A stretch of 64,000 bases of DNA from Flexilinea flocculi (GTDB lineage: Bacteria > Chloroflexota > Anaerolineae > Anaerolineales > Anaerolineaceae). Both the position numbers and the translations under genes were made by a program. This document shows, one piece after another, positions 1 through 64,000 of this stretch. Positions within the stretch are counted from its first letter, which is position 1. Every line of letters begins with the position of its first letter. The stretch covers positions 596,580 to 660,579 of the forward strand of contig NZ_DF968180.1 in the NCBI RefSeq assembly GCF_001192795.1, in the 5' to 3' direction. The notes under the pieces are model-generated. The model saw only the letters and a program-made list of their open reading frames with translations. It ran no database searches and was not told the DNA's origin.

Positions 1-1628
1 TAGGGGTTGTTCCATATTATGCAAGTTGTGGAATAGCCCCATTTTTTCTTCCAAAATTAATGAAAATATTGAACTTGCACAGGATTAAAATCCAATCTAA
101 AAATTGCGACAAAAAATCTCTTAGCCTTTTAGCTAAGTTCAGAACTACAAAATACAGAGCAATCATGACCTTGCATGTATGTTCAGTCTTTCCTTTGATA
201 CAATCCATTCCATAGAACCGTTTCCCTTCACCAAATTTGCCTTCAACAGCATTCCGTTTTCTGGAATCCATTTGGGCAATTTTTCTTTCCGCTTTCTCCT
301 GATTGACCTGTTTTCTGCCAAGTTTTGGCCCACTCAGTCGTATTCCTAATTCAGCACATTTTCGCCGGTTTTCTTTTGTTCGATAGATTTGATCTGCCAG
401 AACAGCTTCCGGATAATGCCCCGTGCGAAGTTTATACGCTTCTATCTGTGACCAAAGGTCTTCACTTTCATTGTAGGAATCGAATTGGACGCGATCCAAA
501 TATGAATACCCATCAATTACGCTGATCGATATCTTTGCTCCGAATTCTGTTTTATTTTTTGCTTTTCCCCGGACAATCGGACGAATGTATGGCTGTGAAA
601 TGCTGACAATCCGGTTTTCGACATTATGCTTTTTTGCGCGATACATTTCCTCCTGTTGTTGATATACCAGACGAGTTGTCTCCAATTCCCTTTTTTGTTT
701 CTCACTCAATAATTCAATTAAACCCGGCTCTTTTTCCAGCATCTGATCGATAGTTTTGAAATTCCTCCTGACATAGCCGATTTGTGCTTTTATTGCATTT
801 CGGATCGCTCTTTGACTTGGATTCCGGTTCTTTGCAAACATCAAATACTTTTTTCGGGCAGTTTTTCGATAAGTCCTTGGTTTCTTTTTCCGTTCGCTGC
901 TTCCAGCATACATGATGTCGATGATTTTTTCCTGCTTTTCCCTTCCTTCATTCAATAGATCGGTATCTTTCGGATATCGTATATCGGAGGGTACGCAAGT
1001 TGCATCAATTATCAGTTCGCCCTTGTTGTCACCTTTTCTCTCATCATCGCTCTTTTTTCCAGCCGTATTTGAATTTTCTCCGGGACGTCCGATTTCCTCA
1101 ATCAGTCCCATAATCATCCCCAGATCGATCCTGTCTCGCCATTTGCTCAACATACTGTAACTGAATGGCAGCTCAAATTCAAACCTTTCCAACCCGATAA
1201 AGTATTGTAAGTACGGACTTTCCACAATTGCTTCTATCGTTTTCCGATCTGACAAATCCATCATTCGCTGGATTATCAACGTCCCCAATCCCATTCTTAC
1301 CGGATGCGCTGTGTGCCGGGATTTCTCAGAAAATTGTTTGGCATATTCTTTTTCAAAACTATCCCATGGGATGATTTCTGCTAATCTTACCCATCGGTTT
1401 TCCGGATTTAAATTCCGATCGAATTGATACCACTGAGCGGTTTTACACAAATCTTGCTGTTGATTCTTTCGCAGATACATCGGCTTTTCTTTCTGATTGA
1501 TGCAAGGTTTTTTGGTTCTTTTTGCTTTTTTCCGTGCACTAATTGTATCAGAAAGATCCTTTTTTATCCAATTTTACTCGTAGTTTTATGCCATCCTTAA
1601 CAAATATTTCCTTTAGGAACAACCCCTA
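1..1628 (-). mobile_element. IS5-like insertion sequence with 13-bp terminal inverted repeats
   Basis: The transposase gene is bracketed by a perfect 13-bp inverted repeat: TAGGGGTTGTTCC at 1-13 and its complement at 1616-1628. The outermost TA on each side could be a target duplication, which would leave 11-bp ends. The right end interrupts the sortase domain of the large surface protein: codons read through ...SYTY and then straight into the IS end. Position 1 falls exactly on the left end, as expected if an assembly contig broke at a repeated IS, so the left flank and the true duplication cannot be seen. Confidence 0.85.
17..1480 (-). CDS. IS5-like DDE transposase
   Basis: This 487-residue protein catalyses cut-and-paste of its own element. 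The N-terminal region resembles the DUF772/InsH-type DNA-binding domain (ending near FSYSMLSKWRDR). It is followed by a DDE catalytic core: first Asp in LIIDATC, second in VLADQIYRT, Glu in RNAVEGKFGEGKR. A charged, Arg/Lys-rich linker of about 120 residues separates the first two catalytic blocks, as in several IS5/IS1182-like transposases. The frame is intact, so the element may be active. It fills nearly the whole element between the inverted repeats. Assignment to the IS5 superfamily is by motif recognition; the exact subgroup is uncertain. Confidence 0.88.
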   Translation of the reverse strand: MYLRKNQQQDLCKTAQWYQFDRNLNPENRWVRLAEIIPWDSFEKEYAKQFSEKSRHTAHPVRMGLGTLIIQRMMDLSDRKTIEAIVESPYLQYFIGLERFEFELPFSYSMLSKWRDRIDLGMIMGLIEEIGRPGENSNTAGKKSDDERKGDNKGELIIDATCVPSDIRYPKDTDLLNEGREKQEKIIDIMYAGSSERKKKPRTYRKTARKKYLMFAKNRNPSQRAIRNAIKAQIGYVRRNFKTIDQMLEKEPGLIELLSEKQKRELETTRLVYQQQEEMYRAKKHNVENRIVSISQPYIRPIVRGKAKNKTEFGAKISISVIDGYSYLDRVQFDSYNESEDLWSQIEAYKLRTGHYPEAVLADQIYRTKENRRKCAELGIRLSGPKLGRKQVNQEKAERKIAQMDSRKRNAVEGKFGEGKRFYGMDCIKGKTEHTCKVMIALYFVVLNLAKRLRDFLSQFLDWILILCKFNIFINFGRKNGAIPQLA

Positions 1629-3553
1629 TATAAGTATAGCTTTGTCCATCCAGATGAATTATCAGAATATCCCCGTATTTCAGATTCTTTAGAGAGGCAA
1701 AAGGTCCGGGTAATCCATCCGCCTTATAGGCATGAGCTGTAAGTACCGTATTACCGTTCCAAGTCGGGTAAGCGGTTCCTTCGAGCCAGCCGATCTGATC
1801 CTGCAGCCAGGTAACATCCCAGCCATCAGCTGCCTGCGGGACACCGGTAATGTCCGCCTCGAGATTCAAGGAAGGAATCTGAAGCCAGAGATTACCAGAA
1901 GGATGATAGGCTTTGTCATCCGTTTGTTGGGGCAGGATTGTCAGCGCTCCGGGTCTGAAACCGGTCAAAGGATTGGATTCGACGGATTGATTTACCAAAA
2001 CGCGGAAATTGATTGACGCATCCTTCCCGTAATTAATTGGATTTTTTGCCAGATAGACAATCGAGGTAGAGCCGCAAATGAAAAGGCGATAATATCCGTT
2101 AGGAAGCGATTTCCCTTCATTCAAAGCGATTGTTGCCACGAACGGACCATCCCCGCCATGGTTGTCATACGTAACAGTACCAGTCGGAATATGGATGTCA
2201 TCACCAACCGGCGAATTCCCGTTATTGGCAAATGCGAGGCAGGAATTCGTGTTGTAGATATTGTCGGGGCCGGTTTGGAGTAATAAGTAATTGAAAGGAT
2301 TGGTCACATCATCCGGATCCGTACCGTTACCGGAATTGCTGACATCTTCATCAAAAGTGACTTTGATTCCTGACAGGCTGGTGTCAATGGTGGAACCGTT
2401 GGTGAACAAAGAATTACCGTTGCCGATCGTGATGATGACGGTTTTTGGATCCTGGTGATCGATATAAAAGACGCGTTCGAAATTTGAACCGATCGGGAAA
2501 CCGGAGCGGTCTTTCATGGAGCCGTCAATGGTCAGTTTATATTTTCCTTGTATCAACGGTATACCGCCATTAACCGACAGCGTGGCGACAAACGGTCCGA
2601 GATCACTGTGATTGTCATAAGTAACATGGTCAATGGAAATGTCGGCCAGATCATTGATTTTCAGATGATACAGAGATGGATTGAGCACATCAAAAGGATC
2701 CAGTGCAGAAATATGCTGCATATCTTTGGAAAAGACGGGCAGCAGTAAGGTGATTGAAACATTCGTGTGTTCATTTTCTGAGAGCTCGCTGTCACCCGTG
2801 TCGGCTATGCTTTCCACTTTGGAAATACCGGCAGATTCTTCAATCGATAGAGAAAAATTCTGGACTGCGGATGATAAAACATTGACAGCGCTGATATCGA
2901 ATGTGTAAGTACCCAGCGTCGTCATCTCCGGTGTACCTTCCAGCGTAGCGGTTCCGTCGTGATGATCAATGAGAGTGATACCTGCAGGCAGTGTATCAGC
3001 CGCTGAGATAGTCGGGAATGGAAAGCCGCTTGTTGTGATGTTAAAGGTATTGGGGATTCCGACAATAAATGCGGCATGATCAGGGCTCGTAATGACCAGA
3101 TCCATACCGAATACGATGGAGAATTGTTCTGCTGCAAGGTTTGAAAAACCGATGGCATCAACGGCGACAGCTGCTGGAATATCGAGGGTAACTGTCCCTT
3201 CGCTGCTCGGGATCAAATTGAAGGAATACGTGGAACTGTCCACTGCGAGGAAGCCGCTGATGGTACATGATATCGCTTTCCTCAAAACCGGTCACAGGTT
3301 CGCTGAATTGGACCGTGATCGGGATGGGATTGACATTGGTAGGGTCGGATTCAGTGGAGGAAATCAATACCGTTGGCGCGGTCGTATCGATCGTCCAGTT
3401 GATTTCGGCCGGGGATGGATCCACATTGCCGGCTGTATCCACAGCACGCACTTGAAAATTATGACTACCATCCGGCAGAGCGTTATATTCTTTAGGACTG
3501 GTGCAGACTGAAAAGGTGCTGCTATCGAGCATACATTCCAGGTTTTCAATTCC

Positions 3554-4201
3554 CGAACCGCCCGGATCATCCCCCTCGAATTCAAATACAGCATCGGTCG
3601 AAGTGGTCAGATTGGCGGGAGAACTGAGAATTGTCGTTTCCGGCAGCGATGTATCAATTTGCCAGGTGTAGGATTCCGGTGAATCATCGGTATTGCCGGC
3701 AGCATCGACGGAACGCACCTGGAAGGTATGATTGCCGTCGCCGAGGCTGCTGTAGGTCTTCGGGCTCGAACAACTTGAAAAAGGTTCCCCATCCAGACTG
3801 CATTCAAAACCGGCTATGCCCGAACCGTCCGAACCATCTGCACCGTCCGGATCCTCGCCGCTGAATGTGAAACTGGGACTGGCGCTGTTGTCGGGATTGC
3901 CCGGTTTGGCGATGATGCTTGTCGTCGGTTTTGTGGTGTCAATTCCGCTGATCGGATCGGACAGCTTGTAACTGATATTATTGACTGCATCGACTGCCTG
4001 ATAACACACCCGGATGCCGTTATCTGTTTCGGCATTGAATGTCTGGCTGGCATAAACCGTGAAAGTCAAACTGCCATCGCAGGTTGTTCCGCGGGTATTG
4101 CTCATCTTTATCGTTCCATCCGATGTGGTGGCTGTAATGGTTTTGCTGACAGCTGCCGAAGAGCCCGGATGATGGATCGCAATCTCCGGCGGTGTGGTGT
4201 C
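3554..4201 (-). repeat. Copy 1 of a 648-bp internal direct repeat
   Basis: Nearly identical to 4367-5014, at a constant offset of 813 bp. It encodes two Ig-like modules plus the IHHPGSSAAVSKTITATTSD module of the surface pseudogene. Only scattered substitutions separate the copies, so the duplication is recent or kept uniform by gene conversion. Confidence 0.9.
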
Positions 4202-4366
4202 TACCGTCCAATTAAATTCGGCGGGGGAAGAATCTGCATTGCCGACAGCGTCGACAGAACGCACTAAAAAGGTATGATTGCCGTCGCTAAGGCTGCTGTA
4301 CGACTTTGGGCTCGAACAATCTGAAAAAGGTTCCCCATCCAGACTGCATTCGAAACCTGAAACGCC

Positions 4367-5014
4367 CGAACCGCCCGGATCAGCCCCCTCGAATTCAAAT
4401 ACAGCATCGGTCGAAGCGGTTGGATTGGCGGGAGAACTGAGAATTGTCGTTTCCGGCAGCGATGTATCAATTTGCCAGGTGTAGGATTCCGGTGAATCAT
4501 CGGTATTGCCGGCAGCATCGACGGAACGCACCTGGAAGGTATGATTGCCGTCGCCGAGGCTGCTGTAGGTCTTCGGGCTCGAACAACTTGAAAAAGGTTC
4601 CCCATCCAGACTGCATTCAAAACCGGCTATGCCCGAACCGTCCGAACCATCTGTACCGTCCGGATCCTCGCCGCTGAATGTGAAACTGGGACTGGCGCTG
4701 TTGTCGGGATTGCCCGGTTTGGCGATGATGCTTGTCGTCGGTTTTGTGGTGTCAATTCCGCTGATCGGATCGGACAACTTGTAACTGATATTATTGACTG
4801 TATCGACCGCTTGATAACACACCCGGATGCCGTTATCTGTTTCGGCATTGAATGTCTGGCTGGCATAAGCCGTGAAAATCAAACTGCCATCGCAGGTTGT
4901 TCCGCGGGTATTGCTCATCTTTATCGTTCCATCCGATGTGGTGGCTGTAATGGTTTTGCTGACAGCTGCCGAAGAGCCCGGATGATGGATCGTAATCTCC
5001 GGCGGTGTGGTGTC
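4367..5014 (-). repeat. Copy 2 of a 648-bp internal direct repeat
   Basis: The partner of 3554-4201. The 165 bp between the copies encodes a further, more diverged Ig-like module (GNADSSPAEFNWTVDTTP). Together they form a module array that could expand or contract by recombination. Confidence 0.9.
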
Positions 5015-7591
5015 GATCACAATGGCATTGTTTCCAGCCAGTGAGCCGGTGCCTGCATTCCAGGGCAGATTCAGAATGGCATCATTTCCGTGATAATCTC
5101 GGATGGTTCCTCCATTCGTACTCAGCGCAGTCATACCGGCATAGTCCAAATCAGAGGTATTATCACCCGCCTGAACGGTATATGTGCAGATCAAACGGAT
5201 GTGTTCATTGCTGATACAATCGATTACACGATTCATGGAATCCATTTTCAACGTCAGCTGAGGTGTTCCATCCACGTTGTGGGATTCGTCAAACATAATA
5301 ACAATCCCTATGCTGCTTCCAACGCCATATGTACCATCAGGTTTGCCTGTATCGACGTCGGTCACAGACGGACTGACCAGATCCAATGTGTATGCATCTC
5401 CCCCCAATGTCGGATTGCTCAGCTTCGGAGTCAGACCGTTATCATTGACTAATCCTAATCTTAAAGAACCGGTCCCGGAACCGGTGGAGGCTGTCACGAT
5501 CCAATTGGTCCCAGAACCGCTGACACCGGTAATAGCAGCTCCGCTGATTCCGAAAGATACGAGAGTGAAGTTGGAAGCACTGAGACCGGTTACATTGTTT
5601 TCAAATACGACATTCCAGCGAACCGAAGCTGCATTGGTGTCGTCGGGATCTGCGCGTAAGATGGAAACAACGGAAGTCAAAGTGGTAAATTCCAAAACGC
5701 CACCGTAGCTGGTGCCGGCAGCATTGGTTGCGTAGGCTTGAAAATAATAATGTGTGGCAGAGCTCAAAGGAGAAATGCTTTCTGAAAAATCACCGCTCAA
5801 ATCGATATTTGCATTCTGAATGACATCCATTCCTCCAATAGTAGGAGTAGCGTTGGAGGATGAATAAACCACGCCGGTTTCTGTAATTGGTGATCCGCCG
5901 TCGCTGGTCACGTTTCCGCCCAATGTTGCGACTGTTTTTGTAACGGACGAAGCGGCAGCGGTTGTGACAGTCGGTACCGAAATCCCGCTGCCCTGAATGC
6001 TGAAATTGAAGGGATTTTTGCTGTCGTCATCGTTGGCGATACTGACAGTGGCTGATCGATTTCCAGTTGCGGTTGGTTTAAAGGTAATTTTGAAGGTAGT
6101 TGTTCCGCCGCCCGCCGCTATGTTACTGGCAGGTAATTGTGTCAGTGTAAAATCTTCTGTGTCGCCAGTGAGGCTGACGTAGGGAGAGCTGCCGGTCAGA
6201 GTCAGACTGGCTGATCCATTGTTGGCTATGGTGAAAGTGTGCTCGATTGGATCACCTGCGATGTTGACACTGCCGAAATCGGTATCATCGCTTTCAGAAG
6301 GTTCGATATCGCCATTTGTAATTTGCATTGCATTGCCGGAGACGCTCATATTGGGAACAGCCGTCCCGGTTCCCTGGATAGTAAAAGTATACGGATTTTC
6401 GTCCCCGTCATCATTGGCAATACTGATCACAGCGGATTTGAGACCGGTTGAAGCGGGATTGAAGGTAATCTCAAAAGTTGTAGAACTGTTGCCGGCGATA
6501 CTGCTCGAGGGATTTTGCGTCAGTGAGAAATCTGCTGTGGCGCCGCTGATAGCCACAAACGGACTTGATCCGGTTAAAGAAAGCGCCTCTGCGCCGTTAT
6601 TTTGAATGGTGAAAGTGTGCACCACGCTGCCGGAAGCGATATCGACGCTGCCAAAATCGGTATGGTCGCTGGCAGCTGGAGATGTATCCCCATTGAGAAT
6701 TGTTACGCCATTGCCGGTGATATTCATCTCCCGGATAAGGATGATAGTAATTGTTCCACTGGAAAGCGGCGCATTGGTAAATCCTGAAGCGATTGCGCCT
6801 CCGCTGAAAGTCAGATTGGATACGGATCCGATCGTCAGTGCAATGCTGCCGGAAGCGGAAGTACTCAGATCCGCAGTCACGAAGTAATACGAACCAGCGG
6901 TAGAAATTGTGGAACTGAATCCGGAAAACGTTACGGAAGCGTTGTCGCTCTGACTGTTTAACAGCGTATCGCTGCTGGCATTGAAAGTTGCGTCGGTTGA
7001 GCTCCACAGTTTCAAATTTGTGATACCGGAGCGCGTTCCGGTTGTGCTGATCGTGACTGAGGTTAACGAGGCTCCTGGGAAATCCGCTTGTAAAGAAAAT
7101 CCACCGATCGGCTGATTGGTTGTTCCGGCTGTCGGACTGACAGGAGTATAGGAAGCACCATTTGTGAAGGTAATTTGTGAATTTGTGACATCATTCGTGA
7201 TAGTGATAGAGATTGGGCCATAATATGTTGTTTCGATCCAAGAATCCGGATCTAAATTTTCTGGATTATCTGGTTCAGTAGAACCATAATAATAATATTT
7301 TACATGCTTATCATCAATATTATCTTGAACGATATCTGAGAATAACCATAGCAAGTAATCCGGATAATCGCTATGTGATCCTAAAAATAAATAGAGATTT
7401 TTTGAAGTGTGTTTTTATACAGGATAACCATGCCAAGTGTATCCTTGATCGAAATACGTACCCGACGAATCTGGATCATTTTCAATCACTACGAATTTAT
7501 TAATGTATGATTGGGCTTGAGTGAATACAGAAAAAAAAGGTGAAAAAAACAGTATGATAATAAGAATGGTAACAGGAATTATTCGTTTCAA

Positions 7592-8099
7592 TTGTTCTCC
7601 ATTTTTCCATTTTGGTCAAAAATAAAAAATTTTATTGGAATTAAACGTTTTTTCTTAATGTATTAAAAGGAGGACTTTCAAAAGTTTTTCAACTAATGGT
7701 CTTATGGCGAATTTCCTGACAGCAAAAATTTTCTAAAATTACTCTCAACGTATCGGATGATTATCATGTTTTAATTCTCATAAAGAATCGTCAGTATAAT
7801 CTCTTTACGAGTTTTCTGCAAATTGCTGAATTTATTCCGATGAAACTTCTGTAATGTATCCAGGGAATTGCGAAACTCAACAGACTTTTTTAACCCATAA
7901 TTAAACGATTTACGGGCTATCACCCTGATCATCTAATTGGATTTCCATTTATATGAAAATATTTCAAAATACATAGGTTTTTATCGATTTCAAAGATAAA
8001 AACCTATGTATAAACCATTTTATTCTAATGATTTTGAAAATCAAGTCAGCCCCAGGATCTCAGACCTGACAAAAAGTTGTGCTGAAAATTCGGAAGCTC
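7592..8099. other. Intergenic region, AT-rich, one strong hairpin
   Basis: There is no convincing coding frame on either strand. The segment holds the ribosome-binding site of the surface protein (GGAG at 7597-7600) and a 17-bp stem at 7969-8011. Otherwise it is AT-rich sequence without recognised signals. Confidence 0.6.
7969..8011 (-). terminator. Hairpin downstream of the PLP enzyme gene, probable terminator
   Basis: Seventeen-bp perfect stem (ATACATAGGTTTTTATC and its complement) with a 9-nt loop, followed on the minus strand by a moderately T-rich stretch. It lies about 90 bp past the stop of the minus-strand gene ending at 8100. It lacks the GCGC apex of the interspersed hairpin family in this window. 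Confidence 0.5.
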
Positions 8100-9566
8100 C
8101 TATGCGATTCCAACTGCATCGTTGAACGATTGAATCAGGCGGTCAATTTCATCCCGTTGAGCCTGGATTTCTGTCCAGTATTCGCGGTCATACCACTGTG
8201 CGTTCAGCTCCTCTGAAGTTCTGCCCTGCTGTTCAATCCATGTGTAGTACTTCAGGTTGTGGATGCGTTTGCGGTCTTCGTAGGTCAATTCCTTCATGGA
8301 AGACGTATTTTCGCCCATCAGATAGCGGCCGAAATTAAAGGCAGCATCGTCTCGAGTAAAAGGTCCGAATTGTGCGGTGTATTCATCCAGACGGGTTCCA
8401 TAGAGTTCCATGGAATCCGTGAAAATGGTCATCACCACATCCTCATGAGTCAGTTCCTGATATTTCGCGAATTTGATCGCAGAAAGCATATTGGCGATAC
8501 CGGAGAAACCCATCAGATGGAGCTGGTCGACAATTGCTGCAGGAACACCTTTATCCATCAGATACTTCTTCCCTTCCGGTTCGTTGAACAAACGGCAAAG
8601 ATGAACCACGGCGTTGTCATCAATCGAAGTGACATAATCAGTGTTGCGGACGTTGTGAATCCAGGGGACGTGTTTGTCGCCGATGCCTTCGATGCGGTGT
8701 GCGCCGAAGCCATTGTTCAGCAGGGTCGGGCATTGCAGCGCTTCACTGGCGATAATTTTGGAATCCGGATAATACTGTTTCAGCAAATCACCACAGGCGA
8801 TCGTTCCGCCGGATCCAGTATTGGAGCTTAACCCGGCCAACCGGTCATTCTTCCCCAAAACCTTCTCCAGGATTTCTTTCATCGCATTGCCGGTAACGTG
8901 ATAATGCCATAAATAATTGCCGAGTTCATCAAACTGGTTGAAAATCATCAGTTGCTGCCCTGATTTGCGAAGTTCCCAGCATTTATCAAAGATCTCTTTG
9001 ACATTGGATTCTGTCCCGGGTGTTGCAATGATTTCATCGGCAACATTTTCAAGCCAGGCAAAACGTTCGCGGCTCATGCCTTCCGGCAGGATTGCGATGG
9101 ACTGGCATGCTAGCAGCGCTGAATCATAGGCTCCGCCGCGGCAATAATTGCCGGTGGATGGCCAGACCGCTTTTTCTACTGTCGGATCAAATTGGCCGGT
9201 GACGAGACGCGGAACCAGGCAGGCAAACGCTGCTCCGACTTTGTGGGCGCCGGTCGGGAACCATTTCCCGACGACTGCAATGATCCGTGCGTCCACACCC
9301 GTTAGGCTGGAGGGGAGTTCAATATAATTCACATCTCCGTAGTCGCCACCTTTTTCGACGGGCTCATTCTTCCAGGTGATGCGGAATAAATTCCGCGGGT
9401 GGATGTCCCACAATCCGATGCTTTTCAGCTCCTTCCGAATTTTGTCCGGTACGAGAGATGGATTCATCTGCTGTGCAAAGGTGGGAATGATGATATTTCG
9501 TTCCCGTGCGCGATGAATCGCATTCTCAAGACGTTCTTCATGAATCGTTAAATCTATCCTTGCCAT
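8100..9566 (-). CDS. Fold-type II pyridoxal-phosphate enzyme, threonine synthase/cysteine synthase-like
   Basis: 488 residues. The Schiff-base lysine is probably in PTGAHKVGAAF and the phosphate-binding glycine loop in SSNTGSGGTIACG. WPSTGNYCRGGAYDSALL corresponds to the substrate-binding STGNHG-type loop of the family. Such proteins carry out beta-elimination or replacement on amino acids; the substrate cannot be read from the sequence. It is longer than cysteine synthase (about 310 residues) because of N- and C-terminal extensions rich in charged helices. The start is supported by AGAGGG just upstream. The same-strand neighbours are a GT2 glycosyltransferase and a second PLP enzyme. Confidence 0.85.
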   Translation of the reverse strand: MARIDLTIHEERLENAIHRARERNIIIPTFAQQMNPSLVPDKIRKELKSIGLWDIHPRNLFRITWKNEPVEKGGDYGDVNYIELPSSLTGVDARIIAVVGKWFPTGAHKVGAAFACLVPRLVTGQFDPTVEKAVWPSTGNYCRGGAYDSALLACQSIAILPEGMSRERFAWLENVADEIIATPGTESNVKEIFDKCWELRKSGQQLMIFNQFDELGNYLWHYHVTGNAMKEILEKVLGKNDRLAGLSSNTGSGGTIACGDLLKQYYPDSKIIASEALQCPTLLNNGFGAHRIEGIGDKHVPWIHNVRNTDYVTSIDDNAVVHLCRLFNEPEGKKYLMDKGVPAAIVDQLHLMGFSGIANMLSAIKFAKYQELTHEDVVMTIFTDSMELYGTRLDEYTAQFGPFTRDDAAFNFGRYLMGENTSSMKELTYEDRKRIHNLKYYTWIEQQGRTSEELNAQWYDREYWTEIQAQRDEIDRLIQSFNDAVGIA

Positions 9567-9620
9567 TTGACCCTCTTTATGATTTATATTTTTTTATTTG
9601 ATGCTGAATTATTCAACTCC

Positions 9621-9665
9621 GTTGTTGTGATGATTTTAAGCTTTGCGCAAAATCATCACTGCAAC
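9621..9665. repeat. Variable-arm hairpin, interspersed family copy
   Basis: The arms GTTG..GTGATGATTTT and AAAATCATCAC..CAAC pair around an apex containing TTTGCGC. It lies between two minus-strand genes. Its arm sequence differs from the other copies while pairing is preserved. Confidence 0.65.
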
Positions 9666-9730
9666 CAACAATCCTTCTAATACCATGTGTCGCTTCAGTT
9701 CATTGTTAATGAAAAGCCAGATTCTTTAAT

Positions 9731-10690
9731 TTATGCTTTTTCTTCCTCATCAAAAATGGTTTTCGAAATTTCACGGATCACATAAAGCGGACGATTTTTT
9801 ACCTCATCATAGATTCTGCCGAGGTATTCGCCCAGAATTCCCAGACAGATGAGCTGCACACCGCCGAGAAACAGTGTGGAGATCAGGGTTGTCGTCTGTC
9901 CCATTAATTCTCTGCCGGTTGTCAGACGGATCAATATAACCACCGGAATGAGAAGGATGCTGAGTCCGGCCACAATAAAGCCCAGGTACATCGCAATTTG
10001 AAGCGGAACATACGAAAATCCTGTGATGGCATTCCAAGCCAGGCGGACCATCTTTTTCAGTGGATATTTGGTGGATCCGGCATACCGTGAAGCCCGATTA
10101 TATGGAACGCCAATCTGTTTGTAGCCGATCCATGCCGACATACCCCGCAGAAAACGATGCTTTTCACGCATGGTGTTCATAACACTCAGAACTTTACGGT
10201 CGATGAGACGAAAATCCCCCGTATCGATCGGGATTTTAACATCCGTGATTTTATAAATTAACCGGTAAAACATAGCTGCCGTTTTTGTTTTAAACCATGT
10301 TTCGCCTTCTCTGTTTTCCCGGACTGCATAAACTACTTCATAGCCCTCTTTCCATTTTTGGATCAGCTCTGTGATGACTTCCGGGGGATCCTGCAAATCC
10401 GCATCGATGATGATCACGGCATCCCCAAGCGCATGATCCATACCGGCTGTCACTGCAATCTGGTGTCCGAAATTGCGGGCAAAATGAATCACACGGATTC
10501 TGTTGTCCAGCCTGGCCAATTCATCCATTTTTTCCGGCGATCCGTCAGTTGAACCGTCATTCACCAGAATCAGCTCCCAGTTTTCTCCAGTTTGATCCAT
10601 TACAGCAGTCATTCTGGAATACAGCGGTTCCAGACACTCCATTTCATTGAATACAGGAACAATCACCGAGTATTTTGGTTTCATAAGCAC
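9731..10690 (-). CDS. GT2 family glycosyltransferase, polyprenyl-phosphate sugar synthase type (GtrB/DPM1-like)
   Basis: 319 residues. The GT-A domain (about 1-230) carries VIVPVFNE near the start and the nucleotide-sugar/metal motif IIDADLQDP near residue 95. It is followed by two transmembrane helices (about 235-260 and 270-295) and a cytosolic tail with [15 protein letters not shown], which is typical of GtrB/ArnC-type enzymes. These transfer a sugar from a nucleotide donor to a polyprenyl phosphate on the inner membrane face, feeding GT-C enzymes such as those encoded at 12.2, 56-59 and 62 kb. The start overlaps the end of the upstream threonine synthase-like gene by 10 bp, suggesting co-translation. 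Confidence 0.92.
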
Positions 10691-11958
10691 GCTCCCATCG
10701 ATTTCAAATTTTGAAAGATCGCAGATTCTTCCAGGGCTTTCAAATTCGGTTCGATAACCAGCGCTTCTCCGGCGGCTTCCATGGCGGAACGAATGTCTTT
10801 TAATCCGCTGCCGGTATTAACCACAAGGACTTCATCCTGCGTACCGATCAGACCTTGTTCTGCAGCCTGCAGCATTCCGATGTACGCTGTTGCACCGGCC
10901 GGTTCAGCAAAAATTCCCAATTTCCCCAGCGCAGAAATTCCTGCATAAATTGATTCATCCGGGACGGCAATATAAGCGCCTTTGGTTTCGAATGCAGCAC
11001 GAACAGCGCGGACTCCGTCTCGCGGAAGATCGACCGAAATACTATCAGCAAATGTCGATGCACTGACCGGTTGAATCTTTTCCGTTCCGTTGGACCAGGC
11101 ACGGTAGACTGCGGCAGACTTTTCGGATTGAACGCCAAAAATTCTGGGCATCTGCTCGATCCATCCCAGACGGAGCAGGTCTTTGAAACCTTTATGAATT
11201 CCGGAGATAATATTTCCATCTCCGACGGATACAAAGAGGTTGAACGGACGATCGGGAAGCACTCGCTTTGGAAAAACCTGCTCCCAGATTTCAAAAGCAG
11301 CCGTCTTCTTTCCTTCTGCCGTAAATGCATTGTAACCGGTGTTTCGGCAATACCAGCCATATTTTATGGACGCATCCACAGAAAGATCAAATGCCTGGTC
11401 ATAATTTCCGTCCACGAGAATGACTTTGGCTCCGAAGATCAGCAATTGCGCAATTTTTGCAGGAGGTGCTGATTTCGGCGCAAAGATGATTGCCTGCCAA
11501 CCTGCAGCTGCTGCCATGCCTGCCAGCGCTGCGCCTGCGTTTCCTGTGGATGCAGTCGCTATGATCGGGGCTTTAATCTCCTTTGCGCGCGCAATCAGGA
11601 TTGCACTGGCACGGTCTTTGAACGATGCAGTCGGATTGCGTCCTTCATCCTTTATCCAAAGGTTGCGGATTCCAATCTGCTGCGCAATGGATGGGGCATG
11701 GTAAACCGGTGTCCATCCCGCGGTATGGAGAGCCGTTTGCTGATACCCCGGGTCATTTACCGGAAGCAGCGGGAGATATCGCCAGAGCGATGGTTCGCGT
11801 GACGCAAAGAGATCTTCCGGTTGAACGGATGCGCGAATCCGTTGGTAATCCAGGATTACATCCAAATTTCCTGCGTCTGCATCGCATACATACCCCTGGT
11901 AAGACGCATCAAACGTTTTTCCGCATAATGAACATTGATAGCCTAAAAAATTATTCAT
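10681..11958 (-). CDS. thrC: Threonine synthase-like PLP enzyme
   Basis: 425 residues. The N-terminal CxxC pair (CSLCGKTF) followed by YVCDADAGN is a short zinc-ribbon-like start seen in many threonine synthases. The PLP lysine lies in [13 protein letters not shown], and the glycine-rich loop in [11 protein letters not shown] matches the phosphate-binding site. Threonine synthase converts O-phosphohomoserine to threonine. No hom or thrB gene is nearby, so related roles (for example a cysteate synthase-like enzyme) remain possible. A good ribosome-binding site (AAAAAGGAAG) precedes the ATG. It is followed directly by the GT2 gene with a 10-bp overlap. Confidence 0.85.
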
Positions 11959-12009
11959 AACTTCCTTTTTGCAGCCAACGATTTGAAATATTCGTCAGTC
12001 TTTAAAAAT

Positions 12010-12125
12010 CAGCAATTCGAAATACGGGAACTCTATTATGGTGATGTTTTTGCGCTTAGTGCGAAAATATCACCATAACAAGTTTTATCTTTTTTTGAAT
12101 TGCACGTCTATTTTTCGAACCGCTG
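12010..12125. repeat. Complete interspersed hairpin element (116 bp)
   Basis: The left end CAGCAATTCGAAAT (12010) and right end TTTTCGAACCGCTG (to 12125) are inverted copies. The central hairpin at 12036-12078 has the arms TTATGGTGAT... and ...ATCACCATAA with the apex TTTTTGCGC...GCG. It lies between the threonine synthase-like gene (upstream) and the GT-C-like gene end. Confidence 0.75.
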
Positions 12126-12173
12126 ATGTTGAACCATTTTATTTGTAAAAAATTCCTTTTTAGTATGGTGTGG

Positions 12174-14213
12174 TTACTCTCCGCAACCGGCTTTTCGCAG
12201 GACTTCCGAAAATTCAGGTCGGGTACGGTCAATTCCCAATAATTGAAGCTGTGAGCAGAAAAAAGCAGCCTTTTGTGGATCGCCGTTAACTTTTTCTGCA
12301 ATTTGGTTGGCCTGGTCCCACTTTTCGTTCAGAACAAATGCTTTCGCAAACGGAATCCAGTCGACCGGATCCTTTGCCTCAAGCCCGTTTTCGAGTGCCT
12401 GCACAGCAGCATTCAATGCTTTGGAAAGATCCCCCCGTTGCAGTTCCAGACTGGCCTTTTGAAAATAGTAACAAAATCCATGCGCCGGTTCTTTTCCGAT
12501 GGCGTCCGGCGGATTTGCCGTTGTGTTGGAGTCCGTCAGTATCATATCCGGATTGGAAATGCCGGCGACCTTAAAAATACTCTCCGGGAGCCCCGGATAA
12601 TCACGATTGTCTTTGGTGATGACCCAAAGGCAGGCGTCTTTTCTGTAAAAAATTGCCAGTACCTGATCCGTTGTGGATTGGAAGGTATGACTACGATAGG
12701 CATGGCTGATTTCCTGACCGGGCTGAAGATTGCTGAAATAGGTATTAGCGCGCATCTGCAGGTCAAAATATTTGTACTGATATCTGCTGCCTGTCAGGGA
12801 TGGCGCATATTGCCAGTTGATGATCGGCGTCAGATCGCTGTCGCTGTAACGATCCAGCGGAATCTGATCGGAAACGAGAATTGTACCGGATTCTAACCCG
12901 GGGGCACGCCAGGCTAACTGCCAAAAATAGTCATTCATCTTCATGGCTTCCGTTTTGTAGACGAGTGCATTGGAAAAGTGTGATCCTGCAGCCAGCGATG
13001 TCAACAAGGCGGTGATGAAAATTTGTGGGGCTGACTTAAAAAGCAATGCGATTAAAGATGCTGCAGTCAACGCTACTCCCGCGATGAATGAAAGCGTGGA
13101 GCGATCCCAGGGAAAAGCATTTTCCACATGAATCCATGTTGTCCAGAACGGAATACCGGCTGCGAGTAAAACTGCCAATCCGGTCAGGAGCTGTTGATAT
13201 TCGACATTCGCCAAGACATTCTTTGTATATGATATCTCTCCGGTCTTTTCCGGTATTCGGCTAAGAACAAACCAGCAGAGGATGAAAACCAGCAGTATCA
13301 AACACAAGAAAAACAACCGTTCGTTTTTTTCCTCCGGAAAATTGATTGTTTTACGCCAGGCATTAAAGGAAACCGTCCATAAATCCTGCAGGATCTTTTT
13401 TGCGAGTTCAAGCAATGCGCCTGTTCGGTTTTCTGAGAATTTGACGAAAAATGTCGGCTGATAAGTTTGGAAAGAGAAGATGAAAACTCTCCAAACCAAA
13501 AAAATCAGTGAAGAAGCCAGATATGGCAGCCAGTGTTTCAGACAAAGCCAGAAACGGGATTTTTTGCCGGACAGCGTAGGTCGAAGGCAATTGAGGATGA
13601 AAAACCCAAGCAGAAATGGGCGGATGGCTTCCAATCCGACAAAATATTCACATGAAAACATGGCAGCTGTTCCGGAAAGGAATCCAACAACCATCCAGAA
13701 GATTCTTTTTGTTTTTGAATCAGAATCTTTTTCAAGCGAGAGATGCCGAATCATGCACCATATTGAGAACAGGCACAGATCGAGCGAGGCAAAATGCAAA
13801 ATAAATTGAACAGCAATCGGTTGCTGTTGAAAGCCAGGATAGACTGCAAACAAAAGGACAGCCCAGGAATTCATCCGTTTTGCGGAAGGCCAGACACGTG
13901 TTAAAATCTTCCAAAATAAAAATACGGACAACCAGCGTTCCAGCAGCAGTAAAATATGGTACGGCAGAACCGCTTCTCCGAATACGGCGGTTGTCAGCAT
14001 GTAAATCCAGGCGGAATATGGTCTATCCCAGGCGACAAATGCCGGAAAAGAAGCGGGTCCCATCAGATGATGGTTATAAATATAGATCCAATCGTCTCCA
14101 TAGAAGCTGAACCAGCGGAAAAAAACCGGTATTCCATATGTCAAGAGAACAATCAGGGATGCCAGTACCAGAACGCTGTTTTTCTTCAGGAAGAGAAAGG
14201 ACTTTTTTTGCAC
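12174..14213 (-). CDS. Multispanning GT-C-like membrane protein
   Basis: 679 residues. Residues 1-420 are dominated by about ten predicted membrane helices; an early periplasmic loop contains YGDDWIYIYNHH, the acidic pair position typical of GT-C glycosyltransferases. The C-terminal 180 residues are soluble, with helical repeats resembling tetratricopeptides (YYFQKASLELQRGDLSKALNAAVQAL). The likely role is transfer of a sugar from a polyprenyl-phosphate donor outside the membrane. The exact family is unclear. It starts with GTG four bases after the GntR stop region, so it appears to be the third gene of the deaminase-GntR transcript. Confidence 0.7.
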   Translation of the reverse strand: MQKKSFLFLKKNSVLVLASLIVLLTYGIPVFFRWFSFYGDDWIYIYNHHLMGPASFPAFVAWDRPYSAWIYMLTTAVFGEAVLPYHILLLLERWLSVFLFWKILTRVWPSAKRMNSWAVLLFAVYPGFQQQPIAVQFILHFASLDLCLFSIWCMIRHLSLEKDSDSKTKRIFWMVVGFLSGTAAMFSCEYFVGLEAIRPFLLGFFILNCLRPTLSGKKSRFWLCLKHWLPYLASSLIFLVWRVFIFSFQTYQPTFFVKFSENRTGALLELAKKILQDLWTVSFNAWRKTINFPEEKNERLFFLCLILLVFILCWFVLSRIPEKTGEISYTKNVLANVEYQQLLTGLAVLLAAGIPFWTTWIHVENAFPWDRSTLSFIAGVALTAASLIALLFKSAPQIFITALLTSLAAGSHFSNALVYKTEAMKMNDYFWQLAWRAPGLESGTILVSDQIPLDRYSDSDLTPIINWQYAPSLTGSRYQYKYFDLQMRANTYFSNLQPGQEISHAYRSHTFQSTTDQVLAIFYRKDACLWVITKDNRDYPGLPESIFKVAGISNPDMILTDSNTTANPPDAIGKEPAHGFCYYFQKASLELQRGDLSKALNAAVQALENGLEAKDPVDWIPFAKAFVLNEKWDQANQIAEKVNGDPQKAAFFCSQLQLLGIDRTRPEFSEVLRKAGCGE

Positions 14214-14216
14214 AAT

Positions 14217-14957
14217 CTATTTACCGATGGACCGGATCACTTCGAATTTCATGAAACCCGGAATAAAATAACTCTGAGAGTAATCGATCATTCTTCCTGT
14301 TTTGTCAAACAGGAGTGCATCCAGTTTTAAAAGGACATCTCCACGTTGGATCTGCATTTTTTTTGCTATATCAGAGGGAGCCGGACTGGCGATCACTTCA
14401 GTTTTTGAATGGGAAAGCTCAGGCTTTCCGCGTTTGATGATCAAGTCAAGCACGGATCCTGTGAATCCGTCCGAAAGATCTTTTTCCTCAAGAATACCAG
14501 GAATTAATGTGTCTACCAGGAAAGCAGCAGGTCTTTCCGCTACCCAGATCACACGTGAAATACGAATAGCTTCTTCGTTCTCATTAATGCCCAGTTTTTT
14601 TGCTAATTCAACGTCTGATTTTATTTTATTGATATCTAAATAACCCATTTTGACGTCTAACCCGATACGGCGTGCCTGCGTTTCGATGCTCTCCAGCACT
14701 TCCAAACCGGTTTCGATGTTTTGCTGATGATCCAATACAAAAGTGCCGACACCCTGACGTCTGCGAATTAATCCCTGCCCTTCAAAACTGCGCATTGCTT
14801 CACGCAGTGTAGCCCGTGAAACCCCCAGGCTGGAGGCTAATTCCGGTTCTGATTGCAGTCGTTCTCCTGCCGGAGTTTCCTCGATAATTCTTGCCAGTTC
14901 CTGCTGCAATTTTTGAAAAAGGCTGAGGTTGTCAAAGTTCGGTTGTTGATGATTCAT
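14217..14957 (-). CDS. GntR-family transcriptional regulator, HutC/UTRA type
   Basis: 246 residues. An N-terminal winged helix-turn-helix (about 15-85; LASSLGVSRATLREAMR and RRRQGVGTFV wing) is followed by a UTRA ligand-binding domain (about 100-240). Members bind small metabolites and repress neighbouring genes. It lies 26 bp after the 8-oxoguanine-deaminase-like gene on the same strand. A TTGTCAGACAA palindrome covers the -35 box of the promoter in front of that gene, so autoregulation of the deaminase-regulator unit is likely (inference). Confidence 0.92.
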   Translation of the reverse strand: MNHQQPNFDNLSLFQKLQQELARIIEETPAGERLQSEPELASSLGVSRATLREAMRSFEGQGLIRRRQGVGTFVLDHQQNIETGLEVLESIETQARRIGLDVKMGYLDINKIKSDVELAKKLGINENEEAIRISRVIWVAERPAAFLVDTLIPGILEEKDLSDGFTGSVLDLIIKRGKPELSHSKTEVIASPAPSDIAKKMQIQRGDVLLKLDALLFDKTGRMIDYSQSYFIPGFMKFEVIRSIGK

Positions 14958-14983
14958 GCGATTTCTCCAAAAGCGAAAAACGT

Positions 14984-16366
14984 TTATTGCACTAATCGTG
15001 CAGCTGCTTTATTATGTTGGTTTACAAGATCCGGAATGTTGGCTGTACGTAGTTCTCCACGAAAAACGACAGGCTTTCCCTGAACAAAATTGTAATCCAC
15101 CCAGCCGGGATTACAAAAGATTAATGCGGATAATGGATCCTGAAAACTGCCGGTATATTGCAGTTTGTTCATGTCGATCGCGATAAAATCTGCGCATTTT
15201 CCTGATTCTAATGCTCCGATATCCTTCCGCCCGAGGACGGCTGCTCCTCCTCGTGTGGCAATTTCGAGCACCTCTCTCGCTGTGATCAATTTTGGCGATT
15301 TTTCACCGCTTAGGGAAGCTCCCTGTAAACCGGCACGAAGTCTTGCCATTAGAAGCGCCTGTCGTACTTCGCCAAGCATATGAGAGCTATCATTGCTGGC
15401 AGAACCATCAACGCCTAATCCGACATGGATACCTTCTTGTAGATACTCAACCAGCGGAGCAAAGCCCGATCCAAGCCGCATATTGGAGGATGGACAATGC
15501 GCGACACCGCAGCCGAAGTGCTGAAATTTACGGATATCTTCATGCCTGACATGCACGGAGTGGGCAAACCAGACATCCGGACCCAACCAATCTACCGATT
15601 CCATATAATCCACCGGTTTGTAGCCAAATTTTCTCAGGCAGAACTCTTCTTCATCTTCCGTTTCAGCCAGGTGGGTATGAAGGTGAACGCCATAGTGACG
15701 CGCCAGTTTGGCACTGTCTCTCATTAATTCGGTTGAAACACTGAAGGGCGAACAAGGAGCCAGGACAATTTGCAGCATTGAACCTGCTTTTGGATCGTGA
15801 TATTTTTCTATGACTCGAATACAATCTGAAAGGATATTCTCTTCGCTGTCAACAACGCTGTCCGGCGGAAGTCCGCCTTTACTTTCTCCCAGGCTCATGG
15901 ATCCACGTGAAGCATGAAACCGCAGGCCGATCTGACGAGCTCCTTCAATCTCATCATCCAAGCGGGATCCGTTTGGAAAAAGGTAAAGATGATCGGAGGC
16001 GGTTGTGCATCCGGATAATGCCAGTTCTGCCATGGCAGTCTGCGTTGATATGAAAACATCTTCCGGAGTCATGCGTCCCCAAATGGGATAAAGCGTTTTT
16101 AACCAGTTGAACAAATTGGAATTTTGTGCTCCAGGAACTGCGCGGGTCAGAGTTTGATAGAAGTGATGATGCGTGTTGATCAGCCCTGGAAGGACAACAT
16201 GACCGGAAAGATCCAAAACTTCATCAGCCGTTTCCGGAAGATCTTTTGTGAAACCAGTTCTTTCTATGAAGCCGTCCCGAATCAACATGGCTCCATCACT
16301 GTATTCATGCCGTTCTTCATCCATAGTGGCAAGCAAAAGTGCGTTTTTTATCAGCAATGTGGTCAT
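14984..16366 (-). CDS. Amidohydrolase, 8-oxoguanine deaminase-like
   Basis: 460 residues, TIM-barrel metal-dependent hydrolase of the TrzN/AtzB/SsnA group. Visible metal ligands: GLINTHHHFYQ (HxH), LHTHLAE, FAHSVHV and LGVDGSASND. The overall pattern matches enzymes annotated as 8-oxoguanine deaminase, which convert 8-oxoguanine to urate; other N-heterocycle deaminations cannot be excluded. It is the first gene of a likely operon with the GntR regulator. AAGGAG lies 13 bases before the ATG, longer than usual, so the translation start is slightly uncertain. A carbamate kinase gene lies 10 kb away, which would fit purine catabolism, but linkage is weak. Confidence 0.85.
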   Translation of the reverse strand: MTTLLIKNALLLATMDEERHEYSDGAMLIRDGFIERTGFTKDLPETADEVLDLSGHVVLPGLINTHHHFYQTLTRAVPGAQNSNLFNWLKTLYPIWGRMTPEDVFISTQTAMAELALSGCTTASDHLYLFPNGSRLDDEIEGARQIGLRFHASRGSMSLGESKGGLPPDSVVDSEENILSDCIRVIEKYHDPKAGSMLQIVLAPCSPFSVSTELMRDSAKLARHYGVHLHTHLAETEDEEEFCLRKFGYKPVDYMESVDWLGPDVWFAHSVHVRHEDIRKFQHFGCGVAHCPSSNMRLGSGFAPLVEYLQEGIHVGLGVDGSASNDSSHMLGEVRQALLMARLRAGLQGASLSGEKSPKLITAREVLEIATRGGAAVLGRKDIGALESGKCADFIAIDMNKLQYTGSFQDPLSALIFCNPGWVDYNFVQGKPVVFRGELRTANIPDLVNQHNKAAARLVQ

Positions 16367-16438
16367 TTTTTTTACCGTGCTCCTTCCGGATTAATTTCTA
16401 TAAAACCGATTTTGCCAAATAAGATACATCTTCTTTAG

Positions 16439-16467
16439 TTTATACTCCAAATTTACTTGTCTGACAA
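16439..16467 (-). promoter_or_regulatory. Sigma-70-type promoter with overlapping palindromic operator
   Basis: On the minus strand TTGTCA (16467-16462) is separated by 17 bases from TATAAA (16444-16439), about 70 bases before the deaminase start. The 11-bp palindrome TTGTCAGACAA (16457-16467) covers the -35 box and contains the GT-N3-AC core common to GntR operators. The regulator is encoded in the same unit. Confidence 0.65.
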
Positions 16468-16556
16468 TAGGACAAAGGTCATCAGCAATTCGAAATTCGA
16501 ATCAGTCTTTCGAATCAATCGAGACAATTTGTCGGTGTATTGTTTCTATACAAAGC

Positions 16557-16680
16557 CAGCTATTCGAAATATAACCTTGCTTTTTGAATAAGGAAAGAAA
16601 ACTGATTGTTTTGTCGTTTTTCATGGCGCGTAAAGATGACAAAACAATCAATAATTCTTTCGTTATTTCAAATTATCGGA
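16557..16680. repeat. Interspersed hairpin element, right end degenerate
   Basis: The left end CAGCTATTCGAAATA starts at 16557. The hairpin at 16603-16648 has 12-bp arms GATTGTTTTGTC / GACAAAACAATC with GGCGCG in the apex. The right end (TTTCAAATTATCGG) is a diverged terminus. Confidence 0.6.
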
Positions 16681-16788
16681 AAACTGCCATCAGGATGCGG
16701 CAATCGCAGATATGTAAAGCTATAACGATTCTATTCGATAAACTGGACGAAGCCAATCAGAAAGATTGTAAGCTCGGATTTATATTTT

Positions 16789-17664
16789 TTAGTCGAATCG
16801 CAATGCTGCGTTATAGGTGTTCTGCATGAGCATCGCAATCGTCATTGGCCCAACACCGCCAGGTACCGGAGTGATAGCTTTTGCAATCGGTAAAATTGAT
16901 TCAAAATCAGTGTCGCCGGTCAGATGATAACCTCGCGGATCTGAGTTGTCCGGAACATGGTTGATACCGACATCGATGACTATAGCGCCTGGTTTAATCC
17001 AACTGCCTTTTACCATATTTTGTTGACCGACAGCTACAATTACGATATCCGCGCGCCTGCAAATCTTTGGTAAATCCACGGTTTTGCTGTGGCAAATGGT
17101 GACGGTGGCATTATTTCGGCAGAGAAGCTGAGCGGTCGGCATACCAACAATGGCGGAACGTCCGATTACGACGGCTTCCAATCCGGTGATGTCTGGTTCA
17201 ATGGAATGGATGAGATAAAGAATACCGGCTGGCGTACATGGGATAAACCAGGGTGTACTCTCTTTTCTGGAAAGGAGGCCTGCATTGACCGGGTGAATTC
17301 CATCAACATCTTTTCTGGGATCAATCAGGGAGAGCAGATGATACGGTTCCAAGTGTTCCGGTAATGGGAGTTGGATTAGGATTCCGTGCACATCCGGATT
17401 CGAATTTAATTGTCCGATGAGATTTTCCAAGACCTCTTGTGTCGTATCTTCCGGCAGCAAGTGCGAAAAGGAGCGAATTCCCAGTTTTTCACAGGTCTTC
17501 GTTTTGTTTCTTACATGGATGTGAGAAGGTGGATCGTTTCCGACTAATACGGTTGCCAGTCCGGGCGGGGGAAAACCTGCTGCTGTTCTCTGGAGGACTG
17601 CTGCCGCGACCTCGTCTTTGACTGTGTTAGCAATTCGTTTTCCGTCGATTATTTCTGCTGTCAT
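16789..17664 (-). CDS. folD: Bifunctional methylenetetrahydrofolate dehydrogenase/cyclohydrolase
   Basis: About 291 residues. It interconverts methylene-, methenyl- and 10-formyl-tetrahydrofolate with NADP. Family motifs are present: QLPLPEHL, KDVDGIHPVN, a nucleotide-binding VVIGRSAIVGMP and PVPGGVGPMTIAML. In the catalytic segment SHIHVRNKTK the usual Tyr before Val is His, while the catalytic Lys is kept. The start at 17664 (MTAEIIDGKRIA) was chosen by family alignment; an upstream in-frame ATG at 17706 would add 14 residues but has no close ribosome-binding site. It works with the glycine cleavage proteins at 44.5-47.8 kb in one-carbon metabolism. Confidence 0.95.
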   Translation of the reverse strand: MTAEIIDGKRIANTVKDEVAAAVLQRTAAGFPPPGLATVLVGNDPPSHIHVRNKTKTCEKLGIRSFSHLLPEDTTQEVLENLIGQLNSNPDVHGILIQLPLPEHLEPYHLLSLIDPRKDVDGIHPVNAGLLSRKESTPWFIPCTPAGILYLIHSIEPDITGLEAVVIGRSAIVGMPTAQLLCRNNATVTICHSKTVDLPKICRRADIVIVAVGQQNMVKGSWIKPGAIVIDVGINHVPDNSDPRGYHLTGDTDFESILPIAKAITPVPGGVGPMTIAMLMQNTYNAALRFD

Positions 17665-17760
17665 AAATTCGTTCACCCATTGCGGTTGGATTTTCCTGAT
17701 TTCCATTTATCAAAGATTTTTTCCTCTTGGGAGATGAAAACAAGGAATTCTGTTACTACA

Positions 17761-17873
17761 CAGCGATTCGAAGTTTGAGGAAACCATTTTAAAAAAGAGA
17801 AAAATTGTTTTTAAGCGTAGAGCGCAAATACATCATAAAAACAATGAATCCTTTCCCTATTTCGAATCGCTCG
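17761..17873. repeat. Complete interspersed hairpin element (113 bp)
   Basis: The left end CAGCGATTCGAAGT (17761) and right end ATTTCGAATCGCTCG (to 17873) form a near-perfect inverted repeat. The internal hairpin at 17804-17845 pairs ATTGTTTTTA with TAAAAACAAT around a GCGC-containing apex. It lies between folD and the FtsB-like gene. Confidence 0.75.
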
Positions 17874-17889
17874 TAAACTCATTTTTCGT

Positions 17890-18267
17890 TTATTGATCAA
17901 AGATTAGTTTTTGCCAGACCTGCCAATTTTCTACCTGCGTCGGTTGGATGGTGGGTGTTGCAGTTGGTTCGATGGCAGTTTCGCTGACAGGCAGGGGGAT
18001 GAGAACATGGTCCCCTTCTTTCATCATCATACCCTGCTGCCTTGCCCATTCCTCAACTGCTGTATCCGAATTGGCATAATCCACTTTTTCCGAGACGATT
18101 TCCAGTGTTGCTTTTAAATTACTGACATCGGATTCCAGTGTCATTTTTTGATCTGTGAGAAATTGCAATGTGCTGAGACGCGTGTTTAGATCGATCAGTA
18201 ATGCAACGACAAGCAGAATAATAGCAATAATCCAAATTTGTTTTTTTGTGATCCATCGAACCTTCAT
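17890..18267 (-). CDS. FtsB/DivIC-like septum-formation protein
   Basis: 125 residues: a short cytosolic N-terminus, one transmembrane helix (about 10-27, IWIIAIILLVVALLIDL), a coiled-coil segment (about 32-65) and a globular end with ARQQGMMMKEGDHVLIPLP. This matches the small bitopic divisome proteins FtsB/DivIC, which bind FtsL and FtsQ/DivIB. The Pro/Thr-rich tail (TATPTIQPTQ) is an extra. A tRNA-Leu gene lies upstream on the same strand. Family assignment rests on architecture plus the ARxxGMM-like block. Confidence 0.8.
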   Translation of the reverse strand: MKVRWITKKQIWIIAIILLVVALLIDLNTRLSTLQFLTDQKMTLESDVSNLKATLEIVSEKVDYANSDTAVEEWARQQGMMMKEGDHVLIPLPVSETAIEPTATPTIQPTQVENWQVWQKLIFDQ

Positions 18268-18351
18268 GTGTTAAGTGTACCAATAATTCGTGATGATACC
18301 AGCAGAAAATCGAGCATCAACCCAACAATTTGCTTTGCCGAGTTCTTTCAT

Positions 18352-18381
18352 AAAAAAAGACCTTTCAATGGAAAGGTCTTT
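18352..18381 (-). terminator. Intrinsic terminator after tRNA-Leu
   Basis: On the minus strand the 11-bp stem AAAGACCTTTC / GAAAGGTCTTT with a 4-nt loop runs into a T tract, two bases past the tRNA 3' end. This is a textbook rho-independent terminator. Confidence 0.9.
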
Positions 18382-18382
18382 G

Positions 18383-18466
<84 letters not shown>

Positions 18467-18757
18467 AAAAATACTCATCTGTATTTTACGCGAATGGTGC
18501 TATTTGTCAAGTAACTAACAATAATTTCGAAATTACAGCCTGATGAGCCAAGAGAGGATATTTGTTATTCATCTGGTTTGAGCTGAGCATAAAAAAAGCG
18601 TAACTACAAGATTTTCCCCTTTTAAATCGAATAGCAATTGATAATTTACTGAATATGTATGATACATCTGTCTGATAAACAAGTATAATATTAATTGTTT
18701 TATCCTATATATTCGTAATATATATTTTACGTATCTCCATGCGAATGGTTAAGTAAC

Positions 18758-18893
18758 AGCAATTCGATATTTAGACCGGATTATTGAATTAAGAGACACA
18801 CTGATTCTCGTATTGTTTTTTGGCGAAACACAAAACCACACGATATCTGTTTTCCCTCTTTTCTCATAAGATTCTTTAAATTTTGAATTGCTG
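18758..18893. repeat. Complete interspersed hairpin element (136 bp)
   Basis: The left end CAGCAATTCGATAT (18758) and right end AAATTTTGAATTGCTG (to 18893) are inverted copies. The hairpin at 18808-18843 (TCGT.TTG.TTTT type arms, two mismatches) has GGCG in the loop. Another copy follows within 10 bp. Confidence 0.7.
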
Positions 18894-18901
18894 ATGATAA
18901 A

Positions 18902-19015
18902 TAGCAATATGGAAAAGTGAGTCGATTATACAAAGAAAATTTGTTGTTGTGATATTTTTGCGTTTCATGTAAAAACATCACAACAACAATTCGTTTTTTC
19001 CAACCTTCGAATCAG
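18902..19015. repeat. Interspersed hairpin element upstream of the recombinase-like gene
   Basis: The hairpin at 18941-18989 pairs TTGTTGTTGTGATATTTTTG with an almost complementary right arm. The apex is GCGTTTCATG. The left end (TAGCAATATGG) is eroded; the right end CCTTCGAATCAG is recognisable. The recombinase-like gene starts 85 bp further on. Confidence 0.65.
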
Positions 19016-19099
19016 AGGGTTATTAAAAAAACCTTTTTCAAGAATTTGATAATCGTGTATACTTACCAATTAGCAATATCGGAATTTTTTTCATAAAGG

Positions 19100-20020
19100 A
19101 TGAAGAAACAGAATATGGAAAAGGGAGAGTCTTCAGTTCGGGAATTTGTTAATGCTGATACCACTTTTCCTGCGGCTATCCATGCGTGGGAAATTCATCT
19201 TGCAGATGAAGACAGAACTGGCAATACCATCAAAGCCTTCATCAATGATATCCAATTATTGGCGTCTTTTTTCCCGCCTGATCGTTCCATCGGATCAATA
19301 AAGACGCGTGATATTAATGCTTTTCTCAATTGGATGGAGAACGAACGGAAAGTACCCTGCAGTCCAAAAACATATTCTCGTCGAATCACATCGATTAAAT
19401 CATTCTTTAAGTGGCTGAAAACATATGGCATTCTCTCGGAGGATCCTGCGGAGACTGTTATTCAAAAATCTGTGATCAGTCCGCTACCAGAAATTCTGAC
19501 TTCTGTGGAAGTTCCATTGGTTTTAGAAACGGCGGATCATTTTCGTTATCTGAAAAAGCCGGATGCCAGACCTATGGCGTTATTGTATTTATTAATTTCG
19601 ACGGGCATCAAAAAAAGCGAAACGCTCGGTATTTCTCCCAATCATTTTGATTTCGATATTCCTGACAATCCGGTTCTGTATATTCGATATGACACCCCCG
19701 GCAACCGTTACAAAGAAAGAAAAATCGATCTTCCGATTAACTGGATTAACATTTATAACGAATATGTTAATCAGGCACATCCAACGAAACGACTTTTTGA
19801 TTTTTCAGCCCGTAGGCTCGAATACATATTGGAAGATATCGGAACTGCTGCCGGATTAAAAAAGCATCTCTCCTTTAATATGTGCCGGTGGACTTGCATG
19901 GTCCATGATTATTATACGAATACCGATCCGGAAGCTATTCGCATGAAGATGGGTGTTTCAAAAATTCAGTGGAGAGAAATTTTTATGAAGCTGGAAAAAT
20001 TACGAGATCAGTACGCCTGA
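19100..20020 (+). CDS. Tyrosine recombinase (Xer/integrase) homolog with catalytic residues lost
   Basis: 306 residues, the usual XerC/XerD length and layout: an N-terminal core-binding SAM-like domain (about 22-115, with RRITSIKSFFKWLKTYG) and a C-terminal catalytic-fold domain. The key positions are substituted: the Arg of TGLRxSE is Lys171 (STGIKKSE); the first His of HxLRH is Asn260, with Arg263 kept and the next position Trp264; the GH of box II is G285-V286; and the nucleophilic Tyr, nine residues on, is Phe295. The reading frame is otherwise intact, so this is a conserved-looking pseudoenzyme that could bind DNA but not cleave it. Two hairpin repeats lie immediately upstream and a terminator follows. 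Confidence 0.8.
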   Translation: MKKQNMEKGESSVREFVNADTTFPAAIHAWEIHLADEDRTGNTIKAFINDIQLLASFFPPDRSIGSIKTRDINAFLNWMENERKVPCSPKTYSRRITSIKSFFKWLKTYGILSEDPAETVIQKSVISPLPEILTSVEVPLVLETADHFRYLKKPDARPMALLYLLISTGIKKSETLGISPNHFDFDIPDNPVLYIRYDTPGNRYKERKIDLPINWINIYNEYVNQAHPTKRLFDFSARRLEYILEDIGTAAGLKKHLSFNMCRWTCMVHDYYTNTDPEAIRMKMGVSKIQWREIFMKLEKLRDQYA

Positions 20021-20103
20021 AATCGGATAGAGCCAGTTTTTCATGAGAATCTGATTTTTTTTCAAATCACATCATCGAAATTTACGAATTGGTATGTATT
20101 TTA

Positions 20104-20128
20104 CCGGCTTCAGCCGGCTTTTTTTTTA
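20104..20128 (+). terminator. Intrinsic terminator after the recombinase-like gene
   Basis: The stem CCGGC-TTCA-GCCGG is followed by C and about ten T residues, 84 bp past the stop at 20020. It also separates this gene from the convergent tilS. Confidence 0.85.
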
Positions 20129-20145
20129 TTGGTGTGCTGCCGATT

Positions 20146-21585
20146 TTACTCATATTCCCATTTCAAGCAGATACAATGCGCGCTGTCTGGCGACAGACGG
20201 CAATTCTCTGCTGATTGATATCCAGGAATCCAGATGATACTGTTTTGATCAGAAACCAGCGGGTAAAGGCTGCGATAATCTCTGGGGATTTTTTGATTGA
20301 TAAAAAAATCCGAAAGCTTTTGTGAATGTCCTTTTGAGCCGAGCGGAGAAAAGACTTCGCCGGTCTTTCCATTTCGAACGTGTAACGGCCATGCAATTTT
20401 GTCAGAATCCAGATATACAATTCTGTGATTGTGTTTCATTTCCCTGATCATTTGATCGAATTCCTGCGGATCGATATCCACGGAACGGCAGGTGATTCTT
20501 CCTCCTTCTACCGGTACTTCTCCAGGAAGACTTAACAAAACCGCTGAAGTGTTAAATGTTTGCGGCAACTTGCGGATGTTAGGACGTTGACCTTGCTCGT
20601 AAAGCATGAAAAAACCGTTTTCGACTGCCATCCACAGGTGATTGACCAACGGCTGCACATCATTTTCTGCTGCAATTTCTAAAAAATTCAAGACGCGGGC
20701 AGATGTGTCAAAACTGAAATCACGCGAGTCCGGTTGCAGCATAAAAAAAGCTTTTCGCACGAATCTGGCCTGAATTCCTTTCAGCTGTTTTATGAAAAGG
20801 CTACGGTCAAACACAACCTGCCGCTTTTCGGGATTCGCATAGATTACGCAGGTTTCCCATGCCTCGCTGACTGCATGATGGATTATTTTTTGATCCTCCT
20901 GGATTGTCTGCGACAGATTTTGGATATGCTGTCTGATTTGCGGATTGTAGTTCTGCTCCAGTTCAGGAATGAGCTGAAGTCGTAATCGGTTGCGAAAAAA
21001 GGTTGTATCGAAATTTGATTGGTCCTGAACCGGATGAATCTGATTCTCTTTGCACCAGTCATCGATTTCCTGGCGACGCACATTGAGTATCGGACGAATC
21101 AGCGGTATTTTCTTGTCAGGATCCCATTGATGAATGTATGAAACCGGATTCATACCTGCCAATCCATCAAGTCCACTCCCGCGCAAGAAATGCATCAAGA
21201 TAGTCTCGGTCTGATCATCTGCGTGGTGTGCCGTGGCAACTGCAGCAGCGTTCCATTTTTTTGCAGCTCGGAATAAAAATTGATAACGGGCGATTCGGGC
21301 TGCTTCTTCCAGGGAAATTTTATGAAGTTTTGACAAAGCGGAAACATCCGATGTGTCGGTGACGCAGCGTATCCCCAATTTTTCACATGTATTCTGAACG
21401 AAAACCACTTCGGCATCCGCTTCACGCCGCAACTGGTGGTTAAAAACAGCAGCAATGACCGGTTGACCAATTTTTTTCAGATGGTACAGGAGATAGAGAC
21501 TGTCAGCGCCGCCGGAAATACCAGCAACAACCATATCGTCCGGCTTCAGACGGCACTGGTTTCTAAGATAATTGATGGAAAACAT
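20146..21585 (-). CDS. tilS: tRNA(Ile)-lysidine synthase
   Basis: 479 residues. It modifies C34 of the tRNA-Ile (CAU) anticodon to lysidine, using ATP and lysine. The N-type ATP pyrophosphatase P-loop SGGADS is at residues 24-29; ATAHHADDQTETILMHFLRGSGLDGLAGM is the family signature block. The C-terminal domain has the TilS substrate-binding region (SDFFINQKIPRDYRSLYPLV). Length is normal for the two-domain long form. It lies 51 bp after the DegV gene on the same strand, with TTTAGGATT before its ATG. Confidence 0.95.
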   Translation of the reverse strand: MFSINYLRNQCRLKPDDMVVAGISGGADSLYLLYHLKKIGQPVIAAVFNHQLRREADAEVVFVQNTCEKLGIRCVTDTSDVSALSKLHKISLEEAARIARYQFLFRAAKKWNAAAVATAHHADDQTETILMHFLRGSGLDGLAGMNPVSYIHQWDPDKKIPLIRPILNVRRQEIDDWCKENQIHPVQDQSNFDTTFFRNRLRLQLIPELEQNYNPQIRQHIQNLSQTIQEDQKIIHHAVSEAWETCVIYANPEKRQVVFDRSLFIKQLKGIQARFVRKAFFMLQPDSRDFSFDTSARVLNFLEIAAENDVQPLVNHLWMAVENGFFMLYEQGQRPNIRKLPQTFNTSAVLLSLPGEVPVEGGRITCRSVDIDPQEFDQMIREMKHNHRIVYLDSDKIAWPLHVRNGKTGEVFSPLGSKGHSQKLSDFFINQKIPRDYRSLYPLVSDQNSIIWIPGYQSAENCRLSPDSAHCICLKWEYE

Positions 21586-21636
21586 AATCCTAAAGGGCGC
21601 TGTGAAAAAAACTTTTCAGAGATGAGCATGCCCTTT

Positions 21637-22497
21637 TCACAGCAAATCAGCAAAGAGAGACATTGGTCCACTAATCAATCCGGTCAAGGATGGGCCGGTA
21701 TGTGCGCCCAGGGCTGGAGCGACAGGAACGGTTTCCTCAAAAAAACAATCCAGCCGTTCAGACATTTTTTGTTTTAAAAACTCAATTCCATCCGGGCATA
21801 AACCCTGAACAATCTGTGTTCTCAATTTTTGACTTCCGTATTTTTCGGTATTCAGTTCAACAATTTGCGCGATTGCCCGTTTAAACGTCACTGTTTGTGC
21901 AGCTGTGGCATATTTCCCGCTAGCTATGTCAACAGTAATAACGGGTTTGATATTCAAAACCGATGCCATGAGACCTTTTAAGTGGCTTACACGTCCTCCA
22001 TGAATCAGATATCGCATTTCTTTTAACGTGAACATTCCGGTAACCTGATCACGGATTAAAGTGAGTCTTTCGAGGATTCTTTCAAGTGACCACCCTTTTT
22101 TGGCGGCAATTGCGGCTGCCTGTACCTGCCATCCCTGCGCTGCTGAAAGTGTCTTTGTATCCCAGAAGGTTACATCTGCTTCCGGGACCATGGCTGCACC
22201 CACTTTCGCAGAATTTAACGTTCCGCTTAATCCGGATGAAATATGGACGGATAGGATCTTTTCTCCTTTTTTTGCCAGATTCTGATAAATCTTGGCAAAA
22301 TCCCCCGCAGAAGCCTGAGATGTCATAGGGTAATCTTCTGTTTCGCTTAAAAGTTTATAAAATTCTTCACCGGACAACTCGTTTTCGCCTTCGTAAGTTT
22401 TTCCGCTGAGAGTAATTCGTAATGGGGCGTAATGTATTGCCAGCCCTTTCCGTTGTGATTCTGATAAATCTGCTCCGCTGTCTGTAACAATCTGCAT
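21637..22497 (-). CDS. DegV family fatty acid-binding protein
   Basis: 286 residues. DegV-family proteins (FakB-like) bind a single fatty acid and can present it to a fatty acid kinase. The first strand and Ser motif MQIVTDSGADLS, the SQASAGDF loop, HISSGLSGTLNSA and the C-terminal HTGPSLTGLI/GPALGAHTGP block are typical. No fakA is nearby. AAAGGG precedes the ATG. It is probably co-transcribed with tilS. Confidence 0.93.
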   Translation of the reverse strand: MQIVTDSGADLSESQRKGLAIHYAPLRITLSGKTYEGENELSGEEFYKLLSETEDYPMTSQASAGDFAKIYQNLAKKGEKILSVHISSGLSGTLNSAKVGAAMVPEADVTFWDTKTLSAAQGWQVQAAAIAAKKGWSLERILERLTLIRDQVTGMFTLKEMRYLIHGGRVSHLKGLMASVLNIKPVITVDIASGKYATAAQTVTFKRAIAQIVELNTEKYGSQKLRTQIVQGLCPDGIEFLKQKMSERLDCFFEETVPVAPALGAHTGPSLTGLISGPMSLFADLL

Positions 22498-22825
22498 AAT
22501 TTCCCTTTATGTCGGAATCTTACTGATGCATTTAACGAGATCTGATTTTTAAAAAAGTAAGATAGGAAAACTTCTCTCTTCAATACTTTATTTCAAAAAT
22601 CATAAAATCCAGTCTACAATGTATCCAAAGTCACCGATTCAAATAGTCTTTGGCGCCAGCGTTTCGAAATTCGGAAAGAATTCAATGTCGTTGCCGGTTA
22701 ATATTTATGATCCGCAAAAACACACCTGCAACAAATTTTCTCTCTTTTCGAAAAAGTCTTTTCCAAATTATGAATTACTGGTTTAGCGCTTTCTCTTAAA
22801 AGAATCAAAAAAGATTCTTTTTTTA
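22498..22825. other. Intergenic region between degV and mutL
   Basis: No gene seen. One degenerate element terminus (CAGCGTTTCGAAATTCGG near 22658) lies inside. No terminator or convincing promoter was recognised. Confidence 0.55.
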
Positions 22826-24637
22826 TTATATTGTACCTTTTCTTCCGAATTGTCGTTCCAAAAGATGAATACTTAAATGAATCATCGTAGGGCGACCATG
22901 CGGACAGGTTCTTGGTGATTGACAATTCTCTAAATCCCGGATTAATCCTCGCTGTTCCTCTTCCGATAAAGGTTGTCCGGCTTTAACAGCCATACTTTTA
23001 CAAATCCGGCCGGCAATCCTTTTTTCAATTTCAGATTGGAGCGGCGTTTCATCTTCTTCAAAATCCTCAACGATGGAACGCACAGCGGCTGCCGGATTTC
23101 CTTTTGTAAAAATTTCCGGAATTGACAGGATTCGATACGTTGCCGGACCGAATAATTCAATCCGAAATCCGAGCCTGGTCAATATATCCATGTTTTCTTC
23201 CAGCAGCGAAGTCTGCCAGGCGGATACCTGAACAATGGCGGGTTCCAGCAACGATTGAGAAGCAATTCGGGAATCAACCTGCCCCATTAACTTTTCAAAT
23301 AAAATACGTTCATGTGCCGCATGTTGATCAATCAGATAAAGTCCGTCTGGTCCTTCTGCAATGACATAGGTTCCTCCGATTTGACCGATCCAACGCAGAA
23401 TTGGAAATCCCGGGTTAATCGGGGCAGTTTGAAAATTCGACTGCGGTTGCAAGATAGCGGATGAGCTGCCCGCAGGTATAGAATTGTTGGGTGGGATTTG
23501 ATTTTGAGGTAACTCAGTTCTCCAAAATGCAACAGGTATACCTTCTGCCGGATTATCCACCACAGTCGTAAGTTCGTTGTCGTTTGATTGCGGATTTGCA
23601 GGAGCATGCCATCCAGGCCATTGTGCATTAGAATGAATTTCAGGAACGGGAGACTGAAAGATCAGGCTGCGTCGAACAGCGCGATGCACGATTCCGAATA
23701 CTTTGTCCGGAGACCGAAATCGGACTTCGGCTTTGGAGGGGTGAACATTCACATCTACTTCTTCCGGATCCATGGAGATGAATAATGCCGCGATGGGATA
23801 TCGGCCAACCATGATCAGCGACTGATATGCCCGAATGATGGCGGAATTAAGCTGGACATCCTGAATCCAGCGGCCGTTAACAAAAAAATTCATTTCTCTG
23901 CGATTGGAACGAGTCAGAGCAACCGGGCTGATAAATCCAAAAACCGAGATTCCTTCTTCTTTCAGATCGATTTCTATCAGTTTCTTTGCTATGTCAACAC
24001 CATAGATAGCTGTCAGAACTTCGCGGTAATCAGCATTTCCGGTTGTCCGGATACCCGGTTTACCATCATGTGTGCTTTGCCAGCGGATATTTGGATAAGC
24101 GAGCGCATATCTGGAGATCAGAATTTCAATCTGGTTCCGTTCCGTAACGTCACTTTTGAGAAATTTCAATCTGGCAGGAACATTGTAAAATAAATCAGTA
24201 ACTTGAACGATTGTGCCCTGTTTCGTTCCGGTTTGATGGATACCGGTGATTTTTCCACCATCCACCGTAATGGAATAACCGTTATTGCCTTCTGCAGTAC
24301 AGGTGGTTATCCGCATGCGTGAGACTGAACCGGCAGCAGCCAGCGCTTCACCACGAAATCCCAATGTATGAATATGAAATAAATCTTCTGCGTTTGTCAG
24401 TTTACTGGTTGCGTGCCGCATAACGGCTTTTTCAAGTTCATCCGATTGGATACCGCAGCCATTGTCGATAATCTCAATGATCCGTTTTCCTGCTTCTTCT
24501 GTTCGAATCATTATGGCTGATGCACCTGCATCAATCGCATTTTCGATCAGTTCCTTGACCACAGAGGCAGGTCGTTCGATGACTTCTCCTGCGGCTATCT
24601 GCGAAACTACCTCATCTGCAAGTATTCGAATGGCCAT
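22826..24637 (-). CDS. mutL: DNA mismatch repair protein MutL, endonuclease type
   Basis: 603 residues. The N-terminal GHKL ATPase (about 1-330) shows ELIENAIDAGA, DNGCGI and GFRGEAL. The C-terminal dimerisation/endonuclease domain has the metal motif DQHAAHERILFEKL and the CPHGRP motif (TCPHGRPTMIHLS), so this MutL should nick DNA itself, as expected in bacteria lacking MutH. A Pro/Asn/Gln-rich linker (about 345-400) separates the domains. GAGGAGAGG precedes the ATG. No mutS lies in the window. Confidence 0.96.
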   Translation of the reverse strand: MAIRILADEVVSQIAAGEVIERPASVVKELIENAIDAGASAIMIRTEEAGKRIIEIIDNGCGIQSDELEKAVMRHATSKLTNAEDLFHIHTLGFRGEALAAAGSVSRMRITTCTAEGNNGYSITVDGGKITGIHQTGTKQGTIVQVTDLFYNVPARLKFLKSDVTERNQIEILISRYALAYPNIRWQSTHDGKPGIRTTGNADYREVLTAIYGVDIAKKLIEIDLKEEGISVFGFISPVALTRSNRREMNFFVNGRWIQDVQLNSAIIRAYQSLIMVGRYPIAALFISMDPEEVDVNVHPSKAEVRFRSPDKVFGIVHRAVRRSLIFQSPVPEIHSNAQWPGWHAPANPQSNDNELTTVVDNPAEGIPVAFWRTELPQNQIPPNNSIPAGSSSAILQPQSNFQTAPINPGFPILRWIGQIGGTYVIAEGPDGLYLIDQHAAHERILFEKLMGQVDSRIASQSLLEPAIVQVSAWQTSLLEENMDILTRLGFRIELFGPATYRILSIPEIFTKGNPAAAVRSIVEDFEEDETPLQSEIEKRIAGRICKSMAVKAGQPLSEEEQRGLIRDLENCQSPRTCPHGRPTMIHLSIHLLERQFGRKGTI

Positions 24638-25152
24638 CAGCCTCTCCTCTGATAATTCGAAATATGCTCATCATTACAAGGGCTTTTCCTAATTTCGAAT
24701 TAATACTTTTGATAAGATTATAATCGTTGCACATCTATTTCAAAAAACGGCGATTCGAAAAACGGGTATTTTTTATTATTGTATCGTTTTTGCGCATCAC
24801 GCAAAAACGATACAATAATAAAAAATAAACGATGGATTGAAAGATTGGACTTCCTATCCGAACGATAGAAATATCATCACCTGTTTGACAGAATTCACAA
24901 CCGGATGAAATTTTGTCATTTTTTTTATCTGTTGCGCGAAAACTTATCATCCTCCTTAATTTTTGATGATATTCTTCCTATATCGCCAGCAGATTATTCG
25001 TAGTACTAATTAAATATCGAATGACATGAACGGATTCCGGATCCTCCCGTGTTTTTGAACAGTTCATAATTATTTTCTTTCAGACTGTCATCCGGAAAAT
25101 CGTTCTGTTAAATTTTCCCAGTTTTATTGATTTATGAAAAGAGGAAATTAAT
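24638..25152. other. Intergenic region between mutL and the peptide precursor gene
   Basis: Contains a short element-like pair of ATTCGAAAT/ATTTCGAAT termini (24650-24700), the long perfect hairpin at 24767-24827 and about 200 bp of AT-rich leader before 25153. No further gene seen. Confidence 0.6.
24748..24860. repeat. Interspersed element with a perfect 28-bp inverted repeat
   Basis: The left end CGGCGATTCGAAAA is at 24748. The hairpin arms at 24767-24794 and 24800-24827 are perfectly complementary over 28 bp, with a 5-nt loop CATCA and the apex TTTTTGCG/CGCAAAAA. The right terminus is diverged (TATCCGAACGATAG), so the outer end is approximate. This is the strongest stem of the family in this window. 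Confidence 0.75.
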
Positions 25153-25392
25153 ATGCTGTCTAAAGAAGAATTTATGAAGCAATTGTCGCAGTATAAGAAT
25201 TCAGAGGAAAGAATGGATTTCCTGGTCAGTGAAGGTTATCAACCAGATCAGAGTGAATCATTATCGGATGAAATCCTTGAAAAAATCGCCGGCGGCAGGA
25301 ATGACATTCGTAATCCGAATCCTTTGGATCCTTGCTGGTTTTGTCTTACTTATCATTTGCCATGCGGGGGTGAAGCCTGCCCTGATTATTAA
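25153..25392 (+). CDS. Orphan double-glycine leader peptide precursor (RiPP/bacteriocin-like)
   Basis: 79 residues. Residues 1-48 form an acidic, helical leader ending in LSDEILEKIAGG, which resembles Nif11/NHLP-type RiPP leaders cleaved after Gly-Gly by peptidase-containing ABC transporters. The predicted core (49-79, 31 residues) has Cys at 61, 64, 71 and 76, two of them in a CWFC pair, plus Pro and aromatic residues. AGAGGAAATT precedes the ATG, so translation is likely. No modification enzyme, C39 peptidase or transporter gene is adjacent (mutL and arcC flank it), so maturation would need enzymes encoded elsewhere. The leader-type call is pattern recognition; the product is unknown. Confidence 0.75.
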   Translation: MLSKEEFMKQLSQYKNSEERMDFLVSEGYQPDQSESLSDEILEKIAGGRNDIRNPNPLDPCWFCLTYHLPCGGEACPDY

Positions 25393-25402
25393 TCGGTTGA
25401 TT

Positions 25403-25460
25403 CCAGCAATTCGAAATATCAATAAATTTTTTTCCAAAATTCGAATCACTGAATTACTGG
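25403..25460. repeat. Short hairpin-less derivative of the interspersed element (58 bp)
   Basis: The outer ends CCAGCAATTC and GAATTACTGG are inverted, with inner AATTCGAAAT / AATTCGAAT, but there is no central hairpin. It lies 10 bp after the peptide precursor stop. Confidence 0.6.
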
Positions 25461-25504
25461 ATTGGGGAGAAGAACGGATTCTCCTTGTTATGAAATATTG
25501 AATG

Positions 25505-25543
25505 AAAAAAGTGTCTTCCTTCATCTGAAGAAGACACTTTTTT
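25505..25543. terminator. Bidirectional intrinsic terminator
   Basis: A 14-bp perfect stem (AAAAAAGTGTCTTC and its complement) with an 11-nt loop and A/T tracts on both sides. It lies between the plus-strand peptide gene and the convergent arcC. Confidence 0.88.
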
Positions 25544-25565
25544 TAACTGCATCATAAACAACAGC

Positions 25566-26522
25566 CTAAGCTGCTGTGATCATCGTTCCTGTTTCTCCCC
25601 TCAACGCACGTCCAATATTTTCTGGATTGGTAATCAGGGCTTGTTTACCGCCGGCTTCCAAGAACCAGATACAAGCTTGAATTTTGGGCGCCATTGAGCC
25701 GCTTTTGAAATGTTTGCCTTCTTTCAGATAGGCTTTTGCCTCGTCCAATGTCATCTTGTCAAGCCATTTTTGTTCCGGCGTTCCATAATTGATCGCTACC
25801 TTCTCAACTGCGGTGGAAATCAGCAGTAAATCCGCATTGATTTTTCGTGCCAGCAGACTGTTGCCAAAATCTTTGTCAATCACAGCTGAAACACCTTCCA
25901 GACTTCCATCCTCGTTTTTAATCACTGGAATACCACCGCCGCCGATTGAAATGGTAACAATTCCTGCCTGAATTAAGGCTTTAATGGCATCGAGCTCCAC
26001 AATTTCCATCGGAAGCGGGGATGCGACAACACGTCTCCATCCGCGGCCGGCATCTTCGACTACCGTCCAGCCGTCTGATTCCGCTTTGATATTGGCTTCC
26101 TCTTCCGTCATAAATCCGCCAATTGGTTTGGTCGGATGTTGAAATGCCGGGTCATTCTTGTCAACAATAGTTTGTTCCAAAACGCAGGCAACGGGCTTAT
26201 TAATGCCACGTGTTTTCAGTTCATTTTGTAGATTCTGAACCAGCATATATCCGATTTGCCCCTGGCTTTGTGCTCCGCATACATCCAGCGGTGCCATGGA
26301 GAGTCCTGCCTGTTTTTCAGCAATTTCTGCTTTTTGCAGGATGAATCCTACCTGTGGCCCATTCCCATGTCCGATTACAACTTCCCAACCGGCTTCAATC
26401 ATATCCACGATGTGCTTAGCAGTCTCTTTCGCAGCCAGATATTGATCCTGACAGGACTGATGGGCATTATCCTTGATTAATGAATTTCCGCCAATAGCGA
26501 CAACAGCAACCTTTTTTTCCAT
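25566..26522 (-). CDS. arcC: Carbamate kinase
   Basis: 318 residues, amino acid kinase fold. It transfers phosphate from carbamoyl phosphate to ADP. The N-terminal VVAIGGNSLI, GHGNGPQVG, SIGGGGIPV and DKDFGNSLLARKI blocks are characteristic, and length is standard. AAAGGG precedes the ATG. The expected partner genes arcA/arcB are not in the window; the AEC transporter follows on the same strand upstream. A role in arginine, agmatine or purine degradation cannot be chosen from the context. Confidence 0.96.
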   Translation of the reverse strand: MEKKVAVVAIGGNSLIKDNAHQSCQDQYLAAKETAKHIVDMIEAGWEVVIGHGNGPQVGFILQKAEIAEKQAGLSMAPLDVCGAQSQGQIGYMLVQNLQNELKTRGINKPVACVLEQTIVDKNDPAFQHPTKPIGGFMTEEEANIKAESDGWTVVEDAGRGWRRVVASPLPMEIVELDAIKALIQAGIVTISIGGGGIPVIKNEDGSLEGVSAVIDKDFGNSLLARKINADLLLISTAVEKVAINYGTPEQKWLDKMTLDEAKAYLKEGKHFKSGSMAPKIQACIWFLEAGGKQALITNPENIGRALRGETGTMITAA

Positions 26523-26787
26523 TGAAATCCCTTTTTCGTTTTCGAATAATATTTTTTAAGCTTCTTATGACCGAAGCTACATTGTCTGACAAATATTATA
26601 CACTGATTCAATATTGTCAAATTGCAAAAATTCAAAAATAGAAAAGATTACTTACTGTCGAAGTTTATTACAAAAAACCAAAAAATGAAAAATTGTAAAT
26701 TCTTCTACGATTCGAAAGACAGAATAATATGATGAATTTCTGTGAGGGGAAATGGAACACTATGGTGTATCAGTAATTCGTAAGCAG

Positions 26788-27729
26788 TTACTGGATGACT
26801 CCGAAAATCAGAAGATAACAGCTGATCATGATACAAAAACCGATGGTTGTAAAAAGGATGATCAAACGGGATTCGTTCCCGCAGCTATGGTATTTCTGGC
26901 TGACGATGAAATGATTTACAGCGGTTGGAAGCATGGAACAGATCACGGCAGCGGATAACCACCAGGCATCCAGACGGAAAAGGTATTTACCGATCAGGAA
27001 AGCGATCAATGGCTGAACAATCACTTTAAAAAAGGATGCGATGAGCGCCATTTTCATTTCATGTTTTGAAATCATACTGCCTGCAGGCAGGTTACTGGTG
27101 AAACCAAGGACAAAGAGTCCGGTTGTTGCTGCCGGTTTCCCCATTAACTCAAAAGTCGAGATTAAAAATTGCGGGTAATGTATTTTTAATACCAATGAAA
27201 GGATTGCCAGAAAACTTGCGATCAAAATGGGATTTTTTACTACCAAGAGTATCGTCCCAAATCGATCTCTTTTTGGCTTCGGTTCACAGAATTGATCCAT
27301 CAAGAAAATGGAAAGCGGGAAAAAAAAGGAAGCCTGAAGGAATAATGCAATTAAAGGCGGGATGACCGAAGAGAGGATCAATGAAGTGACTGGAACACCC
27401 ATGTAGACGATATTTGCGTAAAAACCACCCATCGTCAGCATGACCAATTCCTGACCACGGATGTGAAACAGGCGGTTGTATAAAAGATATTGCAGTGTGA
27501 TAACGATCAGCATACCGGAAAGGAAGGTGAATAAAAATCGATAATTCAATAAATCTTCCAGTTTTGACTGATAAATATTGGAAAAAGTCAGGCTTGGCAG
27601 ACAAAAGAAAAAAAGGAAACGAGTGAGTATGTCACTGGTTTCAACTTTTAAAATCTTAAATTTCCCTGCTGCATATCCGATCAGGATTATGGACAATATG
27701 GGAATTATGAGGTTGAGTATGTTTTGCAT
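26788..27729 (-). CDS. AEC family (auxin efflux carrier-like) transporter
   Basis: 313 residues with about ten transmembrane helices in two five-helix halves, starting MQNILNLIIPILSIILIGYAAGKF. This start and the second-half TGLFVLGFTSNLP block are typical of AEC permeases, which export or import small organic acids. The substrate is unknown. It faces the same way as arcC, 265 bp apart. The ribosome-binding site is weak. Confidence 0.88.
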   Translation of the reverse strand: MQNILNLIIPILSIILIGYAAGKFKILKVETSDILTRFLFFFCLPSLTFSNIYQSKLEDLLNYRFLFTFLSGMLIVITLQYLLYNRLFHIRGQELVMLTMGGFYANIVYMGVPVTSLILSSVIPPLIALFLQASFFFPLSIFLMDQFCEPKPKRDRFGTILLVVKNPILIASFLAILSLVLKIHYPQFLISTFELMGKPAATTGLFVLGFTSNLPAGSMISKHEMKMALIASFFKVIVQPLIAFLIGKYLFRLDAWWLSAAVICSMLPTAVNHFIVSQKYHSCGNESRLIILFTTIGFCIMISCYLLIFGVIQ

Positions 27730-27855
27730 GGGATTTTCAGGATCATTTCTGAATCAATCGGGTTGGCGATGAACTTTTCTTCCGTCTATCTGTATTTTGA
27801 TGTACCTTGTTTCTTAGCATCAGAACAAGAATACTTGATGAATAATGCAGCGGAA

Positions 27856-28830
27856 TTATACCAGAACGGCTGCACCGCCAATATTGGATCGGATGATTTC
27901 TTTAACTCCCGGGATTTTGTCCAACCTTTGCTGTAAGGCAGCTGAAACAGAAGCAGGGCAGATTATATGAACGTTGGGACCTGCATCCAGCGTGGCAAAA
28001 CAGGGAAATCCGTCTTTTCGCCAATCCATGATGGTTTTGATAATATCGAGCGATAAAGGTTCCCAGTAAAAAAGTGGTGGATTTTGCGTCATCATAACCG
28101 CATGCATCATCGTACTGTCTTTTTCGCTGACTTCTGCCAGCCGGTTGAAGTCGCGTTGCAGAATGGCATTCCGACATTCAAGAAGCCGTTCTGGTGCAGA
28201 TTCGACTCTCATTTGCTGATAAGGACTGGTGACTGCCATACGATGACCTGCGGTCGAGCCGACTTTTTTGTGGCTTTCTGATACGACGACAATTAAATCA
28301 ATCAAATCCCAGTAATCCTCAGCTGCGATGGAAATGGAGAGTGAGCTTTGGTCGTCATCTCCCGCCAGCCATTCAGAATAGCCTCCAGGAACAGAACGGC
28401 AAGCGGAACCGGATCCTCTACGTGCTAATCGGGAACACTCCGCCTCTGAAAGTTCCATACCGGCTGCAGCGCTGCCGGCAAGCGCCAGCGCTGCAAATGC
28501 AGATGCTGATGATGCAATCCCTGCTCCGATCGGAAAATTGTTGACGCTTTCTACAGAAGCAAAGCGCGGTTCTGCTGACATGGAGCGGATAATGTCGAGA
28601 AATTTCGCGACACGCGTCAATGCTTCTCCATTAATTTCCTTATCATTGATTTTCAGCGTATCACAGTGCAGCTCATCCCGAAAACTCACGACCGTTTTCG
28701 TATATAGAGTCCCTAGATTCATCGAGATGGATCCATTCATAGGGAGCCTCAGCAAATCGTCTTTATTGCCCCAATACTTAATGAATGCGATGTTCGGATG
28801 AGCGATAGCGGCTGCTGTTCGGACTGCCAT
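27856..28830 (-). CDS. mvaD: Diphosphomevalonate decarboxylase family enzyme (GHMP kinase fold)
   Basis: 324 residues. Motifs: HPNIAFIKYWGNKD near the start, the ATP loop NFPIGAGIASSASAFAALA, GSACRSVPGGYSEW, and the catalytic Asp in ATLDAGPNVHII. It makes isopentenyl diphosphate from mevalonate diphosphate. In some Chloroflexota (Roseiflexus is the known case) a related enzyme acts on mevalonate phosphate instead, so substrate specificity is open. The start at 28830 follows GAGG and begins with the family's usual MAVRTAAAIAHPN; an upstream in-frame extension to 28965 runs into repeat sequence and is unlikely. Confidence 0.9.
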   Translation of the reverse strand: MAVRTAAAIAHPNIAFIKYWGNKDDLLRLPMNGSISMNLGTLYTKTVVSFRDELHCDTLKINDKEINGEALTRVAKFLDIIRSMSAEPRFASVESVNNFPIGAGIASSASAFAALALAGSAAAGMELSEAECSRLARRGSGSACRSVPGGYSEWLAGDDDQSSLSISIAAEDYWDLIDLIVVVSESHKKVGSTAGHRMAVTSPYQQMRVESAPERLLECRNAILQRDFNRLAEVSEKDSTMMHAVMMTQNPPLFYWEPLSLDIIKTIMDWRKDGFPCFATLDAGPNVHIICPASVSAALQQRLDKIPGVKEIIRSNIGGAAVLV

Positions 28831-28929
28831 GGATACCTCATTTTGTTGATTTTCTTTTAGTTTACCATGAACCTGAGCTGAGTGTTCTTTGACAGCAATC
28901 AGCATTTTGAAAGTTGGAAACACCATTTG

Positions 28930-28955
28930 CACAAAAATATCACAACAACAAATAA
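28930..28955. repeat. Half of an interspersed hairpin element
   Basis: GCACAAAAATATCACAACAACAA matches one arm of the hairpin at 18941-18989 (rotated), but the opposite arm is missing. It lies in the divergent region between mvaD and padR. Confidence 0.45.
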
Positions 28956-28996
28956 TTCTTCCCAAATTATGAACCGCAGGAAAGCTTAAAAACTTC

Positions 28997-29056
28997 TTGA
29001 CAAAAACTATTAACTTGTTTAGTATATATAAGATTGTAAAACTATTAACCAGGTTA
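28997..29056 (+). promoter_or_regulatory. padR promoter with repeated operator-like motifs
   Basis: TTGACA (28997-29002), a 17-bp spacer and TAGTAT (29020-29025). AAAACTATTAAC occurs twice (29003-29014 in the spacer, 29038-29049 past the start point), and TAACC-A-GGTTA (29046-29056) is palindromic. PadR regulators commonly repress their own promoters, so these are candidate operators. Confidence 0.6.
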
Positions 29057-29066
29057 TTAGATAAAT

Positions 29067-29654
29067 ATGTCTGTCAGATATGCAATTCTTGGACTTTTGG
29101 CACAGCATCCTAGTCACGGTTATGAGCTGCATGCTGCCATCTTGGCATTGGCTGGCGGTGGGCAAGATTGGGATTTAAAGCCTGCTCAGGTCTATACGAC
29201 GCTGAACCGATTGGAAAAAAATGGTTTCGTCCAAAAAACGGAAGTACAACAGGACGGCGGCCCCGAACGGCAGATTTATGCAATTACGGCAAATGGAAAA
29301 GAGGAATTGGCTGAATGGTTTACAAATCCGACGGTAGGGGATCATCAACGGGACGATTTTTTCTTGAAATTGATGACAGCGTTGATTTCCACAGATATTA
29401 ATCCATCGTGGATCATTCAAAAACAAAGAATGCATCTGCTTCAGGAATTGCATCGGGCAACCGCACAGCGTGATCAGTACAACCCGAAGAGCGAAATGGC
29501 ACAGATTCTCTTTCAGGATAAGATGATCATGCATTTGGAAGCTGACATCCGATGGCTTGAGATGATTGAAGTTCGATTGGAGGAAATAAAAAAGCAGCCA
29601 TTTCCCGAACCGGATGTTCGGCCAAGAGGAAGACCCAAAAAAAATACCGATTAA
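29067..29654 (+). CDS. PadR family transcriptional regulator
   Basis: 195 residues. The N-terminal winged helix (about 1-80) has MSVRYAILGLLAQHPSHGYEL and AQVYTTLNRLEKNGFV; the C-terminal part is helical with a Vir-like dimerisation domain (about 95-175) and a basic PRGRPKKN tail. PadR proteins sense small hydrophobic or toxic compounds and repress efflux genes. It lies 132 bp upstream of a MacB-like ABC exporter on the same strand, which is its probable target. Confidence 0.95.
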   Translation: MSVRYAILGLLAQHPSHGYELHAAILALAGGGQDWDLKPAQVYTTLNRLEKNGFVQKTEVQQDGGPERQIYAITANGKEELAEWFTNPTVGDHQRDDFFLKLMTALISTDINPSWIIQKQRMHLLQELHRATAQRDQYNPKSEMAQILFQDKMIMHLEADIRWLEMIEVRLEEIKKQPFPEPDVRPRGRPKKNTD

Positions 29655-29667
29655 TTTATGCAAAAGA

Positions 29668-29755
29668 ATGATTCGAAATATGGACGCGTTGCTTATTCCT
29701 GATAAAAAAACATCGCCAAGTTCAAAAAACGCATTGAAATTATGGATTACTGAAT
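29668..29755. repeat. Degenerate interspersed element without hairpin
   Basis: A left-type terminus GATTCGAAATATGG near 29670 and a right-type terminus GAAATTATGGATTACTG near 29740, with no intervening stem. It fills most of the padR-ABC gap. Confidence 0.4.
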
Positions 29756-29786
29756 ACGAAGAGGGAGTTCAAAAAAAGGAGGAAAA

Positions 29787-30530
29787 ATGTCAGTTATTCA
29801 AACTGAAAATTTAACCAAGATCTACGGGAAAAATGAGACAGCGGTAACAGCATTGGATCGCGTCAACATTCAGATTGAAGAAGGTGAGTTCGTTGCCGTA
29901 ATGGGTCCCAGTGGCTGCGGAAAATCCACATTGATGCATCTCTTAGGAGGTTTGGATAAACCGACCAGTGGAATTGTACGCATTAATCAGATCTCGATTG
30001 CTGAAATGGGCGATGATGAATTAACAAAACTGCGAAGAAGAAAGATCGGATTTGTTTTTCAGTTTTTTAATTTGATTCCTGTTTTAGATGCAGCGGAAAA
30101 CGCCGCTTTACCAATGACGCTGGATGGAATGAAACCGGATCTTGCCCGAAAGAAAGCATGTGAATGGCTGGAGCGATTCGGTATGGCAAACCGAATGAAA
30201 AATCGTCCTGATCAGCTCTCTGGCGGTCAGCAACAACGGGTTGCCATTGCGCGTGCGTTAGTAGCCGATCCGACTATCATACTCGCAGATGAACCGACCG
30301 GAAATCTGGATACGCATTCCGGGGACGAAATTGCCGGATTGCTGCGAAATGTCTCGAATGATTACAACCGAACTGTGATCATGGTTACACACGATCCAAG
30401 GATTGCTGCTTATGCCAACCGAATCATCTTTCTAAAGGATGGCAGCGTCATCGATGAAACCATACTTGAGAAAAAGAATGATAACAACGCAGGTCTGGTC
30501 GCTGACAAAATGAAGAAGATTTCAGATTAA
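29787..30530 (+). CDS. ABC transporter ATP-binding protein, MacB/LolD type
   Basis: 247 residues. Walker A GPSGCGKST, Q-loop FVFQFFNLIP, signature LSGGQQQRVAIARAL, Walker B ILADEPTGNLD and H-loop VTHDP are all present. Subfamily features (the YGKNETAVTALDRVNIQIEEGEFVAVMG start) place it with MacB/LolD/FtsE-like mechanotransmitting ATPases. An AAGGAGG site precedes the ATG. It forms a two-gene exporter with the permease 53 bp downstream. Confidence 0.95.
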   Translation: MSVIQTENLTKIYGKNETAVTALDRVNIQIEEGEFVAVMGPSGCGKSTLMHLLGGLDKPTSGIVRINQISIAEMGDDELTKLRRRKIGFVFQFFNLIPVLDAAENAALPMTLDGMKPDLARKKACEWLERFGMANRMKNRPDQLSGGQQQRVAIARALVADPTIILADEPTGNLDTHSGDEIAGLLRNVSNDYNRTVIMVTHDPRIAAYANRIIFLKDGSVIDETILEKKNDNNAGLVADKMKKISD

Positions 30531-30583
30531 AAATGAAAAAGAACTGATTAGGGTTCTTTTTAATCTTTTCGAAGGGTGATTCC

Positions 30584-33136
30584 ATGAACATACAATTTCG
30601 TTTGGCACTTCGATACTTGAGTGGCAGAAAAATGCGGACTGCTTTGACAACGCTGGCAATTGTATTCGGCGTATTAGTTATTTTTGGAATGAATATTGTT
30701 CTGCCAACAATGATCACTGCCATTAAAACCAACATCTATGCGGCTTCCGGTCAGGCAAGCTTGACGATTTCTCATATCACGGGCAATTTATTTGATCAAT
30801 CGCTGGTTGAAAATGTTTTGCCAATCAACGGCGTGCTCGCCGCAACGGGGAAAATGGTTCGGACGATCAATTTACCGAAGAATTACTTTGATCAGGACAG
30901 TGAGAAACCGGATCGCGTCTCCGTCCTGAATCTGCAAGGATTGGATCTTGATAATGTTCAATCGGTCCATTCATTTCCTTTGCAAGATGGCCGTTTTTTG
31001 CTGCCAGAAGATCGAGATGCTGTTGTCATTACGCAGTCTCTCGCGGATAAAATATCCGTAAAAATCGGGGATTCCATGCGGATCCCCACGGTTGTCGGTG
31101 AGAAACAGTTGACCGTTGTGGGGCTTCTGTTCCCGCGTACACTTCCTGGTGATGAGGACATTTTTGTAAATCTACCTTACGCGCAGGAAATCATGAACTG
31201 CTCTGGGAAAATCAACCTGATTGAAGCAAATATCGATAATTTTGAAGATCAGGGAAAACGCGATGAAGTTGTTAATGCAATCCAGGAACGGCTTGGCTTG
31301 GATTTTCAAATCGGGACATTAAACAGTAATGAAGAATTGTTAGGCGTCATGGATATGGGTCAGATGATCTTGAATATATTTGGAGTACTGGCTTTGTTTA
31401 TGGGCGCTTTTATTATTTTTAATACCTTCAGAACGATCGTTCTTGAACGGCGTTATGATATCGGTTTGCTGCGGGCTGTCGGCGCCAGCCGCAGTATGAT
31501 AACCGGTATGATCCTGATAGAAGGTTTGATTCAAGGAATCATCGGATCGCTTGCGGGTATTGTGTCAGGATATTTTTTGGGTTATGGTATTCTACGCCTG
31601 GCTCAAGAACCAATGAGCGCTTTTGTCAATATCAAGCTGGGAACTCCCGTTGTTCCTCCAGCGCTGGTTGGTATCTGTTTGCTCCTCGGTGTGTCCATCT
31701 CTGTTTTGTCCGGGTTGATTCCGGCGATCAAAGCAGCGCGCATCACGCCATTGGATGCATTGCGTCCTTCCGTTGCAGATGTCAATTACCGGAAACAAAC
31801 CGGTATCTTCTTCCTGATCGGATCCATCTTTATCGGAGTCGGAATCCTATTGCTGTTTTCCGATCAAATGTCATGGATTGCTGCAGGCGCCTTTGCTTTT
31901 CTGCTCGGACTGGTCTGTATCACGCCTGCTGTTGTTCGACCGTTTGCATTGCTGTTCGGGAAAATTATTGCCAGAATCTATCACCGTCAGGGTATTGGTG
32001 AATTAGCACAGGGAAATATGGCACGTCATCCAGGCAGAACTGCCATTACTGTCAGCGCAACGCTGCTGGGCTTGGCTGTCGCTGTTGCTGCAGGTACGCT
32101 CGTGTCCAGTGTCAGTATCTCTGTGGCAAATCTGATCAAGATATCTATGGGAAGCGATTATCTATTAGTTCCGCCTTCTGTCTCTTTATGGGGGACCAAT
32201 ATTGGTGCCAGTGCTGATTTGGAACAAAAACTGCGCGCTGTTGAGCAGGTTGATGTGGTTTCTTCACTGCGTTTTGCAGAAAGCAAGGTGAATGAAAATT
32301 CGGTTTCCGTCTTAGGAATTAATCCACATGATTATCCCTGGGCTGGCGGATTGACCTTTGTTGATGGCAGTGAATCGGATTACGATCAATTAAATGATGG
32401 CAGATCCATGTTTATTAACAGCATATTTGCCATGACTGTCGGCGCAAAAAAAGGGGATGTCATTGAATTGGCGACAACAGATGGCCGAAAACCATATCGT
32501 GTGGCAGCCGTAGTGAATGATTTATTAAATGCAAAAGTGACAACAGTTTTTATCTCTCAGAAGAATATGGAAAAAGATTTTCAAGTGACGGAAGATATTT
32601 TTATCCAGGTAAATTTGAAGGAAAATGCGGATATCAATGCTGCGGACGCCGCCATTAAAACTGCTGCATCCGGATATGATCAGTTTACAGTGATTTCAGG
32701 AAAAGAATACTCGCAATCCTTGATGAATCAACTGCAAACAGCTTTTTCGGGTTTTTACTTTTTGCTGATTTTACTGGCTGTGCCTTCTTTGCTGGCAATG
32801 TTAAACACACTGTCCATCGCCGTCATCGAACGGACACGCGAAATCGGAATGCTGCGTGCAGTGGGCGCAACAAGAAAACAAATTCGCCTGATGATGACTG
32901 TGGAAGGGCTCCTGTTGGCTGCTTTTGGAACCATATTGGGTATTTTGGGCGGGCTTTATCTGGGATTCCTTTTCGTTAAAGGGATTGGAACCTTTATGCC
33001 TTCCGAATATATTTTCCCGTTGTCCGGTGTTTTGGCTGCTCTCATTATCGGGCTGAGTTTTGGCATTTTAGCAGCTGTCATTCCATCGCGGCAGGCTGCA
33101 CGCCTGGATGTCATCAGAGCTCTGCGATACGAATGA
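30584..33136 (+). CDS. ABC transporter permease with two FtsX domains
   Basis: 850 residues. A first transmembrane helix near 20-45 is followed by a MacB-like extracytoplasmic domain (about 50-240), three helices of the first FtsX core (about 255-385), a central helix pair, a second periplasmic domain (about 500-690) and the final FtsX core (about 705-845). The ERRYDIGLLRAVGAS and ERTREIGMLRAVGAT segments are the two coupling motifs. The likely job is export of a lipophilic compound, peptide or lipoprotein. Regulation by the upstream PadR protein is probable. Confidence 0.93.
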   Translation: MNIQFRLALRYLSGRKMRTALTTLAIVFGVLVIFGMNIVLPTMITAIKTNIYAASGQASLTISHITGNLFDQSLVENVLPINGVLAATGKMVRTINLPKNYFDQDSEKPDRVSVLNLQGLDLDNVQSVHSFPLQDGRFLLPEDRDAVVITQSLADKISVKIGDSMRIPTVVGEKQLTVVGLLFPRTLPGDEDIFVNLPYAQEIMNCSGKINLIEANIDNFEDQGKRDEVVNAIQERLGLDFQIGTLNSNEELLGVMDMGQMILNIFGVLALFMGAFIIFNTFRTIVLERRYDIGLLRAVGASRSMITGMILIEGLIQGIIGSLAGIVSGYFLGYGILRLAQEPMSAFVNIKLGTPVVPPALVGICLLLGVSISVLSGLIPAIKAARITPLDALRPSVADVNYRKQTGIFFLIGSIFIGVGILLLFSDQMSWIAAGAFAFLLGLVCITPAVVRPFALLFGKIIARIYHRQGIGELAQGNMARHPGRTAITVSATLLGLAVAVAAGTLVSSVSISVANLIKISMGSDYLLVPPSVSLWGTNIGASADLEQKLRAVEQVDVVSSLRFAESKVNENSVSVLGINPHDYPWAGGLTFVDGSESDYDQLNDGRSMFINSIFAMTVGAKKGDVIELATTDGRKPYRVAAVVNDLLNAKVTTVFISQKNMEKDFQVTEDIFIQVNLKENADINAADAAIKTAASGYDQFTVISGKEYSQSLMNQLQTAFSGFYFLLILLAVPSLLAMLNTLSIAVIERTREIGMLRAVGATRKQIRLMMTVEGLLLAAFGTILGILGGLYLGFLFVKGIGTFMPSEYIFPLSGVLAALIIGLSFGILAAVIPSRQAARLDVIRALRYE

Positions 33137-33150
33137 ATCAGGAATAAATG

Positions 33151-33193
33151 TTGTTATGTTGTTTTTGCGCTTTGTGCAAAAACAACATAACAA
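33151..33193. repeat. Variable-arm hairpin, interspersed family copy
   Basis: Perfect 18-bp arms (TTGTTATGTTGTTTTTGC and complement) with a 7-nt loop GCTTTGT, starting 14 bp after the permease stop. A right-type terminus (CTCGAATAACTG) follows at about 33214. It may double as a terminator between the convergent genes. Confidence 0.7.
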
Positions 33194-33235
33194 TCAAAAA
33201 TTATTTTTTTCTCGAATAACTGTTCAAATTCATTT

Positions 33236-34816
33236 TTACCAAACGCTTCCTTCAAAGTTGTAAACCGGTTGATTCGATTGACTTGTATCTCCGACTATCC
33301 ACCAGGGTTCTTTCAATGCCTCGATGATTTTCGGTACTTTTGAAAAATCAAGAATTTTTCGAGTATATCGATCGCGCGTGGCACTGAGTGTTGATACTTT
33401 TTGCAGGAAAGATTCAACATTTACTCCGGTTGTTTCCGGTACCTTCCCTGCAACCAATGCGATTGCACCAGTCACCATCGGCGTTGCCATCGATGTTCCG
33501 GAGGCATATGCGTATGATCCATTTAGAATTGTGGACAGAATGTTAACCCCAGGCGCCAGCAAATCCACTGCCAGCGCATGATTGGAGAAGCTAACGATTT
33601 CCGGTTTGTTGTTGACATAGTTTACGGCGCCGATCGAATAAGCGCTGGGAATACAAGCCGGATAGTTGATAAATCCATTGTAATGATTATTTCCGGCAGC
33701 TATTACCGGGATGGTTCCAAGCTCTACCAACCGGTCAAATAATGGCTTTCTTGGATCATTTTCACAATAACCGCTGCAGCTTCCTCCTCCCAGGCTCATG
33801 TTGAAAGCGACAATATTTAAACCGGATTCGCGGAGATCGATAAGATATTCAAGCGCTTTCATCTGATCGCTGTCCCAGGAAAGCGCAAGGTTTGTTTGTG
33901 ATCCATAAACAGTGAAATTCGAAAAAACTTGGAGTGCAATAATATTTGCCTTTGGAGCGATTCCGCCATTGCCTGCGGCAATTCCGGCAACATGGGAACC
34001 ATGCGACCAGGAACTTGATAATCCACCCCAATAAGGATAGGCGGATTCTGATTCCGTTAATTGAATTGTTCTGGTTGAATCAGTACAACTTGCAACCGAA
34101 AGGAGATCCGGTAAAAGATTTGCCGGTGAAGACCAGCAATGTTCATGGGTCACTCTTCCACCGAATTCCGGATTGGAAGCGTCAAGGCCTGTATCAAGGA
34201 TTGCAATATAGGCATCAGCGCCTTCATAGCCGGCTTGATGCATCATGCTGACATGGGTGATTGCTTCTGTAGCTGATCCCAGTGTTATGGCTTCCGGAGT
34301 ACTGAGTTTATCGGTTTCAATTCTGATGATGTTCTGATTATTCTGAAGAAGTTTTACCAATTGATTTGCGTCAGCAATGACCGAAAAAACATTGGTATAT
34401 TTATAGAAATATATATCTCCGATACCGAGCGAGGCTGCCAAAGCCTGAACGCTTTCTTTGCTGTCGGATTCATATTTGAAAAGGACTTTAAACTCTTTTA
34501 CCGGTAAAATTGGTCCTTTTTGAGACGCGTCAGTCTGTTGTCGGATTGTCTGCACAAAATCCAGTAAGTTTTTATCGTTAATTTTCTCCAAATCGTTTTC
34601 ACTTAAATTTTGGAATGCATTGATGTCTATAGGTGATAGCTGAGAGGATTGGGCAATTTTTAAGGCTTCAAGCGCTGTCGATTGCTCACTGGTTAACGGT
34701 CTGGATACATTAAGAAATATATTTTCTGAATTATTTGCTGAAGCCGAACAAAATGTCATCGCAGCAATGAAAAGGGTGATGATCCATGCAAAAAAGACAC
34801 GCTTCTTATTGTTCAT
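33236..34816 (-). CDS. Secreted subtilisin-like serine protease (S8)
   Basis: 526 residues. A signal peptide (about 1-27, ending SASA) is followed by a pro-region with an inhibitor I9-like fold (about 105-172) and the peptidase domain (about 195-500). The catalytic triad is readable: Asp208 in AILDTGLD, His272 in SWSHGSHVAG, Ser441 in ASGTSMATP, with oxyanion Asn375 in IAAGNN. It is likely exported and self-processed. Cysteines near 345-350 and 387 could form disulfides. It converges with the ABC permease gene. Confidence 0.95.
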   Translation of the reverse strand: MNNKKRVFFAWIITLFIAAMTFCSASANNSENIFLNVSRPLTSEQSTALEALKIAQSSQLSPIDINAFQNLSENDLEKINDKNLLDFVQTIRQQTDASQKGPILPVKEFKVLFKYESDSKESVQALAASLGIGDIYFYKYTNVFSVIADANQLVKLLQNNQNIIRIETDKLSTPEAITLGSATEAITHVSMMHQAGYEGADAYIAILDTGLDASNPEFGGRVTHEHCWSSPANLLPDLLSVASCTDSTRTIQLTESESAYPYWGGLSSSWSHGSHVAGIAAGNGGIAPKANIIALQVFSNFTVYGSQTNLALSWDSDQMKALEYLIDLRESGLNIVAFNMSLGGGSCSGYCENDPRKPLFDRLVELGTIPVIAAGNNHYNGFINYPACIPSAYSIGAVNYVNNKPEIVSFSNHALAVDLLAPGVNILSTILNGSYAYASGTSMATPMVTGAIALVAGKVPETTGVNVESFLQKVSTLSATRDRYTRKILDFSKVPKIIEALKEPWWIVGDTSQSNQPVYNFEGSVW

Positions 34817-35135
34817 GTAAGTTCCTCAATGAAAAGTGAAATTTATTAAGAATTGAAATTGAGAATTCCTGCGAATTACAACATTGCAATTTTTGTACCA
34901 TCACTCGAAAAGCGCACGATTCGAACTTATAATAAGCCTTTCGAGAAAAGAGAAAAAACGTTACATCAACGAATCGATCTTTTAAATTTCGATTTACTGG
35001 TTGTTTTTTGACATGCTATAATTTTTGTGTCATGAAGATGCACGCTGACTTTTTCCCTGGCAGGCGTACATTTGCGGTAATATTGCATTCTTTAAAAAAT
35101 ACTCGAATGATCAGTTTTATTTATTAGAGGTATTT
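34817..35135. other. Divergent intergenic region with degenerate repeat and promoter
   Basis: A repeat derivative runs about 34914-35000 (GATTCGAAC ... ATTTCGATTTACTGG). Its right terminus provides the -35 box of a promoter. A 31-codon frame (35032-35127) lies between promoter and gene, without a ribosome-binding site. Confidence 0.5.
34994..35022 (+). promoter_or_regulatory. Extended -10 promoter for the HEAT-like gene
   Basis: TTACTG (34994-34999), a 17-bp spacer and TATAAT (35017-35022) with the extended -10 dinucleotide TG at 35014-35015. The start point is expected near 35029, about 107 nt before the gene. Confidence 0.7.
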
Positions 35136-35468
35136 ATGTTCTATGAAACATGGATGAGCAGCGATCCGGTTGCAGCTTCTCGAGCAGTGCGAAAAATTAC
35201 TGATAAAAACCTTTTACGTCAACTTGCACAATTTGGACGCTTGTCGGAAGTCAGAACAGAGGCTCTCTTTCAATTGAATGAGCCTGAATTATGGGAGAAA
35301 GCAGCAAAGGAAGATCAGGATGCCAGTGTTCGGCGGAGCGCAGTGCGTCATATTACTGACTTGAATGTTTTACAAGAAATTTTGCTGCAGGATTCAGATT
35401 CTACAGTACTGGAAACTGCAGCAATCCGGCGGGATCAATTGATTGATCAGAATTCTGAAATGAAATAA
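35136..35468 (+). CDS. Small HEAT-repeat-like protein
   Basis: 110 residues, all-helical by eye. Three degenerate helical repeats of about 30 residues can be seen (DPVAASRAVRKITDKNLLRQLA; SEVRTEALFQLNEPELWEKAA; DASVRRSAVRHITDLNVLQEIL), with the Asp-x-x-VR-x-x-A pattern of HEAT/PBS-lyase-like repeats. No catalytic residues; probably a protein-interaction adaptor. GAGG sits six bases before the ATG. Function unknown. Confidence 0.7.
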   Translation: MFYETWMSSDPVAASRAVRKITDKNLLRQLAQFGRLSEVRTEALFQLNEPELWEKAAKEDQDASVRRSAVRHITDLNVLQEILLQDSDSTVLETAAIRRDQLIDQNSEMK

Positions 35469-35722
35469 TTATTTTTTCCTTCTGAAAAGATCCTATCAAA
35501 TGTGATTTTCCAAGAATCTACCATTAAATTGAAATTTTAAAAGAATTCTTTGTTGTTCTCAATTCGAAAAGTCAATCCATATTTCGAACAGCAGATGAAA
35601 GAAATTACACATCCGATCATGAAAATTGAATTCTATTTTCATAGAAATTGCTGGGAATTTACGAGTTAACGATTCACTTTCGTTTTATCATTGAAGAAAA
35701 AGAAAAAAGAAAGGTATCTCAT

Positions 35723-36691
35723 ATGCAATTTGATTTATCGCTTGAAGCATTAAAAACATATCTGCCTCTGCGTACAGAACCTGCGGATTTTGATTCATTC
35801 TGGGCACAGACACTGACGGAAACTCGAAAATTTGATCTGAATGCTTGTTTTACACCAGTTGCATGCGGATTGAAATTGTTGGATGTGTTTGATGTAACAT
35901 TCTGCGGGTATGGCGGTCAACCGATCAAAGGGTGGTTTTTACTCCCTCGGGACCGAAATGGACAACTTCCCTGTGTTGTGGAATATATAGGATATGGCGG
36001 CGGAAGAGGAAAACCGTTGGATTGGTTGTTATGGAGCAATGCCGGTTATGCTCATTTTGTAATGGATACACGCGGACAGGGAAGCTCCTGGCAGGTCGGC
36101 GATACACCAGACCTTGAACCGGAAGGATCCAATCCACAATTCCCTGGCTTCATGACACGCGGAATTCTGCGACCGGAGACCTATTATTATCGCAGATTGA
36201 TCACAGATGCTGTTCGAGCTGTAGAAGCAGCGCGTGCCAATCCTTTGGTGGACAAAAACAGAGTCGCAGTCCTGGGTAATTCTCAAGGTGGTGGAGTGTC
36301 TTTGGCAGCAGCCGGACTGATTCCGGATTTGTCTGCTGTTTTATGCGATGTACCTTTCTTGTGTCATTACCGGAGAGCGACAGAAATTACCGACGCAAAT
36401 CCATACAATGAAATCTCCCAATACTGCAGGAATCATCGGGATAAGATCGAAACCGTATTTCACACTTTGTCGTATTTTGACGGGCTAAACTTTGCAGTTC
36501 GGGCAAATGCACCGGCTTTATTTTCCTCAGGATTGATGGATGAGATTTGTCCACCTTCGACAGTCTTTGCCGCCTATAATTATTATGCCGGAGAAAAACA
36601 AATAGAAGTCTGGCCTTATAACCATCATGAAGGTGGATCAACTTTCCAAAATATTGAGCGGATGAAAATGCTTTCTCGTCTCTGGCAGTAA
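35723..36691 (+). CDS. Carbohydrate esterase family 7 (acetyl xylan esterase/cephalosporin-C deacetylase)
   Basis: 322 residues, alpha/beta hydrolase. CE7 signatures are present: DTRGQGSSW (RGQ motif), VLGNSQGGG (GxSQG nucleophile Ser), the Asp in [11 protein letters not shown] and the His in YNHHEGG. These enzymes remove acetyl groups from xylo-oligosaccharides or antibiotics and are usually cytosolic. The start at 35723 ([15 protein letters not shown]) matches the family; an upstream in-frame ATG adds 25 residues of low-complexity EEKEKRK sequence and is unlikely. No glycoside hydrolases lie next to it. Confidence 0.94.
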
Positions 36692-36789
36692 TCAGCGGAT
36701 TTTTCGGGTATCGGCGTATTGAAACTGGAGCTGTTAGGGGTTTCATATCCGGCAATTCAAAAAACTCTTAAGAAAAGCGAGAAAAATCG

Positions 36790-36834
36790 TTGTTGGGTTG
36801 TTTTTGCATGTAGTGTAAAAATACCCAAAAACAA
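36790..36834. repeat. Variable-arm hairpin, interspersed family copy
   Basis: The arms TTGTTGGGTTGTTTTTGCA and a mostly complementary right arm (bulged) are flanked by CGGCAATTCAAAAA (36750) and GGATTCCGAAATG (36848). It lies between convergent genes. Confidence 0.55.
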
Positions 36835-36877
36835 GTAATCTGTCCCGGATTCCGAAATGCTTTTTTGAATACCACCG

Positions 36878-38044
36878 TTATGGTTTTTTTCTGGGGACAA
36901 GCAGCAATAATGGCGTGCCGATCAGCATGATCAACGCGCCCATCATATATGCGGTTGAAATTCCATATTGGTTGCTGACTTTCCCCATAATGGTAACATC
37001 AATTGAATAAAAGATAAAATTTGCAGTTTGAAAGATTCCAAGCGCAAATGCGCGGAATTCCGGGAATTGTTCCTGAACGATGATCATCAGAATCGGGTAC
37101 ATGGAAATGTTTGTGAAGCCCAGTATCATCAGAAAGACGAAACTGAGCCCAATCGGTGATTTAACAAAGAGAATTGTTGCAATCGGGGTGAGCAGATAAC
37201 CGAATAAAAGCATCTTTCGACGACCGAAAAAGTCACTCAATGTTCCGCCTAACAATGCCCCCAGCGCTCCGGCGATCTGCATCAAGGATAAAGATATGCT
37301 CGCCAGAGAGAGATTAATTCCTCTCTGGGTTTGAAAGAGCGTCAGATAAGAGGACATGCCTGTAATCAGGAAGTTTCTTGTGAAAAGGATTCCGCAGATA
37401 ACCAGCATTACTGGAGTGATTTTTCGAATCGCATCTTTTAATTCTATCGGATGATTTCCTTCTTCCAGTTCTGTCGGCACAAACGGAATATCGCGGAGCA
37501 GCACAAAAAAGATCGCTGTTGCAGCAAATCCAATTACCATCAACCAGGGCAGTTGTTGCATGGTCAGAAAACTGAGTGCCGAAATCACCATCAGAGGACC
37601 AAGTACGCGTCCAATTTCGCCGCCGACCATGAAAATACTCATGGATCTGCCAAGATGATTGTTACCCAATTTTCCACAGCAAACCGGCGCAATCGAGTGA
37701 AATACGGCAGAACTGATTCCGCTGATGAAAATCATTAGAATCACGAGACTATAAAAAGGCGCAATTGACAGGCAGCTCAGAACAATCGAAGTGACCAGAG
37801 GAGCAAAGATCATCCAGTACTTCAGATTTTTTTTATCAGCAATGCGTCCGATGAAAATCTGAAGAATGGAGGGCAGTTGCTGTGCAACTGTTCCCATGCC
37901 GATCATTGTGGTCGAAATGGCAAATTTCTCTACAAAATAAGGCGCTAAGGTTGGAATAATTGCCTGAAAAGTATCATTCACCATATGACTGGCGCTTAAA
38001 GCGAGAATTTTTGGGTTATTATCTTTTGTTTCGATTTTTGCCAT
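36878..38044 (-). CDS. MFS transporter, fosmidomycin-resistance (Fsr)-like
   Basis: 388 residues with twelve predicted transmembrane helices. The start ALSASHMVNDTFQAIIPTLAPYF and the SMSIFMVGGEIGRVLGPL segment match the Fsr-like branch of the major facilitator superfamily. The substrate is not inferable; Fsr proteins export small drugs. The start at 38044 follows TAGGACC and begins MAKIETK; a longer frame to 38104 would add 20 residues with no site. It is the downstream neighbour of the GATase-like gene. Confidence 0.88.
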   Translation of the reverse strand: MAKIETKDNNPKILALSASHMVNDTFQAIIPTLAPYFVEKFAISTTMIGMGTVAQQLPSILQIFIGRIADKKNLKYWMIFAPLVTSIVLSCLSIAPFYSLVILMIFISGISSAVFHSIAPVCCGKLGNNHLGRSMSIFMVGGEIGRVLGPLMVISALSFLTMQQLPWLMVIGFAATAIFFVLLRDIPFVPTELEEGNHPIELKDAIRKITPVMLVICGILFTRNFLITGMSSYLTLFQTQRGINLSLASISLSLMQIAGALGALLGGTLSDFFGRRKMLLFGYLLTPIATILFVKSPIGLSFVFLMILGFTNISMYPILMIIVQEQFPEFRAFALGIFQTANFIFYSIDVTIMGKVSNQYGISTAYMMGALIMLIGTPLLLLVPRKKP

Positions 38045-38177
38045 GATGGTCCTATTTTTCTTTATTGTAAATTTCCACAATTGTACGACATAATTAAAAA
38101 ACAATTCCGCTTCGCAGCGGTTTTCGATAAAAAAAATTGTCTTTCATAGAAATGCGAAGCAGAATTATTGATTCCGA

Positions 38178-38927
38178 TCAATCTTTCGAGAGCCAATGAA
38201 GAAGATTGGTAAAAAAAGGCGTGTACGATTTCCAGTGGATGAATTCAGGGGTTGCCCAATGAGGGAGTGTGTCACTGGCAAAAGCTGCTGTTCTCCCATT
38301 TTGATAATCTTGAACAGCCAATAATACATCCTGGTTCTCAAATCCGAGAATGACGGATGCTTGTGTTTTCGCTTTTACTCGATTGTATCCGAGAAAATCC
38401 GGCCAATCGGATTCAATACCCTTCATGATCGGATGATCTGGCTGTAAAACACGGGGGAAAATTCCCTCCGGACATTCAATCCGGTCATCATACGGAAGCA
38501 TTTCAACCGGCAAAATATCGGCGATCGGAGTCATCCCATAACGGGCTTTTCCTTCATAACCGGTAAAGCTGAGATATCCGCCGCACATCAAAAATCCGCC
38601 ACCTCGCGATACATATTCTTTAATCAGCTTTAATCGGTTGGGCATGCGTACCGCATTGGCATGTGTCTGCGGGGGAACGAGAAAGGTATTGCTGCCGATA
38701 TCGCTGAAAATCACGACGCTGTATTGGTTCAATGTTTCAAGCGTGTCGAGAAAATTACTGTGAGCCAGATGAATCGGGAATAATTCGATATCGATGCCGT
38801 TTTCTTTTAACGCATCCACCATCGATCTGCCTGCTTCAGCATATCGTGAAATGGTTACATGATCGTACCCTTTGGTATATGTCTGGCTGATTGTGCAAGT
38901 CTCTCCTACAAACAGTATCTTTTTCAT
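38178..38927 (-). CDS. Class I glutamine amidotransferase-like protein (PF07090-like)
   Basis: 249 residues. It starts MKKILFVGETC, with a flavodoxin-like fold, VVIFSDIGSNTF and the strand-turn GGGFLMCGGYLSFTGYEGKARYG at the nucleophile-elbow position. The last block matches the uncharacterised 'putative glutamine amidotransferase' family. Catalysis is unproven. GGAG lies five bases before the ATG at 38927, which starts 13 bp past the RNB gene stop, so the two are probably co-transcribed. Confidence 0.8.
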   Translation of the reverse strand: MKKILFVGETCTISQTYTKGYDHVTISRYAEAGRSMVDALKENGIDIELFPIHLAHSNFLDTLETLNQYSVVIFSDIGSNTFLVPPQTHANAVRMPNRLKLIKEYVSRGGGFLMCGGYLSFTGYEGKARYGMTPIADILPVEMLPYDDRIECPEGIFPRVLQPDHPIMKGIESDWPDFLGYNRVKAKTQASVILGFENQDVLLAVQDYQNGRTAAFASDTLPHWATPEFIHWKSYTPFFTNLLHWLSKD

Positions 38928-38940
38928 TTTTACTCCGATA

Positions 38941-40437
38941 TCATTTTTTGTAAGATTTTGCCCTTGTGAAATCAATGTAACCCTGATCGACGTTCACACT
39001 GATCAATTCCACCTGAACTCGATTGCCCACTTTCAACCCTGAAAAACCTCTGACTAATTTTCCTTCCACTGGAATGTCGATCAGACGAACCCAGGTTCCC
39101 TTCTGGGCAGCTCCTGTAACCAATGCGTCAAATTGTTTCCCGATTTTTGATTTTAACAACAATGCAGCGGCGGATTTTTCAACCTGGCGTTCTGCTTTTG
39201 TCGCAATATCTTCCTGTTCCGTCATATGTATGGCTAATGTTGCTAATTCCTCGAAAGAGTAGGGAGATCGCTGATTTTCCAGAGCAGCTTTCAGCAACCG
39301 CTGTGTGATTAAATCCGGATAACGTCGGTTGGGAGCTGTAGAATGCGTATAGTCTTTTATTGCGAGACCGAAGTGTCCGGGTGCTTCCAATCCTGGCTTT
39401 TGTGCCACATATTCACCGGATCCTAACAGTTTGATAATTGTCAGTGACACATCCGGAAAGCGCAGTGGATCTGCCTGTTGCTGCTTCATGAGAAATTCAT
39501 TTAATTTTCTGGAATCAGGTGAACCGGGCAATTGGAAATTGTATTCTTTCACAAATTCGACAATGCGATCCCATTTTTTTGGCTTGCGGACAACTCGACG
39601 AATATCCGGAATTTTCAGATCTTCCAAATAGCGGGCACAAACGCTGTTCGCGCAAATCATGAAATTTTCAATAATCTTTTTGGCACAATTTGTTTGTTCA
39701 ACCTGCAAATCAACAATCTGATTTCCTTGAAAAACCGGTCTGGCTTCAATCGTATCCAGATTGAGAGCACCTCTATAATCGCGATTCTTTTCAAGAATTT
39801 CAGCAATATTTTTCTGAAGGCGAATATTCTCAGCCAGTCCAGGTACGGAAGCAATCGCTGCCGGTTCACTGGCTTTCCCATCCAGCCAGGCAGCAACGCT
39901 GTTATACGCCAATTTTGCCTGATTACGAACAACTGCCCGGTAAATCTTTCCTTCTTTTAATGTTCCTTTTTTGTCATAGATCATATCGGTAACAATCGCC
40001 AGTCGGTCTTCATGAAAATTCAGAGATGTCAGATTCGTGGAAAATTTCTCCGGCAGCATCGGGAAAACCTTGGCTGCAGTATAAATGGAAGTCGTATTGT
40101 GGCTTGCAAATTGATCAATTGCGGAACCGCGCTTTATCAAAGCATCGACATCTGCCACAGCAACGCGGATGCGAATGGATCCATCTGGTAAAGGTTCTGC
40201 AACTGTTAATTGATCCAAATCCAATGAGTCATCATTATCAATCGATGCCCAGAGAAGATCTCGCAAATCCTGTATCAATGGATTATGATCAATCGAAGCC
40301 GGAAAATTGATTTTTTCCATTTCTTCAATGACATCTTGTGAAAACTCAGAATATAATCCGCGTTCATTTAAGACGCGCTGTGCAATATCTTGCAGAATTT
40401 TCAGATGATCCTGATTTTGTTCATTAAAATTATCCAT
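38941..40437 (-). CDS. Short RNase II/R (RNB) family exoribonuclease
   Basis: 498 residues, against 650-800 for usual RNase II/R. The RNB domain (about 35-390) has RIRVAVADVDALI at the metal site, VFPMLPEKFSTNLTSLN and RRYPDLITQRLL. A short S1-like barrel ends the protein (about 430-495). The N-terminal cold-shock domains are absent, and the usual HYV after the catalytic DVS is DAL. It probably degrades RNA 3' to 5', or acts on a restricted substrate such as 2'-5' or small RNAs. Confidence 0.85.
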   Translation of the reverse strand: MDNFNEQNQDHLKILQDIAQRVLNERGLYSEFSQDVIEEMEKINFPASIDHNPLIQDLRDLLWASIDNDDSLDLDQLTVAEPLPDGSIRIRVAVADVDALIKRGSAIDQFASHNTTSIYTAAKVFPMLPEKFSTNLTSLNFHEDRLAIVTDMIYDKKGTLKEGKIYRAVVRNQAKLAYNSVAAWLDGKASEPAAIASVPGLAENIRLQKNIAEILEKNRDYRGALNLDTIEARPVFQGNQIVDLQVEQTNCAKKIIENFMICANSVCARYLEDLKIPDIRRVVRKPKKWDRIVEFVKEYNFQLPGSPDSRKLNEFLMKQQQADPLRFPDVSLTIIKLLGSGEYVAQKPGLEAPGHFGLAIKDYTHSTAPNRRYPDLITQRLLKAALENQRSPYSFEELATLAIHMTEQEDIATKAERQVEKSAAALLLKSKIGKQFDALVTGAAQKGTWVRLIDIPVEGKLVRGFSGLKVGNRVQVELISVNVDQGYIDFTRAKSYKK

Positions 40438-40635
40438 AGTTCCTCTCTTCCTTAGATAAGCGATTCTTTTTCAGAAAAAAACAAGGGGATGCAGTTTTAT
40501 TTAAGTTTATGAAAGTATCCGTCGAACGGTTATTTCCTATTTAATCTTATCATCAACTAGGGGAATGGTCATTGTCAGCAATCTATAACAACGATTCCGA
40601 ATTTGAATTTGCTTTTCGAATCAATCAAGAAAATT

Positions 40636-40680
40636 TGTTGTTCTTATAATTTTGCGCTACGTGACAAAGATTTATATGAT
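40636..40680. repeat. Decayed interspersed hairpin copy
   Basis: TTGTTGTTCTTATAATTTTGCGC retains the left arm and apex of the family. The right arm (GACAAAGATTTATATGAT) pairs only partly. Confidence 0.4.
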
Positions 40681-40700
40681 GTATGATTCATGGATTGATC

Positions 40701-40776
40701 TGTCATTGCGAGGAAAGCGTCAGCTCGATGAATCAACCTTCCCTCAAGTGTCAGTAGATTGCTTCACCCTTACGGA
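40701..40776. repeat. TGTCATTGCGAG-type repeat, partial
   Basis: Begins TGTCATTGCGAGGAAAGCG and includes AGATTGCTTCACCCTTACGGA; the right inverted end is missing. Related copies lie at 49588 and 60970. Confidence 0.65.
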
Positions 40777-41020
40777 ATTCTCTCCTACAGGAAAATACCA
40801 CTACAGCAAATCATCCTTCTCATTTTGTAAATTGCTGATTGGACCATGTAATCGGGCAAATAAATTGCTATAATTAAAATAACAGTATTTTTGTACAAAG
40901 ATTTGAATCGAAAGCACATTATCCCGCAAATACTTGGATAATTTCCTTTTTCATACAGCCAGGACAGTCACACAATTGCGGAAAAAGCGTTTCATTCCCA
41001 ATTTTTTTCAAAGGCGGTCT

Positions 41021-42103
41021 ATGGAAAATCGTGAAAAATCCTTTCTCTCTGAGAAAGCAAATATTCTGATAGTCGATGATACGATTGAAAACCTGACATT
41101 ATTAAGTCGAATGTTAAAAGATTGCGGATTTACTGTCAGGCCGGTTCCGAATGGAAGATTAGCCATCCAGGCTGCACGGTTATCAAAACCGGACTTAATT
41201 CTGCTTGACATCATGATGCCTGAAATGGACGGTTTTGAAGTCTGTTCCCGGTTGAAAAAAGATGCTTCCTTAAAAGATATTCCAGTTTTGTTCATCAGCG
41301 CCTTAACCGAAACATCGGAAAAAGTCAAAGCTTTTGAAGTCGGAGGTTTGGATTATATTTCCAAACCATTTCAATTTGAAGAAGTGAAAGCCAGAGTGGA
41401 GACTCATTTGAAACTGAGCCGGCTGCAAAACGAGTTGGAACAGCAGGTACAGCGGCAAGTCAAGGAAATCTCAGAATCTCAGATGAGTATGATTTTTGGC
41501 CTTGCAAAATTGGCTGAAATTCGTGATACCGATACCGGAAGACATTTGGAACGTATCAGAATCTTATGTAAAACACTTGCAGATGAATTGCGCAATACTG
41601 AAACGTATCAGAGTATTGTGGACGAAAATTTCTGCAGACGAATTTTTGAAGCCAGTCCGCTGCATGATATTGGAAAAGTAGGTATAGTTGACAGCATCCT
41701 TCTGAAACCAGGGAAACTACTTCCAGACGAATTCGAAATCATGAAGCGCCATGCAGTCATCGGTGCCCAAACGCTGGAAGTTGTACAGGATCATTTCCCG
41801 AATAATGAATTCCTGAAGATGGGAATTGAAATTTCCAGGTCACATCACGAGAAGTGGAATGGACAAGGATATCCGGAAGGATTGGCGGGCAATCAGATTC
41901 CTCTCAGCGCAAGGATAATGGCAATTGCGGATGTCTATGATGCGATGCGGTCGAAGCGTATTTATAAAACCCCGATTTCGCATCATGTTACATGTGAAAG
42001 CATCGTTGAAAGCGCCGGGGTCAGTTTTGATCCTGAGTTGATTTCTTTATTTACAAATTTGGAAAGCACATTTGATCAAATCTGGATAGAATATCTGGAT
42101 TAA
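41021..42103 (+). CDS. Response regulator with HD-GYP domain (cyclic di-GMP phosphodiesterase)
   Basis: 360 residues. The receiver domain (about 12-130) has the DD pair in LIVDDTIEN, phospho-acceptor Asp in LILLDIMMPEMDG and Lys in DYISKPF. A coiled-coil linker leads to an HD-GYP domain (about 165-350) with SPLHDIGKVGI, the HAVIGA metal His and SHHEKWNGQGYPEGLAG; the GYP motif is intact, so it should hydrolyse c-di-GMP. The start at 41021 follows AAGGCGG; an in-frame ATG at 40934 would add 29 unrelated residues. No partner histidine kinase is adjacent. Confidence 0.93.
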   Translation: MENREKSFLSEKANILIVDDTIENLTLLSRMLKDCGFTVRPVPNGRLAIQAARLSKPDLILLDIMMPEMDGFEVCSRLKKDASLKDIPVLFISALTETSEKVKAFEVGGLDYISKPFQFEEVKARVETHLKLSRLQNELEQQVQRQVKEISESQMSMIFGLAKLAEIRDTDTGRHLERIRILCKTLADELRNTETYQSIVDENFCRRIFEASPLHDIGKVGIVDSILLKPGKLLPDEFEIMKRHAVIGAQTLEVVQDHFPNNEFLKMGIEISRSHHEKWNGQGYPEGLAGNQIPLSARIMAIADVYDAMRSKRIYKTPISHHVTCESIVESAGVSFDPELISLFTNLESTFDQIWIEYLD

Positions 42104-42278
42104 AACAGTCAAATATTTCTTTTTTTTTGTTTCAACAATTGAAAAACACCCTCGGTAATTTGCAATACGGTTCGATTTTGAATTGCTGAAATTTCTTTGG
42201 AAAAAGTGAATTCTTTTGGTTACTATCCAGAAGAAGATCATTTTGTTATTTACTTTTTTTTCATAATTTGGAGGACTA

Positions 42279-42611
42279 ATGAAATTTGTAAAAGTTGCCG
42301 AAGTTCAGGAATTCGCTGCAATAGCAAAGAAAAAAATTGATTTCAATGGTACAGAAATTCTTCTGGTACGAAAAAAAGATGTCTATTATGCTGTCAACAA
42401 TCGCTGCCCGCATATGGGTGGATCTCTCTATGATGGAATATTTAAGGGAGACGCAGTATTTTGTCCAAAACATGGATCTGGCTTCAATCTAAAAACAGGC
42501 GAAGTTATCGAGCAGGGAAAACTCCTGTTCATAAAAGTGAATGTGAAAAATATTCAGACATATCCTGTTAAAATTGAAGGCAATGAAATTTTCATCGGAA
42601 TCGAATCATAA
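42279..42611 (+). CDS. Rieske-type [2Fe-2S] ferredoxin
   Basis: 110 residues. The cluster motifs CPHMGGSL and CPKHGSGF (C-x-H ... C-x2-H) are both complete. It resembles soluble Rieske ferredoxins of dioxygenase/nitrite reductase small-subunit type, which carry electrons to oxygenases or reductases. No oxygenase is nearby. GGAGGACTA precedes the ATG. Its end overlaps the following MFS gene by 29 bp. Confidence 0.93.
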   Translation: MKFVKVAEVQEFAAIAKKKIDFNGTEILLVRKKDVYYAVNNRCPHMGGSLYDGIFKGDAVFCPKHGSGFNLKTGEVIEQGKLLFIKVNVKNIQTYPVKIEGNEIFIGIES

Positions 42612-43809
42612 GATTACTTCAACACAACTGTTTATCCCTTTATCCCTGGGATTAGCCCTTGGTACATTGGGAGATACGATATTATATGTCGCACTTCCTC
42701 AAGAAAAAATACTTCTTCAAACGGGTTTAACGACAGGTGCAGTTGGACTAATTCTGGGATTAAATCGGTTAGCAAGGCTATTAACAAATCATCCGGTTGG
42801 TACTTTGTATTGTTATCTTCCACGCCGAAAGATCATGATTCCCGCTGCATTTCTGGGTGTGATAGCATCTGTTTGTTATGCGCTTAGTACCAACATCACT
42901 TTGATGATTGCTGGAAGGGTCATTTGGGGGTTAGCCTGGTCAGGGTTATGGATCGGTGCAACAACAATGACCCTTGATATATCCACTGATGAAAATCGTG
43001 GAAAAATGTCAGGAATTCTGGCTTTTACGACAACGATTGGTTTAACAATTTGTTCGCTGACAGCAGGTGTTTTATGCGATTGGCTCGGTTTTCACTTAGC
43101 TATGTGGTTCACTGTTTTTGCTTGTTCACTGAACGTAATTGTTTGGTTATTTTTTTTACCGGAAACCATCACATCTTTTCGGAGTAAAAAAAATCAATCG
43201 CTATTGCCGCAGACCCAAGCTGCTATGAATACTCGAAGTCTGTTTAAGATTTCAGGATTCATCGGCATTCCATTATTTGCTCAAAACTTTGTATATAACG
43301 GTGTAATTGTTTCCACAACTGTTCTTTGGTTAGAACGTTTTTTGGGAGATGGCGTAAAACTGTTCCATACATTTGTTCCAATTGTGACATTAGCAGGTAT
43401 TTATAGTGCGTTCCGAATACTGATCGGAGCAACAAGCGGTCCAATAGCAGGTGCTTTTACTGATCGAACAGGAAATAGGAAAACCGCTTTAGTGATCATG
43501 TTAATCTTTGGCGCATGTACGACTTTTCTTTTAGGATTATCTATTCCTATATTAGCTTTTACTGGCGCAATTCTTGGCAGTATCGCAACAGGAGCGATTT
43601 CTACATTGGTGTATGCCTGGGCAGGAGACCGATTCCAAAGCGAATCTGCCAGCAAAGCCATTGGTATGATTAATAGTATGGGTGACCTGGGCAGCGCGCT
43701 CGGCCCGATCATCGCATTGAACCTAATCCCTCTTTTCGGATTACCGAAAGTTTATAGTTCCCTGGGCCTTATTTTTATTGCGGCGATATTGTCTATCCTA
43801 AAAGTATAA
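42583..43809 (+). CDS. MFS transporter
   Basis: 408 residues with about twelve membrane helices. Helix 1-2 loop and helix 4-5 motifs (GRVIWGLAWSGLWIGATTMTLD) are of the drug/sugar MFS type; SGPIAGAFTDRTGNRK is the second-half loop 8-9 version of the MFS signature. Substrate unknown. The start is ambiguous: ATG at 42583 lies inside the Rieske gene, and TTG at 42574 is also in frame. Overlap suggests translational coupling with the Rieske gene. Confidence 0.85.
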   Translation: MKFSSESNHKITSTQLFIPLSLGLALGTLGDTILYVALPQEKILLQTGLTTGAVGLILGLNRLARLLTNHPVGTLYCYLPRRKIMIPAAFLGVIASVCYALSTNITLMIAGRVIWGLAWSGLWIGATTMTLDISTDENRGKMSGILAFTTTIGLTICSLTAGVLCDWLGFHLAMWFTVFACSLNVIVWLFFLPETITSFRSKKNQSLLPQTQAAMNTRSLFKISGFIGIPLFAQNFVYNGVIVSTTVLWLERFLGDGVKLFHTFVPIVTLAGIYSAFRILIGATSGPIAGAFTDRTGNRKTALVIMLIFGACTTFLLGLSIPILAFTGAILGSIATGAISTLVYAWAGDRFQSESASKAIGMINSMGDLGSALGPIIALNLIPLFGLPKVYSSLGLIFIAAILSILKV

Positions 43810-43901
43810 AAAAACATTAAACAGGGGCTTTTTATACCAATAAAGATATGGATGACCGATCGAATCAGGAAAGGTTATTTCAAATCACCGTTGATTCTTG
43901 C

Positions 43902-44153
43902 TTATGAAGGTTTTTCCTTCGAGCTTGAAAAAGGGATTGCATCCGGTCCGGAAATCGCTTTTTGAAATTCTTTGATAATTTCCTGTGCCTGCTCTCTGGT
44001 CAAGTAGAGGTTGGTTTCTCCTCCATAAAAAATTTTTTCATCCTCAGCACAATCTTCAGTGATTCGAACGCAGATATCGTCTTCAAATTCTGCATCTGCC
44101 TTGTCTACAAAAACTTCCACTTTTAGACTGTTATTTAATAAGAAGACAGCCAT
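43902..44153 (-). CDS. Small acidic protein of unknown function
   Basis: 83 residues, beta-rich first half (MAVFLLNNSLKVEVFVDKADAEFEDDICVRITEDC) then an amphipathic helix (TREQAQEIIKEFQKAI). A strong AAAGGAG site ten bases before the ATG supports translation. No known family recognised. It sits alone between convergent neighbours. Confidence 0.65.
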   Translation of the reverse strand: MAVFLLNNSLKVEVFVDKADAEFEDDICVRITEDCAEDEKIFYGGETNLYLTREQAQEIIKEFQKAISGPDAIPFSSSKEKPS

Positions 44154-44564
44154 CTCTTTTCTCCTTTTTGATAATTTTTAAAGGATCTCGATTCCGAATA
44201 AGCTATTTCATCGATCCTGTGGGCATTTTTTACGCACAGGAAAGATCTCATTAAATTAATTATACTCATATGAAACAGCAACAGAATCACAATTCAGCGA
44301 TTCGAAATTTGGTCAGGGTTCTTTTTTATTATGATGATGTTGCGCTTCGCGCAACATCATCATACCAACAAGTTTTATCTGATTGATAAGTTTAGTGAGT
44401 CAATATTTCGAATTGCTGATTCGAAATATAACTTTATGGTAAAGGTCCTTGTTATGAAATTATGGATCTTGCTTTCATGAAATCAGGGTCATAACTGATT
44501 TATACCGCAACGAATTCGTAATCGCACGTATAATTAAAGCAAAAACATCATCAAGGAGCTCTTC
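44154..44564. other. Divergent intergenic region upstream of gcvH
   Basis: No gene seen. It holds a complete hairpin element (44295-44418), a further CTGATTCGAAATAT terminus at 44416-44429 and TATAAT at about 44531. The paired aptamer motifs of a glycine riboswitch were not found. Confidence 0.6.
44295..44418. repeat. Complete interspersed hairpin element (124 bp)
   Basis: The left end CAGCGATTCGAAATTT (44295) and right end AATATTTCGAATTGCTG (to 44418) are inverted copies. The hairpin at 44330-44364 has perfect 16-bp arms TATGATGATGTTGCGC / GCGCAACATCATCATA with a 3-nt loop TTC. Confidence 0.8.
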
Positions 44565-44954
44565 ATGAATATTATTCCTGGCTTTTTTTATTCAAAGAAT
44601 GACGAATGGGTTGAAGTCAAAGGGACAAAAGCTACAGTTGGGATTACTGATTTTGCCCAAAACTCCCTGTCAGATATTGTATTTGTAGAAATCAGTGTCT
44701 CAGAAGGTGATCATGTCGAAGCCTCAGATTTAATTGGTACGGTTGAGTCAGTTAAAGCCGCTTCTGATGTTTATACGCCGGTGGCAGGTGTCGTTGTTGC
44801 GGCCAATGAATCTGTTATTGACAATCCCGAATTGATCAATGCCGACCCGTTTGGGAAAGCCTGGCTCATTCAAGTAGAAAATGAAGATGGTATTGATACC
44901 AGCGGACTGATGAATGCAGAGGAGTATAAGACTTACTGCGAAGGACGGGGATAA
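44565..44954 (+). CDS. gcvH: Glycine cleavage system H protein
   Basis: 129 residues, lipoyl-carrier domain. The lipoylated Lys lies in GTVESVKAASDVYTPVAG. It shuttles the aminomethyl group between the P, T and L proteins. AAGGAG precedes the ATG. The stop directly abuts the gcvPA start (TAAATG), so the genes are translationally coupled. Confidence 0.97.
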   Translation: MNIIPGFFYSKNDEWVEVKGTKATVGITDFAQNSLSDIVFVEISVSEGDHVEASDLIGTVESVKAASDVYTPVAGVVVAANESVIDNPELINADPFGKAWLIQVENEDGIDTSGLMNAEEYKTYCEGRG

Positions 44955-46319
44955 ATGATGTTCATTCCACATAGTGATGCCGAACGGGATGAAATGCTTG
45001 CCGCAATCGGTATTCAATCGATGGATGATTTATTTGAAGCAATTCCAAAGAGATACCGCTTCCCAAAAATCAATCTGCATGAAGGTATGACTGAAATTGA
45101 AGCGTCTGCTCAATTAAAAGAAATCGCAGAAGCTGATCTTTCCGTCGAAGATGTTTCCTGCTTCCTGGGAGCAGGAGCATATCATCACTATATCCCTGCT
45201 GTGATTGACAATCTGATCAGCCGAGGAGAATTTTATACAGCCTACACACCTTATCAACCGGAAATATCTCAGGGTACGCTGCAAGGAATTTTCGAATATC
45301 AAAGTCTGATCGCCAGACTCACCGGCATGGAAGCTGCCAATGCATCCCATTATGACGGCGCAACTGCTTGTGCCGAGGCGGGAATTCTGGCATATCATCA
45401 ATTCCGCGGTAAACGAAAAAAAATACTGGTATCTCCTGGCCTTCATCCGCACTATGCGGCTGTCATGCAGACCTATTTGGAGAATTTTGACGGTGTACAT
45501 ATCGAAATTCCCGAATTCAAATCATTAGATTCAGTCACGCCGCAGAATTTGGCTGATTTGATTGACGAAGAAACAGCGATGGTGATGGTTCAATATCCGG
45601 ATTTTTTTGGACAGTTGTTTGATTACTCGGAATTTGCAGAAATAGTCCATGCAAAAGGAGCGTTGTTCTGCATGAGTGTCAATCCAATCGCTTTAGGCCT
45701 TTTGAAAACTCCTGGTGAGATGGGAGCAGATATCGTCGTCGGTGAAGGACAGCCATTAGGAATTCCGCTATCGTTAGGTGGTCCGTATCTTGGACTTTTT
45801 GCGGCAAAAAAGGATTTAATTCGGAAAGTTTCGGGACGAATTGTCGGAGAAACTGTCGATAATCGCGGACAAAAAGCCTATGTGCTGACGTTAACAGCTC
45901 GTGAACAGCATATCCGGCGCGAAAAGGCAACCTCCAATATTTGCTCGAATCAAGGTTTAAATGCCTTAACTGCCGCGATCTACCTGAGCCTTTTAGGAAA
46001 AAAAGGATTACAGGATGTGGCACGATTGTGTTATGACAAGGCACACTACGCAGCCGAGAGAATTAGCAAGATACCCGGATTTCACGTATTGAATTCGACC
46101 CCGTTTTTCCATGAATTTGCTGTTGCTTGTCCTGCACCTGTCTCCGAAATAAACGAACATTTGCTGCACCATGGGATTCTGGGCGGATTGGATCTTTCCA
46201 GGATGATTCCATCTTTACAGAATGTGATGCTAATTGCGGTGACAGAATTGAACTCAAAAGAGGCGATTGATGATTTCTGCCGTATTCTTTCAGGAGACGA
46301 AAATGATGATGAATCGTGA
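44955..46319 (+). CDS. gcvPA: Glycine dehydrogenase (decarboxylating) subunit 1
   Basis: 454 residues, the N-terminal half of the two-subunit glycine decarboxylase. Family blocks: FLGAGAYHHYIPAVID, AYTPYQPEISQGTLQ, and EGQPLGIPLSLGGPYLG. It forms the P protein with GcvPB, using PLP bound to the other subunit. It starts immediately after gcvH, and its last 17 bases overlap gcvPB. Confidence 0.97.
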   Translation: MMFIPHSDAERDEMLAAIGIQSMDDLFEAIPKRYRFPKINLHEGMTEIEASAQLKEIAEADLSVEDVSCFLGAGAYHHYIPAVIDNLISRGEFYTAYTPYQPEISQGTLQGIFEYQSLIARLTGMEAANASHYDGATACAEAGILAYHQFRGKRKKILVSPGLHPHYAAVMQTYLENFDGVHIEIPEFKSLDSVTPQNLADLIDEETAMVMVQYPDFFGQLFDYSEFAEIVHAKGALFCMSVNPIALGLLKTPGEMGADIVVGEGQPLGIPLSLGGPYLGLFAAKKDLIRKVSGRIVGETVDNRGQKAYVLTLTAREQHIRREKATSNICSNQGLNALTAAIYLSLLGKKGLQDVARLCYDKAHYAAERISKIPGFHVLNSTPFFHEFAVACPAPVSEINEHLLHHGILGGLDLSRMIPSLQNVMLIAVTELNSKEAIDDFCRILSGDENDDES

Positions 46320-47760
46320 ACAAAAAACAATTTTTGAACTCTCTTCTGAAGGGCGGAACGGTTTCAGATTTCCAAAATCGGATGTCAAGGCGGCTGAGCT
46401 GCCGAATGATTTGATGCGTGAAACTTTACCGCTACCGGAATTATCAGAAATGGATGTAGTCAGACATTATACACGGCTGTCGGCATTGAACTATTCGGTA
46501 GATACCGGCTTTTACCCGCTTGGGTCCTGTACAATGAAATACAATCCGAAAATCTGTGAAAAGGCCGCAAGATTTTCAGGGTTTTCACAGCTTCATCCGT
46601 TGCAGCCGGTAGAAACAGTGCAGGGCGCTTTGTTAATTCTGTATGAAATGCAAGAGATACTACAGGAAATCAGTGGATTTCATGCAGCATCCCTGACTCC
46701 AGCTGCTGGCGCTCACGGCGAGTTTAGCGGCGTTAAAATGATAGCTGCTTATCACAATCAGCGCGATAACAGTCGCCGTAAGGTGATGCTGATTCCTGAC
46801 AGCGCCCATGGCACCAATCCCGCATCTTCAGTGATGTGCGGTTTTCGGGTACAACCTGTCAATACGAATGAGCGGGGAAATATCGATCTGAAATCACTTG
46901 CCGCCTATTGTAATGACGAGCTCGCTGGAATTATGATCACGAACCCGAACACGCTTGGACTCTTTGATGAAAATTTGATTGAGGCGATTGACATGGTCCA
47001 TCAAGCCGGAGGTCTGGTATATGGCGACGGTGCGAACATGAACGCTTTGCTGGGAATCGCCAAACCGGCTGAACTGGGTTTTGATGTAATGCATTTTAAT
47101 CTTCACAAAACTTTTGCTACTCCACACGGCGGCGGAGGGCCAGGCGCCGGTGCAGTTTGTTGTACCGAACGGTTGCGCGACTTTCTGCCGGGTCCAATCG
47201 CTGCTGTCATTGAACCAGCTACCGATGAATTACCTCCGCTCTATGGATGGAAAATGCCTGAAAAGAGTATCGGACAAGTCGGATCTTTCTGGGGACATTT
47301 TGACGTAATCGTAAAAGCCTACACCTATTGTCTGATGCTGGGGCGCGATGGATTAAAACGAGTTGCCGAATTTGCCACCCTTAATGCAAATTATCTGATG
47401 TCTGCGCTGAAGGATGTATATCCGCTTCCCTATGATCGTATCTGTATGCACGAATTTGTTCTGGATGTAAAATGGCCGGATGCTCCGGATGTCCGTGCTT
47501 TGGACGTTGCGAAGCGGTTGATGGATTATGATTTTCATCCACCAACCAATTACTTTCCGCTCATTGTCCATGAAGCGCTGATGATTGAACCGACCGAGAC
47601 TGAAAGCAAGCAGACACTCGATCTGTTCATTGAGGCGATGCGGAGCATTGCCAAAGAGGCGCATGAACAGCCTGAATTACTGCACGATGCTCCGGTTAAT
47701 ACGCCATTCGGGCGGATGGATGAAGTCAAAGCTGCAAAGGATTTGAAAATCACAGAATAA
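46303..47760 (+). CDS. gcvPB: Glycine dehydrogenase (decarboxylating) subunit 2
   Basis: 485 residues. It carries the PLP lysine in FNLHKTFATPHGGGGPG. Also SVDTGFYPLGSCTMKYNPK and DSAHGTNPASS are signature blocks. It starts at 46303, six bases after AGGAG within the gcvPA coding region (longer in-frame start at 46267 rejected). gcvT and lpd are not adjacent, so the rest of the glycine cleavage system must lie elsewhere. Confidence 0.97.
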   Translation: MMMNREQKTIFELSSEGRNGFRFPKSDVKAAELPNDLMRETLPLPELSEMDVVRHYTRLSALNYSVDTGFYPLGSCTMKYNPKICEKAARFSGFSQLHPLQPVETVQGALLILYEMQEILQEISGFHAASLTPAAGAHGEFSGVKMIAAYHNQRDNSRRKVMLIPDSAHGTNPASSVMCGFRVQPVNTNERGNIDLKSLAAYCNDELAGIMITNPNTLGLFDENLIEAIDMVHQAGGLVYGDGANMNALLGIAKPAELGFDVMHFNLHKTFATPHGGGGPGAGAVCCTERLRDFLPGPIAAVIEPATDELPPLYGWKMPEKSIGQVGSFWGHFDVIVKAYTYCLMLGRDGLKRVAEFATLNANYLMSALKDVYPLPYDRICMHEFVLDVKWPDAPDVRALDVAKRLMDYDFHPPTNYFPLIVHEALMIEPTETESKQTLDLFIEAMRSIAKEAHEQPELLHDAPVNTPFGRMDEVKAAKDLKITE

Positions 47761-47943
47761 ATATTGCTGATTGCAGAAATCCGAAGGGATTTCGGGCATG
47801 CGGTTTTATTCATGATATGGATGAGTGTATGGATGTTGAAGTTATTTGCCTTACACTCATTTTTAATGCTGAAGAGAGTCAGATCGCTCTTCTCATAAAT
47901 TATTAGATTCCATCGGATTCTTGTGAGAGATGAAAAGGAAATT

Positions 47944-49332
47944 ATGGATGAAATTTTAAATATTAAAACGAAGTTTGAAATAAAAACGACAGAGGAAAAA
48001 CCTGCTGGTGCAGTGGCGTTGAAAATTGTCAGCGAAGCTCAGAATCCCTTTTTGAAAAAAGCTGGAGATTTATTTTTTTCTCAGGGAGATGACGGCGTTG
48101 TTGTTACATTTTATACCGGCGAAACATTTAATTCCGACACATATCGTTCGCTTGGAGGGAAGATCGCAGCCTGGATAAAAGCCACTTTACCGACAAGTGT
48201 TTTCTGGGAATATGATCCGACAATAGCTGAGCAGGAAGTATCGAACTTGATCGAGGGATTGCTGCTTGGAAGTTTTGAATTCGACCAGTATAAAAAAGTG
48301 AAAGAAATTCCCAACAGCAGCACACTTTTCCTGGATACTGCTTTCTCAGAGCTGTTGGCTCAACGAAAAATTGTGTGTGATGCTGTGAATATGGCTCGTC
48401 ATTGGGCGCATGAACCTGCCTGCCTGATTAATCCTCAGACACTCTCTGAACGGATTGAAATTCTGGCAAAGGCTTATGGCTTGAAATGTACAGTTCTGGA
48501 TGATCTGCAATTACGCGAAATGGGTGCAGGGGCGATTATTGCCGTTGGACAGGGAAGCAAGACACCCTCCCGAATGATCATTGTGGAATATGAAGGACAA
48601 AAAAAAGAAAAACCGGTGGTTCTGGTGGGAAAAGCCATTACCTTTGATTCTGGCGGTTATTCGATCAAACCGTCTGACAGTATGGTTTCTATGAAATATG
48701 ATAAATGCGGAGCAATGGCAGTTCTGGGTGTGATGAGAGCGGCAGCCGAACTCCGATTTGAAAAACCGATTGTCGGAATTATTTGTGCGGCTGAAAATAT
48801 GCTCAGTCAAAATTCCTACCGCCCGGATGATATTATTCACAGTTTGTCTGGTCAGACAATCGAAGTTATATCAACGGATGCAGAAGGACGACTGGTTCTT
48901 TGTGACGGCTTAACATACGCTCAGCAAAAGTATGATCCGCAGGCTATTATCGACCTTGCGACTTTAACCGGCGGCTGTGTTGTCGCTTATGGCCATGTCC
49001 GCGCGGGTGTTCTCTGTAATCAGACCGAATTATTTGATCAGTTATATGCTTCCGGAGAGAAAACCTGGGAGAGAGTCTGGCGGCTTCCCCATGATGAAGA
49101 CTATGCCGAATTGTTGAAAGGAACAGATGCTGACTTGAAGAATTCAGGCGGCCGCTGGGGATCTCCGGTGACTGGGGGCATGTTTCTGAAACAGTTTGTC
49201 AAGGATACGATTCCCTGGGCGCATATCGATATTGCAGGTGTCTCTGATTTGGAAAAAGGGACTGCTTATTCGGCTCCAGGTGCTACCGGTTTTGGCATTC
49301 GTCTGATACTCGATTGGTTGCAAAAAAACTAA
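47944..49332 (+). CDS. pepA: Leucyl aminopeptidase (M17 family)
   Basis: 462 residues. Two-metal aminopeptidase removing N-terminal residues from peptides. Catalytic blocks: VGKAITFDSGGYSIKP (Lys and Asp ligands), KYDKCGAMAVLG, STDAEGRLVLCDG (usual NTDAEGRL with Asn to Ser) and HIDIAGVS. The start at 47944 follows AAAAGGAAATT; an in-frame GTG at 47923 would add seven residues. A good terminator follows. Confidence 0.94.
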   Translation: MDEILNIKTKFEIKTTEEKPAGAVALKIVSEAQNPFLKKAGDLFFSQGDDGVVVTFYTGETFNSDTYRSLGGKIAAWIKATLPTSVFWEYDPTIAEQEVSNLIEGLLLGSFEFDQYKKVKEIPNSSTLFLDTAFSELLAQRKIVCDAVNMARHWAHEPACLINPQTLSERIEILAKAYGLKCTVLDDLQLREMGAGAIIAVGQGSKTPSRMIIVEYEGQKKEKPVVLVGKAITFDSGGYSIKPSDSMVSMKYDKCGAMAVLGVMRAAAELRFEKPIVGIICAAENMLSQNSYRPDDIIHSLSGQTIEVISTDAEGRLVLCDGLTYAQQKYDPQAIIDLATLTGGCVVAYGHVRAGVLCNQTELFDQLYASGEKTWERVWRLPHDEDYAELLKGTDADLKNSGGRWGSPVTGGMFLKQFVKDTIPWAHIDIAGVSDLEKGTAYSAPGATGFGIRLILDWLQKN

Positions 49333-49358
49333 TTTCTTTCTGTCACGAATGTGCTTGG

Positions 49359-49388
49359 AAAAGAGGTCAAGTAAGACCTCTTTTTTTT
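49359..49388 (+). terminator. Intrinsic terminator after pepA
   Basis: The 10-bp stem AAAAGAGGTC / GACCTCTTTT with a 6-nt loop runs into a T tract, 27 bp past the stop. Confidence 0.9.
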
Positions 49389-49587
49389 GTATTAAAGGGA
49401 AAAAAAATGCAATACAGCGAGAGAAAAGAAGCTTTAGCATAAGACGAAGGAAAAGCGTTTTTGTCGGCAACGACAGGCGCCAACAGGTATAGCAGGTGGT
49501 TATGACGCTCACGGGACAGGATATTGCTTCGTCTATACAGGGTTATAACCATGATCAATATCGCCCAATGCAGCTCGTATGGCAATC

Positions 49588-49670
49588 TGTCATTGCGAGG
49601 AGGGCAAAAGCCCGACGAAGTAATCTTTTCTCATGCGACAGAAGATTGCTTCGCTACGCTCGCAATGACA
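49588..49670. repeat. TGTCATTGCGAG-type inverted-repeat element (83 bp)
   Basis: The ends TGTCATTGCGAG and CTCGCAATGACA are perfectly inverted; AGATTGCTTCGCTACG lies inside. The flanking GCTCGTATGGCA is duplicated about 115 bp downstream. Confidence 0.85.
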
Positions 49671-49702
49671 AACTTCGCCCCTGTGTGGCTCGTATGGCAT
49701 CC

Positions 49703-49745
49703 TGTCATTGCGAGGTGGCATAAGCCTGACAAAACAATCTTTAAG
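49703..49745. repeat. Half copy of the TGTCATTGCGAG repeat
   Basis: TGTCATTGCGAGGTGGCATAAG preceded by the same GCTCGTATGGCA flank as the full copy; it lacks the right end. It probably arose as a tandem duplication followed by loss. Confidence 0.7.
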
Positions 49746-50105
49746 TATTAAGAGGTAAACACTTTGCTATGCACGTGTAGAAAAAATTTAATTTTCGTGA
49801 AAAAAAACCAATTTGAAAATATGCCCAGGCTGACACTCACAACATGAGACAACAATTCATTTATGAAACTTCTGGTAAACCGTATAAAAAGGGTTATTAA
49901 ATTTTTTTATTTTTTTTTATTTGGCTTAAATCATGCACTATATGAAATGCCATACAAAACGTTGATGAAAAATTTAAAAGGAACTATTAAGCAATTTTTC
50001 AGAAAAATAAAGAATGGCACTGTACTTGCAACAGAATAAGTTAACCCGTCAAAATCGGGAACAAGTGGCAAAATCAAATTTCGAAAGAAATGAGGTCAAA
50101 ATCTG

Positions 50106-51611
50106 ATGAAAAAACAAACACTTTCCATATTATTGGCTCTGGTATTGCTCCTGAGCATTTCAATTTTCCCCGTATTTGCACAGGATTGGGACGAGGAAGA
50201 CGTTTCCAGTTATTTCGGTTCCATCGAAGACTGGGATTCGGAATCCTACAGCCTTGCCGGTGTGGATTCGGAAGATTTCGTTTTTGAAGACTACGATTCC
50301 AAGAGTGTTGAATCTTTTGACGTAACTCCTGAAGCGACATATGAAGCAAAATCACTGATCAATGATACATTGGCAACAGCAACAGCAACCTATGTACCCT
50401 GCGGTGACGGAAAATTGAAAATCACAATTCACCTGGAACAATTAACCCCGATTACCGGCACTCCTTATGTAACCTATATCAGGTCAGTTGAGGTTTCCAA
50501 TGTTCTCGGTGATCCCAATATCGCAACAGCATCATACAAATTGCAGGATTGCCATTCTCAATTTGGAGATCGATGCGAAAAAGTCTATTTTGACTCAGAC
50601 GGCACAGCAACATTGACTGGTTACGTAAAAGTACCGATGGTACTGGATGGCACCGTAAATCCTACCTTCACAGTCAATATTGTCCAATCAGAGAGCAAAT
50701 GGGCTGCTCCGGATGATGTCGCAGGCTTTGATATTGCCGGAACATCCACAGTGGATACGCACGCTCCGGATATGTGCCAGATTGGCGTCATTTCAAATAC
50801 ATTGAATGGCTACTATCAGCGCTGCAACGGTAAAGCCGAATTCCGTGTTGACATTACGATCCCGGCTGATGTGGATTTCATTGTTCCTTCTGATGTCACA
50901 ATCGGCTCAAAAACATACTCCGATTATATTTGCCGTTACACACGGTATGGAAACGCCGGCTATCCGATGGGCGGTGATTATTGCGAACCCGGACATCGGA
51001 TGAATGTCAGAGAGAATGACAAAATTCGCTTCGAAATCCTGATTGATAAATTAACCAATCCGATCAGTGAAACTGACAGTGATGACAATTTGATGGCATA
51101 CTGGCGTCTGGGTGGAAATTCGGTAATGCTTACTGGTGAATTAATCAGCCGCCGCGGACCGAGAGAACTCTGCGATGCAAAAATTGTCCCGCTTTCACCG
51201 TTCGAACCGTTATTTGGCGATGACGATGCAATCGAACCATCCGGCTGGTACAACACCTATGACAAAGCTGTAGCAGGTTTATATCAAAAATGCGGACGTT
51301 TTGGAGTATTTCAGATCCGACTGCGCAACGATGGTGCCAAGATGGGTTATGTGAATCTGCCGGGGGCTGTCGCAATCAATGGAGGTACGCCAATCTCATT
51401 CTTCTGGCTTTCCAATATTGAACCGGAACATAATAGAATTCCGTTGATCCCGGGTGGTGAGGTCACATTGAAAGGACACGTCTATATAACCAGTATCGGC
51501 AGTCAGATGAACAGTGACGGACCTGCAAATATCGCTGTGAACTTCTCCGATTTAGGCCTCTACATGACCGGCAATCTTTTCTCCGATCATGTTAACTGGC
51601 GCTGTCATTAA
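50106..51611 (+). CDS. Secreted protein of unknown function with three Cys-containing modules
   Basis: 501 residues. A clear signal peptide (about 1-25, MKKQTLSILLALVLLLSISI, cleaved near FA-QD) precedes a very acidic segment rich in Asp, Glu, Ser and Tyr (about 26-80). Then come three beta-rich modules of about 130 residues, each opening with a Cys-Gly/Asn pattern followed by alternating hydrophobics (VPCGDGKLKITIHLE; YQRCNGKAEFRVDITI; YQKCGRFGVFQIRLRN) and closing with a G-x-V-x-L-x-G strand. Further paired cysteines suggest disulfides. No known family recognised. It is a single-gene unit with its own terminator, so it may be an abundant extracellular or cell-surface protein. Confidence 0.75.
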   Translation: MKKQTLSILLALVLLLSISIFPVFAQDWDEEDVSSYFGSIEDWDSESYSLAGVDSEDFVFEDYDSKSVESFDVTPEATYEAKSLINDTLATATATYVPCGDGKLKITIHLEQLTPITGTPYVTYIRSVEVSNVLGDPNIATASYKLQDCHSQFGDRCEKVYFDSDGTATLTGYVKVPMVLDGTVNPTFTVNIVQSESKWAAPDDVAGFDIAGTSTVDTHAPDMCQIGVISNTLNGYYQRCNGKAEFRVDITIPADVDFIVPSDVTIGSKTYSDYICRYTRYGNAGYPMGGDYCEPGHRMNVRENDKIRFEILIDKLTNPISETDSDDNLMAYWRLGGNSVMLTGELISRRGPRELCDAKIVPLSPFEPLFGDDDAIEPSGWYNTYDKAVAGLYQKCGRFGVFQIRLRNDGAKMGYVNLPGAVAINGGTPISFFWLSNIEPEHNRIPLIPGGEVTLKGHVYITSIGSQMNSDGPANIAVNFSDLGLYMTGNLFSDHVNWRCH

Positions 51612-51629
51612 TACTTATTCGACTTGACT

Positions 51630-51670
51630 AAAAGAAAATCCGTTCAAATGGACGGATTTTCTTTTTTTTT
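51630..51670 (+). terminator. Intrinsic terminator after the secreted-protein gene
   Basis: A long stem (AAAAGAAAATCCGTTC with GGACGGATTTTCTTTT, one G-T pair) with a 4-nt loop, followed by T residues, 18 bp past the stop. Confidence 0.92.
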
Positions 51671-51807
51671 TGTCATCGATTATGAATTCAGCAAAACCTT
51701 TTTTCCCTATTGATTCGAATTACTGGAAAATATTCCATTGGGCGGATTTTCTGATAAAATACAGCAAATCGAAATATGGGAAAGCCATTATAAATGAAAG
51801 AAAAAGT

Positions 51808-51852
51808 GTTGTAGTATTGATTTTAAGCACCGCATAAAAACAATACTACAAC
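51808..51852. repeat. Variable-arm hairpin, interspersed family copy
   Basis: Perfect 12-bp arms GTTGTAGTATTG / CAATACTACAAC around an apex with TTTTAAGCACCGCATAAAAA. A left-type terminus CAAATCGAAATATGGG lies at about 51765. Confidence 0.65.
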
Positions 51853-51888
51853 CATTATTTACACCATTATTGGAAAATCACGAATAAT

Positions 51889-51917
51889 TTGACCATCAGC
51901 CATGATTAAGATATAAT
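51889..51917 (+). promoter_or_regulatory. Strong sigma-70-type promoter of the rpmH operon
   Basis: TTGACC (51889-51894), a 17-bp spacer, TATAAT (51912-51917). The start point is expected near 51924, giving a leader of about 165 nt before rpmH. Confidence 0.85.
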
Positions 51918-52087
51918 TCATCGGCTATTAAAAAAAAGAATGACGGGAAACCCTTGGATGATGTTGAGGTAGTCCGGTATTTCAAAACGTTTTTCTTCAA
52001 AAATATTTTGAAATATCTGAAACTTTCAGCAAACGGAGCCCAAACAGGAAGAGTACCGTTAATGATAAGAGACTGAAAGGAAAGAAT

Positions 52088-52261
52088 ATGTCAACAAAAC
52101 GAACCTATCAACCAAAAATTCGCCGCCGTGTGCGTGTTCATGGTTTTCGTGAGCGAATGCAGACAGCAGATGGACGTGAGGTTTTAAAACGCCGCCGCGC
52201 ACGCGGACGGAAGACCCTTACTGTTTCCATGAATAATCATGTAAAGCAGATTCGCTGGTAA
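52088..52261 (+). CDS. rpmH: 50S ribosomal protein L34
   Basis: 57 residues, [20 protein letters not shown]..., very basic, with the L34 signature KRTYQP and [13 protein letters not shown]. Slightly longer than the usual 44-47 residues because of a C-terminal extension ([13 protein letters not shown]) and two extra basic residues. AAAGGAAAG precedes the ATG. It is the first gene of the ribonuclease P/membrane insertion operon that classically neighbours the replication origin, though dnaA is not in this window. Confidence 0.97.
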
Positions 52262-52329
52262 AAGAAACAGACGGCATACAGATTATCAAAGACAATCAGA
52301 CTAAATCACGAATCTGAAGGTGTAATCTT

Positions 52330-52668
52330 TTGGAGCGGAAAAAACGTCTGAACCGGACTACTGATATTCAGCGGGTGAGACAGAAAGGGAAATCCTTTCC
52401 GCACCCGCTTCTCGTTTTAATTGTGTTGTCCGGTGAAGATCAACCTGAATGTCAGATCGGTGTTATCGCAACAAAATCAATTGGAGGCGCTGTGGAAAGG
52501 AATCGCGCTAAAAGATTGATTCGCGTATCAGTCGATGAAGTAATCAATACCATTCGACCTGATGTGAAAGCGTTAATTATTGCGAGGAAGCCAATCGTTC
52601 AAGCTGATGTGTCTGAAGTCAGCGCTGCGCTGCATTTGATGATCCATAAAGCCAAAATTTGTATATAA
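52330..52668 (+). CDS. rnpA: Ribonuclease P protein component
   Basis: 112 residues. It assists the RNase P RNA in 5' tRNA maturation. The RNA-binding motif [15 protein letters not shown] and the N-terminal [21 protein letters not shown] are conserved. It starts with TTG at 52330. It overlaps yidD by 10 bp. Confidence 0.95.
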
Positions 52669-53009
52669 GTCATTCTGTCAACGTGAACGATCCAGTACAG
52701 GAAAATCTGAATAACCTAATAGAAGATCAAAATATTTCCGAACCTTCTGTTGTAGAGCCACGTCTGCGTGACCTTCCTTTCCGAATTCAAACGGTCTCTC
52801 GCTGGTTCTTTTTGGTTTTAATTCGAGGTTATCAATATACTTTTTCCAAACTCCTGCCTGGTAATACATGCCGCTTTTATCCTTCTTGTTCTCATTATGC
52901 CTATCAGGCAATCTATAAATATGGGGCGATAAAAGGAGTTCCGATGGCAATATGGCGTGTCCTCCGATGCAATCCATTCAATCCCGGCGGTTTTGATCCG
53001 GTTCCGTAG
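52659..53009 (+). CDS. yidD: Membrane protein insertion efficiency factor YidD
   Basis: 116 residues. The conserved core is at the C-terminus: [26 protein letters not shown], then [23 protein letters not shown]. YidD aids YidC-dependent insertion. The core family is about 70-80 residues, so the first 45 residues are an acidic extension if the TTG at 52659 is used; a GTG about 26 bases later would shorten it little. It is followed by the propeller lipoprotein gene after 26 bp. Confidence 0.93.
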
Positions 53010-53035
53010 TAGAATCCCGGGCGGAAGAAAAATCA

Positions 53036-54151
53036 ATGAAAAAAAATAAAATAATTCTGATAAGTGGGCTCGTTCTTTTGAGTGTGTTATTACTTAGCTC
53101 CTGTGCAGGGAATAGCGCGCTGAATAATGCAACGAGCTGGCCTGGAGTTACGGCTGAAGGTAATACAATTTACGCAGCCTATAATTCGTATGTAAGCGCT
53201 GTTGAGGATGGTCAGAAAATATGGACTTATCCGGCAGAAGCTGATAAAAGCCTATCGTTTTATGCAGCACCCCTCATCGATGGCGATCTGTTATATGTTG
53301 GGACTTACCACAATCAAATCCATATCCTGAACAAAAATACCGGAGCATTGGTTCAAAAAATTGAATTGGCTTCCTCAAAAAGCAAAATTATCGCTTCTCC
53401 GGTAATTGATGATGGATTATTAATCATTCCATCCAGTGATGGCGCTGTCTCTGCCTATGCTGTTTCTGATTATTCAAAACCGGCTTGGACCATTAAGTTA
53501 TCCAGCGACGTGTGGACAACTCCTCTGGTTTTAGATGGCAAAGTCTATATCTCTTCATTGGATAAAAAACTCAACGTGATTGATTTGAAGACCGGAGAAC
53601 TATTGAGCTCTGTTCAAACCAACGGTGCTATTATGGACAATCTTGTGTATGCCAATCAAGTGATTTATTTCAGCACATTTGGCAAAGAAGTCCTTTCTTT
53701 TGATCCTGAAACCGGAACGACTAAGACGATTATTCAGACAACCGGTGAAATATGGGCTGCTCCTCTGGTCTTAGACGACCGGATCATTGCAGCTGACATG
53801 CAGGGTAATGTGTATTGCAGTGACCTGGAATCAGGGAAATCTTTATGGACACTGAACAATATCACCGGAGATGGCAGTGCAATTATTGCAGCACCTGAGC
53901 AACTTACCAACCAAAATATTCTGATTTCTGCAGAAAATGGCGATTTATTTGTCTATGATCTGGATGGGAAATCCGTCGGTACTCGTTCAACGAAATTGAA
54001 AACAATGTCATCTCCTGTTGTTTATGATGATTCCTTTGTTTCAGCTTTTATCCCCGGAGATTCCCTGCTGAAAAGCTTTTCCAATGATCTAAAAGAAAAT
54101 TGGCTTTATATTGGCGAATCCGCATCTGCTGCCAAGACCCCGGCAAAATAA
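53036..54151 (+). CDS. PQQ-like beta-propeller lipoprotein
   Basis: 371 residues. A type II signal peptide with lipobox LLSSC (Cys at about 23) is followed by about seven WD/PQQ-like blades (for example PLIDGDLLYVGTYHNQIHILNKNTG, PLVLDGKVYISSLDKKLNVIDLKTG, PLVLDDRIIAADMQGNVYCSDLESG). The fold resembles BamB, but there is no outer-membrane machinery here. Being placed between yidD and yidC, it may assist insertion or folding of exported proteins at the outer face of the membrane (inference). Confidence 0.85.
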   Translation: MKKNKIILISGLVLLSVLLLSSCAGNSALNNATSWPGVTAEGNTIYAAYNSYVSAVEDGQKIWTYPAEADKSLSFYAAPLIDGDLLYVGTYHNQIHILNKNTGALVQKIELASSKSKIIASPVIDDGLLIIPSSDGAVSAYAVSDYSKPAWTIKLSSDVWTTPLVLDGKVYISSLDKKLNVIDLKTGELLSSVQTNGAIMDNLVYANQVIYFSTFGKEVLSFDPETGTTKTIIQTTGEIWAAPLVLDDRIIAADMQGNVYCSDLESGKSLWTLNNITGDGSAIIAAPEQLTNQNILISAENGDLFVYDLDGKSVGTRSTKLKTMSSPVVYDDSFVSAFIPGDSLLKSFSNDLKENWLYIGESASAAKTPAK

Positions 54152-54163
54152 GGAGAGAATACT

Positions 54164-55111
54164 ATGTGGCAATCTTTTGTAAATATCTTTCTGGATATTT
54201 TGCTGTATATCTATAAACTTGTAGATAATTTTGGCGTAGCAATCATCCTATTTACCGTTCTGATCAAACTTGTCATTTATCCTTTGATGCGTTCACAGAT
54301 CAAGAGCTCCGCTGCGATGATGGAAATGCAGAAATCTCCGCGATATTTGGAGATGATGGAGAAATACAAGGATAACAAGGAAAAATTAGCTGAGGAACAA
54401 ATGAAGCTGTATAAAGAAATGGGCGTGAACCCGACAGCTTCCTGCCTCCCCACACTGATCCAGCTTCCAGTGATCTTCGCTTTATATCAAGCTGTCATTG
54501 CTGCGATTGTTTCAACTCCGCTTGGTATGCTGGATCTTACGAAACGGATTCATCCGGAATATCTGAAAATCGGAGAAATATTTCCGATCAATCCGAGTTT
54601 CTTATGGATGAATTTAGGACAGCCTGAACGTTTGTATATCCCTGGAATCAGTTTTGGAATTCCCGTTCTTGCCATTCTTGTGGTGGTGACAACGATTCTA
54701 CAGACAAAACTGACCATGCAATCTCCAACCGGCGGTTCCACAGCGAGCACTGGCGGAAGCGGTGCGATGATGACTGGCATGATGAATATTTATATGCCGG
54801 TATTGATGGGATTTATGGCTTACACGTTGGCATCCGGGCTTTCGTTATACTTTTTAATTTCGAATGTGTTTACGATTGTGCAATATGGTGTGGAAGGAAA
54901 ATTAAATTGGTCTGCATTAAAATTCGGTAAAGCAAAAACAGCCGCTTTAGCCGAACCAGCTCCCGTATCCGTTGCACAGAAACCAAAAATAAATCCATCT
55001 CCTTCTGTACCTGCGAAAAGCAGCACACCAGCGATTTCCGCAGTGAAGGAAGAAGAAAAAATCGATTATCGTGAATTTAAGAATAAGAAAAAACCAAAGA
55101 AGAATCAGTAA
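54164..55111 (+). CDS. yidC: Membrane protein insertase YidC/Oxa1
   Basis: 315 residues. Conserved core of five membrane helices: a first helix with NFGVAIILFTVLIKLVIYPL (the basic residue of the hydrophilic groove is in this region), a cytosolic coiled hairpin (KYKDNKEKLAEEQMKLYKEMGVNP) and further helices near 105-245. The Gram-negative periplasmic domain is absent, as in Gram-positive-type YidC. The C-terminal tail is Lys/Pro-rich (KSSTPAISAVKEEEKIDYREFKNKKKPKKNQ), likely ribosome-binding. Confidence 0.96.
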   Translation: MWQSFVNIFLDILLYIYKLVDNFGVAIILFTVLIKLVIYPLMRSQIKSSAAMMEMQKSPRYLEMMEKYKDNKEKLAEEQMKLYKEMGVNPTASCLPTLIQLPVIFALYQAVIAAIVSTPLGMLDLTKRIHPEYLKIGEIFPINPSFLWMNLGQPERLYIPGISFGIPVLAILVVVTTILQTKLTMQSPTGGSTASTGGSGAMMTGMMNIYMPVLMGFMAYTLASGLSLYFLISNVFTIVQYGVEGKLNWSALKFGKAKTAALAEPAPVSVAQKPKINPSPSVPAKSSTPAISAVKEEEKIDYREFKNKKKPKKNQ

Positions 55112-55131
55112 TAACGGGGCAAGTAAACGAT

Positions 55132-55917
55132 ATGGCAAAAACTACACTTGAATATATTGCACCAAGTTCCGAAGAGGCGATTATCAAAGGATTAGCTGAG
55201 CTTGGAATCAGCAGAGATAAAGTTGAAATTGAGATTCTTGATTCTGGCAGCAAAGGTTTATTTGGCTTAGGCGGCCGACAGGCACGCGTTCGTTTGACCG
55301 TTATCGAAGAATTGGTCGAGGAATTTCAGGACAAACAGGATGGTGCTAATCAGCCTGATCCATTGATTAAGCACTCTGATGTTTCTGTTCCATATACAGC
55401 AGCCGAATTAACCGAAAGTGAAGATACATCGGCAGAGTTGATTAATGCCGATACCCTGAAAGTAGCCATCAATGTGGTGGAAGAGCTTTTAGAGAAGATG
55501 CGTATTCAAGCTTCCGTTATCGGTAAAATTGGAAAACCGGCGGATGAATCCGATCAGGAAACCATTATGATCGATATCAAAGGGGATGATTTATCCTATT
55601 TGATCGGACGACATTCCGAGACATTAAATGCGCTTCAATATATCACCAGTCTGATTGTGGGGCGTGAACTGGGTCATTGGATCCCGCTTATGATCGATGT
55701 GCAGGGTTACCGTGAACGCCGAGAACGCCAGCTACGTCAGATGGCATCCAGAATGGCAGACCAGGTGATGAAATCCGGTAGAAGGATTTCGTTGGAACCG
55801 ATGCCGGGAACAGAGCGTCGGATCATTCATCTGGCTTTAAGGGATTACAAGAATGTGTACACCGAGAGCGTCGGTGAAGAACCGAATCGGAAGGTTGTAA
55901 TTCTGCCAAAGAATTAA
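55132..55917 (+). CDS. jag: RNA-binding protein Jag/KhpB
   Basis: 261 residues. Jag-N domain (about 1-55, EAIIKGLAELGISRDKVEIEILDSGSKGLFGLGGRQARV), an acidic linker, a KH domain (about 135-205, DLSYLIGRHSETLNALQYITS) and an R3H domain (about 195-255, RERQLRQMASRMADQV ... RRIIHLALRDY). It binds RNA with KhpA and affects cell division and sporulation genes in Gram-positives. It closes the operon 20 bp after yidC. Confidence 0.95.
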   Translation: MAKTTLEYIAPSSEEAIIKGLAELGISRDKVEIEILDSGSKGLFGLGGRQARVRLTVIEELVEEFQDKQDGANQPDPLIKHSDVSVPYTAAELTESEDTSAELINADTLKVAINVVEELLEKMRIQASVIGKIGKPADESDQETIMIDIKGDDLSYLIGRHSETLNALQYITSLIVGRELGHWIPLMIDVQGYRERRERQLRQMASRMADQVMKSGRRISLEPMPGTERRIIHLALRDYKNVYTESVGEEPNRKVVILPKN

Positions 55918-55922
55918 TACTG

Positions 55923-55982
55923 ATCAGCAATTCGAAATATGGATCAATCTGTCAAATAAGAATGTTCATTTTCGAATCGTCG
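55923..55982. repeat. Hairpin-less derivative of the interspersed element (about 60 bp)
   Basis: GATCAGCAATTCGAAATATGG to ATTTTCGAATCGTCGG: both termini in inverted orientation without a central stem, between jag and the following terminator. Confidence 0.55.
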
Positions 55983-55984
55983 GA

Positions 55985-56018
55985 TAAAAATACAGGGGCT
56001 GAATTTATTCAGCCCCTG
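55985..56018 (-). terminator. Terminator overlapping the GT-C gene stop
   Basis: The 11-bp stem CAGGGGCTGAA / TTCAGCCCCTG encloses the stop codon (56005-56007), with TATTTTTATCC after it on the minus strand. It ends the four-gene glycan operon. Confidence 0.75.
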
Positions 56019-57726
56019 GCCATTTAAAATTGCGGACTCTCTTATAGATTGCAGCAACATCATAACCGTCTATTGCGTAGGTTTTGATCATTTCAAAATC
56101 CGGAATAGAATGTTGATTCCCCGGTGTGTTTTTATAACTGTAGCAGAGATACTCGGCATTTTCAGTTTTCCATACCGGATCAAATTTATCCTGTTCTTTT
56201 TGCGGGAGGCGCATCAGACTGTATTCGATGGATCCCCAGGTGTAATCTGCATTAAGATCCAATGATATCCTTCTCCCGTTGAATTCTTTCAGCAAATCCA
56301 GAATACAGTTTTTTGAGGCGACACCCCAGTAATCCCGAGAAAATTGCTGCGCATAGTTTCTTCCGATTTCGTTAAAATAAACAAAATCCAGCGGATGATT
56401 TCTTAACACCCATGAACCTGTGGAAAAAAAGGAATACAGCATCATGCACAGCAAGGCAGCGTTTTTGCAGGTTCTCAGTACGTGATTTTTTACCGGCATG
56501 GATAAAAGCGCTTGAAATCCGAGCACAGCCAGGTAAATGAATGGTGCATACAGAAAGTAGGCATGCCGCCACCCATTATAAAGGTTCATTTTAAGAAGAA
56601 TGATTCCAATAAGCCCAGTCAGGAAGAATGCAAGGCAGAACCAGTCAAATAGCAGGTCAGCAGAGAACTTACGCTTCAGGATTGCCGGTAGGACTGAACT
56701 TCCGATCCCAAAACATGCTGCCATAAAAAGCAGGATGTAGAAAACGGGAATGGTAATTCCCATCCATACCGGCAGGTAATACCAGATCTGTTTTGTGTCG
56801 ACATAGTTTCCAAGAAACAATTCTGCCTGTCCCAGAGGTTTCAGATTGGCTTCAGTCAGTAATTCCGTTTCTCTGTCAGTGATCTGGCTGGATGAAAAGC
56901 GAATTCCTTCAGAAAGACGGGTTGTCGGTGAGCCCCATAAATAGGGCGTGACAGCATAGAAAAGCAGCAATGATACGATTAGAGCAAGGAGCCAGGATCG
57001 GATAATGTTGGGATTTCTGATTTTTCGAATCCAGTGATTGAGACCTGAAATAATCAAAAAAGCAGGCCAAAGAAAAAATCCTGCCAGTCTTGTGTTGGCT
57101 GCAAATGCAAAACCGAAACAAAAAAGGACCAGCCCCCATCGAGAATTTTTCATCATGTACCAGCCGATGCCGCACAGGCAAACCATTACCCAACTGAAAA
57201 AAACAATGTCTTTACAGTTGTAGAAAGATTCGGCGAAGAAGCGGGGAGTCAACATGAGCATGATGGTTCCTGTCAGGGCGATCAGCGCGTTTTTGAATCG
57301 AATTTTCAGCAGAATGAAGAAAGCGATCATTGCAAAATAAAAATTCAGGAAGGTATAAAACCTGCGAAAATTCAAGAATTGGGCTGCATTCAATTCGACA
57401 CCCGGTATTTGATTAATGAAGATGGAGGGCATCATCACAGCTGTCCCATAGGTTCGATCATCATAGGATAAAAGATCTGGCATATTCTGCAATTTCCCGA
57501 TGATGGGGACAGAAATTTCAGTATTGGCAAACCAGGCAGGAAATTTTGACAGAATATATTTGGCATTGACCGCAGCCGTCTGAATCTCAAGTATTTCATC
57601 GGTGAATCCGCCATAATCATCATACAGGATCAATGCGATGCCGAGTAATAGAATAAAAAAGACAAACGGCATGATCCGAAAACATAGAAGGAGGATTCTT
57701 TTGGGAAAATGAGCGATCGATTTCAT
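56005..57726 (-). CDS. GT-C-like membrane glycosyltransferase, paralog 2
   Basis: 573 residues, about 11-12 transmembrane helices. After helix 1 a loop starts DDYGGFTDE, the expected site of the acidic catalytic pair of GT-C (GT39/ArnT-like) enzymes. Conserved blocks shared with the upstream gene: FLNFRRFYTFLNF, PRFFAESFYN(C/E)KD, WYY(L/I)PVWMGITIPVF and YGWRHAYFLYAPF. The C-terminal soluble tail ends ...GYDVAAIYKRVRN. A polyprenyl-phosphate-sugar-dependent sugar transfer outside the membrane is the likely role; acceptor unknown. It overlaps the previous gene by 4 bp. Confidence 0.8.
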   Translation of the reverse strand: MKSIAHFPKRILLLCFRIMPFVFFILLLGIALILYDDYGGFTDEILEIQTAAVNAKYILSKFPAWFANTEISVPIIGKLQNMPDLLSYDDRTYGTAVMMPSIFINQIPGVELNAAQFLNFRRFYTFLNFYFAMIAFFILLKIRFKNALIALTGTIMLMLTPRFFAESFYNCKDIVFFSWVMVCLCGIGWYMMKNSRWGLVLFCFGFAFAANTRLAGFFLWPAFLIISGLNHWIRKIRNPNIIRSWLLALIVSLLLFYAVTPYLWGSPTTRLSEGIRFSSSQITDRETELLTEANLKPLGQAELFLGNYVDTKQIWYYLPVWMGITIPVFYILLFMAACFGIGSSVLPAILKRKFSADLLFDWFCLAFFLTGLIGIILLKMNLYNGWRHAYFLYAPFIYLAVLGFQALLSMPVKNHVLRTCKNAALLCMMLYSFFSTGSWVLRNHPLDFVYFNEIGRNYAQQFSRDYWGVASKNCILDLLKEFNGRRISLDLNADYTWGSIEYSLMRLPQKEQDKFDPVWKTENAEYLCYSYKNTPGNQHSIPDFEMIKTYAIDGYDVAAIYKRVRNFKWPGAE

Positions 57727-59363
57727 GGAAGATTTTTTTCGATTCGGCGATAGACAGCCGCAACATCGTACCCGTCTACCTGAAAGGTTTTGATGATTTC
57801 AAATCCGGGGATTGGATGGCTGTTTCCAGGGATATTCTTGTAACTGAAGCATAAATAATCAGCATTTTCATTTTTCCAGATCACCTGGAAATGTGCCTGC
57901 GTTGCTTCAGGGAATCTCAGCAGACTGTTTTGCGCAGATCCGTAGGTCAGATCCGCATTGACACCGAGCCTGATCGGTTCGCCGTCGATGTAGTAGCGGT
58001 CGACTTCCTGAATGCATCTTTTGGATGCGACTCCCCAGTAATCCCGTGTGAATTGCTGAGCGAAGTAACGGCCGATTTCATTGAAATACACGAAATCGAA
58101 TGGATGGTTTCTTACCATCCAGAGACCTGTGGATAAAAACGATATCAGGCAGGTGATAACAAGTAACATGTTTTTTATTAAGTTGCTTTTTTTCGTAGGC
58201 AGCGAAATCGTCCAGAGATCAAAAAAACCGGCAACAGAAAGGCAGATAAATGGACCATAAAGGAAATACGAATGTCTCCAACCGTGATAAATCACTGCTT
58301 TAAAAACCGCTATTCCGATGATGGATACAGCTATAATACTGAAACAAAAAAAGTCCCATAAATCAGGTTTGGAAAACCGGATTGGCATCTTATTTCTGAT
58401 ACAACTTTTCGTCAAGGAAACAATTCGAATCAGAAAAAGTACCAGATAGAAAAAAGGAATAGTAATACCCATCCATACTGGAATGTAATACCAAATATCT
58501 TTTGGTGCAATGAAATTACCTATAAACAATTCGGCATCTCCGATACCAACCTGCCGGGCTGAAAATTGCAGGCTGGAAAAAAAATTTCGAATCGGATCAA
58601 GCCATAAAAAAGGAGTGAACAGATAATAAAAGAGAAGCGATACTCCGCAAGTAAAAAAGATGAGAATCCAATCTTTCCGATTCCGATTTTTGCTATTCAG
58701 GAGTTCAATTACAGATAAAATAATAAACGCAGGCAGAAGAACTATCCCAAAATTTCTTGTGTTGACCGTCAGACCAAATGCTGCACTGAAAATGATCAAA
58801 CCAAAAGTTGATCGTTTAAAAAAATAAAGACCGATTCCGAACAAACTGATCAGAAACCAGCTAAAAAAAATCATGTCCTTTTCGTTGTAAAACGATTCAG
58901 CAAAGAATCGGGGAGAAAGGACGAGCAGAGTAACTCCCAATAAAGCAATCCACTGATTATGAAAGCGTAAACGGAATAAAAAAAAGCTGCAGATTAAAGC
59001 CAAAAAGAAATTTAAAAAAGTATAGAAACGGCGGAAATTGAGGAACTGTGCAGTATTGATTGTTTTCCCCGGAAGGAGAAGGATAAATAAACTTGGCATC
59101 ATGACCGCTGAGCCGTAAAATTTATACTGATAATCCTGGATTTCAACAAGAGAATCAGGATTTACTGTAGGAATTGCCGGTAATTTTTCTGGTATGCCCA
59201 ATATCGAAAGAATTGACTTAAAATTTACTGCGGCGACTTCAACTTCAGAAAGTTCATCGGTGAATCCGCCGTAATCATCATGCAGAATCCAGGCGGCGCA
59301 AAAAAGAAGGATAAAGAAGAGGATCGGGATCCATTTAAAAAGATTTTTTTCTGCCTTTTTCAT
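57723..59363 (-). CDS. GT-C-like membrane glycosyltransferase, paralog 1
   Basis: 546 residues, the same architecture as the next gene: DDYGGFTDE after helix 1, FLNFRRFYTFLNFFLA, PRFFAESFYNEKD, WYYIPVWMGITIPFF, and the ending YDVAAVYRRIEKNL. Roughly the same residues in both paralogs mark a tandem duplication. It follows the PIG-L deacetylase gene by 19 bp, so both act in one operon. The pair could add different sugars, or form a heterodimer. Confidence 0.8.
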   Translation of the reverse strand: MKKAEKNLFKWIPILFFILLFCAAWILHDDYGGFTDELSEVEVAAVNFKSILSILGIPEKLPAIPTVNPDSLVEIQDYQYKFYGSAVMMPSLFILLLPGKTINTAQFLNFRRFYTFLNFFLALICSFFLFRLRFHNQWIALLGVTLLVLSPRFFAESFYNEKDMIFFSWFLISLFGIGLYFFKRSTFGLIIFSAAFGLTVNTRNFGIVLLPAFIILSVIELLNSKNRNRKDWILIFFTCGVSLLFYYLFTPFLWLDPIRNFFSSLQFSARQVGIGDAELFIGNFIAPKDIWYYIPVWMGITIPFFYLVLFLIRIVSLTKSCIRNKMPIRFSKPDLWDFFCFSIIAVSIIGIAVFKAVIYHGWRHSYFLYGPFICLSVAGFFDLWTISLPTKKSNLIKNMLLVITCLISFLSTGLWMVRNHPFDFVYFNEIGRYFAQQFTRDYWGVASKRCIQEVDRYYIDGEPIRLGVNADLTYGSAQNSLLRFPEATQAHFQVIWKNENADYLCFSYKNIPGNSHPIPGFEIIKTFQVDGYDVAAVYRRIEKNLP

Positions 59364-59382
59364 GGGACTCCCGATCTATGAG

Positions 59383-60033
59383 TTATTGATATTCCTGTCC
59401 GAATGACGCTACGACACGGAGGATGTCAAATCCCTCCGCATATTTTCTTTCGCAAATTGCGCCGTTCCGGAGCAGTGTCGCCCGTGTCAATTCCGGGTCA
59501 AAGTAGTATTTCGAAGCATACGTTTTATATTCCTGCAGCGCTTCAATCTTTCGGTTCGTTTCTTCTTCGCTGACAGCAACCAAAAAACTCGGAAAGAAAC
59601 CGTAGCTGCTGCGTATGACATCAAAACCAAGGATTGTGGTTCCCCGGAAAGCGCGTAATGCTTCTGCTGTCAGGGTTTGATGATCCTGATGGACATCCGC
59701 TTTTGAGTGAACAAACACAATGTCCGGTTGAAAATCTCGCTGGATCGAGATCATCTGCTCTAAAATTTCCTGTCGGAAATGCGGAAAGCGACGTGTCTCA
59801 AAATCGAGCAGCATGATCTGTTCTTGTGAAAGCCCCAGTACTTTCATGCTGGCATAATGTTCCTGAACGAGATTTTTCAGGTCCGGATTTTTTTGGTTGT
59901 CCGAAAAAGTCACACAGCGAATCTCTGTCTGATCGGCAATTTGTGCAATCAGCGCCCCGCTGCCGATTTCAATGTCATCCGGGTGAGCACCAAGAAAGCA
60001 GACTCGTTTTCCAAAAAACATCATGTTTTTCAT
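59383..60033 (-). CDS. PIG-L family deacetylase
   Basis: 216 residues. Zn-dependent LmbE/PIG-L fold: the AHPDDIEIG motif near residue 17 (His-Pro-Asp-Asp) and the His in KADVHQDHQTL near 114. Members remove acetyl groups from N-acetylglucosamine in lipids, glycans or small thiols. It begins directly after the methyltransferase stop (TAAATG) and precedes the GT-C pair, pointing to modification of a membrane-linked sugar. Confidence 0.93.
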   Translation of the reverse strand: MKNMMFFGKRVCFLGAHPDDIEIGSGALIAQIADQTEIRCVTFSDNQKNPDLKNLVQEHYASMKVLGLSQEQIMLLDFETRRFPHFRQEILEQMISIQRDFQPDIVFVHSKADVHQDHQTLTAEALRAFRGTTILGFDVIRSSYGFFPSFLVAVSEEETNRKIEALQEYKTYASKYYFDPELTRATLLRNGAICERKYAEGFDILRVVASFGQEYQ

Positions 60034-60834
60034 TTATTTGGTCCCGATAAATCCACCCACTACCTTGGTCATGACCAGTTCGCCTTCAGATTTCAGTTTT
60101 TCTTCGGCTACTCGGATGATATTCTGCATTACCTTTTCAAATTCACCTGCATTTGCAAAAAGTGACGTCCAGAGCTTTCGATCTTCTGATAGGGATGCGC
60201 GTGTATAAGCGATGAATGGCGCCGTTTGTTTGAAGGTGAGAGGATTCTCAAATATATGAGTTTCAGTTTTCGAAAATGTATTCTGAATTGCGCTGAATAT
60301 TTCTGTGCTGTAACGTGAACTGCCGGGCATCGGCGGGATAGTTTTTCCGGTGGCTTCGCGGATAATGTCATAAAATATTTTTTTATTATCCGGCATTGGC
60401 CCTGTTGTAAAGATTCTGCCGCCCGGTTTCAGGACGCGATGCATCTCCCGAATGGTAAATGGTATGTCTGATGAATAGTAAATCGCGAAACAACAGGAAA
60501 CCAGGTCAAACGTGTTGTCATCAAATGGCAGCCGCTGATCAAAATCCAAAGGGATGATCGAAAAAGGATTTCCGAGTTTCTCATTTTCCAGTACAGCCTG
60601 ATCCAGTAATTCCTGATTGACGTCTCCACCGGTGATTTTACAGTTACCTTTCAGATGTTTATAGAAGGAAATGCACTGTTTCCCGCCTCCACAGGCGACG
60701 TCCAGAATATTCATTCCGGGTTGAAGATTGAGGATTTCAAGCATCCAGCTGTCAATATCTTTTCCACCGAATTTGTTGTGAATATCAATGCGAGTAAGTA
60801 AGTCATTGGTCGTTTCTTTGTAATCAATTTTCAT
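60034..60834 (-). CDS. SAM-dependent class I methyltransferase
   Basis: 266 residues. Motif I is ILDVACGGGKQCISFYKHL (GxGxG variant VACGGG), motif II near GGDVNQELL, and LVSCCFAIYYSSDI/REMHRVLKPGGRIFTTGPMP mark the usual methyltransferase core. The substrate is unknown, but first position in a deacetylase/GT-C operon suggests a sugar or glycolipid. No strong ribosome-binding site noted apart from GAGGAACC. Confidence 0.9.
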   Translation of the reverse strand: MKIDYKETTNDLLTRIDIHNKFGGKDIDSWMLEILNLQPGMNILDVACGGGKQCISFYKHLKGNCKITGGDVNQELLDQAVLENEKLGNPFSIIPLDFDQRLPFDDNTFDLVSCCFAIYYSSDIPFTIREMHRVLKPGGRIFTTGPMPDNKKIFYDIIREATGKTIPPMPGSSRYSTEIFSAIQNTFSKTETHIFENPLTFKQTAPFIAYTRASLSEDRKLWTSLFANAGEFEKVMQNIIRVAEEKLKSEGELVMTKVVGGFIGTK

Positions 60835-61235
60835 TGGTTCCTCATTTCTATGACTGAAAAATCTGTTTCAATTTTACCAAATATCCGTCACATCGAGTGC
60901 AACGATTCCCAGTGATTCGAAATATGGGAAATGATGAGGGAGGTATAAAAGTTGACAAAAAAATGAGTATGTCATTGCGAGCCCCGCAAGGGCGAAGCAA
61001 TCTCCTGACATCAGTGCTGAGATTGCCGCGTCGGGCAAAAGCCCTCCTCGCAATGACAGATTCACAGTGATCATCAATTCTTCTTATGTTTCGAAATACC
61101 TTCTCGAAACTTGACGGAAAAATCTTAGATGATGATATTCACTGGAAGAAAAAGGACAAGCTGTATATAATGTTTTATGGTATTTATTGTCCAGGAAAAA
61201 AATCGACAAAATTGAAGTCTGAAAAAGGAGTAATG
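60835..61235. other. Divergent intergenic region before pheA
   Basis: Contains one interspersed terminus (CAGTGATTCGAAATATGGG, 60912) and a complete TGTCATTGCGAG repeat (60970-61058). The frame from 61086 to 61232 is read-through ahead of pheA and is not considered coding. Confidence 0.6.
60970..61058. repeat. TGTCATTGCGAG-type inverted-repeat element (89 bp)
   Basis: The perfect inverted ends TGTCATTGCGAG / CTCGCAATGACA enclose GAAGCAATCT and GAGATTGCCGCG, related to the copy at 49588 but in diverged form. Confidence 0.85.
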
Positions 61236-62072
61236 ATGGGAAAAATTCGAGTTGCTTTTCAGGGAGTGCAGGGAGCGCATACATCAACTGCGATCGAGAA
61301 GGCTTTTCCCGATCAGAACGTTGATCCGATACCCTTCTCGACTTATGAACAGGCTTTTGAGGCAGTTGAAAACAAGGATTGTGATTATGCTGTGATCCCG
61401 ATGGAAAATTCACTTCAGGGCAGTATTCATTCGAATTACTTTCTTCTGGCGAGAAAATTTCTATATATTGTCAAAGAAGTTCATGTGCCCATTCATTATT
61501 CACTGATTGGATTGCCGGATGCGAAAATTGAAGAGATCTCGCTGGTGATTACACACCCGGGGGCATTATCCGTCTGCCAGGGCTATCTGGATGAGATGCC
61601 CGGAAAACCTGCGATTGAAACGGTGTATGACTCTGCGGGATGTGTGGAAATGTTGTTGAACTTCTCAAATCCTGAAACTGCCATGATTGGATCGAAAGCG
61701 ATTGCTGACTTTCACCAACTGACTGTCTTAGATGACAATATCGAAGATGAACCTAATAACGTTACCCGCTATAACGTAATTGCACGTGAACCTATCAATC
61801 CGGGAAGTGAGGGAAAAACCACACTGGTTTTCACAACCCATCACAAGCCAGGGGCTTTGCTCAACGCCATGAAAGTGTTTGCAGAACGTCAGATCGACCT
61901 GACGAAAATTGAGTCCCGTCCGCTGCCGGATCAACCGTTTGAATATATGTTTTATGCCGATATTGACGGTCCGGTGTCAGATCCGAAAGTGAGTGAAGCA
62001 CTGGAAGAGTTGGAGAATTATCATGCACCCTGGATGCGCATTTTGGGCAGCTATATTTCCATAAAAGATTGA
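61236..62072 (+). CDS. pheA: Prephenate dehydratase
   Basis: 278 residues. It converts prephenate to phenylpyruvate in phenylalanine synthesis. The catalytic domain (about 1-180) has VAFQGVQGAHT (start block), AVIPMENSLQGSI, and TRYNVIARE with the catalytic Thr. The ACT domain (about 190-275) has HKPGALLNAM and the phenylalanine-binding ESRPLPDQPFEYMFYADIDG, so feedback inhibition is expected. Two adjacent ATGs (61233, 61236) follow AAAGGAG; the second has better spacing. Confidence 0.95.
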   Translation: MGKIRVAFQGVQGAHTSTAIEKAFPDQNVDPIPFSTYEQAFEAVENKDCDYAVIPMENSLQGSIHSNYFLLARKFLYIVKEVHVPIHYSLIGLPDAKIEEISLVITHPGALSVCQGYLDEMPGKPAIETVYDSAGCVEMLLNFSNPETAMIGSKAIADFHQLTVLDDNIEDEPNNVTRYNVIAREPINPGSEGKTTLVFTTHHKPGALLNAMKVFAERQIDLTKIESRPLPDQPFEYMFYADIDGPVSDPKVSEALEELENYHAPWMRILGSYISIKD

Positions 62073-62082
62073 CGGATACGCA

Positions 62083-64000
62083 ATGCAGTGGATATTGCTG
62101 ACAGCGCTGAGTCTGGCATTTGTGCTGAGTACAGTGTTTCTGACACAAAAATGGAGCAATGTGCGCCGAACAAGGCGCACATCTGTTATTCTGATTCTGA
62201 TTTGTTTTTTGTTGAATGCGGCTGGAACAGTCGTGATCGAAGGCATTTACAAAGCCGGCAGACCGACTTTCTTTTATCATCTGCACAGTCCGGGAACCGT
62301 GACATTGAAATTCTTTATCAGCGGATGCGCTCTGGCGGCTGTTTCCTTATGTGTGCTCATCGATCTGTTTGAGACGAAAATTCAGAAGAAACAACATTCT
62401 GCTCAATACTTTTGGGTATTCAGCCGAATTGTGACATACAGTCTGTTAATTGCCTCCATTTTGGAGCTTGGTTTGTTTAATATGCGGCATTATGAATTAA
62501 TCGGCTCAGAGAAACCGGGCATTGTGTTTGAACGCGGATCTTATTGGGCACAGGGCTTTTATTTTAACCGGGCGAGCCAGAAGTTTACTTCATATCCCAA
62601 TAATACCTATAATGTGACGATCTATCCGGGACGGGTTAAAGTCCGGAACATTCTTCTGAATATGGACAGCGGACAGCCTCAAACGCGAATTCGGGTTGGA
62701 TACACGGATGAGACTTTTGAATTTCCGATAGAATTGCAGGATCATATTCTGGATATCCATATACCGGAGAGTTATTCAATCCCGCTGCATACGGTTGGAA
62801 CGACGTATATGTTCCAGATTCAGTTTCCAGATGTCACTCCAGATCGATCTGTGGAGTTTTCAATTCCTTCAGTGGCGATAAACCAGGTTGTACCGTTGAA
62901 GATTTCACCCATCCGATTTTTATTGACGGCAGCGATGATCCTGTTGCTTTTTGCTTTTTGGCCGGGTTCCATTTTTTATGGGATCCGTCTTAATTTGAGA
63001 TCAATCAAGCAGCGAACGCTGATTTTGCTGGTGATCATTGCCTTCTGCGGATGGTTCGCCTGGACAACATTCAGCAGTTACACCGGATCTGATACATCTT
63101 TTACAGAACAAAAATCGAAATTATCCCAGAGCTACAAGCAATATACGCAGTTAGTTGACGCATTGCTCGTTCCGCGTTATGCGCTGCTGGAAAAACCTGA
63201 AAAAGACATTCTGAATGCTGAGAGACCATATGATAAGACGTACCGGGATCATTACAACATCTTCTATGCCTGGGACACAGCGTTGTATCATGGCGCATAT
63301 TATGTATATTTTGGAGTCGTTCCTGCTGTAACGGTACTTTTGCCTTGGAAACGAATCACGGGGAGCGATCTTGAACTGGATTACGCTTCTCTGCTGTTTT
63401 GCTGTCTGGGATTGGTTGGAATCTATGGTTTATATGCTTGTATCATCCGAAAAGCTTTTCCGCGCATTCCATTTCTGCTTTATTTAATGGGTTTTATTAT
63501 CCTGGTCTGTACGCTTAATCTGACCTGGTGCCTGCGCCGCGGTCTTGTGTATGAATTGGCGATCTGTTCCGGCTTTTGTTTTATTGTATGGGCTGTCTTT
63601 CTAACCTGTCAGGCCTGGGATGTACGGCATTTTCGGAATTGGTTTTTGGCAGGGGGCGGTTTAGCTGCTGCCTTGGCGGTAGGTTGCCGCCCGACATTGC
63701 TTCTGGTTTCCATCCTGTTTCCCTTATTAATCATTCGCGGGATGAAGCAGGATGGAAAACTTCTGCAGCCGCAGCATTTGTGGAACCTGCTTTCCTTTGC
63801 AGTTCCTTATGCGTTAATTGGCTTGTTGTTGATGAAATACAATTATGAACGATTCGGCAGTATCTTTGAATTTGGCATTCATTACCAACTGACAGAAGCC
63901 AATGAGTCCGTCACATGGATCCGGACCGGTATCTGGGGTACTACGCTGGCTATGCTGCATTACTTGTGGACTCCTCTGAAGCTGAGCATGGATTTTCCTT
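62083..64000 (+). CDS. GT-C-like multispanning membrane glycosyltransferase, partial at the right edge
   Basis: Open frame of 639 codons from ATG 62083, ten bases after pheA, running off the window. Residues 1-130 have three membrane helices, a beta-rich extracytoplasmic domain follows (about 140-275), then more helices. The loop KQYTQLVDALL..RYALLEKPEKDILN...PYD and WDTALYHGAYYVYFGVVPAVTVLLPW is characteristic of a GT-C group found in Chloroflexota and Firmicutes. It is likely co-transcribed with pheA only by proximity. The function is probably surface glycan assembly. Confidence 0.75.
   Translation, partial: MQWILLTALSLAFVLSTVFLTQKWSNVRRTRRTSVILILICFLLNAAGTVVIEGIYKAGRPTFFYHLHSPGTVTLKFFISGCALAAVSLCVLIDLFETKIQKKQHSAQYFWVFSRIVTYSLLIASILELGLFNMRHYELIGSEKPGIVFERGSYWAQGFYFNRASQKFTSYPNNTYNVTIYPGRVKVRNILLNMDSGQPQTRIRVGYTDETFEFPIELQDHILDIHIPESYSIPLHTVGTTYMFQIQFPDVTPDRSVEFSIPSVAINQVVPLKISPIRFLLTAAMILLLFAFWPGSIFYGIRLNLRSIKQRTLILLVIIAFCGWFAWTTFSSYTGSDTSFTEQKSKLSQSYKQYTQLVDALLVPRYALLEKPEKDILNAERPYDKTYRDHYNIFYAWDTALYHGAYYVYFGVVPAVTVLLPWKRITGSDLELDYASLLFCCLGLVGIYGLYACIIRKAFPRIPFLLYLMGFIILVCTLNLTWCLRRGLVYELAICSGFCFIVWAVFLTCQAWDVRHFRNWFLAGGGLAAALAVGCRPTLLLVSILFPLLIIRGMKQDGKLLQPQHLWNLLSFAVPYALIGLLLMKYNYERFGSIFEFGIHYQLTEANESVTWIRTGIWGTTLAMLHYLWTPLKLSMDFP

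What the first reader, a model, noticed from the sequence alone, without database searches (positions are those of the whole stretch)
25153..25392. Orphan double-glycine peptide precursor with a four-cysteine core
The leader ends LSDEILEKIAGG, like Nif11/NHLP RiPP leaders; the core of 31 residues has CWFC and two further Cys. A ribosome-binding site and terminator frame a monocistronic gene, but no LanM, radical SAM, cyclodehydratase or C39 transporter is adjacent. It could be modified by promiscuous enzymes encoded elsewhere, or be a secreted signal or bacteriocin.
Basis: partly seen in the sequence, partly recalled or inferred. Interest (0 to 1): 0.7.

Follow-up and report, generated by a model that had tools for sequence, protein, structure and literature searches.

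The report
Orphan double-glycine peptide, distant exporter
A small, real bacterial gene makes a peptide with a removable front part and a four-cysteine tail; no modifying enzyme was found next to it, and the machine that most likely cuts and exports it sits elsewhere in the same genome beside a second peptide of similar build.

Summary
The 79-codon gene at 25153-25392 lies in a Flexilinea-type Chloroflexota genome. It has a ribosome-binding site, a terminator-like hairpin and an 82% identical syntenic copy in Flexilinea MO118 under purifying selection (dN 0.109, dS 1.207). It is rare: 2 of 14 genus genomes; in three others mutL and arcC adjoin without it.

The genome has one detectable C39 (double-glycine) peptidase-transporter, NHLM type, on another contig. 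Beside it lies a second double-glycine precursor with a CxxC...C...CP...Y core and no modification enzyme. Both leaders show L-12, L-7, I-4, GG. YcaO, LanC and MNIO enzymes were not detected genome-wide; radical-SAM/SPASM proteins exist, but no link to the peptide was found.

Best reading: a secreted double-glycine peptide, cut and exported in trans by the single NHLM transporter, probably unmodified apart from disulfides; activity unknown (bacteriocin-like or signal).

Against a tighter claim: outside the last 14 leader residues, orphan and sister show no significant similarity, and other GG leaders of the genus match equally well. Nif11 membership fails the curated cut-off. A new member of a known kind; modest interest.

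The parts
25153..25392 (+). orphan double-glycine precursor gene (79 aa)
   Evidence: ortholog 82% identical in Flexilinea MO118, dN 0.109/dS 1.207
25153..25296 (+). leader (48 aa) ending LSDEILEKIAGG; C39 pattern L-12, L-7, I-4, G-2, G-1
   Evidence: sequence; motif comparison; sub-threshold TIGR03798; helices at 4-13, 17-26, 39-46 in a low-confidence model (mean pLDDT 63)
25297..25389 (+). core (31 aa) RNDIRNPNPLDPCWFCLTYHLPCGGEACPDY, four Cys, all kept in the ortholog
25140..25145 (+). ribosome-binding site AGAGGA, identical in the ortholog
24945..25030 (.). conserved non-coding block upstream of the gene, with inverted repeat TCATCCTCCTTAATTTTTGATGA; possible promoter or regulator site
   Evidence: pairwise alignment; one full copy in the own genome, other matches short
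25505..25543 (.). terminator-like perfect hairpin between the peptide gene and arcC, probably serving both
   Evidence: similar hairpin in L001; not listed by the consensus scan

Best explanation
The gene encodes a secreted double-glycine peptide. The 48-residue leader directs the precursor to the only C39 peptidase-ABC transporter found in the genome, an NHLM-type exporter on another contig. Its C39 domain cuts after Gly48 and the 31-residue core is exported. The core is most likely not modified by a dedicated enzyme; outside the cell its CxxC and C...CP cysteines form two disulfides (or bind a metal). The exporter has its own adjacent precursor with the same kind of four-Cys core, so this transporter probably serves at least two unlinked substrates. 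Shown: the gene, its conservation, the single detected transporter, the shared recognition motif, the genome-wide non-detection of YcaO, LanC and MNIO. Inferred: cleavage, export by that transporter, disulfides, and any antibacterial or signalling role.
For: One C39 peptidase match in the genome at E <= 0.001 (G000:C1:118146-118532, 127.7 bits). The protein is NHLM_micro_ABC1 over the curated cut-off (944 vs 853.3 bits) and matches solved bacteriocin transporters over nearly its full length (4ry2, 8vp3). Next to it lie an ABC2-like protein, a short HlyD-like protein and a second precursor ending LSETMLDAISGG with core SGNSWCTACAAANRLLHKDWICPLKNGGTCPHGYTG. The same arrangement occurs in G065, the other genome holding the orphan (its transporter also over the cut-off). 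[quoted passage not shown] LahT150 tolerates varied cores and leaders (same passages). YcaO, LanC, MNIO: 0 of 6 genomes examined, the own one included, while the same models ring in 5, 1 and 2 of 14 control genomes. Scattered precursors served by a shared system are known for prochlorosins (passages of PMC10783134).
Against: Without the last 14 leader residues orphan and sister are not detectably related (469 to 1527 of 2000 shuffles reach the score, four pairings). Core similarity is not significant (816 to 2054 of 5000, four pairings). The GG leaders of six precursors from other genus genomes match the orphan leader about as well, so the motif names a transporter class, not this transporter; the link rests on its being the only one found. 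The genome is estimated 97% complete, so a second transporter could be missing. Co-occurrence is in two close relatives only. Radical SAM/SPASM enzymes of unknown substrate exist in the genome. No expression data.
Confidence: 0.6

Rival explanations
1. A RiPP modified in trans by one of the genome's radical SAM/SPASM enzymes (for example a thioether-forming, ranthipeptide or sactipeptide-type change on Cys) before export by the C39 transporter.
For: Three SPASM matches in the own genome. In the cluster at C3, about 1498-1506 kb, three of four rSAM-type proteins have rSAM_PapB, a ranthipeptide maturase, as best NCBIfam hit (79 to 144 bits, cut-off 340). A genus relative (G103) has GG precursors of Nif11-like look beside an rSAM RiPP maturase-like protein (L036). 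Non-SPASM radical SAM proteins were not searched for.
Against: All these hits are far below cut-offs. The G103 maturase-like protein has only 22-25% identity in partial matches to the four G000 proteins compared. The rSAM cluster adjoins a Tat-signal WD40 protein, a possible substrate of its own, and I saw no GG or Cys-rich small ORF conserved with G065 there. The sister peptide at the exporter has no enzyme beside it either (by eye).
Confidence: 0.15
2. The peptide is exported by some other route (for example an exporter without C39 domain, or a C39-like peptidase not detected), or stays in the cell as a small zinc-binding protein that only resembles a GG precursor.
For: CxxC...C...C could hold a metal; no adjacent C39 exporter; the direct neighbours are housekeeping genes; an ABC exporter of another type lies 4.4 kb away (29787-33136, by eye); the genome is not fully complete.
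Against: The full C39 pattern ahead of GG; sub-threshold Nif11 leader match; narrow distribution and absence at the same site in three relatives are unlike a housekeeping zinc protein.
Confidence: 0.15
3. Non-functional relic of a larger RiPP cluster whose enzymes were lost.
For: Orphan position, no enzymes nearby; some relatives carry fuller NHLM/rSAM clusters.
Against: dN/dS about 0.09 over 79 codons; ribosome-binding site, terminator-like hairpin and upstream block kept in both species.
Confidence: 0.07

Closest known systems
NHLM (NHLP/Nif11) precursor-export systems, Haft et al. 2010 (PMC2887384, passages seen)
   Same: GG leader with LSxxxLxxI pattern; genome has NHLM ABC1 and an ABC2-like protein beside a GG precursor; genomes with many precursors are described there
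   Different: Leader below the Nif11 cut-off; no YcaO or LanC detected in the genome; orphan is on another contig; HlyD-like partner is only 162 aa and far below cut-off (28 vs 156 bits)
LahT / PCAT double-glycine transporters (PMC6363468, passages seen)
   Same: C39 domain plus ABC; substrate residues -12, -7, -4 and GG match
   Different: Lah precursors are clustered with the transporter
EbfG1-4 and PteB of Synechococcus elongatus (PMC4997328, passages seen)
   Same: Small GG proteins cleaved and secreted by a C39 transporter; the passages name no modification enzyme; role in biofilm formation
   Different: EbfG1-4 are cotranscribed and lie near pteB (one complementing fragment spans both); sequence similarity to the orphan was not tested here
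Prochlorosins (PMC10783134, passages seen)
   Same: Precursor genes scattered away from the shared machinery
   Different: Prochlorosins are lanthipeptides made by LanM; no LanC-type enzyme is detected here and the orphan core has one Thr and no Ser

Membership tests
Nif11-like leader RiPP precursor (TIGR03798 / PF07862) | curated score cut-off | tested here: not met
   TIGR03798 21.3 bits vs 32.3; PF07862 not listed for the peptide and 0 matches in the own genome
Nif11-like leader RiPP precursor (TIGR03798 / PF07862) | modification enzyme clustered with it or in the genome | tested here: inconclusive
   no SPASM, YcaO, LanC or MNIO match in the window; YcaO, LanC, MNIO not detected genome-wide; SPASM proteins present on another contig but unlinked
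Double-glycine (C39/PCAT) export substrate | leader with hydrophobic -12, -7, -4 and GG | tested here: met
   pattern from PMC6363468 passages
Double-glycine (C39/PCAT) export substrate | C39 transporter in the genome | tested here: met
   one match, NHLM_micro_ABC1 over cut-off
Double-glycine (C39/PCAT) export substrate | cleavage after GG and export | not testable with these tools
   needs protein assay or MS
Lanthipeptide | LanC/LanM cyclase | tested here: not met
   LANC_like 0 of 6 genomes; core has one Thr, no Ser
TOMM / azoline RiPP | YcaO cyclodehydratase | tested here: not met
   0 of 6 genomes
MNIO (DUF692) RiPP | MbnB/TglH-type enzyme | tested here: not met
   0 of 6 genomes
Class II bacteriocin (TIGR01847) | model match | tested here: not met
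   not listed for the orphan in a search up to E 10, where most matches above about 0.1 are filtered out; the sister scores 15.0 vs cut-off 15.7
Ranthipeptide / sactipeptide | dedicated rSAM/SPASM maturase | tested here: inconclusive
   SPASM proteins exist, best named hits far below cut-offs

The most novel reading that the evidence does not exclude
An apparently enzyme-free NHLM system in which one exporter serves two unlinked four-cysteine peptides (this orphan and the exporter's own) that work as a pair, for example as a two-peptide bacteriocin or a peptide signal, with activity set by disulfides or metal binding instead of RiPP chemistry.
Probability: 0.15. Interest if true: 0.5.

Novelty: new member of a known kind. 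Interest (0 to 1): 0.33.

Why it matters
Genome mining usually calls RiPP or bacteriocin clusters by adjacency (general knowledge). Here an NHLM exporter with no modification enzyme beside it and a precursor on another contig would be missed or misread. If the trans pairing is right, the precursor inventory of NHLM exporters in Chloroflexota is underestimated, and enzyme-free Cys-rich NHLM substrates are a testable class.

Tried and rejected
Shared hairpin as a common regulator: TGTATCGTTTTTGC hairpins precede both precursor genes, but similar hairpins recur elsewhere in the window and in other loci (33151-33193, 44330-44364, L041, L001), so they look like a dispersed family. Rfam search of 24400-25700: 22 sub-threshold hits, nearly all on that hairpin. 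Upstream block as a regulon marker: one full copy in the genome, the other 12 matches short and weak. Weak homologs of the orphan in family genomes (E 0.001-1): in the seven regions that I fetched, the matches overlapped larger genes; the other weak rows were only scanned for a GG motif where a locus was held or not opened. The weak matches of the sister search were not opened either. Core-to-core homology of orphan and sister: not significant. The CxxC..C..CP..Y plan is shared, but the expression was written after seeing both (0.24% and 0.03% of shuffles hold it; Cys spacing alone 5.7% and 5.6%). Viral contigs: no relative confirmed. PHROGs: one sub-threshold hit each (E 0.094 and 0.31); PADLOC: none. 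PDB: no useful match for the orphan (best E 0.0083 to a lysozyme chain). Positional homologs at mutL-arcC: none seen in three relatives. Structure model: low confidence (mean pLDDT 63, two sequences).

Full report
What is there. AGAGGA lies 7 nt before the start. A perfect terminator-like hairpin lies at 25505-25543, between this gene and the convergent arcC. The consensus scanner found no + strand promoter, did not list this hairpin, and listed two weaker sites inside the end of the gene.

It is a real gene. A seed scan of a collection of 84,980 species genomes gave 139 candidate stretches and one confirmed relative, Flexilinea sp. MO118 (L001), 82% identical over all 79 residues, with the same neighbours. 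That scan reaches close relatives only. The MO118 contig has the same length as G065:C44, so G065 is probably the same genome. NG86 gives dN 0.109, dS 1.207 for the whole gene; leader 0.105/1.667, core 0.115/0.824; arcC for comparison 0.018/1.197; the sister precursor 0.222/0.887 (leader 0.347/0.854, core 0.094/0.923). The YN00 method failed on the peptide genes. All four Cys and the ending ACPDY are kept. About 85 bp upstream (24945-25030) are also well conserved, more than the rest of the spacer.

Distribution. Strong matches: 2 of 101 family genomes and, with a four-sequence profile, 2 of 14 genus genomes; the next best E-values in those searches were 0.0014 and 0.0275. arcC was searched in 14 genus genomes. 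Of 17 arcC loci, 5 have mutL beside it: the two with the peptide (spacers 928 and 843 bp, the latter measured on L001) and three without (G106 299 bp, G092 191 bp, G084 206 bp from the printed coordinates). So the peptide gene is an extra at this site, gained in this pair or lost in the others.

Where the machinery is. The genome has one C39 peptidase match, on contig C1. There, on one strand, lie a second GG precursor, a 162-aa HlyD-like protein, the C39 ABC protein (TIGR03796, 944 bits, cut-off 853) and a second ABC protein (TIGR03797, 658 bits, cut-off 709). The HlyD-like protein reaches only 28 of 156 bits. I recall, from no call, that Chloroflexota lack a typical outer membrane, which would fit a short adaptor. 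By eye I saw no modification enzyme in the 20 kb read there. The same arrangement is in G065. Full-score NHLM ABC1 is rare: 5 of 400 genomes of the order are over the cut-off (loose ABC matches are in all 400, and only a few candidates per genome were scored in full). C39 matches as such are in 8 of 14 genus genomes, so the orphan is much rarer than the transporter class.

The two peptides. The exporter's own precursor ends ...KELSETMLDAISGG, with core SGNSWCTACAAANRLLHKDWICPLKNGGTCPHGYTG. Orphan and sister share L-12, L-7, I-4 and GG. [quoted passage not shown] The similarity ends there: whole-leader scores are rarely reached by shuffles (47, 1, 91 and 4 of 5000 for the four pairings), but without the last 14 residues they are reached often (469 to 1527 of 2000, four pairings), and GG leaders from other genus genomes match the orphan leader about as well. 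Core alignment is not significant (1734, 816, 2054, 1231 of 5000). The common Cys plan CxxC..C..CP..Y is suggestive but post hoc. So the trans link rests on the single detected transporter, not on kinship of the peptides.

Modification. YcaO, LANC_like and MNIO: 0 of 6 genomes including the own, with the controls ringing in 5, 1 and 2 of 14 known genomes. SPASM matches: 3 in the own genome. Two lie in a cluster of four rSAM-type proteins with a Tat-signal WD40 protein; three of the four have PapB as best named hit, below cut-off. The third SPASM match resembles NirJ/PqqE-type proteins, below cut-off. None is near the peptide. Modification by one of them stays possible, and non-SPASM radical SAM enzymes were not searched. 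The core has one Thr and no Ser, which leaves little room for lanthionine chemistry.

Function. I commit to an exported peptide with two disulfides, probably acting on other cells. Whether it kills or signals cannot be told: by eye there is no immunity-like or regulator gene directly beside it. GG peptides cleaved by a C39 transporter can serve biofilm formation (EbfG/PteB, PMC4997328, passages), and scattered precursor genes are known (PMC10783134, passages).

Literature. Seven searches. In their listings I saw no paper on such peptides in Flexilinea; PMC4289311 passages tabulate only head-to-tail cyclised peptides for six Chloroflexi strains.

Verdict. Observation confirmed; reader partly supported. 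A new member of a known kind with a useful lesson about unlinked exporters.

Noticed in passing
L037:6082-13626 (G000:C3, about 1498-1506 kb); related region in L038 (G065:C40): Cluster of four radical SAM-type proteins (three with rSAM_PapB as best hit, below cut-off), a 107-aa and a 176-aa protein of no family, and a Tat-signal WD40 beta-propeller protein directly behind; the WD40 protein might itself be the substrate.
   Followed up: partly
window 24769-24825; also 33151-33193 and 44330-44364; L041; L001:7574 and 19864: A perfect 57-bp hairpin that belongs to a dispersed family of similar hairpins with a TTTTTGCG-like arm in this genome and its relative.
   Followed up: partly
window 24945-25030; L001 about 9781-9870: Conserved non-coding block with an inverted repeat upstream of the peptide gene; one full copy in the genome.
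   Followed up: partly
L066:1459-1644 (G103), L070:1399-1581 (G105), L042:6550-6801 (G098): Other double-glycine-type small ORFs in genus relatives; the first scores NF038167 (CTB bacteriocin) and the third TIGR04149, both below cut-off. Their neighbourhoods were not studied in full.
   Followed up: partly
L035:6786-15587 (G017): NHLM-type cluster with a 259-aa protein of sub-threshold NHLP leader and long Cys-rich repeats, a CefB-like rSAM (below cut-off) and a PoyD-type epimerase (over cut-off).
   Followed up: no
L117 (G000:C2:455964-456914): Second carbamate-kinase-like gene in the own genome, 85% identical to the one beside the peptide.
   Followed up: no
window 29067-33136: By eye: a PadR-like regulator followed by an ABC ATPase and an 850-aa FtsX-like permease, an ABC exporter without C39 domain about 4.4 kb from the peptide gene; also present beside the MO118 copy.
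   Followed up: no
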